64,000 nucleotides of DNA from Candidatus Limosilactobacillus excrementigallinarum (GTDB lineage Bacteria; Bacillota; Bacilli; Lactobacillales; Lactobacillaceae): positions 42,157 to 106,156 of the forward strand of contig DWZS01000032.1 in assembly GCA_019117445.1 (NCBI GenBank). Reading direction: 5' to 3'. Below the pieces are notes generated by a model. It made no database searches and was not told the DNA's origin. It was given only the letters and a program-made list of their open reading frames with translations. Shown piece by piece: positions 1 to 64,000 of the stretch. The first letter of the stretch is position 1. Each line of letters opens with the position of its first letter. A program made the translations under genes and the position numbers.

Positions 1-2
1 CC

Positions 3-437
3 AATCAGTTAGCCGGTCAGCCAGTAACATCATTCCCGATTAAAATCAGTAATGCGCCAACCACAACTAAGGCATACGCAATCGTAATGGTCGATTATGA
101 TTCCATTCCAGTTTGTGGATTTACCTGGATTCACTGGATTGCCACCAATATTCCTGGTGATTGGCAAGAAATTCCATAAAATGCCAGTTTGGCACTCAAA
201 GACCGGTTCATTCAAGGAAAAAATAGTAATGCCAGTCGGTTCGTTAATGGGCAACCACAAACCGGATATACCGGTCCGACGCCACCTGATCAGACGCATA
301 GTTACCAATTAACCGTTTATGCCCTCGATCAAATTTTGCCGTTAAAAAATGGTTATTGGTTGAATGAATTTCTTCAAACTGCAAAAGGTCACATTGTTGA
401 TGAAGTCACTATTCAGTTACCATCACGCGCAAATTAA
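3..437 (+). pseudogene. YbhB/YbcL-type (PEBP family) protein, 5'-truncated by the window edge and interrupted by an in-frame TAA at 177-179
   Basis: Frame 3 reads NQLAGQPVTSFPIKISNAPTTTKAYAIVMVDYDSIPVCGFTWIHWIATNIPGDWQEIP*NASLALKDRFIQGKNSNASRFVNG...; both sides of the stop are in the same frame and form one PEBP-like sequence. Confidence 0.7.
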
Positions 438-453
438 TAAGGGAAGTGAGATT

Positions 454-678
454 ATGGAAACTAGAATTTTCTTTAACCCGGGTGATTCAATTGCCAACAT
501 TCACGATTACAACGAAGCCATCCGGAAGGGACAAATTTTTAAAAAGGAACGTAAAGTTGACGACCTGGTAATTGCTAAAGATAAGGACAATGAAGAATAC
601 GCCATCTTTTACGCCCGTGATGCTAAGCAAGAACCACATGATTCTACTAAGGCATACGAAATTAAAAAACACGTTTAG
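454..678 (+). CDS. small hypothetical protein (METRIFFNPGDSIANIHDYNEAIRKG...)
   Basis: ORF with GGGAAGTGAG RBS before ATG 454; followed by a hairpin with GCCGC arms. Confidence 0.6.
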   Translation: METRIFFNPGDSIANIHDYNEAIRKGQIFKKERKVDDLVIAKDKDNEEYAIFYARDAKQEPHDSTKAYEIKKHV

Positions 679-764
679 TTAGTTAATACCGCAAAAATGC
701 CGCTAGAATTCGGACCATCCGAACCTGGCGGCATTTTTCTGTTCACAGAACAGCGATGTAATCT

Positions 765-1499
765 CTAAAATTTCATCGCAGCTAAAAATTCTTGAATGCG
801 TTCTGTTGGTTGATTAAAGAACTGTTCACTAGCACCCGCAAATTCAATCTGACCATCTTCAACAAAGACGATTTGGTCAGCAACCTTGCGTGCAAAGTCC
901 ATATTGTGGGTCACCACAATCATAGAATGGCCCTGCTTAGCTAAATCTTGCAACACCCGTAAAATCTGGGCCTCTAGTTCAGGATCGAGCGCACTCGTGG
1001 GCTCATCAAAGAGGATAAATGAAGTATCGAGAGCTAATGCCCGACAAATGGAAACCCGCTGTTGCTGGCCACCGGAAAGTTGGTTTGGATAACGGTTAGC
1101 AACGTCGTCTAAGCCGACTTGTTGGAGCAGTTGGTGTGCCTTTTTCTCAGCAGCCGCTCGACTAATACCCTTCACGTAGATCGGTCCTTCCGTAATGTTC
1201 TCCAGAATCGTTAGATTTGGAAACAGGTTCCAACTCTGGAAAACCATGGCCGTTTGGCGACGCATTTGCAAAATTTCTTTATTGGATAAATCTTGTGCGT
1301 AATCCAGTTTTAGATCGCCAATCTCTAACGTTCCAGACTGTGGTCGTTCAAGCAGGTTAATCGCCCGGAGTAACGTTGATTTTCCGGCACCTGATGGTCC
1401 CAGAATAACTGTTGTTTGATGATCAGGGAATTCAACGCTGACGTCATTCAAGGCGTGATGATTTTGATATTGTTTATCAACATGACTTAATTTAATCAT
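765..1499 (-). CDS. polar amino acid ABC transporter, ATP-binding protein
   Basis: Walker [10 protein letters not shown], signature LSGGQQQR, Walker [15 protein letters not shown]. Confidence 0.93.
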
Positions 1500-1502
1500 T
1501 GA

Positions 1503-2225
1503 CTATTCCCCCTCCGCGGTAATGTAGCGTGATAACCGTTTTTCCATGTAGTATTGCAAAATCGTCAGTAACGAGCAGAAAACGGCATAAACCGCTGCGA
1601 CAATTGAGTACATCAATAACGGTTGATAGTTATGCGAAGCAATTTGCTGACTCACTAAAAACATGTCCGCAATCGTAATCGTACTTGCTAACGACGTATC
1701 TTTGACTAGTCCAATAAAGGAATTCGACAGCGGTGGAATTGCTACCCGGAAAGCTTGGGGAAAGATAATCTTGAATAACACTTGCTGGTAAGTCATCCCG
1801 ATAGAATATGCTGCCTCCCACTGACTGCGGGGGATGGAACTAATGGCCGCCCGAATCGTTTCTGAGGCGTACGCCCCGGTATTAAGGGAAAAAGTCCAAA
1901 TACCAGCCGTCCACGCATTTAATTGCAAGCCGACGTTGGGGAGCCCGTAAAAAACAATAAACAATTGAACAATTAGTGGTGTGGAACGAAAGAGCCAGAC
2001 ATAAAACGAGAAAATAGCCTTGAGAACCTGCCAAAGACCTTTGACCACTGTATTTCCCCGTGGCTGAGAAGTTTTAATCAGGGCGGTTATCACCGCAATC
2101 ACCAATCCAATAATAAACGAGATTACCGCAATCGGAATCGTGTATTTAATGCCGGCCCATAAAATTTCTGGCGTTGTTGATTTGATAATATCCCACATTT
2201 TAATTCCCCTTTTGTAAAAGGCCAA
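1503..2225 (-). CDS. amino acid ABC transporter permease (HisM/GlnP type)
   Basis: Multi-TM ORF with the EAA-type segment EAAYSIGMTYQQVLFKIIFPQAFRVAIPPL; adjacent to the ATPase. Confidence 0.9.
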   Translation of the reverse strand: MAFYKRGIKMWDIIKSTTPEILWAGIKYTIPIAVISFIIGLVIAVITALIKTSQPRGNTVVKGLWQVLKAIFSFYVWLFRSTPLIVQLFIVFYGLPNVGLQLNAWTAGIWTFSLNTGAYASETIRAAISSIPRSQWEAAYSIGMTYQQVLFKIIFPQAFRVAIPPLSNSFIGLVKDTSLASTITIADMFLVSQQIASHNYQPLLMYSIVAAVYAVFCSLLTILQYYMEKRLSRYITAEGE

Positions 2226-2258
2226 GCTCGTTATAATTGCGATCTTGGCTTTACTAAT

Positions 2259-3056
2259 TTATTTTTCAGTAATGTTTTCTTGGAAGTATTTATCAGATAA
2301 CCGCTTCAATGTACCATCCTTACGGAGTTCATTCAATGCCTTATCCGTCTTCTTCTTCAAACCTTTATTATTCTTCGCCATCAAAATCCCAATCTTTTGA
2401 CTTGGAATCTTGCTCGTTGGGACCGTCATTTCCTTTAAATCATCCGCATTATTCGTCCGTTGATAATAAAGGAATGCTTCCTTCGAGTTCATTGCGGCTT
2501 GGACCCGCCCCTGCCGAATTAATGACATTGCAGTCGCAAAGTCTGGTGATGAAACATTGTCACCGCCGAACTTCTTAACGTTATCGGCATTCGCAGTCCC
2601 GGTTGCAGCAGCAATCTTTTTACCCTTAATATCGTTAACGTTCTTAATGTCGTTATTGTCCTTCTTCATGATTAAGGACGTCTTGGAGTAAATATATGGA
2701 GTTGAGAACAAGTATGCCTTTTGACGTTCCGGAGTCATCGCGATATTATTGATTGCCATATCAAATTTATGGGAACCAACCCCCGCGATTAATGAATCCC
2801 ACTTGGTTGGCACAAACTTAACCTTGTAGCCCATCTTCTTAGCTAACGCACGCGCCATATCAACTTCAAATCCCGTTAACTTACCGTTTTCACGGTACGA
2901 ATATGGTGCATAGGTTCCTTCTAACCCGACCGTTAATGTCCCTTTCTTAACTAATTGGGGACTATTACTTGAAGAAGAGCGGCCACAGGCTGCCAGTGCC
3001 ACCATTGCAAGTAAACTAGCACCGATCACACTGATTCTTTTGAGCCATTTTTTCAT
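2259..3056 (-). CDS. amino acid ABC transporter substrate-binding lipoprotein
   Basis: Lipobox LAACG; SBP_bac_3-like LTVGLEGTYAPYSYRENGKLTGFEVDMARALAKKMGYKV. Confidence 0.92.
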   Translation of the reverse strand: MKKWLKRISVIGASLLAMVALAACGRSSSSNSPQLVKKGTLTVGLEGTYAPYSYRENGKLTGFEVDMARALAKKMGYKVKFVPTKWDSLIAGVGSHKFDMAINNIAMTPERQKAYLFSTPYIYSKTSLIMKKDNNDIKNVNDIKGKKIAAATGTANADNVKKFGGDNVSSPDFATAMSLIRQGRVQAAMNSKEAFLYYQRTNNADDLKEMTVPTSKIPSQKIGILMAKNNKGLKKKTDKALNELRKDGTLKRLSDKYFQENITEK

Positions 3057-3147
3057 TACCGTATTTCCTCCTTGCCATCATGCTTACTTTCAATAAGTAA
3101 AAGTGTACAGACTCTGTTGACGATTGTCAACATTGTTGATCATCTTT

Positions 3148-3477
3148 TTAACGATGACCTACAATTTTTTGCGCTTCATCCGCAAACCGTTCATCAAGTT
3201 CATCCGCATTCCGTTCAAAGTCACTAATCCAATTATCGCCACTTGGTTCGACTTTGCCGACTTTTTCACCCATCACATCAGTCACCTCAAGCGTCCCATC
3301 ATCCAGCATTTTGACATCATCATAGTGGCCTTCCAATGCTTCATCTAGGTAACCTTGTAAAATATCCCGGACCGCAGTCGTAATCACTTCTTCCTTTGTT
3401 AGCTCATGACCACGGACCTTTGCCTGCGCAATCTTCATTGCGACTTCTTCCATGTTTTCTGGAACATCCAAACTCAT
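3148..3477 (-). CDS. conserved hypothetical protein
   Basis: 109-aa ORF with RBS AGGTGAG. Confidence 0.5.
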   Translation of the reverse strand: MSLDVPENMEEVAMKIAQAKVRGHELTKEEVITTAVRDILQGYLDEALEGHYDDVKMLDDGTLEVTDVMGEKVGKVEPSGDNWISDFERNADELDERFADEAQKIVGHR

Positions 3478-3559
3478 CTTTACTCACCTTTCCTAAAATT
3501 GAAATCTTAGGTTTATCATATCATAATAGTAATAACAAACGAACGAGGAGAAGTGAACG

Positions 3560-4501
3560 ATGAAAAAAGCTGTATTAATCCCTGCTGACTTTCGTGACGC
3601 AGGACGGCAAGTTTTTGAAGATGCGAACATCGAAATGATTGCCGTTAAAAATGTAGATAATGAAGCATTAATCAAGTATGGTGACCAAGTCCAAGGTGCA
3701 GTGGTAATGCTCGATCAAATCAGCAATGACACCTATGCTCAGACGCCACAATTAAAGGTCTTATCCCGAGTTGGCGTTGGTTATAATAATATTGATCCCG
3801 CTGGTGCAGCAGCCAATGGGGTCTGGGTCACGATTACTCCGCACGCCAATTACAATTCAGTTGCCGAAGCCATTTTAGGAGCAATCTTAATGGCTGCGCG
3901 CGATACTTACCAACGTCAACAATTATTGCTCGCCGGAAAATGGGATCAAGGTCACGCTACTGCTGGTCACGATATTAGTGGTCAAACTTTAGGAATTGTT
4001 GGGTATGGCCGGATTGGTCATGCATTAGCCCAAAAAGCAGCCGCTCTCGGAATGAACGTTGTGATTAATAATGGTGCCCACCATAAGAAGCTCGAGGTCG
4101 GTACTGAAGTTTCATTAGACGAACTCTTGGCGACTGCGGACTACGTTTCATTAAGTGCTCCCGTAACTAAGGAAACAACCGCAATGATGAATAAGCAGGC
4201 TTTCAAACAAATGAAGCCGTCAGCAACGTTGATTAACTTTGGGCGTGGCCAATTAGTCAACCATGATGATTTAATTGCCGCATTGAAGGATCACGAGATT
4301 CATAGTGCCGTGCTCGATGCCTTCCAGCAAGAACCACTCCCGGTAAACGATGAACTTACCAAACTGGATAACGTGTTCCTGACTCCCCATATCGGTGGTG
4401 GCACAATTGATGCGATGGACCGTGGTTGCCATGATGCTGCGAGTGAGGTTGTGCGCGTCCTACAAGGTCAAAAACCACAGTGGCCAGTAAATCAACTATA
4501 A
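3560..4501 (+). CDS. NAD-dependent D-2-hydroxyacid dehydrogenase
   Basis: GxGxxG-type GIVGYGRIGHALAQKAAALG, C-terminal FLTPHIGGGT. Confidence 0.88.
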   Translation: MKKAVLIPADFRDAGRQVFEDANIEMIAVKNVDNEALIKYGDQVQGAVVMLDQISNDTYAQTPQLKVLSRVGVGYNNIDPAGAAANGVWVTITPHANYNSVAEAILGAILMAARDTYQRQQLLLAGKWDQGHATAGHDISGQTLGIVGYGRIGHALAQKAAALGMNVVINNGAHHKKLEVGTEVSLDELLATADYVSLSAPVTKETTAMMNKQAFKQMKPSATLINFGRGQLVNHDDLIAALKDHEIHSAVLDAFQQEPLPVNDELTKLDNVFLTPHIGGGTIDAMDRGCHDAASEVVRVLQGQKPQWPVNQL

Positions 4502-4513
4502 GGACCTGGGACG

Positions 4514-4981
4514 ATGACAGAAATTTATTTTCAAAAAATGACCCCTGAGGGCTATCACGAAATTGAGTTACAAATTGAGGAACTCAAGAAAGAGCGCCCA
4601 ACTAAGATTGCGCGTCTTAAAGCTGCCCGAGCGCTCGGTGACCTTTCCGAAAACACTGAATATAGCACCGCCAAACGCGATTTGCGGCATCTCGAAAGTC
4701 GTCTTCGCTACCTAAACAAACAATTAACCTACGCTAAGGTCATCCAGCATCAGGCTGGCGGACCCATTGATTTAGGTAGTACCGTCACAATTGAATTCTT
4801 GGATGATCACTCTCAGATTACTTATCAGATTGTCGGAACTCACGAAGCCGACCTTTCAAACCACAAACTGGCCTTTGACTCGCCGCTGGGTCAAGCCATG
4901 ATGGGCAAAACTGCTAATCTGGTGGTAAATGTTATGGCGCCAGATTCCACCTATCAAGTCAAAATTATCACCGTGAAATAA
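4514..4981 (+). CDS. GreA/GreB family transcription elongation factor
   Basis: N-terminal coiled coil with ALGDLSENTEYSTAK motif. Confidence 0.88.
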   Translation: MTEIYFQKMTPEGYHEIELQIEELKKERPTKIARLKAARALGDLSENTEYSTAKRDLRHLESRLRYLNKQLTYAKVIQHQAGGPIDLGSTVTIEFLDDHSQITYQIVGTHEADLSNHKLAFDSPLGQAMMGKTANLVVNVMAPDSTYQVKIITVK

Positions 4982-4992
4982 TTTTCATTGCA

Positions 4993-5037
4993 GAACGAAC
5001 GTGACTTTTGTTAAAAAATAGTCACGTTCGTTTTTTT
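4993..5037 (+). terminator. intrinsic terminator
   Basis: AACGAACGTGACT...AGTCACGTTCGTTTTTTT. Confidence 0.85.
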
Positions 5038-5143
5038 ATTTCAAAATTCTCATTGCACTTTACAGATCGGTATGTTAGTTTTAAGTCACGAATTATAATT
5101 CGAGTTAGTTGTATATTGTTCGTGTTTAAAAGGAGAATTAATC

Positions 5144-6376
5144 TTGCATTCATTTAAACGTTACGGAATCGCCATTGCCGGAGTCGTTTTCCACTTAATG
5201 ATCGGCGGCGTATATGCCTGGAGTGTTTTTACTAAACCAATTGCTCAACAAACTGGTTGGCAAGAAGCGAGCGTTTCCTTTGCTTTTAGTCTCGCCATCT
5301 TTTTCTTAGGAATGTCGGCGGCCTTTATGGGACGCCTCGTCGAAAAATTTGGTCCCGCCACCGTCGGGACCATCTCAAGTATCTTTTATGGTTCGGGAAT
5401 TGCCCTCACTGGGGTCGCCATCCAAGTCCATCAGCTGTGGTTACTTTACTTAGCTTACGGTGTCATTGGTGGACTCGGCCTTGGCTCTGGTTACGTCACG
5501 CCCGTTTCCACGATTGTGCGGTGGTTTCCTGACAAGCGTGGCTTAGCAACCGGCCTGGCCATCATGGGATTTGGGTTTGCTGCACTATTGACTGGTCCGC
5601 TGGCACTGCGCTTGATCATGACTATCGGCCTTGCGAACGCTTTCTATGTTTTAGGACTGTTCTATTTTGTTGTAATGATTATTACCGCACAATTCATTCG
5701 TAAACCCCACCCACATGAACTACCTGCGGTAATTGCCAATAACGCTTCCCGGGTAAGCCTTACTAACCAGTCTATGACTGCCAATGAAGCCGTTCGTACT
5801 CGTTGGTTTGCTTGCCTTTGGTTCATGTTTTTCATCAATATCACAACCGGGATTGGTTTAGTTTCCGCGGCCTCACCAATGGCCCAAAGTATGACCTCTA
5901 TGAACGCTGCAGCGGCGGCAGTGATGGTCGGCATCATCGGCTTATTCAATGGTTTTGGCCGGCTGGCATGGGCAACCCTTTCCGATTATATCGGTCGACC
6001 CCTCACGTACAGCCTGATCTTTATTCTAGATATTATTATGCTGGTGATTTTGATTTTCTTTAAACAACCGTTCATCTTCGCTGTTGCTTTATGTTTGCTA
6101 ATGTCATGCTATGGTGCCGGCTTCTCCGTTATTCCCGCCTACCTTAGCGATGTCTTTAGTACCAAAGAGTTGGGTGCGATTCACGGTTACGTGCTTACTG
6201 CTTGGGCCGCAGCAGGAATGGTAGGTCCTGTCCTGCTGTCGTGGACTCATCAAATTTTGCATAATTACTACGTGACCTTAATTGCATTCATCATCATTGA
6301 CTTAATCGCCATGATTATTTCCATCCGGATTCAAAAAGATTTTATTACTAATCAATCAGTCGAATCCGTCCACTAA
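5144..6376 (+). CDS. MFS transporter, oxalate/formate antiporter (OFA)-like
   Basis: 12-TM MFS; GGVYAWSVFTKPIAQQTGW N-terminus typical of OFA. Confidence 0.8.
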   Translation: MHSFKRYGIAIAGVVFHLMIGGVYAWSVFTKPIAQQTGWQEASVSFAFSLAIFFLGMSAAFMGRLVEKFGPATVGTISSIFYGSGIALTGVAIQVHQLWLLYLAYGVIGGLGLGSGYVTPVSTIVRWFPDKRGLATGLAIMGFGFAALLTGPLALRLIMTIGLANAFYVLGLFYFVVMIITAQFIRKPHPHELPAVIANNASRVSLTNQSMTANEAVRTRWFACLWFMFFINITTGIGLVSAASPMAQSMTSMNAAAAAVMVGIIGLFNGFGRLAWATLSDYIGRPLTYSLIFILDIIMLVILIFFKQPFIFAVALCLLMSCYGAGFSVIPAYLSDVFSTKELGAIHGYVLTAWAAAGMVGPVLLSWTHQILHNYYVTLIAFIIIDLIAMIISIRIQKDFITNQSVESVH

Positions 6377-6390
6377 TTCTCACTAATATG

Positions 6391-6440
6391 AAAGCAGGGT
6401 TAAATGTCGTCTTCTAAGAGACTGCATTTAACCCTGCTTT
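6391..6440. terminator. bidirectional terminator between convergent genes
   Basis: AAAGCAGGGTTAAATG...CATTTAACCCTGCTTT. Confidence 0.85.
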
Positions 6441-6443
6441 TCG

Positions 6444-7079
6444 TTATTCATCTGCATCTGCATTTGGCTTCCACATATAGCGGTGAAAGATATTCATTAT
6501 TCCAATTAAAACCAACAACGCCGTTTCTAAATAGGTAGCGGTATCCGTATGATTTGAGATCATCATTCCAATCATAATAATGATTGCCAGAAACAATAAT
6601 GCCTTCCCGATGAAAGAACTCTTCCGGTAGCACTGAATTATTTTCTCACGGTGATAACGTTCTTTACTAATTCCTAAAAAGAATGGTTTAACATGTTCAC
6701 CATACAAGATCGCAACTCCAAAGACGATTGCAAAGAGAATGCCACAAACATCGATTATCGAAGAGGAATCACTAATATAATCGAACATCAGAAAGAAGAT
6801 CCCATACATTATGAAAAATAATCCCCGAAAGATGCTAAAAGCATTATAAGCTTTCCCTTGCTCTAAAAATTCTTGAAGATCTTGATCTTCTCTAAGCAAC
6901 GAATCAATGGAAATTTGATAGAAATCACTAATTTTGACCAGGGTGTTTAAGTCTGGATAACTTTTTCCCTGTTCCCAGTTAGAAATCGTTTGACGGGTCA
7001 CATATAGTTTTTTGGCAACTACGGATTGGGTCAAACCGAGCTTCTTGCGTTGTATTTTGATCTGCGTGCTAAATTTCAT
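6444..7079 (-). CDS. XRE-family HTH regulator with C-terminal membrane segments
   Basis: N-terminal HTH_3 KKLGLTQSVVAKKLYVTRQTISNWEQGKSYPDLNTLVKISDFY; hydrophobic C-terminal helices. Confidence 0.85.
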   Translation of the reverse strand: MKFSTQIKIQRKKLGLTQSVVAKKLYVTRQTISNWEQGKSYPDLNTLVKISDFYQISIDSLLREDQDLQEFLEQGKAYNAFSIFRGLFFIMYGIFFLMFDYISDSSSIIDVCGILFAIVFGVAILYGEHVKPFFLGISKERYHREKIIQCYRKSSFIGKALLFLAIIIMIGMMISNHTDTATYLETALLVLIGIMNIFHRYMWKPNADADE

Positions 7080-7222
7080 TCTGCTTCTCCCTTTGGATTT
7101 TGAAAAAAGTATAACTGAAGAAATCCTGGGAGTCTAGCAAGCCTTATTTGCATCGTTGGTTTAACAGAGTTTGCAGATATAAAAAAGCATCCAGTAATTA
7201 ATACTGAATGCAATATATTGAG

Positions 7223-7738
7223 CTATGGAAGTCGATGTTCAACCTGGTCTTGATATGCCTGAAAAGTCTTCGTGTCAAAACAAACCATCGTCACTTCACG
7301 AATATTTCGCGCTTTAACCATAAACTTTTGAATTGTCTGCACCGCGATTGCTGCCGCCTTTCCAAGTGGATAAGCGTACACCCCAGTACTAATCGAAGGA
7401 AAAGCCACCGTCTGACAGCCGTACCGATCAGCCAATCGCAAACTGTTTTGATACGAATTAGCGAGCAGCTGGGGCTCTCCAGAATAGCCGCCTCGCCAGA
7501 TCGGCCCGGGCGTATGAATGATGTATTTAGCAGGCAAGTTAAAGCCACTGGTAATCCGGGCCTCACCTGTTGGACACCCATGAAATTTCTCACAAGCAGC
7601 ATACAAAGCTGGACCAGCGGCCCGGTGGATTGCACCATCAACACCTCCACCACCCATTAGTGTCGTATTAGCAGCATTCACAATCGCATCACCCTGAAAT
7701 TGGGTAATATCCCCCTGAATAACTTTCAATTGTTTCAT
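7223..7738 (-). CDS. macro domain protein (ADP-ribose / O-acetyl-ADP-ribose deacetylase-like)
   Basis: IVNAANTTLMGGGGVDGAIHRAAGP and PSISTGVYAYP; preferred start MKQLK. Confidence 0.9.
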   Translation of the reverse strand: MKQLKVIQGDITQFQGDAIVNAANTTLMGGGGVDGAIHRAAGPALYAACEKFHGCPTGEARITSGFNLPAKYIIHTPGPIWRGGYSGEPQLLANSYQNSLRLADRYGCQTVAFPSISTGVYAYPLGKAAAIAVQTIQKFMVKARNIREVTMVCFDTKTFQAYQDQVEHRLP

Positions 7739-7786
7739 GTAGCTCATCCTCATCAGTGACTAATCGATTATTTCCTGGGAAATAAT

Positions 7787-9685
7787 TTACCAAATATTAA
7801 CCCGTTCTTCTGCTGATTTCCACATTGGGTCACCTTCATGAATATCAAAGACTTTAAAGAATTCATCTTGATTTTGCGCTTGAACGTTGGCCCGTAATTT
7901 GTTTGGCGCATGCACATCAATTGATAGTAACAATTGCATATATTGCGTGGTGGCCTTCATCCGCCAAATCCGTGCCCAGTTAATAAAGAATTCTTGTCCT
8001 GAATAATCTGCTTCTTCTTGAGCGGCAGCGAGTGCGCAACTTAATCCACCACCATCCGCAATATTTTCAGAAACCGTTAATTTACCATTCACTTTTTGAC
8101 CAGCAAACGGCAAACCATTAAATTCATCAATCATCTTCTGCGCTAGCTTTTGGAAGTGTTCCGTGTCTTCATTGGTCCACCAATTATTGAGGTTCCCATA
8201 TTCATCAAACAAAGCCCCATTATTATCAAAAGCGTGGGAAATTTCATGCGCAATTACCGCACCGATCCCACCATAATTTTCACTACTGGTCTGCTTTAAG
8301 CTATAGAACGGTGCCTGCAGAATTGCCGCTGGAAATACAATGATATTTTTAAATGGATGGTAGTAAGCGTTCACGGTTGCAGCACTCATTTCCCACCGAA
8401 GTCGATCTACCGGTTGGTTCCACCGACTGAAGAGTTCCTGGTTGGCAACTACCCCCAATTGGTTGACATTCTCAAGGAGGCTTTCACGCGGATCAACCAT
8501 CAAATGATTGTATAAGTCCGGAATTTGGTCTGGATAGCCAACCTGAATCCCTAAATGATTTAATTTAGTAATAGCTTTTTGCTTAGTTGTTTCACCAAGC
8601 CATTCATTATGCGCTAGACGCTGCTTATAAACGTCCACCATTTGCTTAACCATATGGGTAACATCTGCTTTAGCGGTCTCACCAAAGTATTTACGACCAT
8701 AGTAATCACCAACTACTTGGCTAAAAATTCCCCGGGTCAGATAGAAAGCAAATTTTCGGTGGTTAACTGGTTTTTTACTGCCGGATAGTGCCCGACTATA
8801 TTCACCACTAATGGTACGCAACTCATCCGTGAGCAGGCCTGCCTGTCCCAGAACTTCGTTGACAATCAACCAGCTCTTAAAAATTGCAAAGTGATCTTTT
8901 AAAATTTGATCTAACGCCGCCAGATACTTTGGCTCAGTCACAATCACCTTCTCTGGCTGTGTACCGATTAACTCACTAATGACTTTTGCCAGATCAAGTT
9001 GATTAGTGTGCGCCGCAAATTCCGCTAAACTCTGCGGATTATACATTTTACTATAATCGGCACTCTCTTCCGCACTTTTGACATTCGGAACCAGTAACGA
9101 ATCAAATTGAATTGTTTCATCAATTAAATTATCCGCTTGTTCCTCGTCATACCCCACTTTTTGCAGAAGCTTCTTCGTCATAATCGACCATTGCTTCAGT
9201 AAAACTGGTCCCTGGGGATTATCTTTATCATAATAATTCTTTTCTGGGAGAATTAAACCTGGCGCAGCCGCAAACAGTGCATAGACCGTGGCATTTTTCA
9301 TATCTGCATCAATGTCAAAGGAGACCGGTGATGCGGAGCCTTCCAAAATGAATTGCGACCAATGTTTTTGGTAATCCGCATAACTAGAAAGCTTGGTAAA
9401 TTGTTCTAGTCGTTTCTGGAGTGGCGCTACCCCTTCCTGATCACGCCGAGCAAAATCCTTGGCCAGCTGATACAGTTTCACCGCTTCTTGTAATCGACTA
9501 TCCTGCGGCATCGTTTGCGTAAATTGATCAAAATCATCCATTAATTGCCGGTCAATGGCGTCAACTAAATCATTAAATCCCCCCGTAGCTGGCTTATCTT
9601 CAGGGATTTTAGCAGTTTTTAGCCACTCACCATTCACCGCCTCATATAAATCATTTTTGATTTCTGCTTGATTAATCGAATCCAT
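7787..9685 (-). CDS. pepO: M13 family metallopeptidase (oligoendopeptidase O)
   Basis: Neprilysin-like, zinc motif VIAHEISHAFD, NAYYHPFKNIIVFPAAIL. Confidence 0.92.
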   Translation of the reverse strand: MDSINQAEIKNDLYEAVNGEWLKTAKIPEDKPATGGFNDLVDAIDRQLMDDFDQFTQTMPQDSRLQEAVKLYQLAKDFARRDQEGVAPLQKRLEQFTKLSSYADYQKHWSQFILEGSASPVSFDIDADMKNATVYALFAAAPGLILPEKNYYDKDNPQGPVLLKQWSIMTKKLLQKVGYDEEQADNLIDETIQFDSLLVPNVKSAEESADYSKMYNPQSLAEFAAHTNQLDLAKVISELIGTQPEKVIVTEPKYLAALDQILKDHFAIFKSWLIVNEVLGQAGLLTDELRTISGEYSRALSGSKKPVNHRKFAFYLTRGIFSQVVGDYYGRKYFGETAKADVTHMVKQMVDVYKQRLAHNEWLGETTKQKAITKLNHLGIQVGYPDQIPDLYNHLMVDPRESLLENVNQLGVVANQELFSRWNQPVDRLRWEMSAATVNAYYHPFKNIIVFPAAILQAPFYSLKQTSSENYGGIGAVIAHEISHAFDNNGALFDEYGNLNNWWTNEDTEHFQKLAQKMIDEFNGLPFAGQKVNGKLTVSENIADGGGLSCALAAAQEEADYSGQEFFINWARIWRMKATTQYMQLLLSIDVHAPNKLRANVQAQNQDEFFKVFDIHEGDPMWKSAEERVNIW

Positions 9686-9726
9686 TGTCTTCGCTCCTTT
9701 GACTTTCTTCTTTTAATTATACCGAA

Positions 9727-10017
9727 TCATCCCTCAAATGGTCGCAACAATTCCCGTTTAGCGGCCGCTGAAAACCACCGATCATGCATGCCGACTAGTT
9801 GGCTGACTGCTTGGTAATTATCTAACTTAATACGGCCTTGAATAAGATCGCTTTGTTGAAGTGCCCGTGCCATCTGAACCACCGATGTAGTCACCGGATT
9901 TTGATATAACTGGTTTGGTTCTTCATCCCAATCTAACCATAATAATTTTTTAGCTTGTCGATACTCAATGTCATTCTCCATTACCATTTGTAGATAACGT
10001 GGTGCCAATAGTGTCAT
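9727..10017 (-). CDS. hypothetical protein, directly abutting the VWA gene
   Basis: ATG immediately follows the stop of 10018..11211; operon position. Confidence 0.5.
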   Translation of the reverse strand: MTLLAPRYLQMVMENDIEYRQAKKLLWLDWDEEPNQLYQNPVTTSVVQMARALQQSDLIQGRIKLDNYQAVSQLVGMHDRWFSAAAKRELLRPFEG

Positions 10018-11211
10018 TTAGTGTTCCTCCAATCGACTGACCAGCGTTGGAATATTCGTGACAGATAATGGTGTCGTGCTCGTTAACAACCACAGAACCC
10101 TTTGATAACCATGATTATTAATGGTCGATTCACCCCAGCCGTCAGTAATTATAATAATTGGTATTTGTCTATTAACCCGTTGTTGATCTAAATAGTCGAA
10201 GACCGCCTGATAGCTGGTTCCGCCACCACCATAACGAAGCGGCTCCATGGGATGACTTCGACTAACTAATTCTGGTTCTCGTTGTACTTTTGCATCAAAC
10301 ACACCAACCATTAGTTCTAACCCAGCACGCTTGGCCAACTGGTTCACCAGTTCAATGCTTCGACTCACCGTTTCGTTACTCATTGAACCAGACTGGTCAA
10401 TAAAAACCATTAATCTGGTTACTAACCGCGTGATGTGTCCCGGCAATTCTAACCGTTGGGGTTGTCGCCGATTAAATCGTGACCTTGTCACCCGATTACC
10501 ATGCGGAATTTGTTCAATCAAACGCCAAAATGCTTTGATGGCAGGTAACTCGTACTGCCGATTTGTATCAGTCAAAGTCGCTCTTAGGGACTGCGGTAAT
10601 AATCCCCGTTGTTGGGTCGTTAACCGGGCCTGACTTTGCTGAACTAAGCGTTGCATTCGACCAGTACGAATTAATTGGTTTCCAGGTTGAAACCATCCCC
10701 AATGCATACCATGCGAATTTTTAAAATGGCCCTGTTGCATTGCCCTTTGCAAGCGCCGTTGTTGATTAACGTCTAAGTGCCGGAGGATTTGTAAATAATA
10801 GCTCGAATCTTGGTTTGACTTTAAGGGAAGACGTAAAATCTGGCTCATCTCCTCCAAGGTCGCTGTACCAGTTGGTGCATTGGTAAGATACTGGTTAACG
10901 GCAATGTCACATGCCAAACTAACTCGCTCCTGGTCATCACTAGTCGCATAGCGTACTGGATGTTGCCAAACAATATGCAGTGCTTGGTGTTTCAGTAACT
11001 GAATGAGTTCATCCATCCGCAACCGTTTAATTCGCGCTGCCGTTCCTTGTAAAACAAGGCGATCATGCCGCCAAACTAATTCGATTGCCTGCGCACCACG
11101 CTCGCTCATTTCCCGGGAAATATTTATCAAAACTTCCCCCATTAACGGATCCTGATGGAGTAACTCAATCATCGCTTGCGAAAGCCGCTGGTTTGCATCC
11201 ATTTGTTTCAC
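10018..11211 (-). CDS. VWA-like domain protein with N-terminal putative (degenerate) metallopeptidase domain
   Basis: MIDAS-like VFIDQSGSMSN, GGGGTSY, ITDGWGES; N-terminal LLKHQALHIVWQHP. Confidence 0.75.
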   Translation of the reverse strand: MKQMDANQRLSQAMIELLHQDPLMGEVLINISREMSERGAQAIELVWRHDRLVLQGTAARIKRLRMDELIQLLKHQALHIVWQHPVRYATSDDQERVSLACDIAVNQYLTNAPTGTATLEEMSQILRLPLKSNQDSSYYLQILRHLDVNQQRRLQRAMQQGHFKNSHGMHWGWFQPGNQLIRTGRMQRLVQQSQARLTTQQRGLLPQSLRATLTDTNRQYELPAIKAFWRLIEQIPHGNRVTRSRFNRRQPQRLELPGHITRLVTRLMVFIDQSGSMSNETVSRSIELVNQLAKRAGLELMVGVFDAKVQREPELVSRSHPMEPLRYGGGGTSYQAVFDYLDQQRVNRQIPIIIITDGWGESTINNHGYQRVLWLLTSTTPLSVTNIPTLVSRLEEH

Positions 11212-11212
11212 C

Positions 11213-12370
11213 TTACTTCACCGCGATTTTTTGCAATAATTGATAAAAGTCTTTAAATTCACTCTGACCAGCTACCGCTTGTTGATAGATTTGCGTCAAG
11301 AGTTCTGGATCGTTGTGCGTTATTTGGGCAAATTGTTGGGCAATGGCATATTGGCCATCCGCACTGACCAATGATAAGTATTGAGTCAGTCTTTTTAAAT
11401 ATTGACTATCCATCAACTGATCATGACCCTTTTTTATCATTTTAATTAACAGCTGGACCCTATCAGCATCACTTATCTTTTTAAATGCTTCAGTTTCATC
11501 TTTAGAAACTAGCTTTTCAACTGTCAACCGGCTCCCGTGGTTCAAAACATAATCAGCAAACGCCGTTCCAACTTCAACCCCAAGATCACCGCTGAAAACA
11601 TCAGCCATCAGGGTTGCACGCTTCTGCTGATCTAATTTTAATAATTGCGTAAGGTTCCTGGAGACTCGTTCCCATGAACGCGGGGTTGGGTAGAGATCAC
11701 CATTCTGGGGACCATTAAAATACGTTGGATGGTCTTGTAAATACTGTTGAACAATCGGCTGAATCTGCGGCGCTCCTTGCTGATTCAGCTCATTAGCCCA
11801 CTGTTGCCAATCAGCCAACGAAGCCGCCATCTCTAATCGTACTGTCCGGTCCTTAATTGCATCATCCGCAGGAGTAACTGCATAATCAGCATGGGCAAAG
11901 TTAGTCATCGTGGCATCTGGGTTTTCCGCAATTATGATCCGTACTTGTTGGGGTAATTGGAGGCTATTAATCTGTCGTTGCAAAACCAAGTTCATTAGTT
12001 CGGCTTGCACCGCTGCAGTTCCCCGGTTAAATTCATCCAAGAACCAAATAATGGGCTGATTTGGTTTTTGTTCAGCCTGTTGAATAATTTTAATAAGTGT
12101 TTCTGAATATCCATACTGAACGTTAGCGAGCGTCCCATAACTAGTGGTTTTGACAAATGCTTCATCACGCAGTGGCGGCACCGGAATGGCTAAATCACCT
12201 TTTTCACTCAAACTAACCACCGTCGTGAATAACTTGGCATTTAATTCTGCGGCAACTTCATTGACGAGGGCTGACTTACCAATTCCCGCCTCACCGACAA
12301 TATTGGGAACGTTGTCGGCCGCTAAAACTACTTTGACTGCTTCTTTCATTGCCTGATAACTTAATGCCAC
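11213..12370 (-). CDS. MoxR-type AAA+ ATPase
   Basis: Walker A GEAGIGKSAL, Walker B IIWFLDEFNRG, adjacent VWA partner. Confidence 0.85.
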   Translation of the reverse strand: MALSYQAMKEAVKVVLAADNVPNIVGEAGIGKSALVNEVAAELNAKLFTTVVSLSEKGDLAIPVPPLRDEAFVKTTSYGTLANVQYGYSETLIKIIQQAEQKPNQPIIWFLDEFNRGTAAVQAELMNLVLQRQINSLQLPQQVRIIIAENPDATMTNFAHADYAVTPADDAIKDRTVRLEMAASLADWQQWANELNQQGAPQIQPIVQQYLQDHPTYFNGPQNGDLYPTPRSWERVSRNLTQLLKLDQQKRATLMADVFSGDLGVEVGTAFADYVLNHGSRLTVEKLVSKDETEAFKKISDADRVQLLIKMIKKGHDQLMDSQYLKRLTQYLSLVSADGQYAIAQQFAQITHNDPELLTQIYQQAVAGQSEFKDFYQLLQKIAVK

Positions 12371-12373
12371 GTA

Positions 12374-13003
12374 TCATTTCCTCCAACCATGATTTGTTAT
12401 ATCTGAATCTCGTTTCCGCATTTTAGAAACATAGGGATTGTGGGCTACAAAAAAGCGTAAATTTTCATGCGCATTCGCTCCTTTAGGATTAATTCCCACC
12501 CGCGGACTACTCATAATCGCCAATGGTTCACGTTTTACATCAATCCGGATTGTTAATGGTGCATTGGCCATTGACTGACCATCTAATTTACGATCGTGAA
12601 TTCCCAGAGCTTGAACTAATTTACCCGGGCCATTCGTGACATTGGGTCCTTGCATTCCACGATTCCGACTCATTTGCTCAACATTGATCGTCGGCTCGAT
12701 CGCGCGAATTAGGATTCCTTGTGGTTCTTCAGCATCTTGAACCACCACATCAAAACAATAGTGGGAGCGGATTTGATAAATATAGATATCACCCGGTTTG
12801 CCATAAAGTGACTCAGTGTAGTCAGTCCGACGACCACCATATGCATGAGAAGCTGAGTCACTTTCCCCTAAGTAAGCCTCCGTTTCGACAATCAGGCCGC
12901 CTATTTGCCCTTGAGAACCATTATAAATTACTTCACGTCCCAATAAATCTTGCGCAATCACAGTCGTTGGCCGGCCAGTAAAAAATCGTTGATAGTCATT
13001 CAT
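12374..13003 (-). CDS. 3-methyladenine DNA glycosylase (AAG/MPG family)
   Basis: AQDLLGREVIYNG...VETEAYLGESDSASHAYGGRRT...GPGKLVQALGI. Confidence 0.92.
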   Translation of the reverse strand: MNDYQRFFTGRPTTVIAQDLLGREVIYNGSQGQIGGLIVETEAYLGESDSASHAYGGRRTDYTESLYGKPGDIYIYQIRSHYCFDVVVQDAEEPQGILIRAIEPTINVEQMSRNRGMQGPNVTNGPGKLVQALGIHDRKLDGQSMANAPLTIRIDVKREPLAIMSSPRVGINPKGANAHENLRFFVAHNPYVSKMRKRDSDITNHGWRK

Positions 13004-13057
13004 AGCTCTTTACTCCTTCTTGTATGTATCCTATCATTGATCCCGAGGTGATTAAAC

Positions 13058-13417
13058 ATGGAAATTAAAATCGAACGGATTTATACCAAGCCAGTTGACT
13101 TAGCCGGTTACCGAATCTTGGTTGATCGTCTATGGCCACGAGGAATTTCTAAAGTAAACGCTCACCTTGACGAATGGATTAAAGAAGTTGGTCCAAGTAC
13201 CGACTTACGGAAATGGTTTAATCATGATGTTACAAAGTTTGCTGAATTCAAAACCCGCTATTTGGCTGAACTACAGGATAACCCAGCGTATGATCAATTG
13301 CTGGCGACCGTCCGTGAACAACTCAAAGAGCAGAACGTAATTCTCCTCTTTGGTGCTAAAGATACGGAACATAATCAGGCGGTTATTCTCCAAGAAAAAT
13401 TGGAACAAGATTTATAA
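13058..13417 (+). CDS. DUF488 family protein
   Basis: RILVDRLWPRGISKVNAHLDEWIKEVGPSTDLRKWF. Confidence 0.9.
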   Translation: MEIKIERIYTKPVDLAGYRILVDRLWPRGISKVNAHLDEWIKEVGPSTDLRKWFNHDVTKFAEFKTRYLAELQDNPAYDQLLATVREQLKEQNVILLFGAKDTEHNQAVILQEKLEQDL

Positions 13418-13484
13418 GAAAGCAAATAGGACTCTTCATCGATTTTGTCGAGGAGGAGTCCTATTTGGATATTCAACTTAGTAC

Positions 13485-13817
13485 CTACCTAGTGACTTGC
13501 TGCTTAAAAATCTCTTGTCCCGTTGTCAACAGATCTGCTGACACCTCAACGGATAAAAACCGTTGGCAGGGAACTTCACTATGACGATCCTTAAACGCCA
13601 TTGGCTCCGCAGCCACAATCATTACCATTAGATTATTTTCCGTTAGCAATAATTGTCCTGGGTGATGATACTTGCCTTTAGTATGTTTACCAGTCCGCCA
13701 CGTATGGATTTTCGCCTGTCCGTCAGCACCAGTCTTTAACTGGTAACCCCCAGACCCGTCATTTTCTACTGGTAAACCATAAAATTTCTGCACTTCGTAT
13801 TGATTCTTCTTACTCAT
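13485..13817 (-). CDS. hypothetical protein
   Basis: ORF; likely start MSKKNQ overlaps the stop of the upstream gene by 4 nt (ATGA). Confidence 0.55.
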   Translation of the reverse strand: MSKKNQYEVQKFYGLPVENDGSGGYQLKTGADGQAKIHTWRTGKHTKGKYHHPGQLLLTENNLMVMIVAAEPMAFKDRHSEVPCQRFLSVEVSADLLTTGQEIFKQQVTR

Positions 13818-14188
13818 TCTGTAATTACCGTTGCTGGGCAGAGTGCACTCACTAATTGGAAGAAATACCCTTCCGTTAAGGCCTGCGCCCATGTTCCTTT
13901 ACGTTGATTTTCACCATCAATAATCATTGACAGCATGGCCTTGACTAACTTGTCTTGATTAGTCAGCATCACGTCGCCAACCGTTTCATGGTTAATTTGT
14001 GGAGTAATCTCAGCTGCCCGTAATGTTTGACGATATTGTGCATCATAATCCAAAGATCGCCGAAATTCATCCGCAAATGACCGCATTGTCTGATCATAAA
14101 TTGGTTGACGTACTTGTTCAACATCTTGCCATCTAATATGGACATCAATCATTTGGCGAAAATAGCTTAGATATTCTGCATAATTCAT
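13814..14188 (-). CDS. hypothetical protein
   Basis: ORF, alternative start MNYAEY; translationally coupled to the following gene. Confidence 0.5.
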   Translation of the reverse strand: MNYAEYLSYFRQMIDVHIRWQDVEQVRQPIYDQTMRSFADEFRRSLDYDAQYRQTLRAAEITPQINHETVGDVMLTNQDKLVKAMLSMIIDGENQRKGTWAQALTEGYFFQLVSALCPATVITE

Positions 14189-14303
14189 CCTTATCACCTT
14201 CACCTCTATTATAGCTGGTCTAGATCAATTTGCATAAATAATCTCAATTATTGAAGGATCGTGTTATGATCAACTTAGTATTGATATAAAGAAGGTTAGT
14301 CGA

Positions 14304-14930
14304 ATGGAAAAATTAGTTACTGCAAGTCAAATGAAACAATTAGATTCCCACACCATTAACGAAATTGGTATTCCCTCCCTTGTTTTAATGGAACGAGCCG
14401 CATTAGCGGTGCGGGATGAAATTCTAACCGCATTCCCACTCAACCAAGCAAACGTGGTGGTGGTTGCTGGCAGTGGTAATAATGGCGGTGACGGTCTCGC
14501 AGTTGCTCGCTTATTAGCCATCGCCGGAAGTCATGTCACCATTCTCAATGCAGGTAACCCCCACCATGCATCTGAGGAACACCAAGCTCAAGAAAAGATC
14601 TGTCAATACTATCAAATTGCTGAAACAACTGATTTAAGTGTCTTGAAAGACGCTACCCTGATCGTTGATGCCATTTTTGGCATCGGAATTGACCGGGACG
14701 TGAAGGGGCACTACGTTGAAATCATTAAAGCCATTAATGATTCTAAAGCACCCGTCGTTGCCGTTGATATGCCATCAGGCATTAATACTGATACTGGCGC
14801 CGTGATGGGAAGTGCCGTTCGAGCCACTACTACCGTCACCTTTGCTTATAATAAAGTGGGCCTTACCAAAGGCACTGGTCAGAAGTATGCTGGACGCTTA
14901 GTGATCGCTAATGATATGGGAACTTATTAA
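14304..14930 (+). CDS. nnrE: NAD(P)H-hydrate epimerase (YjeF N-terminal family)
   Basis: MERAALAV...VVAGSGNNGGDGLAVARLL...VDAIFGIGIDR...VDMPSGINTDTG. Confidence 0.93.
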   Translation: MEKLVTASQMKQLDSHTINEIGIPSLVLMERAALAVRDEILTAFPLNQANVVVVAGSGNNGGDGLAVARLLAIAGSHVTILNAGNPHHASEEHQAQEKICQYYQIAETTDLSVLKDATLIVDAIFGIGIDRDVKGHYVEIIKAINDSKAPVVAVDMPSGINTDTGAVMGSAVRATTTVTFAYNKVGLTKGTGQKYAGRLVIANDMGTY

Positions 14931-14934
14931 TAAT

Positions 14935-14970
14935 AAAAAGGGTTGGTCAAAAACCAACCCTTTTTATTAT
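14935..14970. terminator. bidirectional terminator
   Basis: AAAAAGGGTTGGTcaaaAACCAACCCTTTTT. Confidence 0.85.
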
Positions 14971-14976
14971 TAAATA

Positions 14977-15534
14977 TTAAGCACGTGACTTGTAAGCACC
15001 ATCAGCGGTGTTAACAATGATCTTGTCACCGTTCTTAATGAATGCAGGAACTGTGACAACTAAACCAGTGTTCAACGTAGCTGGCTTACCACCACCATCG
15101 ATGGTTGCTCCCTTAATTTCTGGTTGAGTGTCAGTAACTTCCAACGTAACCGTGGCTGGTAATTCAACACCAACGATTTCACCATTAACGAAGTCCATTT
15201 GTACTTCCATGTTTTCTTGTAAGTACTTCTTTTCTTCGGTAATGTTGGAGTTTGGAACTTCGTATTGTTCATAGTTTTCCAAATCCATGAATACGGAATT
15301 GTCGCCTTCTTCGTAAAGGTATTGAGTATTCCGCTTGTCAACGTTAACTTGTTCAACCTTTTCAGAAGGACGCATCGTGGTGTGCACGATTGATCCAGAA
15401 CGAACATCCTGAATGTCCATCTGCATTAAAGTGTTACCCTTACCTGGCTTGTGGTGGTTAATAGTTAAGACCCGCAGTAGCTTATCGCCACGCTTGAAAA
15501 CCATTCCCTTTTTCAAATCAATTGTTTGAATCAT
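14977..15534 (-). CDS. efp: elongation factor P
   Basis: MIQTIDLKKGMVFKRGDKLLRVLTINHHKPGKGN, EF-P family; start taken at MIQT. Confidence 0.95.
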   Translation of the reverse strand: MIQTIDLKKGMVFKRGDKLLRVLTINHHKPGKGNTLMQMDIQDVRSGSIVHTTMRPSEKVEQVNVDKRNTQYLYEEGDNSVFMDLENYEQYEVPNSNITEEKKYLQENMEVQMDFVNGEIVGVELPATVTLEVTDTQPEIKGATIDGGGKPATLNTGLVVTVPAFIKNGDKIIVNTADGAYKSRA

Positions 15535-15641
15535 TATAAGTGCTCCTTCACTACGAAATTTCTGTAACCAACTCACTGATTACAACATACAAAATTATTA
15601 TACCATAGTTTAATAACAGTTTTTAAGTACCCGCCTGCTAA

Positions 15642-16262
15642 CTACTTTTGATAAATCAAATTTGAGGCTGGAACTCGAATTAACGTGTATTGTTCGGCAA
15701 CATGGCCGGCCCGGCATCCTAAACCATTTAGTAAATTATTTCGGTAGCGAATGGTCATGACCGCTGCAAACGCATGGTTTGTCCGCGCATCTTCCTTCGC
15801 CAACTTCTTACGGTTCCATGGATAAGCTGCTGCTTCAGTACTCAAGTAGTGATCACTATCTGCGATGGAACCATAACGTGAGTTCGTCAGATTCTTGCTG
15901 CCAGTTGTCCAATAGGTATAGGAAACCACTGGATGTTTACCACCTTGGCTCCGGTTAGCCTTGACATAGTAATAATCATCCTTAACTTGTCCTAGTTGCA
16001 ACGTTTGATACTTCGTGCTTGTCACTACTTCTTGCGCATCATGATAGTTGACGACCCGAAAGAATGATAGATAACTCATTCCCCATAGCCAAGCAATGGC
16101 AATTACCAGTAACACCACATACCGGATAACCAAATTTCCGGTATAGCGTTGACCAGTTTTTGCAATTAACATTAATTGATGTACCCGAATATAGTGGATT
16201 ACGTAACATAGGAACACTACCGCGCCGATCCACAGTAGCCACCCCAACCAATTCCAAGTCAT
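15642..16262 (-). CDS. membrane-anchored hypothetical protein
   Basis: Two N-terminal TM helices followed by a soluble domain. Confidence 0.6.
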   Translation of the reverse strand: MTWNWLGWLLWIGAVVFLCYVIHYIRVHQLMLIAKTGQRYTGNLVIRYVVLLVIAIAWLWGMSYLSFFRVVNYHDAQEVVTSTKYQTLQLGQVKDDYYYVKANRSQGGKHPVVSYTYWTTGSKNLTNSRYGSIADSDHYLSTEAAAYPWNRKKLAKEDARTNHAFAAVMTIRYRNNLLNGLGCRAGHVAEQYTLIRVPASNLIYQK

Positions 16263-16421
16263 TGATTCTCTCCATTTCTTGCTTTATCTACTAAGCAATG
16301 ATGTTTTGTATAGCATTAATTGTACCACAACCGATTTCTTCTTCGCCTTTTTTCACAATAACGGGTATAATGGTAATATTAATGCACCACGCCGTGTGAG
16401 ATTAAGGAGGATTAACCAATA

Positions 16422-16610
16422 ATGGATGAAGGAAACAACCTTTCAATGGACATTATTAATTACGAAAAAGATCATGATTTAACCGATAATGAAATGGCCT
16501 TTGGTAGCCAGCTTTCAGTTGAACGGGTTCATGACATTAAATCCCAAGCTAGCGATGCAACTCCTGAAGAGGAAGGACTGTTACGTCGCTTCATGGATTC
16601 ACACCAATAA
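16422..16610 (+). CDS. small acidic hypothetical protein
   Basis: RBS AAGGAGG; followed by terminator AGCGGGAAATCataatGATTTCCCGC. Confidence 0.6.
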   Translation: MDEGNNLSMDIINYEKDHDLTDNEMAFGSQLSVERVHDIKSQASDATPEEEGLLRRFMDSHQ

Positions 16611-16623
16611 AAGTATAAAAATA

Positions 16624-16655
16624 GCGGGAAATCATAATGATTTCCCGCCTTTTTA
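16624..16655. terminator. terminator between convergent genes
   Basis: GCGGGAAATCataatGATTTCCCGCCTTTTT. Confidence 0.8.
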
Positions 16656-17600
16656 TTATGCTGGTTCATGAAAGCTAACTGGTAATTGTTGAGGTTCAAC
16701 TTCTGCTTGGGGATTTTTTATCTTTTTCATTAGCGTTTCAATTAATTCATCCGCAATTTGTTCAGTTGGCTGAACCACCGTCGGTAGCGATGGTTCAATT
16801 GTCCGGATCATCCTTGAGCCGTCATATCCCGTCACAATAAAGTCGTCATTAATTTTCTTGCCTGCCTGAATCGCAACATTGCGAATTTCAAGTGCTTGCA
16901 GATCATTCGTGGCAATGACCCCATCGTATTTCCCGGGAAATGTCTCATCAAAGTTAGTCCGTTTTAAATCCAACGGTGTGTAATTAGCGTGGTGCTTCGT
17001 CAAATAATCGACCGTTCCTTGCACCCGGTTTAACGTTGGTGAAACTGACGTATCTTCATCAATCATCACGGCAATCCGCTTGGCCCCATGTTCAATCAAA
17101 TACTGCGCTGATAATTCTCCACCATGGTAATTATCACAAGCAACGATTGGAATATTACCCGCTAAGTAACGATCAAAGGACACAACCGTCGATGTAATTT
17201 GCTGGTATTCACGAATACCCAAGTTATGTGAGCTGGAAATAATCCCATCCACTTGGTTAGCCATAAGCATTCCTAGATAGTCATGCTCAATTTGTTCATT
17301 CTCCGCTGAAGAAGCGATGATTGTTTTATACCCTAAACCAAACAGTCGATACTCTAAATCATTAATCAATTCTGCAAAAAATGGATTCGTGATATTAGGA
17401 AAAATCAGTCCAATAAACTTGGACGGTTTTCCTTGCATTGCTCGTGCCAGTGCATTTGGTTGATAATTCAGCTCCCGCATGGCAGCGTGAACTTTAGCAA
17501 TCGTTTTTTTGCTTAATGATCCATAGTTATTAATGACCCGTGAAACAGTCGTTACTGAGACGCCAGCAAGGTCTGCCACATCTTTTAATTTTGCAACCAT
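16656..17600 (-). CDS. LacI-family transcriptional regulator (sucrose locus)
   Basis: MVAKLKDVADLAGVSVTTVSRVINNYGSLSKKT HTH plus periplasmic-binding-like domain. Confidence 0.9.
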   Translation of the reverse strand: MVAKLKDVADLAGVSVTTVSRVINNYGSLSKKTIAKVHAAMRELNYQPNALARAMQGKPSKFIGLIFPNITNPFFAELINDLEYRLFGLGYKTIIASSAENEQIEHDYLGMLMANQVDGIISSSHNLGIREYQQITSTVVSFDRYLAGNIPIVACDNYHGGELSAQYLIEHGAKRIAVMIDEDTSVSPTLNRVQGTVDYLTKHHANYTPLDLKRTNFDETFPGKYDGVIATNDLQALEIRNVAIQAGKKINDDFIVTGYDGSRMIRTIEPSLPTVVQPTEQIADELIETLMKKIKNPQAEVEPQQLPVSFHEPA

Positions 17601-17699
17601 TTTTTATTCTCCCCGACATTAGTTATTTTATTATAACCTAAATTTTGAGCAAGAGAAAAGGGACTAAGTCAAATAATCTTAGTCCCTTTAACAAGTTGG

Positions 17700-19157
17700 T
17701 TACTTTTGTTCCATTACAACTTCATCATTTGCAGTGATGGTGAAGGTCTTGTTGGCAGCATCTGCATCCAGAACCGCAACGTTCTTACCATCCTTATCCT
17801 TACGAGTGATCTTGATAGTTGTTTCAGTTGGTGTTTCAACATCAATTGAGCCTTCCAGATCAAAGGCAGCAAACTTGTTCCGCCAAGAAAGTAAGTCTAA
17901 GAGATTCTTAACAACTGGACGTTGAACTTCTTGAGCAACTTCTTCCTTTGTGTAGTAGTGACGGTTGATGTTACGACCTTCTTTGGTTTTTTCAAGTAAG
18001 TCAAGGTCGTTGGAACCGGCCAGTAAACCAACGTAGTAAACCATTGGAATACCAGGCGCAAAGATTTGGAATGCCCGAGAAAGCAAGTAAGCTTTGTCGT
18101 CATCACCAAGAGCAGAGTAGTAAGTAGAGTTAATTTGGTAGATATCCAAGTTGTTGTATTCTGCACTGGAGTACTTCCGCTTAACGTTAGCACCAACCTT
18201 GTACAATTCGTTGGATGCGTAATCAATTTCATCATCAGTTAAGATATCCTTAGCATCAACTACCCCGATTCCATCGTGAGTATCCAGAGTAGTAAATTGC
18301 TTCATTGGTGACATCTTCAACCACTTAGCAAGACGGTTCGTCTTACCAGAGTAAAGTGTGTAAAGCGTGGTCATTGGTAAAGTAAAGTCGTAAATGAAGA
18401 AATTGTGGGCAGAAATCTTTTGTGGAATCGTGTAGTGTTCATGGATTTCTGGCAAGATAATTGCTTTGTAAGGAGCCAAAATATCTTGAACTTCATTTAA
18501 GAGGTCCCAAATTTCTGGTTCAACGAAGAAGTCATTGGTGCCGACCTTCTTAACAGCGTAAGCAAAGGCGTCCAGACGAATCATGTCGGCTCCGTGCTTA
18601 ACCATATCGATCAGCGTTTCCTTGAAGAATTCATTAGCAACCTTGCTCTTAACGTTGATATCGATTTGTTCTTCACCAAACGTGTTCCAAAGGTGTTCCT
18701 TAGTACCATCGTCAAATTCGATTTCTTGTTCAGGCGCCTTATCCTTACGTTTGTAAATTAAGTCGATATCTTCTTGGGTTGGACGATTCTTGCCAGCCTT
18801 TTCCCAGAACTTTTCCCAACGAATGAAGAAATCATTGTACTTGGAATCATCATGCTTCTTCTTAAAGTCTTGGTACATTTCAGACTTCTTAGAAATGTGG
18901 TTGATCATGAAGTCAAACATCAGGTAGTAATCTTCACCTAATGATTCAACGTCACTCCAGTCACCAAAGGCACTGTCAACCACATCATAACGATAAGGAG
19001 CAAAACCACGGTCACCAGTGGATGGGAAAAATGGTAATAAGTGAACACCACCAATGGCATCACCGATGTACTTGTTCAAGACTTCGTGTGTTTCCTTGAT
19101 GTTTTTACCCATTGAGTCAGAGTAAGTAATCAACATTGCTTTATTTTGAATTGGCAT
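17700..19157 (-). CDS. sucrose phosphorylase (GH13)
   Basis: [50 protein letters not shown]. Confidence 0.93.
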
Positions 19158-19187
19158 TTTTTATTCCTCCATAAAGTTTATCTATAA

Positions 19188-20411
19188 CTATTTAGCAGCT
19201 TGACGACGAGTAGCAAAAAAGATGATGGCGGCAATGACCAAGAGGCCAATTCCATAAACTAGGAATGGAGCAGCAAGTCCATAACCGCTTGTTGGTTGGC
19301 CCATCAAATGGTTAGTCCATTCGGCAATTGATGGGGAGAAGAACGCCCCAAAGTTGAACCCGATTAACACCATCGATGTAACCAGCGGCTGACGCTTCGC
19401 TGGCGCCAGATTTGGCAACAAATTAAAGATCAATGGCGAAACTAGTTGCAGTGGGAACCCAATCAAAAGAAGTCCAATCACTAGGACAACAAAATTAGAT
19501 CCTGCAAAGTAGAACAAGAAATTAGATACGGCCATTAAGCCCAGGCCTAAATAAACCGTTCCAAAGCCGAGGCGCTTTTGAATTGATCCGTAGAACAAGC
19601 CACCTAACGTAGCACCAATCAGCATTAATGATAAGAAGTTCGATGCCCCAGTGTATTGAGCCCCTTTGATGTTAACAGCCAGCCCTGGGAAACGATTTTC
19701 CATTCCCACGTAGTCAACAACTAACAAGAAAGCAAACAATACCAGTAGGTAGACAGTCGGGCTTGTCTTTTTAATGTCATCCGTATCGAAATCGTCAACG
19801 GTTTCTTTAACTTCTTCTTCAACCTGTTCTTCGACCTTTTCAGCTTTGGCATCATCGGGAACACGTAAACCAAAGAAGATCAAAACAACAAAGGCTAAAG
19901 CATAGATCAAGAATGATGCATGCCAGCCGCTCATGGTTAACAAGAGCCCTGCCAGGAACAGCGTAAAGGCTTGACCAATTTGTTCAGCCGCTGCCCGCCA
20001 ACCAAGCATTTGCGCACGTGTTTCATCTTCGTACCAAACCGAAATCATTGAAATGGCTTGTGAGTTATACAAACCATAACCAGCTCCAAGCAATAAACGA
20101 GAGCCTAGGATGATTGGGTAACTATGAATATTAAAGAACGGAACCAATCCCATTACCCCAACGATCGTAACCCCAATCATAATCATTTTCTTGTCTGAAA
20201 TTTTGAACCATTGTTGTAGCAATGGTGATAAGACAACAAAAATCATTACGGCAAACGATGGTGTCGTTGCTAAATACTCAGACTGGGTCTGCGTAACATT
20301 CAAAGATGCTTTCAACTGCGGAAGCGCACTTTGAACAGCATAGGCACTCGTTAACATGAACGAAACTGACAAGAACGCCAATTTCGTCATCATCGAATTC
20401 TTATTCTGCAT
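19188..20411 (-). CDS. MFS transporter (probable sucrose/oligosaccharide uptake)
   Basis: 12-TM MFS upstream of sucrose phosphorylase. Confidence 0.82.
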   Translation of the reverse strand: MQNKNSMMTKLAFLSVSFMLTSAYAVQSALPQLKASLNVTQTQSEYLATTPSFAVMIFVVLSPLLQQWFKISDKKMIMIGVTIVGVMGLVPFFNIHSYPIILGSRLLLGAGYGLYNSQAISMISVWYEDETRAQMLGWRAAAEQIGQAFTLFLAGLLLTMSGWHASFLIYALAFVVLIFFGLRVPDDAKAEKVEEQVEEEVKETVDDFDTDDIKKTSPTVYLLVLFAFLLVVDYVGMENRFPGLAVNIKGAQYTGASNFLSLMLIGATLGGLFYGSIQKRLGFGTVYLGLGLMAVSNFLFYFAGSNFVVLVIGLLLIGFPLQLVSPLIFNLLPNLAPAKRQPLVTSMVLIGFNFGAFFSPSIAEWTNHLMGQPTSGYGLAAPFLVYGIGLLVIAAIIFFATRRQAAK

Positions 20412-20490
20412 GTTAAAACCTCATAACTCCTTGATTATTAATGGAAAAGCTCATTAATTCACATAAGAATATAGCAATCTTCGTGCAAAA

Positions 20491-20506
20491 TGTCAAACGT
20501 TTATCA
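20491..20506. promoter_or_regulatory. LacI-family operator overlapping the -35 of the MFS/sucrose phosphorylase operon
   Basis: TGTCAAACGTTTATCA; minus strand reads TGATAAACGTTTGACA-(TTTTGCACGAAGATTGC, 17)-TATATT. Confidence 0.75.
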
Positions 20507-20655
20507 AATATATTTTAAAGAATTTATTTTCAATCCATTTCTTTATTCATTCGATAAATGTAATCATCACTTTCTGTTGCTTTTAGACAGTTTACACATT
20601 CAATTTGTGGTTATTTAATGGCTATTAATTTTTAAGCAAAAATTGATAAAATTCT

Positions 20656-20684
20656 TTGACCCTTTCTTAAGATAATGCTAAATT
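20656..20684 (+). promoter_or_regulatory. sigma-70-type promoter of the LysM protein
   Basis: TTGACC-N17-TAAATT. Confidence 0.6.
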
Positions 20685-20769
20685 TTAGTTGTTTAGAATC
20701 TTACGAATTTATTAAGATTCTTAAATTTCTTAATTATTAATCACATCATTATTCAAAGGAGATTTTATT

Positions 20770-22680
20770 ATGACCAATCGGAACAGTGCGGATCAACCAC
20801 ACTACAATAAAATATACCAAAGCGGTCGTAATTGGATGTTTGCAAGTGTTGCTGCATTAACAGTGCTGACAGCTGGTGCTACAACTGCTCACGCTGACAG
20901 CCAGTCTAATGACACTAATAATCAAAATCCAAACGAAAATACCGCAGCTAATACTCAACAGCAAACCAACCAAGTGGCCATTAATGGGAGCACTGGTGAT
21001 AATCAAGACCAGTCAACAACCAAAAATGATCAACAGACAGCTAACCCAGCTGCAGCCGTCGCCGCTAACGTTAACTTCAAGAGTAGTCAAGACAATACAG
21101 CTAACAATTCACAAAACAATGCGGACGCGACTACCAATACTACCCAAACCTTTAATGTTCAAAAGAGTGCTGCACCAATTTCTGCACAACAGGCAGTGGT
21201 TAGCTTAGTCCAAACGCCTGCTGCAAATAATCAGGCGGACATCAGTGCAATTCGCTTTAGTAGCAACGCTCACTCCCAACAATTTATCGAAAGCGTTGCT
21301 CCAGGAGCCATTGAAGGATGGCGGAAGTACGGAGTATTACCATCCGTCACCGTCGCCCAAGCAATTATTGAAAGTGGTTGGGGGCGTTCTGGATTATCTA
21401 CTGAAGCTCACAACCTCTTTGGAATTAAGGGATCATACAATGGGCAATCTGTAGTTATGCGGACTAGAGAAGTTTACGGTGGTCGCAGCGTTTACGTTAA
21501 CGCTAACTTCCGTGCTTACCCAAATAATTCAGCTTCTGTCGAAGACCATGGTAACTTCCTTTACTCCAACAGCCGTTATCGTAACTTATTAGGTGATCGT
21601 GATTATGCCAGTGTTGCTCGGAAGCTTCGTGCTGATGGCTACGCCACTGATCCAAACTACGCCAATGCAATCATTAACATGGTGCAAACATACGGCTTAA
21701 ACCGTTTAGACACAATTGCCTTTTCAGGTGCACAACCAGTTATTACTAACAAGGGCAACAGTGGTAGCAATAACTCATCCGCTTCTGGTTACTACACCGT
21801 CCAAAGCGGTGATACCCTTTCTGGAATTGCTAATCAATTTGCAACGACGGTGCAAAATATTGCTCAATTAAACGATATTTCTAATCCAAACCGGATTTAT
21901 GTTGGTCAACGCCTGCTGGTTAAGCAACCATCATCTTCCACTACAACTAATACCCCATCAACTAATAATGGCAGCACAGTTGCATCTAGCTACACTGTCC
22001 AAAGTGGGGAAAACTTATCAGAAATCGCTGCTAAGTTTGGTACCAACTGGCAGACGCTTGCCCAACTAAATAACCTCTCGAATCCAAACCGGATTTACGT
22101 TGGACAAGTACTTCGTTTGTCAGCAAACAACACTACCACGACTGCTAATCAACAAACTAGCCACGCTGATACTTACACCGTCCAAAGCGGCGACAATCTT
22201 TCTAAGATTGCCAGTCAATTTGGCACCAACTACGAAAACTTAGCACGGCTGAATAACATTACTAACCCAAACCGGATTTACGTTGGGCAGGTATTACGGA
22301 TTTCTGGGAACGCGAATGTTTCGACACCAACGCAGTCAACAACCACCAACAGTAGTACTAGTTCTTACACTGTGAAGAGTGGCGACACGCTTTCTGGAAT
22401 TGCTGCTAAGTTTGGCACGAGTTATGAAGCATTAGCTCAACGTAACAACATCGCCAACCCAAACACCATCTACGTTGGTCAAGTAATCCAGATTTCTGGC
22501 TCAGCTAACAGCAACCGTAGTTACCAATCAACTAACTCTCAAGGTACTTACACCGTTAAGAGTGGCGACACACTCTCTGGAATTGCTGCTGCTCATGGAA
22601 CAAGCTGGACAAGCCTTGCTAATAAAAATGGTATCCGCGCACCATATACCATCTATGTTGGTCAACGGATTTCCTTATAA
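20770..22680 (+). CDS. secreted glucosaminidase (GH73-type) with five LysM domains
   Basis: KxYKxGKxW-like signal ([21 protein letters not shown]), [13 protein letters not shown]...[18 protein letters not shown], five YTVxSGDxLSxIA repeats. Confidence 0.93.
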
Positions 22681-22694
22681 TTAGTTAATAGTCA

Positions 22695-22730
22695 AAACGG
22701 TCGAGAAAGTAAATTTTCTCGACCGTTTTC
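22695..22730 (+). terminator. intrinsic terminator
   Basis: AAAACGGTCGAGAAAgtaaaTTTTCTCGACCGTTTT. Confidence 0.88.
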
Positions 22731-22828
22731 TACATTTTTTGCGATTTCTTTTGAAATTATATAAAAAGAGAATTATAATTTATTTATAAACGCTTCGTTT
22801 TGGGACTTAGTAAAGGGGTTGGCAACAC

Positions 22829-23131
22829 ATGATTAATTATCAACTTTCTAATTTAGATGACTTAAATCAAGTCAGTTCACTTTTCAAAATTTTAGGTCAC
22901 CCCAAACGACTTCAATTACTCTACTTGTTAATTCAGCACTCAATGACCGTTTCACAAATAAGTACTGCCTTGAATTGGGAACAATCAGCCGTTTCCCACC
23001 AACTGCAGTTACTGAAACGACACAATTGTGTGAGCTATGAACGTCATGGTAAACAAATTATCTATAAATTGGATAACCCGACCGTCATGACTCTGATTGC
23101 GGACGCAGTCGGTGGCATCAACGATTTCTAG
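22829..23131 (+). CDS. ArsR-family winged-helix regulator
   Basis: LFKILGHPKRLQLLYLL...ISTALNWEQSAVSHQLQLLKRHNCV. Confidence 0.88.
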   Translation: MINYQLSNLDDLNQVSSLFKILGHPKRLQLLYLLIQHSMTVSQISTALNWEQSAVSHQLQLLKRHNCVSYERHGKQIIYKLDNPTVMTLIADAVGGINDF

Positions 23132-23592
23132 TGCTCTGCCATGTGTTCATGCACCAGTCGGCTAATTGCTAACGCACTCTCGTTCGTTTTACTAATGGTA
23201 ATGAACGTATCATTCCCTGCTAATGTTCCGACAATCTCCGTTAAATCACTATCGTCTAACATCCCTGCTAATACAGTTGCATAACTAGAGTTAGGGGTTG
23301 TCTTAATCACGTTCATAAATTGGACTGTCGTACATGATTCAACACTATCATGAATTGCGTCATACAACCGTTGATGCTTATCTTCATTATCGACATGTAA
23401 TTGTGCATAGTAAGTTTTGCCGTGCTGATCACTAACTTTAACAATATTCAATGCATGAATATCCCGTGAAACGGTTGCTTGAGTTGCAGTGACCCCATTC
23501 TCTTCTAAAAGTTTTAATAATTGTTCTTGAGTACTTACATGGTGCGTGTTAATAATTTCTAGAAGCAATTTACGGCGGTCACGGTGATTCAT
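23128..23592 (-). CDS. argR: arginine repressor ArgR family
   Basis: MNHRDRRKLLLEIINTHHVSTQEQLLKLLEENGVTATQATVSRDI. Confidence 0.92.
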   Translation of the reverse strand: MNHRDRRKLLLEIINTHHVSTQEQLLKLLEENGVTATQATVSRDIHALNIVKVSDQHGKTYYAQLHVDNEDKHQRLYDAIHDSVESCTTVQFMNVIKTTPNSSYATVLAGMLDDSDLTEIVGTLAGNDTFITISKTNESALAISRLVHEHMAEH

Positions 23593-23658
23593 GATATTCG
23601 TTCTCCTTTTGTATAATCATTCAGATTATTTTTATATTAACTCATTTTATCCAAAAAA

Positions 23659-23695
23659 AGAAGAGGCCGTTATTTAAAACGAACCTCTTCTTTTT
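23659..23695. terminator. terminator
   Basis: AAGAAGAGGccgttatttaaaacgaaCCTCTTCTT. Confidence 0.75.
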
Positions 23696-23706
23696 GATTA
23701 AGTTAG

Positions 23707-25140
23707 CTATTTTTGCTTCTGCTTACTCAAAGTTGAATGGTTAATTCCATAAACAAAGTAAATTACCAATCCTGCTAGGAACCAGAAACCGGCATAAAGT
23801 TTGGCATCGCCACTAAGGCCGAGAAAGACCATTAACGCTGCCAAGAAACCAAGAAACGGCATCACAGGATAGAATGGCATCTTAAAATCAGGATCTTTAA
23901 TATCTTTTCCTTCCCGTTGCCGCAAAGCATAAATCCCTAAGCAAACAAACATGAAGGAAATCAAAGTCCCGGCGGAAATCAATTGTGAAAGGAAGGCAAA
24001 TGGCAAGAAAGCACCGATCAACACCGTACCACAAGTCAAGACAAGTAAAGCGTGGTTAGGACGGTTCTTGGCATCTAATTTACCAAGCCATTTTGGTAAC
24101 ATCCCGTCCCGACCAAAGGAATAAATCAGTCGTGACCCAGCAAGTGTCATCCCAATTAAAGCAGTAAACATCCCTACCACAGCAATGGTTTGAACAACAA
24201 CTGCAACCATTGGGTGATTAATCGCACGGAGGGCCATCCCAACTGGTTCAGCTGAATTGGCGTATTTAGCATATGGCATTACCCCAATCAGAACTACACT
24301 AACCGCTACAAAGAGTACCACCGCAATCAAGAGCGAACCAAGAATTCCCCGTGGCATCGTTTTTTGAGGATTAACTGCTTCGGCTGAGTTAGCGGCAATC
24401 GAATCAAATCCAATATATGACAGGAAAATCATCGAAACCCCAGCATAGATTCCCTGCCAACCACCAAATGCGCCATTGGCCGTCATGCGATATTTAGGAA
24501 CGAATGGAACAAAATTAGCCTTTTGCACTGCAAACGCTCCAACAACTACAAACAGCAGAATGGCAAACACCTTGAGAATAACTAACAGATTTTCAACCCG
24601 CGCTGCTCCTGAGACCCCCTGTGCAATCAAGAGAGCAACCGCGATAATAACAATCACCGAAACTAAGTCGACAATCCCGCCATTATTACCAAAGGTATTT
24701 GATAAGCTATTTGGTAGTTTCACACCAAATTGGGCAATCAATGCCCGGAAGTTGGCAGATAGTCCGGAACCAACAAAGGCCAACGCAATAAAGTATTCAG
24801 CTAGTAGTGCCCAGCCGGCGATCCAACCAAAAAATTCACCAAAGATAACGTTAATCCATGAATAGGCGGAACCAGCAAATGGCATGGCCGCTGACATTTC
24901 AGCGTATGCAAAGGCCACCAAACCAGCCACCACCGCAGCCAGAATAAATGAGATAATCACCGCTGGTCCCGCATGTTGGGCCGCCACTTCGCCTGGTAGT
25001 GTAAAAATTGAAGCAGATACAATTGTTCCAACCCCAAGTCCTAGGAAATCGCGAACCCGCAGTGTTCGGGCAAGGTGAGCATCCTTAATCTCATAGGTAC
25101 TCGGATCTTCCTTCATCGTCATTCTCTTCCAAATACTCAT
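23707..25140 (-). CDS. APC family amino acid permease
   Basis: VRDFLGLGVGTIVSASIFTLPGEVAAQHAGPAVIISF, 12+ TM. Confidence 0.88.
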   Translation of the reverse strand: MSIWKRMTMKEDPSTYEIKDAHLARTLRVRDFLGLGVGTIVSASIFTLPGEVAAQHAGPAVIISFILAAVVAGLVAFAYAEMSAAMPFAGSAYSWINVIFGEFFGWIAGWALLAEYFIALAFVGSGLSANFRALIAQFGVKLPNSLSNTFGNNGGIVDLVSVIVIIAVALLIAQGVSGAARVENLLVILKVFAILLFVVVGAFAVQKANFVPFVPKYRMTANGAFGGWQGIYAGVSMIFLSYIGFDSIAANSAEAVNPQKTMPRGILGSLLIAVVLFVAVSVVLIGVMPYAKYANSAEPVGMALRAINHPMVAVVVQTIAVVGMFTALIGMTLAGSRLIYSFGRDGMLPKWLGKLDAKNRPNHALLVLTCGTVLIGAFLPFAFLSQLISAGTLISFMFVCLGIYALRQREGKDIKDPDFKMPFYPVMPFLGFLAALMVFLGLSGDAKLYAGFWFLAGLVIYFVYGINHSTLSKQKQK

Positions 25141-25288
25141 ACACATCTCTCCCCTGTATATTTCACGGAAGCATCGGCTTCCAAACGTGATTTATGATAG
25201 AAATCTTATTTAATTCTAATAATTTTACCATTATTTACTATCAACCGCAATTTAAAAAGCCTTGAATTTTTTAATTCAAGGCTTTTTA

Positions 25289-27274
25289 TTATTCAGCAGC
25301 GAGCGCTTCAATTGGATTCAATTTGGCCGCTCGTCGAGCAGGTAATAGTGCTGCGAGGAAAGAAATGATTAACGCCGCCAGAAATGCGAAAATCACGTTG
25401 CCAAACGTTAGTTGAACGATATTGAACTTAATCAATCCATAAAAGGCACTATTAATTCCCCACGTTGCTAACAAAGTAATCACGAGAGCGAGCACTGCCG
25501 CAAAAAGACCAATTAAGATAGATTCGGAAGTAAATAGGCGGCGAATATCAACCTTTCGTTCCCCGAGGGCACGTAAAATACCGATTTCCTTCGTCCGCTC
25601 TGATACCGACATGTACATCGTCACGATAATCATCAATGCAGAGACTAATAGTGAAATTGCAGCAACGCCTGTCAAAATACTGGAAGCTAACTTAACGTAG
25701 CTATTAATCCGTTTCAACATTGAACCGACAGTAATGGTACCAAAGACACGACGTTTTTGTGAACGAAGTGCATCAATCCGATCAGCAACTGTCTGGACTT
25801 GATCTAAACTAGCTGCTTTGACCGCCAGAAAGTTGGGCCGTGTATCGGCATTTTTGTCCTTCAGCGCCTGATAAACCGTTTCATAATTAATCGCGGAGCC
25901 ACCTGCAGTAGTGCTATCTACCAACCCCACAACCTTCACCGGCACCTGCACCGCAACCGGTTGTCCCTGCTGGTTAATCCAATTAAATGTTAAATTCAAT
26001 TTTTTACCAACGATTTTGCGGTAGCGTTTTGCACCCATCATTTGGGCAGCTTCCTGCTTACCAATGACCATTTCGCCCCGGTGTGGTTCATGACCATGCT
26101 TAATTGAATCAGCCTTATCATTAGCATTCCAGGTGCTCAGCGCTGTTCCACTTTGCACCTTGCCAGTTTTCGCCACTTCCAAACGGTACGTCGGCAGCGT
26201 ATAGCCTTTTTCAACCTTTTGTACACCAGATAGCTTATTCAGCCGCTTAATCTGGCCTTCGTCAATCATCCCTGCCTGAGGATCACCGGCCATATTTTGA
26301 AAAGTTTCCATTAGTTCCTGCTGATTCATTTTCCGGCCAGTCGTGTTTTTCAACACTTGAATAACACGCGGATTGGCAACTGAGTTGATTTGTTGTTGGA
26401 TATACCGATTAACCCCATTACCAAGGCCACTAAAAATCATAACCGCAAATAAACCGATAGCCACCCCAATCATAATGAGGGAGTTACGCCAGAAATTATA
26501 CATTAAATGCTTAAATGAAAACTCATAACTAGCATGAGCAGGCAGTTTCTGCGTTTGAATATGGGTCGGATCATCAGGAATCCGGTAAGCGGGCTTCAAT
26601 CGTTCATCCTGGTCAATTTTCCCATCCGCCATATGAACAATCCGCGTCCCGTGATTAGCCACTTCAGATGAGTGCGTTACTGCAATTACTAATTTGCCAT
26701 CCTTAGCAATCTCATCCATTAGTGCTAGTACTTCCTGAGTGTTCTTAGAATCCAATGCCCCGGTCGGTTCATCCGCAATAATGATCTGGGGGTCACTAGC
26801 TAACGCCCGCGCAATGGCAACCCGCTGCTTCTGTCCTCCAGAAAGATGCTTGGGATATTTATGAATTTGATCAGTTAACCCAACCTTAGTTAACAACTCT
26901 TCTGCTCGTTGCCTTTTCTTAGCTGATGAAAGAGTGGTCATGTCTAATGAAACTAATACATTATCCAAAACCGTTAAATGGGGGATTAAATTATATGATT
27001 GATAAATATGCCCAATTGTTGAGCGTCGATACTCGTCTAACTGTTTTTCGTTGCGATGATCAAGCAGCTGCCCATTCACTTTTACTTGACCCTTAAATTC
27101 CCGATCAAGGCCACCAACAATATTCATTAAAGTTGATTTCCCACCACCGGACTCTCCTAAAATGGACACGAACTCGCCCTTTTCAAAAGAAAGACTGATT
27201 CCTTTGAGTACGGGAAACTCATTATTTCCCAGGAAATATGATTTAAAAATGTCGTTTAATTCTAAAAACGCCAT
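25289..27274 (-). CDS. ABC transporter, fused ATP-binding/permease (MacB-like)
   Basis: Walker [19 protein letters not shown]-terminal FtsX-like permease. Confidence 0.9.
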
Positions 27275-27301
27275 GTACGTACCTCACCTTTCATGTCGTC
27301 C

Positions 27302-27979
27302 TTACTTAGTTTGCTTTATTTTACCATCATTAATTTCAAAAATGCGATCGGCATATTTACGTAAGCGCAAGTCGTGGGTGACCACAATCACCGTTTTATT
27401 TTTCTGTCTGGCGAGCCGTTGAAATTCTTGGCCAACCGCCGCCCCACGTTCGCTATCTAAAGCTGCGGTTGGTTCATCCGCCAACACTAGCGATGGATTA
27501 GTATACAGCGCTCTCGCTATCGCCACCCGTTGATTCTGACCACCTGATAGTTGATCTGGATACTGATTCTTTAACTGAACAATATCAAGCTCGCGCATTA
27601 GCTGATCTAATTCTTCACGATTCAGATTACCATTTGGCTTCACTCGATCAACTAACTGAAATTGTTCCGCAACCGTTAGATAAGGAAGCAGATTATAGGA
27701 CTGCAGAATAAAGCCAATTTTATTTAATCGCAGGCGCTCAAGTTCGTGCTTATTCATATCCTGAATATTTTGACTGTCAATTAACACTTGCCCTGAACTT
27801 GGTCGTCTCAATCCACCAGCAATTGTCAGAAAGGTACTCTTTCCCGAACCAGACGGGCCTAAGATCAAGGTTAGTTCTCCAGCTTGCGCTTGAAAATTAA
27901 TGGCAGATAACGCTTGGACTTGCCCAATCCCCGTGCCAAAAGTCCGATTAACATTTTTTAATTCAATTGTTGCCATCAT
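27302..27979 (-). CDS. ABC transporter ATP-binding protein
   Basis: LGPSGSGKST, LSGGQNQR, LVLADEPTAALD. Confidence 0.92.
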   Translation of the reverse strand: MMATIELKNVNRTFGTGIGQVQALSAINFQAQAGELTLILGPSGSGKSTFLTIAGGLRRPSSGQVLIDSQNIQDMNKHELERLRLNKIGFILQSYNLLPYLTVAEQFQLVDRVKPNGNLNREELDQLMRELDIVQLKNQYPDQLSGGQNQRVAIARALYTNPSLVLADEPTAALDSERGAAVGQEFQRLARQKNKTVIVVTHDLRLRKYADRIFEINDGKIKQTK

Positions 27980-27987
27980 CTATCCTC

Positions 27988-29049
27988 CTAAATTGCATCT
28001 AATGGATCGATCTTGGTGATAATGCGAACTGGCAATAGCGCGCCAATCGTTCCTAAAACAATTAGGCTCAAGCCAATCAACAGGGTTAATGGCCAATTAA
28101 TAAGTAGTGGTACTGCTGATGGAATAACTAGTGCGGTACCTGAGGTTAGGAATAAGCCAATTAAGACACCAGCAACCATCAGTAACATCGCTTCAGCAAA
28201 GGTCGCCCGAATTAACGTCGAAACCGGAATCCCTTGGGCTCTTAAAACAGCATATTCTGGTAACTTCTGCATGGTTAAAATATAAAGAAAGACAGCTATC
28301 ACAATTAATGAAATCACCATCAAAAAACCAATCATAAATAGGAACGTGGTATTTTGAGCTGTATAACCTGGCAACTTTTGAATAAACTGGTTTGCCGTAT
28401 ATTTTTTTAACTGCGAATGGTGGTGGGCCGTTAATGCTCGATCAGCAAAGATTCCGCTTGCCACAAACTGATTTCCCATTCCCTTTAATTCTTGCCAAGT
28501 TGACAGTGAACCAATGGCCAATGGTGAAATATTCAATTTAGCATTTTTTACAAAACCAACAACCCGGTAGGGATGGGATTGGTCTGCCAGCTTAACTTGA
28601 TCACCAACTCGGTATCCTTTATCACGAAGGGAAGTATCTAGAACAATTTCATTTGTTTTAGTCGGTTTATGACCAGTCGTCAATTGTAATTTATGACGAT
28701 ACAGGTACTGATCCTTAGAAATTCCCATAAACTGAATTGATTGTTTATCTTGATGGTGCGTAGTCGCCTTTTTTAGGACAACCGGGACCGTGCCAACCAA
28801 CGCTTCGTGATCATCTAATTTCCCAGCTTGCTGCTTAGTAAGCATTGATTGACTGAGATTATCATTAGCATCCTTATTTAAATAAACCGTCTTAGTGTCC
28901 CAGGCACGGATCGCCGCCGTATTTTGATTAGCTAGTCCGAGCATTAATCCCGTTAACATAAACATAAGATAGCCAATTAACGCTACCATCCCGATAATCA
29001 AACCGTAATGGAGTTTATTATGCTTAATTTCACGAATTGCTAAAAACAT
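27988..29049 (-). CDS. ABC transporter permease (FtsX-like)
   Basis: MFLAIREIKHNKLHYGLIIGMVALIGYL start; C-terminal FtsX domain. Confidence 0.87.
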   Translation of the reverse strand: MFLAIREIKHNKLHYGLIIGMVALIGYLMFMLTGLMLGLANQNTAAIRAWDTKTVYLNKDANDNLSQSMLTKQQAGKLDDHEALVGTVPVVLKKATTHHQDKQSIQFMGISKDQYLYRHKLQLTTGHKPTKTNEIVLDTSLRDKGYRVGDQVKLADQSHPYRVVGFVKNAKLNISPLAIGSLSTWQELKGMGNQFVASGIFADRALTAHHHSQLKKYTANQFIQKLPGYTAQNTTFLFMIGFLMVISLIVIAVFLYILTMQKLPEYAVLRAQGIPVSTLIRATFAEAMLLMVAGVLIGLFLTSGTALVIPSAVPLLINWPLTLLIGLSLIVLGTIGALLPVRIITKIDPLDAI

Positions 29050-29051
29050 CG

Positions 29052-29576
29052 CTATCCTCCTATGATCCCAACTAACGCTGCTCCGAGTCGTTTGATTACC
29101 GTCTGCTGATCCCCTGGATTCATCAAACATTCCTGAATCGTTTGGTGACATAGCACCATAATCGCCCACTGTTGCGCATTCAGCTGATTCAGCTGTCGAT
29201 ATTTAACACCCTGAGCAACTAAAAAGCCCTCATTTGATTCATAATAGTTCTTTAAAAACGCCGCATAGTCACTTTGCTGGATCCGTTTCATTAGTGTTTC
29301 AATCATGGTTTGGTATTCACGGGCCCGCCCGATTTGCTGAACTAACCTTTCCGGATGCAAATCTAAATCCCTAATGACGGTCATTAATAACCACTGATGA
29401 GCATCCACTAAATCTGCAAAGTACTTATAAAAGGTCCCTCGAGCAACGCCAGCAGTTTTAACAATGCGGGCTACTTGCGCGGTTGCTAAGGGATGGGTGC
29501 TAAACTCCTTTAATAAAGCTGTTTTGATGTTCTGTTTTTTCTGGCTAGAAAGATGCTGAAAAGTTTCTGTTGGCAT
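29052..29576 (-). CDS. TetR-family regulator of the adjacent ABC system
   Basis: HTH ...VARIVKTAGVARGTFYKYFADLVDAHQWL; RBS AGGAG before ATG at 29576. Confidence 0.87.
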   Translation of the reverse strand: MPTETFQHLSSQKKQNIKTALLKEFSTHPLATAQVARIVKTAGVARGTFYKYFADLVDAHQWLLMTVIRDLDLHPERLVQQIGRAREYQTMIETLMKRIQQSDYAAFLKNYYESNEGFLVAQGVKYRQLNQLNAQQWAIMVLCHQTIQECLMNPGDQQTVIKRLGAALVGIIGG

Positions 29577-29600
29577 AAATTTCTCCTGAAATAGAGTCAG

Positions 29601-29658
29601 TGACATGGTGTCACTATTTAATTTAGATTAATCATACCAGTCTAGTGACACCGTGTCA
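29601..29658. promoter_or_regulatory. tandem TetR operators embedded in a TTGACA-N17-TATGAT promoter (minus strand)
   Basis: TGACATGGTGTCA (29601-29613) and TGACACCGTGTCA (29646-29658). Confidence 0.8.
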
Positions 29659-29667
29659 ATTTACCTC

Positions 29668-29703
29668 AAAAAATAAGACCGAGCTCAACACTCGGTCTTA
29701 TTT
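29668..29703. terminator. terminator of the ADH gene
   Basis: AATAAGACCGAGctcaacaCTCGGTCTTATT. Confidence 0.8.
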
Positions 29704-29728
29704 TCTACTAATGGGATCTAAATGGGAG

Positions 29729-30739
29729 TTAGGCTTCTTCGCCGCCAACCTTAACGATGGCCTTAGAAACCTTGCCTAACTTACCACTAACAAAGTCTTC
29801 CACACCGTTTAAGTCTAATTCGTGCGAGAAGAGTGGCAGTGGATCAACAGTGCCAGAAGCCAATAAGGCAATTGAGTCTTCAAAAGTGTATGGGTTAATG
29901 AATGCCCCTTGAATAGTTAATTGCTTCTTGAAGACGTCATAAGTGTTTACTGAGAACTTATCATCTGGGTTTCCAACACCAAACATCAGAACTTGTGCAC
30001 CCTTGGCTGCAGCGTCTAATGCTTGTTCTTGAGTAGCTGGTAAACCAACTGCTTCAACAACAATGTCAAAGCTGTCTGCAGGAATTTCTTCCTTAGTAGT
30101 GTTGATGGTCTTTACACCGAAGTGTTCACGGTTGTTAGCTAACTTGTCATCAGAACGACCAGCTAGAGTAACTTCGTGAATACCCCGCGCCTTCAAAATT
30201 TGGGCAAATAGTTGACCTTCAAAACCATCACCTAATACTAATGCCTTTTGGTATGGGTGAGTTTCCAATAGGTCAACACCGTGCATTGCACAAGAAATTG
30301 GTTCAACAACGGCTGCGGCCTTTAATGAAACATCATCAGGAATTGGGTAAACAACCTTGGCTGGAGCAGTGAAGTATTCTTCAAAACCACCATCACGAGT
30401 AACCCCAACTGCATCCAAGTGTTCACACAATTCTGGACGTTGGGTCCGGCAGTATTCACATTGACCACAGTAAATGTTAGGGTCAACAGTTACCCGATCA
30501 CCCGGTTTAACGTTTGTAACGGCTGCACCAACTTTGGTAACCACCCCTGAGTTTTCATGACCTAAAACGATTGGTGGAACAGCTGATGCTGAACCAGGTA
30601 ATCCAGCATAAAGGGCCTTATCAGTTCCACAAATACCTGCATAGGCAGTGTGAACCAACACTTCATCTGGCTTAATTTCAGGAACTTCGTAGTCTTCAAC
30701 CTTAAGTTCTTTCTTACCTTCTAAAACTAATGCCTTCAT
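29729..30739 (-). CDS. zinc-dependent medium-chain alcohol/polyol dehydrogenase
   Basis: GICGTDKALYAG, GHENSGVV, zinc-binding CGQCEYCRTQRPELC. Confidence 0.9.
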   Translation of the reverse strand: MKALVLEGKKELKVEDYEVPEIKPDEVLVHTAYAGICGTDKALYAGLPGSASAVPPIVLGHENSGVVTKVGAAVTNVKPGDRVTVDPNIYCGQCEYCRTQRPELCEHLDAVGVTRDGGFEEYFTAPAKVVYPIPDDVSLKAAAVVEPISCAMHGVDLLETHPYQKALVLGDGFEGQLFAQILKARGIHEVTLAGRSDDKLANNREHFGVKTINTTKEEIPADSFDIVVEAVGLPATQEQALDAAAKGAQVLMFGVGNPDDKFSVNTYDVFKKQLTIQGAFINPYTFEDSIALLASGTVDPLPLFSHELDLNGVEDFVSGKLGKVSKAIVKVGGEEA

Positions 30740-30803
30740 TAGTAATACCTCTCTTGTGAATAGTTTAATTTACTCCGTCAGTATACGAAAAAACGGTCTC
30801 AAT

Positions 30804-30819
30804 TGTCAAACGATTATCA
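30804..30819. promoter_or_regulatory. LacI-type operator overlapping the ADH promoter -35
   Basis: TGTCAAACGATTATCA, one base different from the sucrose operator at 20491. Confidence 0.65.
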
Positions 30820-31038
30820 TAACTTCTCCTAAATAATTCCAATCAAAAACCATGATTCCGAATTTAGCTTGGCAAGTGGCAGCAAAAATTCTGAAAAAGG
30901 CCGGTGATATTGCCTAAAAATCGGCATTTTCCATTGCGTTACTTTATTTTTTATGCTAACCTAACAAAGGTGTTCAAATAGATTAATATTTAATGTGGAC
31001 ATACCTTATTAGCATACGAAAGAAAGGGAGGATTTGGC

Positions 31039-32619
31039 GTGGCAAACACAAAAAATCAACACCGTAAACATAAACTGATTGAATATGCGAACGGTAAATC
31101 TCTTGAGGAAATCAATGGTACCGTTGAAGTTCCTCATGGTAAAGGCTTTTGGCGGACCTTATTCGCCTACTCAGGACCCGGTGCACTAGTTGCCGTTGGT
31201 TATATGGATCCTGGTAACTGGTCAACATCCATTACCGGTGGTCAAAGCTTCCAATATACGTTAATGACGACCATCCTGATTTCAAGTTTGATTGCGATGT
31301 TACTGCAAAACATGGCGGCTAAACTTGGTATCGTAAGTCAAATGGACCTCGCGCAGGCCATTCGGGCTCGTACAGGGAAGGCCTTAGGGGTTATCCTCTG
31401 GATCATGACCGAGTTTGCCATTATGGCAACGGATATTGCGGAAGTTATTGGGGCGGCAATTGCACTGAACTTGTTATTTCACATTCCATTAGTCCCAGCG
31501 GTCTTCATTACGGTACTTGACGTGTTAGTCCTGCTACTGTTAACCAAGATCGGTTTCCGGAAAATCGAAGCGATTGTTGCTTGTTTAATTTTGGTAATTC
31601 TCTTTGTTTTCGCCTATGAAGTTGCCCTTTCTAAGCCAGTTTGGGGTAGTGTATTCATGGGATTGATTCCTTCTGAAAAGGCCATTGCGAAGGGACCAAT
31701 TGTGGGTGGAATTTCACCATTAACTGGTTCACTCGGGATTATTGGGGCTACGGTTATGCCGCATAACCTGTACCTGCACTCCGCAATTTCACAAACCCGG
31801 AAACTGGACCACACGAATGTGGATGACATTCGTCAAACGGTTCGGTTCTCAATGTGGGATTCCAACATTCAATTAAGCTTGGCTTTTGTTGTTAATGCCT
31901 TGCTATTGATCATGGGGGTTGCAGTCTTCAAGAGTGGTGCTGTTGAAGATAGTTCATTCTTTGGTCTGTACGATGCTCTGAACAACACTTCCATGTTAAG
32001 TAACCCAATCTTAATTGGGGTTGCCAAGTCCGGAATTCTTTCAACCCTATTTGCGGTTGCCCTCTTGGCTTCTGGTCAAAACTCCACCATTACCGGGACC
32101 CTAACTGGCCAAGTCATCATGGAAGGATTCGTCCACATGAAGATGCCATTATGGGCACGGCGGTTAATTACCCGTTTGATTTCTGTTATTCCGGTTTTGG
32201 TCTGTGTTGCCTTGACCGCTCGAGAATCAGAAAACCAACAACACACCGCATTAAACTTGCTGATGGAAAACTCACAAGTCTTTCTGGCATTTGCCCTCCC
32301 ATTCTCCATGCTGCCACTATTATTAATGACCAATAGTGAGACAGAAATGGGTGAATTCCGGAACCATGTGATTACTCGGATTTTAGGATGGATTTCCGTC
32401 TTAGCATTAACGTTCCTAAACCTTTACAACCTTCCACAAACTTATGAAGGTTTTGGAATTTGGAACAAAGCGACTTCAGATACATTGGCATGGATTACGA
32501 TTGTTATCATCCTGGCCCTGCTGATTTGGACGTGTGTTGAAATGGTCATTGGTGACCGACGCTTTGCCGCAGAACACAAGAAGCATACTTGGGAAACCAA
32601 GCCGGCAGAAGAACATTAA
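31039..32619 (+). CDS. mntH: Nramp-family divalent metal transporter
   Basis: SGPGALVAVGYMDPGNWST, GATVMPHNLYLHSAISQTR. Confidence 0.95.
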   Translation: MANTKNQHRKHKLIEYANGKSLEEINGTVEVPHGKGFWRTLFAYSGPGALVAVGYMDPGNWSTSITGGQSFQYTLMTTILISSLIAMLLQNMAAKLGIVSQMDLAQAIRARTGKALGVILWIMTEFAIMATDIAEVIGAAIALNLLFHIPLVPAVFITVLDVLVLLLLTKIGFRKIEAIVACLILVILFVFAYEVALSKPVWGSVFMGLIPSEKAIAKGPIVGGISPLTGSLGIIGATVMPHNLYLHSAISQTRKLDHTNVDDIRQTVRFSMWDSNIQLSLAFVVNALLLIMGVAVFKSGAVEDSSFFGLYDALNNTSMLSNPILIGVAKSGILSTLFAVALLASGQNSTITGTLTGQVIMEGFVHMKMPLWARRLITRLISVIPVLVCVALTARESENQQHTALNLLMENSQVFLAFALPFSMLPLLLMTNSETEMGEFRNHVITRILGWISVLALTFLNLYNLPQTYEGFGIWNKATSDTLAWITIVIILALLIWTCVEMVIGDRRFAAEHKKHTWETKPAEEH

Positions 32620-32626
32620 TAATAAA

Positions 32627-32658
32627 AGTCATGGTTTTCACCATGGCTTTTTATTTTA
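32627..32658 (+). terminator. terminator
   Basis: AAAAGTCATGGTtttcACCATGGCTTTTT. Confidence 0.75.
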
Positions 32659-32781
32659 GAGAATTTCTATTCTAGACGATATTTAACTGCGATCAAAAGT
32701 TTTAATAATGTTTGCTAAACTTGTATTAATAATGAATTAAAGTTGATTATTGATTTAGAACGATTATAATAAAGATGTAAA

Positions 32782-32796
32782 TAAGAATTATTCTAA
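32782..32796. promoter_or_regulatory. PerR-box-like palindrome upstream of the peroxiredoxin
   Basis: TAAGAATTATTCTAA matches 11 of 14 defined positions of TTATAATNATTATAA. Confidence 0.5.
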
Positions 32797-32814
32797 TTTA
32801 AGGAGCGGGTATCA

Positions 32815-33378
32815 ATGAATTTAGTCAACCAAGAAATTGATGATTTTAAAGTTAATGCTTATTACAATGGTGAATTAACCACCGTGGCAAAGGATGATGT
32901 TTTAGGGAAATGGAGCATTTTCTTCTTCTACCCTGCCGACTTCTCCTTTGTTTGTCCAACCGAATTGGAAGCCTTACAAGCCCATTATGACGACTTTAAG
33001 AATGCCAATGCTGAAATCTATTCAATTTCTGAAGATACCGAGTTCGTCCACAAAGCGTGGGCAGATGCCTCACCAAAAATTGCCCAAATCAAATACCATA
33101 TGTTGGCAGACCCAGCTGGAAAGCTAGCACGCATGTTTGATGTCCTCGATGAAGATAGCGGTCAGGCTTACCGAGGTGTCTTCATTGTGGATCCTGATGG
33201 TAAAGTTCAATCCGCTACGATCAACAACATGGGGATCGGTCGGAGTGCCGATGAAATTTTACGGACTCTCCAAGCAGCACAATTTGTACGCCAGCATGGT
33301 GATCAAGTATGTCCAGTCAACTGGCATCCTGGTGATGAAACTTTGAAACCAGGTTTGGATTTAGTGGGTAAGCTTTAA
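32815..33378 (+). CDS. ahpC: AhpC-type 2-Cys peroxiredoxin
   Basis: FFFYPADFSFVCPTELEALQ and C-terminal VCPVNWHPGDETLKP. Confidence 0.93.
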   Translation: MNLVNQEIDDFKVNAYYNGELTTVAKDDVLGKWSIFFFYPADFSFVCPTELEALQAHYDDFKNANAEIYSISEDTEFVHKAWADASPKIAQIKYHMLADPAGKLARMFDVLDEDSGQAYRGVFIVDPDGKVQSATINNMGIGRSADEILRTLQAAQFVRQHGDQVCPVNWHPGDETLKPGLDLVGKL

Positions 33379-33524
33379 ATTATGGGAGAAACGGTAACGA
33401 TTCATTTTCGTTATCGTTTTTATCATTTTAATAACAATCTGTCGGAGTTGGTTATCGTCACGCGGTTAAATGGTATAATGTCAGAAAGAATTCTTGGTAA
33501 CGGCATTCGCCGAACCAAATTGAG

Positions 33525-34202
33525 GTGAGAGAATTGGATAATAATAACAATCACGACCAAGAAAAACATTTAAGTCGCGTTGAATTATACGACACCCCGA
33601 AAAGTCGAAAAAAACCAAAACGAAGTTTATTTAGCCGCAAAGGTAAGCAAACTGCCGCTACTGGGCCAATCAGTGGCTCTCAGACTGAAGGTAATGCCAA
33701 TCGGACTAGCCGGACCAGCCTAAAAAAAGCTGGTCAACCCAAACGGCCCAAAAAGCCACGTGGTAAAAAGAACGGACGGATTTACAAGATTGTTCTTGGT
33801 ATTCTATTAGGAATTTTGGCAATCATGATTATCATCTTTGCGATCCGACAACAAAACCCGGTTAACAACGATTCTGATACCACGGTTTCATCATCAAGTT
33901 CCTCGAATTCTTCCCACAAACGTCATCACCGTCGTCACCGCACATCATCGGTTGACGATGACGATAACCAAGCCACTTACGAAATTCAAACGCCACGCTC
34001 AAACACCACTACGACGACCGGTGGCAATAACCAGACGAACCAAAATAGTGCTTCGCAAAACACGAATGACAACCAGCAATCAAATAATAATCAACAACAA
34101 AATAGTCAGCAAAGCAATAATAGTGCTAATACTAATAACGGTGCCAATAACAACGGTGGTCAATCTAATGCCGGTACTAATAATGGCACAACCAACCAAT
34201 AA
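33525..34202 (+). CDS. single-TM protein with basic N-terminus and Asn/Gln-rich C-terminal tail
   Basis: TM IVLGILLGILAIMIIIFAI; low-complexity N/Q/S/T tail; start may be TTG at 33534. Confidence 0.65.
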   Translation: MRELDNNNNHDQEKHLSRVELYDTPKSRKKPKRSLFSRKGKQTAATGPISGSQTEGNANRTSRTSLKKAGQPKRPKKPRGKKNGRIYKIVLGILLGILAIMIIIFAIRQQNPVNNDSDTTVSSSSSSNSSHKRHHRRHRTSSVDDDDNQATYEIQTPRSNTTTTTGGNNQTNQNSASQNTNDNQQSNNNQQQNSQQSNNSANTNNGANNNGGQSNAGTNNGTTNQ

Positions 34203-34227
34203 ATATTAGAAAATTTTCATTTTAGTC

Positions 34228-34256
34228 TTGACACTAAATTTTGACCCGCATATAAT
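34228..34256 (+). promoter_or_regulatory. thrS promoter
   Basis: TTGACA-N17-TATAAT. Confidence 0.8.
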
Positions 34257-34264
34257 CAGCAGTA

Positions 34265-34512
34265 ATTAAAGGACAAGCCTTATTACCTCCCTATCCAGAG
34301 AGTGATTCAATTAGTGGAAGAATCATTAGTGATGGTAATGACGGTACCACCTTTATAACTTCCCTCCGAAATAAGGAGGAGCGGGTCGTGTCCGTTACTA
34401 CACCTTTGAGAGAATATTTAATAATATTCTGAAGATGGGTGGAACCACGCTGATTATGTTAACCAACGTCCCTGGGATCGTTAATTCGGTCCTGGGGGCG
34501 TTTTTTTATTTT
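34265..34512 (+). promoter_or_regulatory. T-box leader upstream of ThrRS
   Basis: T-box motif GGGTGGAACCACG (34437-34449), AGAGAG K-turn-like element, terminator AACGTCCC...GGGGGCGTTTTTTT. Confidence 0.9.
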
Positions 34513-34530
34513 TACAAAGGAGAGATTTAG

Positions 34531-36336
34531 ATGGCACAAGTTGCAGTAATGTCACCAAACGGTGAAGTTAATAAAATTGATAAGGACTCAGCAGAAAGTG
34601 CTGCGGCCCTTCGTCAAATGGCTGCTTTGATGTTAAAGGCAGTCTTGGCTGATAAGTATGACGGGATTCGTTTAGGTGATGCCGTCGCCGAAGACGATCA
34701 ATTCTGGGTTGACTCTGACAAGGACGATCAACAAGTTTCCGCAGATGAACTGGAAGGCTTAGAAGCAGATATTAAGAAACTGGCTAAGAACGACGCTAAG
34801 GTTGAATTCGTTGAACGTGACATCAACGACGCCCTCGTCGACGTTAAAGACGACAAGTTCTCAACCGAATTAATTAACGACCATGCTAAAGATGGCAAGG
34901 TCGCAATGTACAAGCTTGGCGACGCATATGCAGTTGCAGAAGCGCCAATTCTGGTTTACGGTGACGTAGTTAAAAACTTCAAGTTGCTTTCCGTTGCTGG
35001 TGCATATTGGAAGGGCATGTCATCTAACCCAATGCTTCAACGGATCTACGGGACTGCTTTCTATAAGAAGGATGACCTGGCCGAAGATCTCAAGAAGCGT
35101 CAAGAAGCTAAGGAACGTGACCACCGGGTAATTGGTAATCAATTGGATCTCTTCTTCGTTGATCCAAAAGTTGGTGCTGGTTTGCCATACTGGATGCCAA
35201 AGGGGGCCGCAATTCGGCGGACAATCGAACGCTACATCATTGACCGGGAAGTTGCGGACGGTTACGAACATGTTTACACCCCAGTATTAATGAATCTGGA
35301 TGCCTACAAGACTTCTGGTCACTGGGAACACTACCGTGACGACATGTTCCCACCAATGGACATGGGTGACGGTGAAATGCTCGAATTACGGCCAATGAAC
35401 TGCCCAAGCCACATCCAAGTTTACAAGCACCATCTTCGTTCATACCGTGACCTCCCACTACGGATTGCCGAATTAGGGATGATGCACCGTTACGAAAAGT
35501 CTGGTGCCCTTTCCGGTTTACAACGGGTGCGTGAAATGACGTTGAATGACGGTCACACCTTCGTTGCTCTTGATCAAATTCGTTCAGAATTTGCCAAGAT
35601 TTTGAAATTGATCATGAGTGTCTACAAAGACTTTGACATTACTGATTACAGCTTCCGACTTTCATTACGTGATCCAAAGAACGTCAAGAAGTACTACGCT
35701 AATGATGAAATGTGGGAAAAGTCCCAATCCATGCTGAAGCAAGCCATGGATGACTTAAACCTCGACTACTACGAAGCCGAAGGTGAAGCTGCATTCTACG
35801 GTCCAAAGCTAGATATTCAAACTAAGACGGCCCTTGGTAACGACGAAACGATGTCTACAATCCAATTGGACTTCATGCTTCCAGAACGGTTTGGCCTGAC
35901 TTATGTTGGTAAAGATGGCCAAGAACACATGCCAGTTATGATTCACCGTGGGGTAGTTGGAACTATGGAACGGTTCGTTGCCTACCTGACCGAAATTTAC
36001 AAGGGTGCCTTCCCTACTTGGTTAGCTCCTGAACAAGTCCACATTATCCCAGTTTCAGACGACAAGCATGGTGATTACGCTGACCAACTTGGTGCTGAAT
36101 TACGCGCCGCTAAGATTCGGGTCAACGTTGACCACCGGAACGAAAAGATGGGCTACAAGATTCGGGAAGCCCAAACTCAAAAAGTTCCATATACCTTAGT
36201 TGTTGGTGATGATGAAATGGCTAATGGTTCCGTTTCTGTTCGGAAATACGGTGAAAAGGAACAAAATAGCATGAGTAAGCAAGACTTTATGGATGAATTA
36301 CTTGCTGACATTGCTTCTTACTCCCGCGCTAAATAA
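34531..36336 (+). CDS. thrS: threonyl-tRNA synthetase, atypical N-terminus
   Basis: Class II core [39 protein letters not shown], anticodon-binding domain; preceded by T-box. Confidence 0.95.
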
Positions 36337-36360
36337 TATTCGCTTTACTTGATAACAACA

Positions 36361-36390
36361 AAACCGGTCTCGTGATGAGACCGGTTTTTG
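36361..36390. terminator. terminator between thrS and the lysE-like gene
   Basis: AAACCGGTCTCgtgatGAGACCGGTTTTT. Confidence 0.88.
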
Positions 36391-36406
36391 TGTTTCACGT
36401 GAAACT
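36391..36406. other. parS-like site
   Basis: TGTTTCACGTGAAACT, 15/16 match to TGTTTCACGTGAAACA. Confidence 0.8.
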
Positions 36407-37018
36407 TTATAAGATCTGTCCAAAACCATTTATGATTAAAAAGCCACCATAGCCAAAAACGATGATGCCACTCACTAAGTTAATGCCAACCAAGAGCTTA
36501 GCCGGCATCCGATGACGCAAGAGATTAAACGCACTCGTCATCCCAAGATCCCACACGAATGACGATGTAATAACCCCAATAATAAAGAAAATACTCTCCG
36601 CGGTCGTTAACGTCCCCCGACTAGCCCCCAACATCATTGTTCCATCAATTAATGCTTGCGGGTTCGCCCAACTAACCACAATGGCTGTCATAATCGCTTG
36701 CAGTAAGGTAATCTGATGATCATCACTCGTTAGTGCCCGTTGGTTAGCGGAACGAATGATATTATAGCCAATATAGATAGTCAATGCACCACCCAAAAGC
36801 ATAACGCCCACTTTGATAAATTGGTTATGACTGATCAAAGCACCAATTCCGTAAAAGGCTGCAAAACAGAATAAGGCATCAAATAACCAAACAAAAAACG
36901 TGTACAGCAGTGCCCGTGATAATCGATACGATAGTCCATTATTGAACACATAGATATTTTGCATCCCGATGGGCGCCACAAACGCTAACCCAATTAATAA
37001 TCCTTGAAAATAGGCCAT
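36407..37018 (-). CDS. LysE/ArgO family amino acid exporter
   Basis: MAYFQGLLIGLAFVAPIGMQNIYVFNNGL...WANPQALIDGTMMLGA. Confidence 0.88.
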   Translation of the reverse strand: MAYFQGLLIGLAFVAPIGMQNIYVFNNGLSYRLSRALLYTFFVWLFDALFCFAAFYGIGALISHNQFIKVGVMLLGGALTIYIGYNIIRSANQRALTSDDHQITLLQAIMTAIVVSWANPQALIDGTMMLGASRGTLTTAESIFFIIGVITSSFVWDLGMTSAFNLLRHRMPAKLLVGINLVSGIIVFGYGGFLIINGFGQIL

Positions 37019-37132
37019 TGTATCGCTCCTTTCCTCTTTCATTTTAGTATATTTAGTATTTTTAAGCATTTATTTATTAAAACCACACATCAATTCCACT
37101 AAACGGGATATACTGTCATTAAGGAGGTTGAT

Positions 37133-38554
37133 ATGATGCGAAATTCAGCATGTACGTCCATCATGGTAGGAAAGCAGGCTTCCATTGATGGTTCCACATT
37201 TATTGCTCGGAACGAAGATCGGGTTAAAGCAGTTGAACCCAAACAATTTCTTATTCGCCCTGCTGTAACCGGCCGTCATGAGACTTACGTTTCCCCTTAT
37301 AATAAATTAACCGTGCCACTTCCTGAAAATGCAATGCGGTACAGTGCAACTCCTCATCTAGATCAAAGTATGGGGCCGAACGAGGAGGATGGCTTTAATG
37401 AAGCTAACGTTGGTGAAAGTGCCACCGAAAGTGTCTACGCTAATGGTCGCGTTCTTGCTTATGATCCATATATTAAAAATGGACTCGCCGAAGATTCCAT
37501 GACTACGCTAGTCCTTCCCTACATTCACTCTGCCCGTGAAGGAGTTGAATACCTCGGTAAATTAGTTGCAACCTATGGTTCTGCCGAAGGTAATGGGGTT
37601 CAATTTATCGACCAAAACGAAGTCTGGTATATGGAAATCGTTACTGGTCACCAATGGGTGGCGGTACGGATTCCTGACGATTGTTATGCAGTCGCTCCAA
37701 ACCAGGTTATGATTGAAAAAATCGATTTTAATGATCCAGATAACTACATGTGGGCCAGTGGTATTCGTGAATTTGTGACTGAACATAACCTCAATCCAGA
37801 TCCTGATCAATGGAATTTCCGACACATTTTTGGAACGCATACCCGTAAAGATCGGCATTATAATACACCTCGGCTTTGGTATGCCCAACGTTACCTCAGT
37901 CCTCAGACCGCTTCCCACCAACAACCTGAAGATATGGACATGCCATTCATCCGGAAAGCTGAACGAAAAATTGCCGTTGAAGATATCCAACATGTCTTAG
38001 GATCACACTTTAATGAAACCAAGTACGATCCAATCGGTGAAGGCGATCCAATCGATCGGCGCCGTTACCGGTCCATCTCACTTTCTCGGACTGCTCAATC
38101 ACATATCCTTCAGGTTCGGCCCCACGCTACGGGGACCCAAGCTATTCAATGGATTGCTTTTGGGATTCCAACTTTCTCAGCATATGTGCCATTCTTTACG
38201 AATGCTAATGATACAGATGAAAGCTACAAGAACGTTCCACAAACCATGGACTTCGACCACGCCTTCTGGTTAGACGAAGCGCTCGCAGAAATCGTTGAAG
38301 CCCATCTGACTGAATTTGCAGAAGATGACTTTGCGTTCATCAAGGAAATGCACTCTTGGACCCGACAAAAGATTCATGAAGTCGATCTCGCAAGTACCCA
38401 GAAGTCGGCCGATGAATTAACGGAATTCCTCACTCATCAAAACCATGAAATCGCCCAATATTGCAATCAGAAGACCCGTGAACTAATCTTTAAGTTACTC
38501 ACCAAGGGGACTGAATTATCTAAATTAACCTTTAAGATGGACCCGAATCTCTAG
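37133..38554 (+). CDS. C69 family dipeptidase
   Basis: N-terminal ACTSIMVGKQASIDGSTFIARNEDR. Confidence 0.9.
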   Translation: MMRNSACTSIMVGKQASIDGSTFIARNEDRVKAVEPKQFLIRPAVTGRHETYVSPYNKLTVPLPENAMRYSATPHLDQSMGPNEEDGFNEANVGESATESVYANGRVLAYDPYIKNGLAEDSMTTLVLPYIHSAREGVEYLGKLVATYGSAEGNGVQFIDQNEVWYMEIVTGHQWVAVRIPDDCYAVAPNQVMIEKIDFNDPDNYMWASGIREFVTEHNLNPDPDQWNFRHIFGTHTRKDRHYNTPRLWYAQRYLSPQTASHQQPEDMDMPFIRKAERKIAVEDIQHVLGSHFNETKYDPIGEGDPIDRRRYRSISLSRTAQSHILQVRPHATGTQAIQWIAFGIPTFSAYVPFFTNANDTDESYKNVPQTMDFDHAFWLDEALAEIVEAHLTEFAEDDFAFIKEMHSWTRQKIHEVDLASTQKSADELTEFLTHQNHEIAQYCNQKTRELIFKLLTKGTELSKLTFKMDPNL

Positions 38555-38674
38555 AACAACAAGCCTTAGTTGCCTCACTTGAAAGAGCGAGGCAATTTTT
38601 TCTTGCTATTTTTGTTATTTAGTTATATAGTTAATTACACAAGTAACTAACCAACTAAGGAGGGATGATCTGAA

Positions 38675-39058
38675 ATGCACTTTGAATTTGACCAGTCTTC
38701 GCCAATCTATCAGCAATTAGCGGACCAGATGGAAGAAATGATCTTCTCTGGGCTCTTTCCAGAAGGCGACCAAGTTCCTTCCACCACGCAGCTATCACAA
38801 GAGTTACATATCAATCCAGCAACCGTGCTGAAAGGAATGAACATGCTAGTTGATCAGCAGTTATTAGAAAAGCGTCGTGGTCGCGGCATGTTCGTGACCG
38901 CTGGTGCACAGGAGAAAATCATGGAAAAACGTAAAGAAGGCTTTTATCAAAACTATGTTGCAAGTCTGATTCAAGAAGCAACCAAGCTCGGTATTACCGA
39001 AGATCACCTACTAACACTTATTCAACGGGGGTATCAAAATGGCAACACTCAAAATTAA
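38675..39058 (+). CDS. GntR (YtrA-type) transcriptional regulator
   Basis: SPIYQQLADQMEEMIFSGLFPEGDQVPSTTQLSQELHINPATVLKGMNML. Confidence 0.9.
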   Translation: MHFEFDQSSPIYQQLADQMEEMIFSGLFPEGDQVPSTTQLSQELHINPATVLKGMNMLVDQQLLEKRRGRGMFVTAGAQEKIMEKRKEGFYQNYVASLIQEATKLGITEDHLLTLIQRGYQNGNTQN

Positions 39059-39902
39059 TCAACTTACGAAATGCTTTGGGAGACACACCATCCTGGACAA
39101 TCTGAATTTTACAATCGAAGCAAACAAAATCTATGGATTACTTGGCCGTAACGGTGCGGGAAAAAGTACCTTGCTAAACATCATTAATAACCGCAACTTT
39201 CCTACCGATGGTGAAGTCTTGCTTGATGATGCTTCGATTAACAATAATTCGGCTGCGCTTCAACAACTTTACTTAATGAGTGAAACAAACATGTACCCAA
39301 AACGCACCCGGGTTAGCGATATGTTCCGCCTTGCTGATGATGGTTATGGTCAATTCAACTTTGCACTAGCGCATCGCCTTACGAAAGCGTTTGGGGTTCA
39401 AGAAAAAGCTCACCTTAGTAATCTTTCAACCGGGTTGACTACAATTGCTAAGTTAATTACCGCGCTCTGTGTCAATGCAGATTTCATTTTTCTGGATGAG
39501 CCGACGCTCGGGTTAGATGCCGGACACCGGGAATTATTCTATCGTGAATTATTGAAGACCTACGAAGAACGGCCACGGACATTTGTCTTATCAACCCACC
39601 TCATTAGCGAAGTTCAGCCACTGGTTGAGCACGTCTGGATTCTTGATGATCATCAGTTCATCTGTAACGAGAACGTCGATGACTTACTAGCGAATGCATA
39701 CGCCATCAGTGGACCAGCAGAGTTAGTCGATGAATACACAACGGAACTAAAGGTCCTCGATCACCAAACGATCGGCAATATTAAAACCGTCTACGTTGTT
39801 CAACCACTTGATGAAACAAAAGTGATCCCTGATCGAGTTAAAATTGAACACATTGATTTACAAAAAGCCTTTATGGCTTTAACAAATGGGGAGGAGAATT
39901 AA
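39039..39902 (+). CDS. ABC transporter ATP-binding protein
   Basis: [30 protein letters not shown]. Confidence 0.9.
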   Translation: MATLKINQLTKCFGRHTILDNLNFTIEANKIYGLLGRNGAGKSTLLNIINNRNFPTDGEVLLDDASINNNSAALQQLYLMSETNMYPKRTRVSDMFRLADDGYGQFNFALAHRLTKAFGVQEKAHLSNLSTGLTTIAKLITALCVNADFIFLDEPTLGLDAGHRELFYRELLKTYEERPRTFVLSTHLISEVQPLVEHVWILDDHQFICNENVDDLLANAYAISGPAELVDEYTTELKVLDHQTIGNIKTVYVVQPLDETKVIPDRVKIEHIDLQKAFMALTNGEEN

Positions 39903-39903
39903 A

Positions 39904-40578
39904 ATGAAAAAATTACCAATGGTCTATCGACAGTCAATGCGCTCTTACTTCATCGTTTTCGGTATTGCCCTCGCCACAGTTTTTGGCTTACAACTATTGA
40001 GCCTAATTTTCGCAGGCAGCCACATTGACCTCAACATCAATGATTTCATCAATGCTTTCAGTGGACAATTTATCGCCATTGCCTTTGGAATCTATGGACT
40101 CTTCTACTTAGTGGTCCCCTATCGCGAATTCAAACTCGGCATTCAAAATGGTCAAACTCGTTGGCAGATTTGGCTGAGTGACCTGCTGGGAATTGTTACG
40201 ATTACTCTAATCACTTTTATTATCTGGTTGATCAGTGTCGGATTCCAGCATCAGGATTGGTTAACCATTGCCGGCACACTGTTAATGATGCTCGACGGAA
40301 TTACCTTTTCCTATGCGATCGGTAGTGGTTTTGGCCTGCTACCACGCAAATGGAAAATCATTGTGGCAATTGCCTTACCAACTATTTTCATCTTTATCTT
40401 GATTCAAATCATTCGCTTGATGGTCAACCTGTGGCATCCAAGCGAGGCAACCCTGAACACTTTAGCAAATATTTTCAACTGGCAAGGTTCATGGGCGCTA
40501 TTTGGCCTGCTCTGGTTAGCAATCATGCTCGGTATCAGCTACCTGTTCACAATGCACCAACAATTACGGCGAGACTAG
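39904..40578 (+). CDS. ABC transporter membrane protein
   Basis: Six predicted TM segments, follows the ATPase; start MKKLPM. Confidence 0.75.
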   Translation: MKKLPMVYRQSMRSYFIVFGIALATVFGLQLLSLIFAGSHIDLNINDFINAFSGQFIAIAFGIYGLFYLVVPYREFKLGIQNGQTRWQIWLSDLLGIVTITLITFIIWLISVGFQHQDWLTIAGTLLMMLDGITFSYAIGSGFGLLPRKWKIIVAIALPTIFIFILIQIIRLMVNLWHPSEATLNTLANIFNWQGSWALFGLLWLAIMLGISYLFTMHQQLRRD

Positions 40579-40675
40579 ACCGCTCGCATATTAAATACAA
40601 TTTCTTAAACTCGTCACTTAATGGCGAGTTTTTTTGTTCATAATGATCATTATCTGCTAGAATAGACACTGAATC

Positions 40676-40748
40676 GGGCCATTAGTTCAGTTGGGAGAAT
40701 GTCTGCTTCGCATGCAGGAGGTCGCGAGTTCGAATCTCGCATGGTCCA
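40676..40748 (+). tRNA. tRNA-Ala (anticodon CGC)
   Basis: 73-nt cloverleaf GGGCCAT...ATGGTCCA with G3:U70, anticodon loop TTCGCAT, TTCGAAT T-loop. Confidence 0.92.
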
Positions 40749-40823
40749 TTGGGAGTAAGGTCAACGTTTCTATTTTGATAGATACGTTGGCTTTTAGTTT
40801 CTATACTAAGGAGTTGATTACTA

Positions 40824-41567
40824 ATGACTGAAGAACAATTAACAACGCCCCAAGTGGGTTCAAAACTGCGTCACCAAATTTTACGCATGCCCGCAGCCGT
40901 TAAAGAAGCAACCGGAATTTCAATCTACGGACGGGTTATTCGGAGCCTCATCTTTTCAACTGACCTCGCCATCATTAAAAATTGCGATGCTGATGCTGTC
41001 TTCGCCGTTTACCCATTTACACCACAGCAAGCAATTAGTAGAGCCATCATCGAGGCTGCTGATGTGCCTGTTTTTTGTGGCTGTGGTGGCGGTACCACCA
41101 AGGGGGTTCGCACCGTTTCGTTAGCTAAGGATGTTGAAAGTCAAGGTGCCTTAGCAGTTGTTTTAAATGCTCCCATCACCAATCTCAACTTACGCACCGT
41201 AACGCAGAACATTGATATTCCAACGGTGATTACAGTCGTGAGTCCCGATACGGACATTGACGCACGAATTCGCAACGGTGCGGCGATGATTAACGTTGCC
41301 GGTGGCAAAAATACTGCAGCCATTGTTGCTAAAATTCGGCAAACTCATCCTGACCTGCCAATTATCGCTAGCGGCGGTAAAACCGAAGAAAGTATTCAGG
41401 AAACCATCAAGGCTGGAGCAAACGCGATTACCTATACCCCACCAACCAGTGCTGAACTCTTCTCTTCCATGATGGATACTTATCGCGAACCAGCGGTCAA
41501 ACAAAAACTTGGCATCTCAATCCCCCGGCGCATTCAAAACAACCTCAAAAAGCATTTGCATAAATAG
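40824..41567 (+). CDS. TIM-barrel protein of unknown function
   Basis: Repeated beta/alpha pattern, phosphate-binding-like ASGGKTEESIQETIKAGANAITYTPP. Confidence 0.6.
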   Translation: MTEEQLTTPQVGSKLRHQILRMPAAVKEATGISIYGRVIRSLIFSTDLAIIKNCDADAVFAVYPFTPQQAISRAIIEAADVPVFCGCGGGTTKGVRTVSLAKDVESQGALAVVLNAPITNLNLRTVTQNIDIPTVITVVSPDTDIDARIRNGAAMINVAGGKNTAAIVAKIRQTHPDLPIIASGGKTEESIQETIKAGANAITYTPPTSAELFSSMMDTYREPAVKQKLGISIPRRIQNNLKKHLHK

Positions 41568-41576
41568 ATAGTTTAA

Positions 41577-41612
41577 AGCCCCCGAATCGTCATTTGTGGT
41601 TCGGGGGCTTTT
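41577..41612. terminator. terminator
   Basis: AGCCCCCGAAtcgtcatttgtggTTCGGGGGCTTTT. Confidence 0.85.
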
Positions 41613-41619
41613 GATTACT

Positions 41620-42594
41620 CTAATTCAGCTCTCCATGGTGATTTTTCCGAAAAGTAGTCGGTGTTATTCCTAAGCGATTTTTAAATAAACGAAATAGCGA
41701 TGATGCGTTTTGATACCCTAAGTGCTCAGCAATTTTGTCAGTTGTCCAGTTCGTATCTAACAATAAGCTTTCGGCCGTTAATAGCCGTTTGCGGTCTAAT
41801 AATTCGCCAAATGACATTCCGGTACTCTGTTTAAGCTTATTTCCCAGGTAATTTTTATTGTAATTAAATTTTTGACTGACCTCATCTAATGAAACCTCAC
41901 CAAAGTGCTGGTTAATATACTCCATAACATCATTAATGGTCCGGTCGGGCGTATTCAAGACATTCATATGCATGACTTGCGGATCGGGCAAACAGCTTAA
42001 CGCTGCCTTCATTAATAACTGACTCGTTTCACATGGGCGAATATCAGCTAAAACGTAATACATCAACTCTTCCCAAATTACAATTCCTTCCGGAGCTTTA
42101 TTTAAATCATAAATTAAATAATTATCATGATTTGCCCGTTGAGTTAGTGCATTATACATAAAACGAATTAAACCACCATTGGCTGGTTTAATATCGCTAA
42201 TAAATCCAGTGGGTAAATTATCAATATCCAATAATACGTTTACTAGTAAATCATTGGTCCCCATGTATCCATACCGTTGGATCAGGGAACGATCCATCAC
42301 CAGTAATTCACCAGGCTTTAGCGTATATTCATGACCATTTAACTGCTGAATTGATCGTCCGGAAAACTGATAATTAAATTCAATAAAACTGTGTGTATGC
42401 GCTGGCATATAGGAATAGCGATGCTGCTTCGTAACACTGACCCACGAATTCTTAAAAAAGTCACTCCGCGGTATCTTGGGAATAATCCCCGGGCCATAGC
42501 CAAGCCCCATATAATTAACGTTTTTACCCCGATTGAGTCGCTGCTGAATTTCAATTTGATCTTCCTGAAGAAGTAATGATCTTAATTTTTCCAT
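41620..42594 (-). CDS. AraC-family regulator of the rhamnosidase locus
   Basis: C-terminal double HTH VSLDEVSQKFNYNKNYLGNKLKQSTGMSFGELL...TDKIAEHLGYQNASSLFRLFKNRLGITPTTFR; cupin-like N-terminus. Confidence 0.9.
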   Translation of the reverse strand: MEKLRSLLLQEDQIEIQQRLNRGKNVNYMGLGYGPGIIPKIPRSDFFKNSWVSVTKQHRYSYMPAHTHSFIEFNYQFSGRSIQQLNGHEYTLKPGELLVMDRSLIQRYGYMGTNDLLVNVLLDIDNLPTGFISDIKPANGGLIRFMYNALTQRANHDNYLIYDLNKAPEGIVIWEELMYYVLADIRPCETSQLLMKAALSCLPDPQVMHMNVLNTPDRTINDVMEYINQHFGEVSLDEVSQKFNYNKNYLGNKLKQSTGMSFGELLDRKRLLTAESLLLDTNWTTDKIAEHLGYQNASSLFRLFKNRLGITPTTFRKNHHGELN

Positions 42595-42699
42595 ACCAAT
42601 TCCAACTTTTTAATTATTAAACATTTGAATCGCTGTTACATCAGCAATTATAGTTTGTGATCATGTAATCTTGCAACTAAACCACTCAGCTTTTGATAT

Positions 42700-42713
42700 T
42701 GTAAGCGCTAACA
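42700..42713. promoter_or_regulatory. cre site (CcpA) in the AraC/MFS divergent promoter region
   Basis: TGTAAGCGCTAACA matches TGWAANCGNTNWCA. Confidence 0.8.
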
Positions 42714-42775
42714 ACAAATCATAAAGTAGATACTGGAATTATCTTTTAAGTATTTTAGATTGAGAGGCAATTATA

Positions 42776-44062
42776 TTGGATAACAAACAACTTGTATCAA
42801 AATATCGACCGCTCGCTGCAGCGGCCGGAATCGGTTCAATTCTGGGTTCCGGGATTATTGTTGGCTTATCAGCAACCATTACTGTTTGGCAAAAAGGGTT
42901 AGCCCTGACGAACAGTCAGGTAGGCATTATCTCTGCTGCGCTAACTTTTGCGATTGCCATCGGGGGATTTTTATCCGGTACCGTAAGCAAATCATTTGGT
43001 TTAATTCGTTCCTTTAATTGGACCAATTTCTTCTACGCCCTTGGGACACTAATCTGTGTTTTCACCCCTAATTACTTAATCCTATTACTAGGCGTCATTA
43101 TTACTGGATTAGCTTCTGGAATTGATCTCCCCCTTAGTTTAACTGTCATCTCGCATGATGCTCCAAACGAAAAGGTATCATCTAGCCTCGTTTCATCTAC
43201 CCAAATTTATTGGCAAATTGGGATTTTTATTTCATACATTTGTTCATTCATCGTTTCCAAAATGGCTGGTGCTAGCGGAGCACGGGTTGTATTTGGCATT
43301 TTAACTGTCATTGCAGCAATTACTTGGCTATGGAGAACTAGTTCCAAAAAGTTCAAAGAATTTCACACCGCTGGTGATCAGTTCCGTGCTGACGAGGAAT
43401 CAACATCCGATACAAAAATGAGTAGCTCATCAGCTTTGAAGATACTCTTTGCAAACAACAATAAACATTGCTACCTTGGTTTATTTTGTGGAATCTTCAT
43501 CTTCTATATTTTCTGGAACCTATTAGCAAACACCTTTGGTCAATTTCAGACCTTTACGCTGGTCCAAGCACACGCTTCACAAACATTTGCGACCGGTGCC
43601 GGAATTGTTCTGAACTTTGTTGGCTTAGCAGCCGTCACAGCTTTCTCATCCGTTGCGTCAAGTCCTAAGCGAAACACATTCTTTGTAATCGGGATGATTA
43701 TCCAGGCAGCCGCCATGTTTGGACTAGCAATTTCCAGTCATGCATTGTGGCCAATTGTCATCGCCATCGGTTGTTACAACATCGGTAACAATATTGCCGG
43801 CGAAGCAATCTATAAGGTTTGGACACAAGAATCATTTCCTGTTGAAACTCGGGCTTCTATTCAAGGATTTATGAATGGGTTCTCTCGTTTTGCCTGTGGT
43901 TTATTTGCCTTTGTTACCCCGGCCCTCGTAATGCCAAATGTCATCCGTTACACCATGTTTGGATTTACTGCCCTAATCATCATTGGTTTTATCGCAGGCC
44001 TCTGCGTAATCGCGTTGGAGAAAAAGTATGGCATTATTCAAAACAATAAGAAAGAAGATTAG
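42776..44062 (+). CDS. MFS transporter
   Basis: 12-TM MFS; TTG start with RBS GAGAGG. Confidence 0.85.
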   Translation: MDNKQLVSKYRPLAAAAGIGSILGSGIIVGLSATITVWQKGLALTNSQVGIISAALTFAIAIGGFLSGTVSKSFGLIRSFNWTNFFYALGTLICVFTPNYLILLLGVIITGLASGIDLPLSLTVISHDAPNEKVSSSLVSSTQIYWQIGIFISYICSFIVSKMAGASGARVVFGILTVIAAITWLWRTSSKKFKEFHTAGDQFRADEESTSDTKMSSSSALKILFANNNKHCYLGLFCGIFIFYIFWNLLANTFGQFQTFTLVQAHASQTFATGAGIVLNFVGLAAVTAFSSVASSPKRNTFFVIGMIIQAAAMFGLAISSHALWPIVIAIGCYNIGNNIAGEAIYKVWTQESFPVETRASIQGFMNGFSRFACGLFAFVTPALVMPNVIRYTMFGFTALIIIGFIAGLCVIALEKKYGIIQNNKKED

Positions 44063-44068
44063 TTATCA

Positions 44069-45643
44069 ATGGCTTTTACATTTCAAATTAACAATGATGT
44101 TGAATTTAATCATAACCAAGCATTCCTAAAAAAGGCCCAACAATTAACACCTACCATTCAGCATACCAAAGTGACTCCGGTTGCTCTGGTAGAAACTGTT
44201 AAGGATGATCACAAATTAAATTCGACTGGAATTAAAAAAATTGATGCCGTCGAAAATCTACCGAAGCATTTAATGAAACGAGATGATCATGTCACGCTTG
44301 ACTTTGGTAATCATTATGTGGGCTATTTCAAGATTAACATTCAACACGTTGGCTCCCCACAAGACGCGCCATTAACCCTCAAACTTAAATTCGCTGAGGT
44401 TCCTGCTGAGTTAGTTTACGACTCTGCAGATTATGACGGCTGGCTGAGTAAATCATGGATCCAAGAAGAAGTCATTCACATTGACCACTTGCCAGTAGAA
44501 CTTAAATTACCCCGGCGCTATGCGTTTCGCTACGTTGACCTCAAAGTCATTGATACTTCACCAAAGTGGTCCGCATCCTTTGATAAGGCTGAAGTAACAG
44601 CGGTTAGTTCTGTCACGACAGCCCAGTTACCGAAGTTATCAGATCCAGAATTACAGTCAATCTATAACGTCAGTGTTAAGACTCTGCAAGATTGTATGCA
44701 AACCGTCTTTGAGGATGGTCCGAAACGCGATCAAAGGCTATGGCTAGGTGACCTGCGGCTTCAAGCATTAGCTAACTACGCCACCTTTCACAATGATGAT
44801 CTGGTAAAACGCTGCTTATACCTATTTGCGGGAATGACGGCCAAAGATGGCCGAATTCCTGCCAATGTCTTTACCAACGGCGAGCCACAACCGGACGATA
44901 CATTTTTACTCGATTATGGACTCTTCTTCACTTCGACACTCAATGATTATGTAGTCGAAACCAACGATATATCAACACTACGGGAACTCTATCCCGTTGC
45001 TAAAAAGCAGATCCTCGTCGCTCTCCACTCGATCAAAGATGGTCACTATCAATTTTACGATAACTACCCCGTCTTTGTTGACTGGTCCAATGACTTTGAC
45101 AAGACCACGGCAGGTCAAGCCATCCTCATTTATACGTTTAAGCAGTTTGTTAGTCTAGCACAACGTTTAAACGAAACTGAAGATATCCAGAAAATCAGTG
45201 CAGTCATCAAGCAGTTATCCGAATCCGCAATCCATGACCTGTTTGATTCTCAACAACAGCTCTTCGTTTCTGGGCCTGATAAAGAGGTAAACATCGCCAG
45301 CCAAGTCTGGATGGTCCTGGCCCAAGTAGTCACTGGATCACAAGCCGCCACTGTCATGCAAACTGCAAAACAAAAATTATTCCCAATTACCGGGATTGCT
45401 ACTCCCTATATGTATCATCACATTACAGAAGCTTTCTTCTGCGCTGGTTTAAAGGATGATGGTATTGAATTATTAAAAAACTACTGGGTAAAAATGATCA
45501 AACTCGGTGCTGATACTTATTGGGAAGCCTTCGAACCAGAAGATCCCGATTATTCACCATATGGTAGTCCGATCGTTTCTAGTTACTGTCACGCTTGGGG
45601 ATGTACTCCCGCCTATCTGATTAAAAAGTATTTAGTTAATTAA
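44069..45643 (+). CDS. alpha-L-rhamnosidase-like (GH78, six-hairpin) protein
   Basis: DCMQTVFEDGPKRDQRLWLGDLRLQAL, C-terminal GADTYWEAFEP...SSYCHAWGCTPAYLIKKY. Confidence 0.82.
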   Translation: MAFTFQINNDVEFNHNQAFLKKAQQLTPTIQHTKVTPVALVETVKDDHKLNSTGIKKIDAVENLPKHLMKRDDHVTLDFGNHYVGYFKINIQHVGSPQDAPLTLKLKFAEVPAELVYDSADYDGWLSKSWIQEEVIHIDHLPVELKLPRRYAFRYVDLKVIDTSPKWSASFDKAEVTAVSSVTTAQLPKLSDPELQSIYNVSVKTLQDCMQTVFEDGPKRDQRLWLGDLRLQALANYATFHNDDLVKRCLYLFAGMTAKDGRIPANVFTNGEPQPDDTFLLDYGLFFTSTLNDYVVETNDISTLRELYPVAKKQILVALHSIKDGHYQFYDNYPVFVDWSNDFDKTTAGQAILIYTFKQFVSLAQRLNETEDIQKISAVIKQLSESAIHDLFDSQQQLFVSGPDKEVNIASQVWMVLAQVVTGSQAATVMQTAKQKLFPITGIATPYMYHHITEAFFCAGLKDDGIELLKNYWVKMIKLGADTYWEAFEPEDPDYSPYGSPIVSSYCHAWGCTPAYLIKKYLVN

Positions 45644-45653
45644 GGAGCTCATT

Positions 45654-46907
45654 ATGGATACTGCAAATAAACCAAAAATGGATAAAAAGACATTTTCACT
45701 AGTCGTAGTTGCCGGGACTGCATCATATCTTGACTCTAGTTTACTAGTTAGTCTTGGGGTGGCCCTCCCAATTTGGACCAAGTTAATGCACCTCACACCA
45801 CTGATTACCGGATTTATTTCGACCCTTTTAACATTAATGGTGGCCTTAGGTTCTGTAACTGGTGGCTGGCTCTCCGACCGCTTCGGCCGGGTCCGGGTCT
45901 TCAACTTAGATATTCTTTTTGTTGCTATTGGGGCATTAGTAATCGCATTTGCCCCGAATTTAACGATTTTACTAATTGGGACGATTATTGCTGGATTAGC
46001 ATCTGGTGCTGACCTACCAACCTCTTTAGCCGTCATTTCAGAACGAACTTCCGATAAAATGTATGGTCGGTGTATCACAATTACGCAGATTTTCTGGACA
46101 GTCGGGATCCTCCTATCCCAATTTATTGGTTTTCTAACTTCAGGAATGACTGTCGGCTCCGTTCGGTGGATTTTCGGAGTCATTGCTTTGGTTGCCTTTA
46201 CTAACTGGTGTGTTCGGGCATTCTCTAATAAATTTAAGAATGTTGAAGCATCCCTCCAAAAGGCAGAAGCTGGCAATACCGAAGATCAGCAAGAACAACA
46301 AAAAGTTAAGTTAAGCGATATTCTGAAGAATAAGCAATACTTAAGCGTGCTCGTTGCTTTGACCCTGTTTTATCTCTTCTGGAACCTCCCTGCTAACACA
46401 TGGGGATCCTTTGTTAACTACTTCCTTGTGACCGTTTCTCACCGGACACAGGCGTATGCTACCTTAATCGCTTTAGTTGCCAACCTCTTTAACCTGGCTT
46501 CTAACTCAATCTACGTAAAAGTTTCTGATACTAAATACCGGTATCCCGTAATGTACGGGGCCATTATTATTGGGTCCTTAGCGTTCCTTTGTGCTGGAAT
46601 TTGGAGTTCCATCTGGTGGGCGTTCTCAGTTGCCTACGTTCTGTATTCAGCAACTAACACCCTTTGTGGTGAACCCATTTATAAGATTTGGACGCAAACC
46701 TTCTACCCTGTCGATGTTCGTGCGTCCATCACTGGGTTCTCATACGGCTTTGTTCGGTTCTTTACCGCCATTTTCTCGTTATTCACCCCAACCCTAATGG
46801 CCTGGTCAGTCCAAAACTTCCTGTGGATTATCTTCGCCTGCGCCTTAATTTCTGGGGCATTTGCAGTCTTAATTGTTAAAATGCTGCATACCCGTGGTCT
46901 TGAATAA
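45654..46907 (+). CDS. MFS transporter
   Basis: 12-TM MFS, GGWLSDRFGRVRVF motif. Confidence 0.87.
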   Translation: MDTANKPKMDKKTFSLVVVAGTASYLDSSLLVSLGVALPIWTKLMHLTPLITGFISTLLTLMVALGSVTGGWLSDRFGRVRVFNLDILFVAIGALVIAFAPNLTILLIGTIIAGLASGADLPTSLAVISERTSDKMYGRCITITQIFWTVGILLSQFIGFLTSGMTVGSVRWIFGVIALVAFTNWCVRAFSNKFKNVEASLQKAEAGNTEDQQEQQKVKLSDILKNKQYLSVLVALTLFYLFWNLPANTWGSFVNYFLVTVSHRTQAYATLIALVANLFNLASNSIYVKVSDTKYRYPVMYGAIIIGSLAFLCAGIWSSIWWAFSVAYVLYSATNTLCGEPIYKIWTQTFYPVDVRASITGFSYGFVRFFTAIFSLFTPTLMAWSVQNFLWIIFACALISGAFAVLIVKMLHTRGLE

Positions 46908-46937
46908 CATTACTGCTTATCAAAAGGAGAAACTATC

Positions 46938-48890
46938 ATGAAAAACTATTGGATTTGGTTCCCAGGAGATTTTGAAATTCATGAAGGGATGCTTCAAAAT
47001 TTCACCAGGGAAGAACGCGGAATGCGGTGGCCAGCTTATTGGTACAGTGATGATTGCTATAAAAACGTTAAATTTGAACATGCCTATGATCTTCATACCC
47101 CAACGACCTTCACTGTGCATACCCATCAGCAGGGTTACATCACAATCAATGACACTAAATATCGGGTAAATGAACCAATCACTTTAAAGCCTGGTCATCA
47201 AGACATTGTTATATATATCTTTAGTGCCGATGAACTGCCAACTGTCTGGATTGAAGGTGAATTAATTCACTCTGACCCTAGTTGGCTAGCAGATAACTAC
47301 GTGATTCAACGTCCTGTCGGTTATAGTGATTTGTTTACCAAGCAAACTGACAACCCAGCTCATATCCCTTATGCACATAAAGAAATTGCACCAGTAAGTT
47401 TCCAATCACAAAATGGTGGATTGTTGGTTGATTTTGGCAAAGAAATTAATGCTTCACTCAAATTTAAGAACTTAAAAAAAGCCATTACGGTTTGTTACGG
47501 AGAGTCCCAAACTGAAGCGTTAGACACCAAGATGTGCTACTATCAGCAATCTGGTATCACTGAACATACCAAGATTCCTAAACGCGCCTTTCGGTACCTG
47601 TTCATACCCGACTTTACAGCGCCATCCGTTGATGTAACCGCTGATTGTATCTTTCTACCCATGACGAATCATTCAGCCTTTTCTTCCGACAATGAATTGG
47701 TAAATAAAATTTGGGATGCTTCAATTCGGACATTCAAATTGTGTAGCGATTTATTCTACATTGATGGTATTAAACGTGACCGGTGGATTTGGGGCGGTGA
47801 TGCTTATCAGGATAATTTCATTAATCAATATTCATTCTTCAATGAAGACGTTGATAAACGAACCATTCTTGCCCTGCGTGGCCATGATGAAATCCACCAA
47901 CATATTAATACCATCGTTGATTACTCCATGCTCTGGATCATCAGTATTTATAACCATTATCAAATGACGACAGATAAAGAATTTTTACAAATGATTATGC
48001 CCCGCATGGAACAAATGATGGACTACCTATTAGCACAAACCAACGACCTTGGTTTTATCTACGGTCGTGATGGTGACTGGATTTTCGTGGATTGGTCGGC
48101 AATGGATAAAGATGGTACGGTCGCCGCTGAGCAAATGTTTCTTCTTCAGTCATTAAAGTCCATCATGACCGCGAAAAAAGTCCTTGGTCAACCAGCGACA
48201 AAATATCAAAAATTATTTGAATCATTAAAAGCAAATACCCTGAGATATTTCTGGGATAATGAAAAAGGAGCCTTCATTGATAGTTACGAATCTGGAAAGC
48301 GCCACGTTACTCGCCATGCTAATATTCTGGCAGTCCTATTCGACATTGTTGATGAAGAAAAACAACAAGCAATTCTGCATAACGTGCTTTTGAATGATCA
48401 AATCACCCAATTAACGACTCCCTATTTCAAGTTCTTTGAACAAGATGCATTGTGTAAATTAGGTCAATTATCCCAGGTGTACCAAACAATCCAAGATTAC
48501 TGGGGTGCGATGATTAAACTAGGTGCAACAACAATTTGGGAAGAATATGACCCCACCGTTTCTGGGAAAGAACATTATGCCATGTATGGGGACCCCTTTG
48601 GTAAAAGTCTTTGTCATGCCTGGGGTGGTAGCCCAGTCTATCTACTAGGACGGTACTTCATGGGTCTTCAGCCCACTGCTCCTGGATATGCAACATTTAC
48701 CATTCATCCTCACCTATCGATGTTTAACGAATTACAATGCTCTCTACCGGTCAAAAATGGCGCCGTTCACTATCATGTTCATGATGGCAAAATTGATTTG
48801 CGAACTGATCACTCTGGCGGAACCGTAATTACCGACTCAGAGAAAATTGAATTACAGCCACAGCAAACCGTTACGATTGCTAATAACTAA
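46938..48890 (+). CDS. alpha-L-rhamnosidase (GH78)
   Basis: LFYIDGIKRDRWIWGGDAYQ, ATTIWEEYDP...KSLCHAWGGSPVYLLGRYFMG. Confidence 0.87.
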   Translation: MKNYWIWFPGDFEIHEGMLQNFTREERGMRWPAYWYSDDCYKNVKFEHAYDLHTPTTFTVHTHQQGYITINDTKYRVNEPITLKPGHQDIVIYIFSADELPTVWIEGELIHSDPSWLADNYVIQRPVGYSDLFTKQTDNPAHIPYAHKEIAPVSFQSQNGGLLVDFGKEINASLKFKNLKKAITVCYGESQTEALDTKMCYYQQSGITEHTKIPKRAFRYLFIPDFTAPSVDVTADCIFLPMTNHSAFSSDNELVNKIWDASIRTFKLCSDLFYIDGIKRDRWIWGGDAYQDNFINQYSFFNEDVDKRTILALRGHDEIHQHINTIVDYSMLWIISIYNHYQMTTDKEFLQMIMPRMEQMMDYLLAQTNDLGFIYGRDGDWIFVDWSAMDKDGTVAAEQMFLLQSLKSIMTAKKVLGQPATKYQKLFESLKANTLRYFWDNEKGAFIDSYESGKRHVTRHANILAVLFDIVDEEKQQAILHNVLLNDQITQLTTPYFKFFEQDALCKLGQLSQVYQTIQDYWGAMIKLGATTIWEEYDPTVSGKEHYAMYGDPFGKSLCHAWGGSPVYLLGRYFMGLQPTAPGYATFTIHPHLSMFNELQCSLPVKNGAVHYHVHDGKIDLRTDHSGGTVITDSEKIELQPQQTVTIANN

Positions 48891-48962
48891 ATAAAATGGA
48901 CAGAGAATGTTATTGTGCATTCCCTGCCCATTTTCGTTTAATTCGTTAAAGTAAGCCGCAGT

Positions 48963-50564
48963 TTATTCATTGCGCTTTCTTGCTAATCCGGCAAGGCCAA
49001 ACATCCCAAGTAAACTAGCTGCTCCGATCCCAACTAAAGCAACGTTGCTTTGATCGCCAGTCTGCGGCAATTGCTTACTCTGATTATCAGTCTTAGTAGT
49101 TACTACTGATGAACCCTTTGAAGCCATTGGTGAGGTTGACACGGCAACTTCCCCGGCTGCAGATTTCTGTTCATCATCAGATGCACTAGGCTGTTCAATC
49201 GGTTTCGTCGGCTTTGTATCATTATTTATTGGCGTGTCAGCAACTACTTCTACTACCTGGACTGGTGTTGAGCTATTAATCTTCAATACCGGAGTTTGTC
49301 CTACAAAGTGATAACCATCTGGAGCACTTAAAGTAATTGAATCGCCATCTTGACCTGTAACCTGATCAGTCTTAACTGTCTTTCCGTTTTCATCAACGTA
49401 GTTAATGACATTTAAAACATTCTTATCACTCGTTACTGGTGCACCAGTTTCCGACTGATCCTTAATGACAGTAAAGATTTGTTCTGGAGTTTTTTCATCA
49501 ATCATGACATCGACACTATGACCCTGGTTTTTAGTGTGGTAACCATCCGGAACCTTAACATTATGTTTATCACCAGTCTTACCAGAAACAACCGTATGCG
49601 ATACTTCGTTCCCGTCACCATCAACAAACTTAACAATGTTGGCAATATCTTTATCCGAAGTTACCGAATCACCACTTTGGCCTGTTTTCTTGGTAACTTT
49701 AACTGGAATATACTGATTAGAGTCACCTTTAAAAGTATAAGTTTTTGGTAGCCTATTATTATCGCTAATAAAATAGCCGTCAGGTGCTTTGTACACAATA
49801 TCGACCGGTTGATCAGTAACTCCTGATACTTCTTGGCTACCAACAGTCTTGCCTTCGTCATCTTGATAAATTATATGAATTGACTGTGGTAAAGCTTTGT
49901 ACACGACATTATCAGTGATAACGTTTGAATCTTTCGAAAATTCTGGAAAATCTGGGTTAATACCGTAAGCCACTGTTTCAGTTGTCTTTTCACCATTAAT
50001 ATAAGTATCATAACCGGGTTTACTATACGTTTGTGGTTGTGTCCAACCAATATTATCGCCTTCCCACACTGGAACACCACCAGTTTCATCGCCTGTGACT
50101 TCATCTGTATTGTGTTCTTTAGTAAAGTGGTAATCATGCCTATAAGTTTGCTTGCCATCCACATTTATAATATAGGTAATCGTCTTCTTTTCTGTCCAAT
50201 GGCGAATCTTGTGCTTTCCTTCAACGTTAATTGGGGCAGCTTTTTCATTAGTTATATCTACCCGTTGTGGTTGGGAATCTTCGTTTACTACTTCGGAAGA
50301 CGTTAGTTGTTTAGGATTCGAAGATGGTCCAAGCTCTAAAGTTTTGGTATTTAAGCTATTTGTCTCGCCCTTCGGATCACTAGCCGGCGCAACGGGATCC
50401 TCATTTGCATTTTGGGCATTGGCACTTACTGATGTGTGATAGCCCGCAAATGTCAGACCAACTAAAACAGAGGCCACCCCAACAGTTAGCTTCCGCAATG
50501 CAAATCGTTGCTTGGTTATCGCATTTTTTTGCAACATCACTTTTTGATTATGTCTTGATAACAT
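48963..50564 (-). CDS. LPXTG-anchored surface protein with MucBP-like repeats
   Basis: YSIRK-like QRFALRKLTVGVASVLVG, LPQTGDQSN sorting signal, repeated YVDxxG/DGYH modules. Confidence 0.9.
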   Translation of the reverse strand: MLSRHNQKVMLQKNAITKQRFALRKLTVGVASVLVGLTFAGYHTSVSANAQNANEDPVAPASDPKGETNSLNTKTLELGPSSNPKQLTSSEVVNEDSQPQRVDITNEKAAPINVEGKHKIRHWTEKKTITYIINVDGKQTYRHDYHFTKEHNTDEVTGDETGGVPVWEGDNIGWTQPQTYSKPGYDTYINGEKTTETVAYGINPDFPEFSKDSNVITDNVVYKALPQSIHIIYQDDEGKTVGSQEVSGVTDQPVDIVYKAPDGYFISDNNRLPKTYTFKGDSNQYIPVKVTKKTGQSGDSVTSDKDIANIVKFVDGDGNEVSHTVVSGKTGDKHNVKVPDGYHTKNQGHSVDVMIDEKTPEQIFTVIKDQSETGAPVTSDKNVLNVINYVDENGKTVKTDQVTGQDGDSITLSAPDGYHFVGQTPVLKINSSTPVQVVEVVADTPINNDTKPTKPIEQPSASDDEQKSAAGEVAVSTSPMASKGSSVVTTKTDNQSKQLPQTGDQSNVALVGIGAASLLGMFGLAGLARKRNE

Positions 50565-50715
50565 ATTTTTCCTCCCAATTAAGTTCCATTAGTACCATAA
50601 TTATTACAACATTAATTATACTACACTTAAAGATGAAAGGTGTACTAATTTATACAATGATATATATTTAAAGATTTAATGTTCAATTTGTGTTATTTTT
50701 TTATAATAATTAATA

Positions 50716-50746
50716 AATCCCGAGCCAGTTGGTTCGGGATTTTCAT
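50716..50746 (-). terminator. terminator downstream of pepC
   Basis: AAATCCCGAgccagttggTTCGGGATTTT. Confidence 0.7.
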
Positions 50747-52069
50747 TTATTGTAACGAATCCCAAGCAGCCAATTTAATTGGCGCTTGGTCCGCAATTTG
50801 TTTAATTTCATCCGTCAAATACTTTTTATTAATGACGGCTTCGTACGTATATTGTTCAAACCAGTCCTGACTCATCACAAAGTAACCTTGGTCACCATTT
50901 TTCTCACCCCAACTATTTTCAATCTTCCACCGATCCGGTTGGCCATCAACTAGATTATAGCCAGTTAACGTCATGGCATGGGTCACTTCCGCTTGGTGCG
51001 TTTCTAAACGTTCTTTTTTACTCATCGTAAAATCAATGCCCAGTAGTTCTTCGCGATGATACAGTTTAGCATCCATCAAGCCGCGTTTCCGATCCATTTG
51101 TTGGAGAATATCATTACCAACCCAGATTGTTTCATCATGGTTAAGCTGATTAATGACCACTTCTTGGAGCTTCTTGAATGGTACGTTTGCAAACTGAATT
51201 GGAATCCCACCATTGACATTGTCCTGCGATGGTAATGAATACAATTTCCCATATTCATGGTCTGGTGCATTAGTAATAACTACATAGTCATGCAGGTCAG
51301 TCTTAAAATACTGATGATAGAATTCAAGGGGAGTTAAGTTAGCCTGACGATGATATTGATGGTCATCATCACGATACTCTAGATCAAACTTTGCCGGTGG
51401 TTCACCAAAGGCATAGGCACAAGCTCGATAGACATCGCTCATCATCCGTTGTCGGGTTTCCTGAATTTCCTCATTACCGGCTTCTTCATGGACTAGGCGA
51501 CGCAGTACTAATGCATCCTTCTTCATCAGATAAGTTAGAACTTCTGCAATATCGGTCGTATCTTCAGTATTAAAGGTGTCTGGCATGACATAGTGCTGAA
51601 TTACTCCATATTTTTCAATAATGGAAGCCGCGTTCGCCCATTGACCGCCATCACTTTCTGCAGATTTTAAATAATAATCAACTAGTCGATCATGCAGATC
51701 ACGATCAGCCGTTGCTAAAATGTTGTCAAAAAATTTATTGGCGCGTTCGATTCGATCCCAGAAAAATAAGTAATTCTGTGACAGTTCAAAATCTTTCACT
51801 TTGTGAGTCAACGCAAACTGGTGTCGTAAAGTATTGAGCGTTGCAAAGGACCAGCATCGCCCACTATGCTTTTGATTACTAACTTTCCCCGTTTTAATTT
51901 CATGTGAAAAGACCCGGTGTAAACGTTGGCTCACTGCTGGATCTTCACTGGTAGCTTTAATGCCATTCTTACGGATTGCCCGTTCCAATACTTTGGCTGT
52001 TCCACGTGAAACATAATTATCATGGAACTTAGCAATCATTTCCTTCGTGACGACTGTATCCTTACTCAT
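50747..52069 (-). CDS. pepC: C1-family aminopeptidase C (bleomycin hydrolase-like)
   Basis: NQKHSGRCWSFATLN active-site Cys; THAMTLTGYN; WKIENSWG. Confidence 0.95.
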   Translation of the reverse strand: MSKDTVVTKEMIAKFHDNYVSRGTAKVLERAIRKNGIKATSEDPAVSQRLHRVFSHEIKTGKVSNQKHSGRCWSFATLNTLRHQFALTHKVKDFELSQNYLFFWDRIERANKFFDNILATADRDLHDRLVDYYLKSAESDGGQWANAASIIEKYGVIQHYVMPDTFNTEDTTDIAEVLTYLMKKDALVLRRLVHEEAGNEEIQETRQRMMSDVYRACAYAFGEPPAKFDLEYRDDDHQYHRQANLTPLEFYHQYFKTDLHDYVVITNAPDHEYGKLYSLPSQDNVNGGIPIQFANVPFKKLQEVVINQLNHDETIWVGNDILQQMDRKRGLMDAKLYHREELLGIDFTMSKKERLETHQAEVTHAMTLTGYNLVDGQPDRWKIENSWGEKNGDQGYFVMSQDWFEQYTYEAVINKKYLTDEIKQIADQAPIKLAAWDSLQ

Positions 52070-52083
52070 TAGTGATATCTCCT

Positions 52084-53550
52084 TTATAAAATTGGCGACA
52101 ACAACCGTGAGGCCGTCTGCTTAAAGCGTAACCACCGTGGTTGTTGGGCAAACATTGCTGGTGTAACTACATGACTATGCCGGACATCTTCCATAAAAAT
52201 TTGCTCAAGCTGATCAGCAGTCCGCGAATCGTAAATAAAACTGTTGATTTCAAAGTTTAGCTTGAAACTCCGGTAATCAAGGTTTGCGGACCCAACCGAA
52301 GCCATCTTCCCGTCAATCATGACGGTTTTAGCGTGCATAAAGCCATGATCATAGTAGTAAATTGTGACCCCTTCATTGGCGAGCATCCGCGCATAGTATT
52401 GCGTCGCGCGATAAACAAATGGGTGATCAGGCTTGCACGGAATCATAATCCGGACATCAATTCCTGAATGGGCAGCTACCTTTAGTGCATCAATCATACT
52501 ATCATCCGGAATTAGGTATGGTGTTTGAATCCAAATATGGTCCTGCGCTGCATTAATGAGCCGCAAATAGCCAAGTTTAATCGTTTCCAATTGAGTATCA
52601 GGCCCACTGGAAACAATCTGCATTGGTGTGGTCTCATTTTCAACCTTAATTGGTGGGAAAAATCGCCGATAGTGCAGGATCTTTTTATCAGTTCCCTGCA
52701 TTGTGGCGTTCCAGTCACGAATAAAGCGTTGTTGAAGCGAATAGACCGTTCCACCAATCAGTCGAAGGTGAGTATCCCGCCAGTAGCCAAACTTTGCTAC
52801 CCGGCTCAGGTATTGATCACCAACGTTGAAGCCACCAACATAACCAATGCGACCATCAATTGTGACAATTTTGCGGTGGTCACGGTAATTAATCCGGAAG
52901 TCAAATAGGTTACTCCGTGTCATTAAGAACTGTGCAGCTTCTCCACCGTTTTCGCGGAGGTGGTTATAAAAACTTGGCTTGACACCCCGGGAACCCCAAG
53001 AATCATAGAGAACCCGTACTTCGACCCCTTCCGCGGCTTTTTGTTCCAGAATCGTCCGCAGTTGGTTACCGATTTGATCATTGTAAATGGTATAAAACTC
53101 AATATTGATACTCTTTTTAGCCGCTTCAATATCCTTAAACATTTGGCGAAATAACTTGTGCCCGTCATTAAAGATCTCAACATTATTATGCCGGGTAAAA
53201 AAGGCATCATCGAGGTTTTGAAATAACATCACCGTTCGCCAATAGGTCCGCCGGGTTTGCTTTTTCGGTTTCATCATATTAGCGAACTGCTTTTTTTGTT
53301 CTTCAATTGCTTCCGTGAGTTCTAACTGGGTAGCACTTTGAATTCTTTCCATCCGGTGACGAGTCGGTTTTCGGCCGAGAAAGGCGTATGCAATGAATCC
53401 AATTACCGGAATGAGCGTCAAAACAAGGAGCCACGCCCAAGTTGCCGCAATATCCCGTTTTTCCCGAAAGACCGTCAAAAGCGCCGCCACTTCGTTCACC
53501 AGCACAATGGCAATGAGGACAACACGAATAATATTCCACGTTAAGATCAT
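52084..53550 (-). CDS. cls: cardiolipin synthase
   Basis: Two HKD motifs DHRKIVTIDGRIGYVGG and MHAKTVMIDGKMASVGSANLD; N-terminal TM helices. Confidence 0.93.
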   Translation of the reverse strand: MILTWNIIRVVLIAIVLVNEVAALLTVFREKRDIAATWAWLLVLTLIPVIGFIAYAFLGRKPTRHRMERIQSATQLELTEAIEEQKKQFANMMKPKKQTRRTYWRTVMLFQNLDDAFFTRHNNVEIFNDGHKLFRQMFKDIEAAKKSINIEFYTIYNDQIGNQLRTILEQKAAEGVEVRVLYDSWGSRGVKPSFYNHLRENGGEAAQFLMTRSNLFDFRINYRDHRKIVTIDGRIGYVGGFNVGDQYLSRVAKFGYWRDTHLRLIGGTVYSLQQRFIRDWNATMQGTDKKILHYRRFFPPIKVENETTPMQIVSSGPDTQLETIKLGYLRLINAAQDHIWIQTPYLIPDDSMIDALKVAAHSGIDVRIMIPCKPDHPFVYRATQYYARMLANEGVTIYYYDHGFMHAKTVMIDGKMASVGSANLDYRSFKLNFEINSFIYDSRTADQLEQIFMEDVRHSHVVTPAMFAQQPRWLRFKQTASRLLSPIL

Positions 53551-53666
53551 GCTGCTGTCCTCCTTTACCCGATAAATTCACTTATAATAATTTTAACGCA
53601 TTCCCCACGCTGAACCAAATCACTAATTCATGTATAATAGTTCAAAATTAAACGAGGTGATTATCT

Positions 53667-53792
53667 ATGTTTCCAGAATTCGCCGTCGGTCAAATCCGCG
53701 CTTTTCATATGCTGTTTAACCAAAACCCAGTACTGGCCATCATTGTGCTTGTCGCTTTAATCGCCTTAGCCTACTACTTTAAAAACCGTTAA
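53667..53792 (+). CDS. 41-aa single-TM small protein MFPEFAVGQIRAFHMLFNQNPVLAIIVLVALIALAYYFKNR
   Basis: RBS CGAGGTGA before ATG; followed by terminator at 53799; not in the supplied ORF track. Confidence 0.6.
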   Translation: MFPEFAVGQIRAFHMLFNQNPVLAIIVLVALIALAYYFKNR

Positions 53793-53798
53793 TCAAAA

Positions 53799-53845
53799 GG
53801 GATCCTTACCGAAAGTCAGGTTCACGACTCGGTAAGGATCCCCTT
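53799..53845. terminator. strong hairpin between convergent genes
   Basis: GGGATCCTTACCGA...TCGGTAAGGATCCCC. Confidence 0.85.
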
Positions 53846-53847
53846 TG

Positions 53848-54558
53848 TTAAGCAAAAAACTGCTGCCAATTTTGTTCAATTTGTTGTTCTAATTCAATTA
53901 TGGTTAGCTTTCTCAAACGAGCAACTTCTGTATATAGATGTTGCATCGTCTGCCAATAATCAATTTCATCAAGCGGTTTGTCCTGTGCCCAAGAAATTCC
54001 TTCTAAGCCATCACTCTCAATAAACAGGCGTTCCAAAGGAACCTGTTGCGCAACATTTTGAACTGCCGCATCATCAAAGACATCAGGCCCTACTGAAAAC
54101 CAAGTATTAGGCACCGCTAGATACTGTTGTAAGTAATGTTTTGACGAATACCAGTGAACCAATTTATGCACGACTGGAAGCTTCTGAATCTGCTCCAAAA
54201 GTTCCCGCTCGCAGCCTTTAACATGTAAAACAACTGGTTTATGGTAGACTGCCGCTAATTCCAATTGTTTTTGAAAGACTGGGCGTTGAATATCTAACGG
54301 CACTTCTGTCCAGGTCGTATCCAGCCCAATTTCTCCAATCACCGAAGCCCGTGCTAATAAAGCCGCGTCGACCGTTTTCTGCCTTGCTTGCCATGGATGA
54401 ACCCCATAACTTAATTTTTGTTGAGCATTCGCAGCTTGCCGATTTATTTCATACTCTGCGTTACTTGTCGAACTAATCGTACTTTGCATTTGGTGTTGTT
54501 GCTGCACCTGAATAATCTGCTGATACTCATCGTTATGACAATGGATATCAATTAACAT
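53848..54558 (-). CDS. TatD-family metal-dependent hydrolase
   Basis: IDIHCHND, VIGEIGLD, VVLHVKG, LFIESDG metal ligands. Confidence 0.85.
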   Translation of the reverse strand: MLIDIHCHNDEYQQIIQVQQQHQMQSTISSTSNAEYEINRQAANAQQKLSYGVHPWQARQKTVDAALLARASVIGEIGLDTTWTEVPLDIQRPVFQKQLELAAVYHKPVVLHVKGCERELLEQIQKLPVVHKLVHWYSSKHYLQQYLAVPNTWFSVGPDVFDDAAVQNVAQQVPLERLFIESDGLEGISWAQDKPLDEIDYWQTMQHLYTEVARLRKLTIIELEQQIEQNWQQFFA

Positions 54559-55136
54559 TAACGAACCTCAGGGGACAATGCCCGGTCCAGTAAATTCATA
54601 ATCAACTTTACAAGCACCCCATCAAAGACTAATGATGACAACGCTCCCGTAATAAACATCGCAATTTGTAAACTCACACTGAAGTGGTTCCATCCGTAAA
54701 TAAAGTACGAAGGGATAAAGCCACCCAAGTGGGCACCAAAGGACCCCAACAGGACACTCCCCCAACTGCACCGTTCATAACGGGACTTTTTCGGAAAGAA
54801 TCCTAATTCATTTCCGGCCCCTTGAATTAAGCCTTCCATAATCGTCAATGCTCCCCACTGACCGCCAAGAAACATTTCCACCATGGAAGCAATCGTCTCA
54901 CCAACCACGGCAGACCCGATTGTTGGCACTAAATAGATTGCGATTGGTCCCGCCATATACCACAATCCCGAAAGTACCGTATCGACTAACGGCCCAATGC
55001 CTAATGGAGTTAGAAGCAACTTAACGGAGTTATAAACTGTATTAATCAACAGCATATAGATAACTCCAAAAAGGATCCCGACCAGGGCTACTCGAATAAC
55101 CGATGCTAAATTCCAATATGTATAACGTTTAAACAT
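54558..55136 (-). CDS. ECF transporter S component, YkoE family (thiamine/HMP)
   Basis: GLWYMAGPIAIYLVPTIGSAVVGETIASMVEMFLGGQWGALTIMEGLIQGAGNELGFF; TPP riboswitch upstream. Confidence 0.9.
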   Translation of the reverse strand: MFKRYTYWNLASVIRVALVGILFGVIYMLLINTVYNSVKLLLTPLGIGPLVDTVLSGLWYMAGPIAIYLVPTIGSAVVGETIASMVEMFLGGQWGALTIMEGLIQGAGNELGFFPKKSRYERCSWGSVLLGSFGAHLGGFIPSYFIYGWNHFSVSLQIAMFITGALSSLVFDGVLVKLIMNLLDRALSPEVR

Positions 55137-55232
55137 AAAAATCTCCTTTGCATACTAATAACGTTGATACTTAAAAAGGCTCCCCCATCACGGAGAAGCC
55201 ATTATTGGATATTTTACACATCAAATAATTGC

Positions 55233-55306
55233 TGTCTCCCTCCGCTAGTATTAACTAGATCAGGTTCTATGGGTATTTCTCAGCTAACTAAATAGCACCC
55301 CAGACA
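55233..55306 (-). promoter_or_regulatory. TPP riboswitch (THI element)
   Basis: Minus strand CTGGGGTGCTATTTAGTTAGCTGAGAAATACCCATAGAACCTGATCTAGTTAATACTAGCGGAGGGAGAC. Confidence 0.95.
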
Positions 55307-55357
55307 GGTTCACACTTTTTTACAAGGACGATCATACCACATTGCGAAGCCGAAAAA

Positions 55358-55406
55358 AAGGAGTGGGAGCGAACTAGCTTATCTAGTTCATCTTCCCACC
55401 CCTTGT
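55358..55406 (-). terminator. clpL terminator
   Basis: AAGGAGTGGGAGcGAACTAG...CTAGTTCatCTTCCCACCCCTT. Confidence 0.75.
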
Positions 55407-55415
55407 CATTAACGA

Positions 55416-57611
55416 CTAGTCTTGGTCGTCAGCCTTTTGATCATCTTTCTTTTCGTCGGCCTTGTATTGGTCACTGTCGTCATCAGCAGCATCCTTGGCA
55501 TCAACGATTTCCAGCTTGCCATCCTTCATTTCAGCAACTAAGTGCTTTGCATCAAGGTGGTCAAGGTAGTAATCCGTAACCTTGTCACGAATTTGTTGTT
55601 CAATGACCCGCCGTAGTGGACGTGCACCCATGGCTTCATCGTACCCTTCGTCAATCAGGAACTTCTTCGCCGTTGGTGTGACCTTAACGTCCATGTCCTT
55701 CTTAGCCAACGTCTTGTTTACATCCGCAATCATTAAGTCAACAATCTTTTGCAGATCATCCTTCGTCAAACTGTGGAATTCAACAATCGCGTTAAACCGG
55801 TTCAAGAATTCTGGACGGAAGTAAGTGGTCAACTTCTTGATCAAATCTTCTTCATCCTTTTCGTCACCGAGCTTAACTGGTGCATCGTTGGAGTAGCCGG
55901 CATTGGATGTCGCAATAATTACCGTATTCTTGAAGTCAACGGTGTTCCCTTGACCATCAGTTAACCGACCATCATCTAAGACTTGGAGAAGTAAGGTGAT
56001 AACTTGTGGGTTTGCCTTTTCAATTTCATCCAAGAGAATGATGGAGTATGGGTGACGACGAACCTTTTCAGTCAAGGTGTTAGAGTTGTCATCGTAACCT
56101 ACGTAACCAGCGGTCGTCCCAATTAACTTAGAAACCGCGGTCCGGTCAGAGTATTCTGACATATCCAGTCGGATAATATCATTCTTAGAACCGAACATAT
56201 CAAGGGCTAATTGCTTAGCAAGTTCTGTCTTACCAACTCCAGTTGGACCAACGAAGAGGAAGCTACCAATTGGCCGATTACCTTCGTCAAAGCCAGCCCG
56301 ATTCCGCCGGATGGCCCGGGCAACAGCTTCAACAGCTTCGTCTTGGCCAATGACCTTACCTTCAAGCCGCTTGTCCATTTCCTTCAAGCGTTGAACGTCA
56401 CTAGCACCGATCTTAGAAACTGGAATACCTGTCATTTGTTCAACTGCGGCAGCCACATCTTCTGGTGTAGCAGTAACTTCTTCTTGCTTGGAGTGATCCT
56501 TGATTTGCTTCTTCAAATCAGTGATCTTGTCCTTTGCTTCTTGAGCAGCCTTGTAGTCTTCCTTCTTAGCAGCATCCTTTTGCTTCTTTTCTTCCTTTTC
56601 AATTTCCTTTTCGATTTCCTTGACGTCCTTTACCGGGTGCTTAGCAGCCAGGTGAGCAGCCGTCATATCAATCAGGTCAATTGCCTTGTCAGGAAGTGAC
56701 CGTTGTGGAATGTATTGAACAGAGTAGTCAACTGCTGCTTGAAGAACGTCATCTGGTAACTTAACGTTGTGGTGACGTTCGTACAAGTCACGAATACCCT
56801 TTAGGATAGCAAGTGTGTCTTCCTTGCTTGGAGCATTGACAGTTACCGGGTTAAACCGCCGAGCCAAAGCAGCATCCTTCATAATGGTGTTTCGGTATTC
56901 ATCTTGGGTAGTTGCCCCGATTACCGTGATTTCACCCCGTGACAATGCTGGCTTAATAATGTCAGCCATTCCTTTAGAACCACTGTCAGAACCAGTCGAA
57001 CCAGCACCGATGATTTGGTGAATTTCATCAAAGAAGAGGATAACATTGCCAGCCTTCTTAACTTCGTCAATCAGCTTTTGCATATTCTCTTCAAAGCTGC
57101 CCCGGTATTGCGTACCAGCTTCCAGTCCGGAAATATCAATACTGATAATTTCCTTGTCCTTAATTGGTGCTGGGACATCGCCGGCAACAATTGCTTGGGC
57201 TAAGCCTTCAACAACCGCGGTCTTACCAACCCCGGCATCACCAACAAGTACAGGGTTATTCTTCGTCCGCCGACTTAAAATTTCGGCAGTTTCTTGAATT
57301 TCTTTATTCCGCCCAATTACTGGGTCCAATTCGCCTTGGCGTGCTTCTTCCGTTAAATTCCGACCAAGCTTGTGCAACATACTGTCCTTGCCTTCATTTG
57401 GCTGAGGTCCTGGTTGGCCAGGTTGTTGTGGAGCTGCTCCACCAGGCAATTGACCAGTTTGGCGATATTGAGCAAATTCTTCAGGAGTAACTTCACGGCC
57501 GTTAATCAAGTAACGACGGTTATCTGAATTAAAGCCGTTCATCCCTCCCATTAATTGGTTAAAAATGTCATTCATGTCGTTGTCAAATGGGTCTCTTGGG
57601 TTTTGTGCCAT
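55416..57611 (-). CDS. clpL: Clp ATPase, ClpL type
   Basis: Two AAA+ modules [10 protein letters not shown] and [10 protein letters not shown]; short Gly/Pro/Gln-rich N-terminus, no zinc finger. Confidence 0.88.
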
Positions 57612-57686
57612 AATACTTTCCTCCCTATTTGTTTAATTACTTTTTTAATTACATCCGAATCAACTTCATCATACAGCTAACCCGAA

Positions 57687-57914
57687 TTAGTCGTCCAATA
57701 AATAGTGTTCTTCTAAATCGCGTAAAACTTGCCACATCTGCCGATGCTGCGCACGCGCAATTGCATCCAGATCTCGTAAGTTCAATGACGTGGCTTTCGA
57801 TTGCTGTTTGTTAAACGACTTATGTAAGGTTGTGTAGCCGTATCCGGAAGTCTTTGCAACCTGATAAATCGTCAGGTGATTTTCATTAAGATAGCTCTTA
57901 ATATCAATCCGCAT
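57687..57914 (-). CDS. small HTH DNA-binding protein upstream of clpL
   Basis: IYQVAKTSGYGYTTLHKSFNKQQSKATSLNLRDLDAIARA HTH pattern. Confidence 0.7.
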   Translation of the reverse strand: MRIDIKSYLNENHLTIYQVAKTSGYGYTTLHKSFNKQQSKATSLNLRDLDAIARAQHRQMWQVLRDLEEHYLLDD

Positions 57915-57939
57915 TACTGCTCACTTCCTTCACACTTTA

Positions 57940-57974
57940 TGGTTTAATTATACCATATTTGTGATATATCACAA
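57940..57974 (-). promoter_or_regulatory. promoter of the HTH-clpL unit with two palindromes
   Basis: Minus strand TTGTGA-N16-TATAAT; palindromes TTGTGATATATCACAA (57959-57974) and TGGTTTAATTATACCA (57940-57955). Confidence 0.65.
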
Positions 57975-58047
57975 GTGTAATATGACAAAAAAGTGGAATA
58001 AATTTATATTTTTTTATGATACTTTCCTGTGAATTTTAAATTTTATG

Positions 58048-58075
58048 TTGACATTCATTAGATTTCAATTAGAAT
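58048..58075 (+). promoter_or_regulatory. promoter of the aromatic leader/aminotransferase operon
   Basis: TTGACA-N16-TAGAAT. Confidence 0.7.
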
Positions 58076-58106
58076 GTGCTTAATCAAATTAAATGAGGTA
58101 ACACAA

Positions 58107-58175
58107 ATGACTACATTAAATTATTCTCAATTGAATAATGCGTTTAGTTACTGGTTCTGGAACTCCATCTCCTAG
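58107..58175 (+). CDS. leader peptide MTTLNYSQLNNAFSYWFWNSIS
   Basis: ATG with upstream GAGG RBS at 9-nt spacing; Tyr-Trp-Phe-Trp run; absent from the supplied ORF track because of size. Confidence 0.85.
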   Translation: MTTLNYSQLNNAFSYWFWNSIS

Positions 58176-58306
58176 AGTCAGTAACCTTTTGTGATGGCTT
58201 CTAGGATTAATACATCCGGAAGCCGACCAACCTTAATTTGGCATACTACCATTTAAGAAACGAGCGCTCCCGGGTGTTGCAGAAACTGCAATTCCCGGGT
58301 TTTTTA
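58147..58306 (+). promoter_or_regulatory. ribosome-mediated transcription attenuator with competing hairpins
   Basis: Four consecutive alternative pairings (1:2, 2:3, 3:4, 4:5) plus terminator, all read from the sequence; see findings. Confidence 0.82.
58269..58306 (+). terminator. leader intrinsic terminator
   Basis: CCCGGGtgTTGCAGaaaCTGCAAttCCCGGGTTTTTT. Confidence 0.93.
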
Positions 58307-58326
58307 TTTAAAGGAGGAACTTTTCA

Positions 58327-59508
58327 ATGCCAAAAATGAAAGCTAGTCTTAGTCAACAATTCAATCCCAATCTCTCTAGAGTTCAACCAACTCCCATCCG
58401 GGTGTTTGATAATCAAGCTAGTCAAATCCCCGGAATTGTGAAATTAACCCTTGGTGAACCAGACTTCAATGTTCCAGAAGTTGCCAAACAGGCTGCGATT
58501 GAGAGTATCAAGGATAATGACTCACACTATTCAGCTGGTTCAGGAACCCCAGCTTTACGTAAAGCAATTTCAAACTATTTAAAGAAGCATTATGATCTCG
58601 ATTATGATGCCACGACTGAAATTGCGGTCACGATTGGAGCAACCGAAGCTATCTATGCCGCCCTTTTTGCCATTATTAAACCTGGTGATCAAGTTTTGAT
58701 CCCCACACCAACCTTCCCACTGTACGAAGCAGTCGTTAACCTTCTTGGTGGTGAAGCAATTAATCTTGACACCAGCGATAACAACTTCGTACTATCACCA
58801 GAAGCATTGCAAGCTGCTTTAGATCAGCACGAAAATGTTAAAGCAATTGTTTTAAATTACCCATCAAACCCAACAGGCGTCACTTATTCAGCTAAACAAC
58901 TAAAAGCTCTTGCAGACGTCTTAGCGGATACAAACCTAGTTGTGATTGCTGATGAAATCTACTCTGAACTAATTTATGGTGGTCAACATACCTCCATTGC
59001 AAAATTCCTTCCTGGACAAACTATCGTCCTCAATGGGGCCTCTAAATCTGGAGCTATGACTGGTTACCGGATTGGTTTCATGGCAGCCCCAGCAGAATTG
59101 ATGAAGCGATTAGGAATGGTTCACTCAATTATGATTACTTCCCCTTCTGATCCAGCAATGGCTGCTGCCGTTCCAATCTTTGATAGTGAAGCAGGGCATC
59201 AAGCCACTCTGGATATGAAAGCAGCCTACGAAAAGCGGCGCGACTTCTTAGTAGCCGCATTACAGGACCTTGGCTTCGACGTTGCAACTCCAAATGGTGC
59301 CTTCTACGTTTTCGCTAAGCTGCCTGCTCAATATGGTACCGATGACGAAGCCTTTGCCACTAAATTGGCTCAAGAAGGTAAGGTTGCCGTTATTCCAGGA
59401 TCATATTTCGGTGATGGCGGTGAAGGCTACTTAAGAATGAGTTACGCTACCAGCATGGATAACCTGAAATTAGCTGTCGACCGGATCAAAACCATGTTAA
59501 ATAACTAG
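58327..59508 (+). CDS. PLP-dependent class I aminotransferase (probable aromatic aminotransferase)
   Basis: LGEPDFNVPEVAKQAA, NYPSNPTGVTYS, DEIYSELIYGG, NGASKSGAMTGYRIGF. Confidence 0.9.
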   Translation: MPKMKASLSQQFNPNLSRVQPTPIRVFDNQASQIPGIVKLTLGEPDFNVPEVAKQAAIESIKDNDSHYSAGSGTPALRKAISNYLKKHYDLDYDATTEIAVTIGATEAIYAALFAIIKPGDQVLIPTPTFPLYEAVVNLLGGEAINLDTSDNNFVLSPEALQAALDQHENVKAIVLNYPSNPTGVTYSAKQLKALADVLADTNLVVIADEIYSELIYGGQHTSIAKFLPGQTIVLNGASKSGAMTGYRIGFMAAPAELMKRLGMVHSIMITSPSDPAMAAAVPIFDSEAGHQATLDMKAAYEKRRDFLVAALQDLGFDVATPNGAFYVFAKLPAQYGTDDEAFATKLAQEGKVAVIPGSYFGDGGEGYLRMSYATSMDNLKLAVDRIKTMLNN

Positions 59509-59521
59509 GAGGAATTCAATT

Positions 59522-60517
59522 ATGACAAAAATTTTAATGACTAGTGTCCGCCCTGATGAACAAAAAGCGATCAATGATTTTGCCGAACAACACCAGATCG
59601 ATGTTGTAACTACCCCTAAGCCATTTATCGATGATGAAGCAATCGCGATGACTAAGGGAATGGATGGGTTAGTCATCCAACAACACGCTAAAGTTCCTGA
59701 CAACGCCTACGCTGCTTTAAAAGCCAATGGGCTTAAACAAATTAGTACCCGAACAGCTGGTGTTGATACCATCAACGTTCCATTAGCTCATGAAAACGGC
59801 CTAAAAGTAACTAACGTCCCAGCATATTCGCCACGTAGCGTTGCAGAACATGCTTTAATGCAAATCTTCCGCCTTTTGCGTAAATCTTACGCATTTGACC
59901 ACCGGGTTGCTCAAAATGATTACCGGTGGGCTGGCCTGCAAGCTACTGAGATTCATTCCGCAACCATTGGGATCATTGGAGTTGGTCGAATTGGGGGAAC
60001 CCTGGCTAAATTACTAAAGGCGTTAGATGCACGAGTGCTCGGTTACGATGTCAAGCCACGAAAAGAGATGGATGGTATTGTTAAATACGTTTCAAAAGAG
60101 GAACTCCTCCGGCAATCTGACGTTGTCTCATTGCACGTCGAATTAAACGATACTTCTAAGGGTCTGCTTACGCTCGATGATTTCAAATTAATGAAACCTA
60201 CTGCCGGATTAGTTAACGCTAGCCGTGGACCAGTTGTCGTCACTAAAGACCTCGTCACCGCGCTTAAAGATCAAGAAATCGCTGCGGCTGCTCTCGATAC
60301 GGTCGAAGACGAAGAACACATTTTCAATCAAGACCATCGAAAAGATGGTTTAGATGCCGTCCCATTAGTTAAAGAACTTCACGCGATGGACAACGTCATT
60401 CTGACCCCACACATTGCCTTTTTCACCAATATTGCAGTACAAAATATGGTTGCAATTGCCTTAATGGATGTCTTATCCATCCTGGATGGTCAATCATCAC
60501 CTCACGAATTCAATTAA
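59522..60517 (+). CDS. D-2-hydroxyacid dehydrogenase
   Basis: IGIIGVGRIGGTLAKLLKALDARVLGYDV; catalytic-region LTPHIAFFT. Confidence 0.9.
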   Translation: MTKILMTSVRPDEQKAINDFAEQHQIDVVTTPKPFIDDEAIAMTKGMDGLVIQQHAKVPDNAYAALKANGLKQISTRTAGVDTINVPLAHENGLKVTNVPAYSPRSVAEHALMQIFRLLRKSYAFDHRVAQNDYRWAGLQATEIHSATIGIIGVGRIGGTLAKLLKALDARVLGYDVKPRKEMDGIVKYVSKEELLRQSDVVSLHVELNDTSKGLLTLDDFKLMKPTAGLVNASRGPVVVTKDLVTALKDQEIAAAALDTVEDEEHIFNQDHRKDGLDAVPLVKELHAMDNVILTPHIAFFTNIAVQNMVAIALMDVLSILDGQSSPHEFN

Positions 60518-60537
60518 GATAAGGAGAAATTACAATT

Positions 60538-61569
60538 ATGAAAGCCAAGCTCAAAGAATTAACGATGGCCACGCTTAACGGAAACGCCATTGCCATCGTC
60601 ATTGCGCTAATTCCGAGTGCATTGCTCTCTCAATTACTACAATTTTGTCCGGTTAACTCGGTTACCACCGGAATTACCCACATGATTAACCTCGCACAAG
60701 CCGCTTTTCCTTTCATTGCTGCCTTTGCGGTGGGAATGATCTTAAAATTTACCACTTTACAAGTCGGTTCGATGGCTCTGGCTACCTTCGTGGCAGCCGG
60801 TAACGCGGTCCCTCACAAGACCGCCTTTATCATTAGCGGTTCTGGAATTATTTTGAATATTATGTTAACAACCTTCATTGCATCCATCGTAGTGATCCTT
60901 TTAGATCAATTCCTTGGCCAGTTCAAAATGATTTTAGAGTCACTATTAGTATTACTGATCGCCGGTGGCATTAGTCTACTGACCATGCCCGTAATGGTCG
61001 CAATTCAAAACGCAATTGGGCAGGTGGTCCAAGCCGCCACGAATATGTCACCACTATTAATGGGGATTGTCCTTGGAATGTTATTTGGCGTTCTGATTGT
61101 CTCCCCAATTTCTTCCGTTGCTATCGCAATGGCAATCTCGCTTTCCGGTGTTGGCTCTGGAGCTGCTAATGCTGGAATCGTTGCCTGTTCCTTTACTTTG
61201 GCATGGATGGGAGCAACTGTGAACCCGATTGGTGGAACCCTCGCCCACTTCTTGGGTTCACCAAAGATTCAAATGGCCAACATGCTTGAAAAGCCGAAAC
61301 TATTCATCCCGGTCATTATTGCTTCAGGTATTTCTGGCTTATTCGCAGCAATTTTTCAAATGAAGGGAACGCCATTCTCCGCTGGATTTGGTTTTTCAGG
61401 ATTGATTGGTCCCCTGACCGCTTACCAGCATTCTACTGGTTCCTTCCTTCTGTTACGCGTAATTCTGGTGTTTGTAATCATCCCGGTAATCTGTGCTTGG
61501 CTCATGAATTTCGTCTTTGTTAAACGTACAACTTTTGTTCAACCATCTGATCTAAAACTTAACCTATAA
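60538..61569 (+). CDS. polytopic membrane protein, PTS EIIC-like (PTS_EIIC_2 type)
   Basis: Multi-TM protein; no EIIA/EIIB partner nearby. Confidence 0.65.
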   Translation: MKAKLKELTMATLNGNAIAIVIALIPSALLSQLLQFCPVNSVTTGITHMINLAQAAFPFIAAFAVGMILKFTTLQVGSMALATFVAAGNAVPHKTAFIISGSGIILNIMLTTFIASIVVILLDQFLGQFKMILESLLVLLIAGGISLLTMPVMVAIQNAIGQVVQAATNMSPLLMGIVLGMLFGVLIVSPISSVAIAMAISLSGVGSGAANAGIVACSFTLAWMGATVNPIGGTLAHFLGSPKIQMANMLEKPKLFIPVIIASGISGLFAAIFQMKGTPFSAGFGFSGLIGPLTAYQHSTGSFLLLRVILVFVIIPVICAWLMNFVFVKRTTFVQPSDLKLNL

Positions 61570-61585
61570 TGTTTCATGTGAAACA
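61570..61585. other. parS-like site
   Basis: TGTTTCATGTGAAACA, 15/16 match to TGTTTCACGTGAAACA. Confidence 0.75.
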
Positions 61586-61587
61586 TA

Positions 61588-61625
61588 CAAAAAAGGTGAT
61601 CGAAAAAAATCGATCACCTTTTTGT
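61588..61625. terminator. bidirectional terminator
   Basis: AAAAAGGTGATCGaaaaaaatCGATCACCTTTTT. Confidence 0.85.
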
Positions 61626-61644
61626 GTTATCAAGTATTTTAATT

Positions 61645-62817
61645 CTAGTAAATGCCGTCGTATGCCTTTTGGAATAACTTAACGACTTCTTCAACAGTTC
61701 CCTTCCGTGGGTTGGAGAATGCATTACCATCCTTTAATGCATTCTTAGCCATTAATTCAAAGTCTTCTGGCTTAGCACCAATGGCCTTAATCGAATCAGG
61801 AATTCCAATTGACTTAGCTAATTCACGCATCCCATCAATTGACTTGTGGGCAGCTTCCATAGTCGTCATACCAGTGGTGTCATAACCCATGATTTGTGCT
61901 AATTTTGCAAAACGGTCTGGACAAGCAATAATGTTCCATTCTTCAACTACCGGAAGCATTAAAGCACAGCAGACACCATGAGGAGCATCATATTGACCAC
62001 CAAGTTGGTGTGCCATTGCATGAACATATCCCAAGTTAGCGTTATTGAAGGCCATTCCGGCAAGCATTTCCCCTTCAACCATCTTGGTCCGGGCTTCGAC
62101 ATTATGACCATTTGCAACCGCTTCTGGTAAGTATTGTTGAATAATTTGAATGGCCTTTTCACATTGGCTATCAGTAATATCATTGTGGTCAACTGAAACA
62201 AATGGTTCAACTGCTTGAACGTAAGCATCCAAACCCGTTGCAGCAGTCGTGGCTTGCGGAATGTCTAGCATCAGCATTGGATCATTGAATGAAACCAACG
62301 GAATATTTCGCCATGAAACAACCACAAACTTCAGGTGGGTATCTTCATTGGTAATTACTGCATGCCGGGTCAGTTCGGAGCCGGTACCAGCAGTAGTGTT
62401 TACTGCCATCAATGGTGGTAATGGCTTATCTAGCGTTTCAATTCCGGCTAGTTTAGTAATATCATCGCCATTCGTGAGAATAATTCCAATTCCCTTACCA
62501 CAGTCATGAGCTGAACCACCACCAACGGTAATGATACTGTCACAACCTTCATCCAGATAGATTTGCTTACCCTTCTTAATATCACGAATCTTTGGATTTT
62601 CTTCTGCACCATCAAAGATGACGTATTCAACGCCTGCCTTCTTCAATGAGTTAACAGTTTGATCAACTGGTCCATTTTCAATTTTACCGATGTGACCACC
62701 AGTAACTACGAGAACCTTGTGCATACCAAGCATCTTAGCCCGATCACCAATTTTAGCAATTACTCCCGGTCCAAAGAAGTTTACGCTTGGCATTAAGAAA
62801 TCAAATTGTTGTTCCAT
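61645..62817 (-). CDS. iron-containing alcohol dehydrogenase (1,3-propanediol dehydrogenase-like)
   Basis: GGGSAHDCGKGIGI, TTAGTGSELTRHAVIT, HAMAHQLGGQYDAPHGVCCA. Confidence 0.9.
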   Translation of the reverse strand: MEQQFDFLMPSVNFFGPGVIAKIGDRAKMLGMHKVLVVTGGHIGKIENGPVDQTVNSLKKAGVEYVIFDGAEENPKIRDIKKGKQIYLDEGCDSIITVGGGSAHDCGKGIGIILTNGDDITKLAGIETLDKPLPPLMAVNTTAGTGSELTRHAVITNEDTHLKFVVVSWRNIPLVSFNDPMLMLDIPQATTAATGLDAYVQAVEPFVSVDHNDITDSQCEKAIQIIQQYLPEAVANGHNVEARTKMVEGEMLAGMAFNNANLGYVHAMAHQLGGQYDAPHGVCCALMLPVVEEWNIIACPDRFAKLAQIMGYDTTGMTTMEAAHKSIDGMRELAKSIGIPDSIKAIGAKPEDFELMAKNALKDGNAFSNPRKGTVEEVVKLFQKAYDGIY

Positions 62818-62865
62818 GCTATTGCCTCCAATAAGTTAATTACAGTATTGATTGTAATACCAACT

Positions 62866-62883
62866 TTGTGAAAATCAACACAA
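62866..62883. promoter_or_regulatory. Rex-like operator upstream of the Fe-alcohol dehydrogenase
   Basis: TTGTGAAAATCAACACAA vs TTGTGAANNNNTTCACAA, two mismatches. Confidence 0.55.
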
Positions 62884-62969
62884 TTTTAAAGGAAACTAAA
62901 CATTTTTATCAATCTGTTTCATTTAAATTCTGAGTTATAAGCCAATGACGCCTTGTAAAATCAATCACA

Positions 62970-63449
62970 TTACTTATGGTAAGGTAAGCCGTTAATAATC
63001 GTAAATGCCCGATAGATTTGTTCTGTGAGGACCAACCGCATCAATTTGTGCGGGAGTGTAAACCGGCCAAAAGAAATTTCAGTATTCGCCCGTTTTAAAA
63101 CAGCGGGACTTAATCCTAATGACCCACCAATCACAAAAGTGAGATCGCTATGTCCATAGGTGGTTAACTGATTAATCTCCTTAGCAAATTCTTCTGAAGA
63201 ACGTTCCTTTCCCTTAATCGCCAATGCGAATACGTATTCCCGATCTTTAATTTTACCGAGGATCCGCTCCCCTTCCTTGGCCATTACCTCAGCCATTTCA
63301 TTTTGACTAAGTGATTCAGGTGCCGGTTCATCGGCAACCTCGACAATCTTAAATTTGCAAAATCTCCCAAGGCGTTTTTGATATTCAGCAATCCCATCTT
63401 TAAAATACTTTTCTTTAACTTTCCCCACACCAATAATTTTAATATTCAA
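62970..63449 (-). CDS. rlmH: 23S rRNA (pseudouridine1915-N3)-methyltransferase
   Basis: [70 protein letters not shown]. Confidence 0.95.
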
Positions 63450-63517
63450 GATTCTTCATTCCTTACCTTTTTCTTGCTATTTTACCATCATGTTAATAAC
63501 TCGAACTTTTCAACAAT

Positions 63518-63799
63518 TTTTCCACAAGTTATCCACAGAAGATCGTGGATAACTCGGGAAGTTCGTTCTTCTATCTTTGGTCTACCCTGAATTAACAACT
63601 TAAGTTATCCACATTAACAACAAAAACAATCGTTCGCTTGTCTCATTGTAAGTCCCTGATATAGCAACGTTTAAGACGAGCTTGATTAAATTTAATCCAC
63701 TTATCAACAAGTGTGGATAAAATCTGTGGATAACTTTTTGAACAAGAAAAATCGTTGAAATAACAACTATCAACAGCCTGTGGATAATTATGTGGATAA
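63518..63799. other. DnaA-box cluster
   Basis: Exact TTATCCACA at 63529 and 63605 (+), 63712, 63725, 63779, 63791 (-); one-mismatch boxes at 63518, 63544, 63701. Confidence 0.9.
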
Positions 63800-63905
63800 C
63801 TTTTCCACGGCTTGTTATTAATCACCAATTTTCAGACGAATCATTCGCTTTTAATTCACATTTTATGATTTAGGCAGATTGTAAAATTTAAGTTGAACAT
63901 TTTAG

Positions 63906-64000
63906 TGGACAGAAAAACCCATAAAGGTCTTTAATGGTGTCGTCACAACATTCCATTAGAAAGAAGGACCTTTATGGGCACCACTATTTTATCATTTGAA
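63906..64000 (+). mobile_element. left part of a probable IS30-family insertion sequence (transposase start MGTTILSFE at 63974)
   Basis: MGTTILSFE resembles IS30 transposase N-termini; continues beyond the window; element boundary uncertain. Confidence 0.55.

Follow-up and report, generated by a model that had tools for sequence, protein, structure and literature searches.

What is the role of a short reading frame with a run of aromatic codons that stands in front of an aminotransferase gene in Candidatus Limosilactobacillus excrementigallinarum? The reading frame lies in the window, that is, the whole 64,000-nucleotide stretch of DNA analysed here, and an earlier note on this DNA had proposed a peptide-leader attenuator with a relay of competing hairpins. 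Comparison with related leaders suggests that the leader very probably switches on aromatic amino acid genes in lactobacilli when aromatics are scarce.

The leader and its relatives

All features of the leader and its operon lie on the forward strand. A sigma-70-type promoter (58048‒58075) consists of a −35 element TTGACA, a 16-nt spacer, and a −10 element TAGAAT, with 11 of 12 consensus matches, and its TTGACA...TTAGAAT is also aligned in relatives. The interval from −35 to −10 (58054‒58075 and its counterparts in relatives, ATTA...GATTAGAAT) is unusually conserved among the leaders and is possibly an operator. A Shine-Dalgarno sequence, GAGG (58095‒58098), is followed by the leader peptide ORF (58107‒58175), which runs from ATG to TAG over 22 codons and encodes MTTLNYSQLNNAFSYWFWNSIS, as the earlier note had read it; we collected 115 distinct homologous leaders. 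The first gene of the putatively regulated operon (58327‒59508) encodes a class I/II aminotransferase (PF00155), a candidate aromatic aminotransferase whose best solved relatives are 4my5 and the aromatic/aspartate aminotransferases 1dju/1gd9. It is followed by a D-2-hydroxyacid dehydrogenase of the D-lactate/hydroxyisocaproate/phenyllactate type (59522‒60517; PF02826/PF00389; relatives 4xkj, 1j49, and 1dxy) and by a PTS_EIIC_2-type membrane protein (60538‒61569; PF13303), a candidate pathway transporter for which a solved relative was not found by sequence. Elsewhere in the window, a TPP riboswitch (RF00059) at 55220‒55312 on the reverse strand precedes a small membrane protein resembling an ECF component related to thiamine.

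Homologues of the aminotransferase occur in 346 of the 401 genomes of the family, and for 27 of the 30 best homologues the upstream region holds, at a similar distance, a short ORF that contains a run of aromatic codons. The earlier note had suggested a covariance search in the family. With a threshold of E ≤ 0.01, a first model built from 22 leaders placed the leader in 110 of the 401 genomes and 18 of the 40 genera, although inspection showed some few of the weakest matches to be false. The weak model matches set aside as false were L100, L110, L111, L120, L125, L148‒L151, L153, L155, and L156. The close Limosilactobacillus relatives L. coleohominis and L. caecicola carry the same leader. 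A second model, built from 65 copies, also detected the leader in other Lactobacillales families, and among 251 genomes sampled from the class it matched only the window's own copy. No second strong copy of the leader was detected in its own genome, where two weak matches lie inside or beside unrelated genes. Judged by these model matches, the leader family is one that recurs across the order Lactobacillales.

The aromatic codon block

Phe is encoded in all of the 115 distinct leaders, Tyr in 111, and Trp in 99. All three residues, which the earlier note had proposed to be read together, are carried by 96 leaders; 16 have no Trp, and Trp is not essential to the leader family. When 88 distinct leaders were aligned on the Trp codon, positions −3 to +2 were aromatic in 83/88, 70/88, 87/88, 74/88, 88/88, and 74/87 leaders, respectively, giving a six-codon block that is 80‒100% aromatic per position. 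In the window, this block of putative sensor codons is TTT AGT TAC TGG TTC TGG (F-S-Y-W-F-W, 58143‒58160). Its borders are non-aromatic, with aromatic codons at position −4 in 17/88, at −5 in 1/88, and at +3 in 2/84 leaders. Of 1072 short ORFs that start with ATG in the window, some have aromatic runs of at least four, at three separate places, and for this reason the run alone was not used as evidence. A chance ORF is countered instead by conservation, namely the block in 88 leaders and, as described below, the swap test with 35 leaders and the compensation seen at all 15 pairs.

Part of the block sits in helix 1:2 of the RNA, and T-boxes are common in the genome. Both observations would suit a structured RNA that spells aromatic codons by chance and is regulated by a protein or by direct, T-box-like tRNA binding, the ORF being incidental. 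We regard this explanation as extremely improbable. Position −3, which is outside helix 1:2 in most leaders, remains aromatic through an exchange of Tyr and Phe (44 TAT and 36 TTT), which means that conservation extends to the class of residue and is not a matter of the RNA alone. Moreover, the Shine-Dalgarno site (an SD-like motif in 102 of the 115 leaders) and the reading frame are conserved, the stop codon has a fixed place relative to segment 2 of the RNA, and no Rfam family, including the T-box, matches the leader.

The order and identity of the aromatic residues vary between leaders, and the Trp position may hold Thr, Lys, Arg, or Ser. The lost TGG codon is replaced by ACG in L090, L091, and L096, by AAG in L113, and by CGG in L112. 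The partner strand is altered too in the Trp-less leaders, and helix 1:2 is computed as kept for L090, L112, and L113. L090, L091, and L096 are APC permease leaders of one genus that encode YFTF without Trp, with the pairing partner changed accordingly, and these Trp-less permease leaders hint at an operon-specific tuning of the amino acids read.

Shortly before the block, a Q-L-N-(N/S) motif (58128‒58139; also L079, L101, L188, and L190) is found across genera and families, and its QLN codons vary synonymously (CAA/CAG and TTG/CTG/CTT/TTA). The motif may reflect a role of the nascent chain or a pairing with the 5′ UTR, the latter giving a weak signal (z −2.3). TnaC senses tryptophan in the ribosome tunnel. 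An arrest peptide, in which the nascent QLN and aromatic block sense a free aromatic amino acid or an aromatic ligand in the tunnel and the same hairpins transmit the stall, would explain the recurrence of QLN despite the synonymous codon changes. However, many leaders, such as L026‒L030, L088, and L105, have the complete RNA relay but no QLN, and the QLN codons might instead serve the weak 5′ UTR pairing. The variable aromatic order and the replaceable Trp also argue against an arrest peptide, and if a ligand caused the stall at these codons, excess would turn biosynthesis genes on. An arrest peptide is quite improbable as the explanation of the leader, and the motif leaves room for a nascent-chain contribution to attenuation.

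Competing RNA pairings and ribosome position

Six RNA segments form a chain of adjacent pairings. Segment 1 (58147‒58160) pairs with the 14-nt CTAGAGTCAGTAAC (58172‒58185) within segment 2 (58170‒58185). Segment 2 overlaps the leader stop codon and can pair with segment 1 or 3, its arm for segment 3 starting at 58170. Segment 3 (58191‒58207) pairs with 2 or 4, segment 4 (58212‒58224) with 3 or 5, and segment 5 (58269‒58282), the 5′ arm of the predicted terminator, with 4 or 6. Segment 6 (58286‒58305) comprises the 3′ arm of the intrinsic terminator and a U6 tract. The positions of these pairings had been given correctly before, although CTAGAGTCAGTAAC had been printed with one C too many. The predicted terminator (58269‒58305) has a hairpin of −21.5 kcal/mol, and in 35 of 35 representative leaders a terminator hairpin with a U-tract separates the leader ORF from the first gene. 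The leader fold is much stabler than those of 200 dinucleotide shuffles (z −6.0).

For 35 leaders with mutual identity below 78%, the pairing energy of each of the six segments with its own partner was compared with that for the partners of other copies (swap test), the segment borders being set by eye. For each of the pairings 1:2 (z −11.2), 2:3 (z −11.4), 3:4 (z −12.1), 4:5 (z −11.7), and 5:6 (z −18.3), all 35 leaders paired better with their own partner than with the median of the swapped ones, and 0 of 20,000 permutations reached the observed mean in any of the five. The ten non-adjacent segment combinations of these 35 leaders gave no signal except a weak one for 3:6. In a fixed-window version of the test, these five pairs were again the significant ones; the windows overlap, which caused some spill from one neighbour to the next. 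In a covariance-model-fitted alignment of 65 copies, each of the 15 pairs in helices 1:2 and 3:4 showed two-sided compensation, with 95% of the cells paired, 0 of 500 shuffles as good, and 31‒49% in slid controls; such an alignment is biased toward its own structure, and the swap test is free of that bias. This comparison of copies supports terminator and antiterminator pairings that would be mutually exclusive. The earlier note had named the loss of the aromatic run or of the 2:3 and 4:5 pairings in relatives as points against it. The run is conserved as the six-codon block of the 88 distinct leaders, and both pairings persist in all 35 divergent copies although their sequences have changed. 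The shikimate-operon leaders L089, L092, L094, L095, and L098 possess an extra hairpin between the leader stop and segment 2, and L099 and its relatives L184‒L187 have a similar insertion.

Relative to the leader stop codon, the 5′ arm of 2:3 has its start at a median of −1 nt; the distance to this start is 24 nt (18‒31) from the first aromatic codon and 8 nt from the last. Because of this arm position, a ribosome at the stop codon would cover segment 2, and a ribosome at the first aromatic codons would leave it free. Constrained folding reproduced this masking logic, which the earlier note had put forward: 2:3 forms in 32‒33 of 35 leaders when the ribosome masks an aromatic codon, and 3:4 forms in 25 of 35 when it masks the stop codon. 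In the equilibrium fold with the ribosome at the stop, residual 2:3 exceeds 3:4 in 9 of 35 leaders, with 4:5 dominating. The off state in these nine would depend on the folding order, 3:4 being made before segment 5 exists. In the folding model, the stop and regulatory codons seem to be placed so that the position of the ribosome selects the fold.

We consider it highly probable, from the compared sequences, that the leader works by ribosome-mediated transcription attenuation, monitors how far tRNA-Tyr, tRNA-Phe, and tRNA-Trp are charged, and turns the operon on under shortage. With ample charged aromatic tRNA, the ribosome would reach the leader stop and cover segment 2, so that 3:4 would pair, the 5:6 terminator would form, and the operon would be off. 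A ribosome stalled at one of the first aromatic codons would cover segment 1 and leave segment 2 free. Then 2:3 would form and segment 4 would be released to pair with segment 5, by which the terminator would be blocked and the operon turned on. RNA without translation would tend to the off state with 1:2, 3:4, and 5:6. The comparison shows the ORF family, the five competing pairings with their covariation, the geometry, and the associated genes, and from these we infer the stall, the on/off direction, and termination itself. According to a citation in PMC1262725, codon changes in the convincing-looking leader of Streptomyces ilvB were without effect.

Regulon and relation to known attenuators

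The first gene behind 63 classified leaders is an aminotransferase in 45, a PTS_EIIC_2 gene in 7, and an APC amino acid permease in 6; the remaining 5 leaders precede a transketolase‒shikimate dehydrogenase (AroE)‒DAHP synthase operon. The aminotransferase is followed by the dehydrogenase in nearly all leader copies nearest to that of the window, and leaders such as MLHTNTTPQLNNYFTFWFFNR lie upstream of DAHP synthase genes in other families. These downstream genes appear to fit the supply of aromatic amino acids. The strongest independent reason to believe that these genes are turned on by aromatic shortage is the position of the leader before shikimate synthesis operons.

In the 93% complete assembly of the window's own genome, chorismate synthase and prephenate dehydratase were not found, both being present in 14 of 14 control genomes. 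Since these two enzymes are missing from the assembly, we infer that the most likely role of the window's operon is a salvage route by which aromatic 2-oxo or 2-hydroxy acids become amino acids. The aminotransferase/hydroxyacid dehydrogenase operon, the shikimate operons, the permeases, and the orphan PTS_EIIC_2 protein, whose homologues immediately follow a copy of this leader as the first gene in 7 other loci, make up one candidate aromatic regulon. This shared regulon predicts what class of substrate the PTS_EIIC_2 protein would carry, the candidates being aromatic amino, 2-oxo, or 2-hydroxy acids.

On the other hand, the aminotransferase and hydroxyacid dehydrogenase can work catabolically, and in L. 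reuteri in rich medium, added tryptophan raised the mRNA of five of six putative araT genes (PMC9685921). If one of these five araT genes is the aminotransferase gene considered here, the L. reuteri result opposes the predicted direction, and either the direction or the medium needs explaining. It nevertheless seems very improbable that the operon is induced by an excess of aromatics and serves catabolism, with production of phenyllactate or indole-lactate. The five-helix chain sets the sign, as a stall on segment 1 frees segment 2 and blocks the terminator, and the same leader is found on shikimate synthesis operons, for which induction by excess would not be sensible. In L. reuteri, an araT gene, possibly the orthologue of the present aminotransferase gene, adjoins fldH and is linked to host-active indole compounds (PMC9685921). 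A broader picture that extends attenuation under shortage, namely an order-wide mixed Tyr/Phe/Trp regulon in which QLN aids the stall (attenuation plus arrest peptide) and which controls the indole-lactate/phenyllactate araT-fldH operon of gut lactobacilli, is in our estimate unlikely.

Rfam covariance models searched against the window's leader and ten relatives gave no family match at gathering, including the His, Trp, and Phe leaders, and only an unrelated weak caiA match at E ≤ 10. A known Rfam family was ruled out by this lack of a match. A T-box (RF00230) was likewise rejected at the leader, where its covariance model has no match; T-boxes are located elsewhere in the genome. The 23 T-box matches of the own genome mean that tRNA sensing by another route is available, and that the leader coexists with T-boxes and is no general replacement for them. 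A T-box match at 34261‒34476 on the forward strand (65 bits, below gathering) appeared in the whole-genome search only and is absent from the window scan.

The class to which the leader is assigned, ribosome-mediated attenuation with a his-like six-segment relay, is already known. The his operon has six segments, A to F, in which A:B, C:D, and E:F form the off state and B:C and D:E the on state. The enterobacterial his leader (RF00514, His_leader) shares with the present leader a leader peptide with regulatory codons and the six-segment relay, whereas the present leader would read Tyr/Phe/Trp, is hosted by Lactobacillales, and has no covariance-model match to His_leader. The earlier note knew of no described family like it; the topology of the relay is not new in kind. 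The enterobacterial trp, pheA, and pheST leaders read one amino acid each and have a shorter chain of hairpins. In these leaders, aromatic codons of a leader peptide control transcription termination, as proposed here, but one block of the present family mixes all three aromatics in 96 of 115 leaders. T-boxes bind tRNA directly and have no ORF, and T-boxes for aromatic tRNAs are known. They likewise sense tRNA charging and control termination, for which the present leader would use an ORF.

The mixed Tyr/Phe/Trp family was not found in Rfam, and searches of literature mostly outside subscription journals did not turn up a report of aromatic leaders as a family in Lactobacillales. The earlier note called a peptide attenuator for Tyr, Trp, and Phe together unusual among Firmicutes, in which leader-peptide attenuators for histidine and branched-chain amino acids are known (PMC2965389, PMC9413887, PMC5794164). 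Staphylococcus aureus ilv-leu has a leucine/isoleucine attenuator peptide (PMC5794164), and Bacillus and other Firmicutes have His leader peptides, reported to be without similarity to the proteobacterial ones (PMC2965389, PMC9413887). These systems also use attenuation by a leader peptide instead of T-boxes, and differ from the present one in their amino acids and operons. With the leader described here, by which Tyr, Phe, and Trp seem to be sensed together, the few leader-peptide attenuators outside Proteobacteria and Actinobacteria are joined by a regulatory RNA family that is distributed over a whole order of food and gut bacteria.
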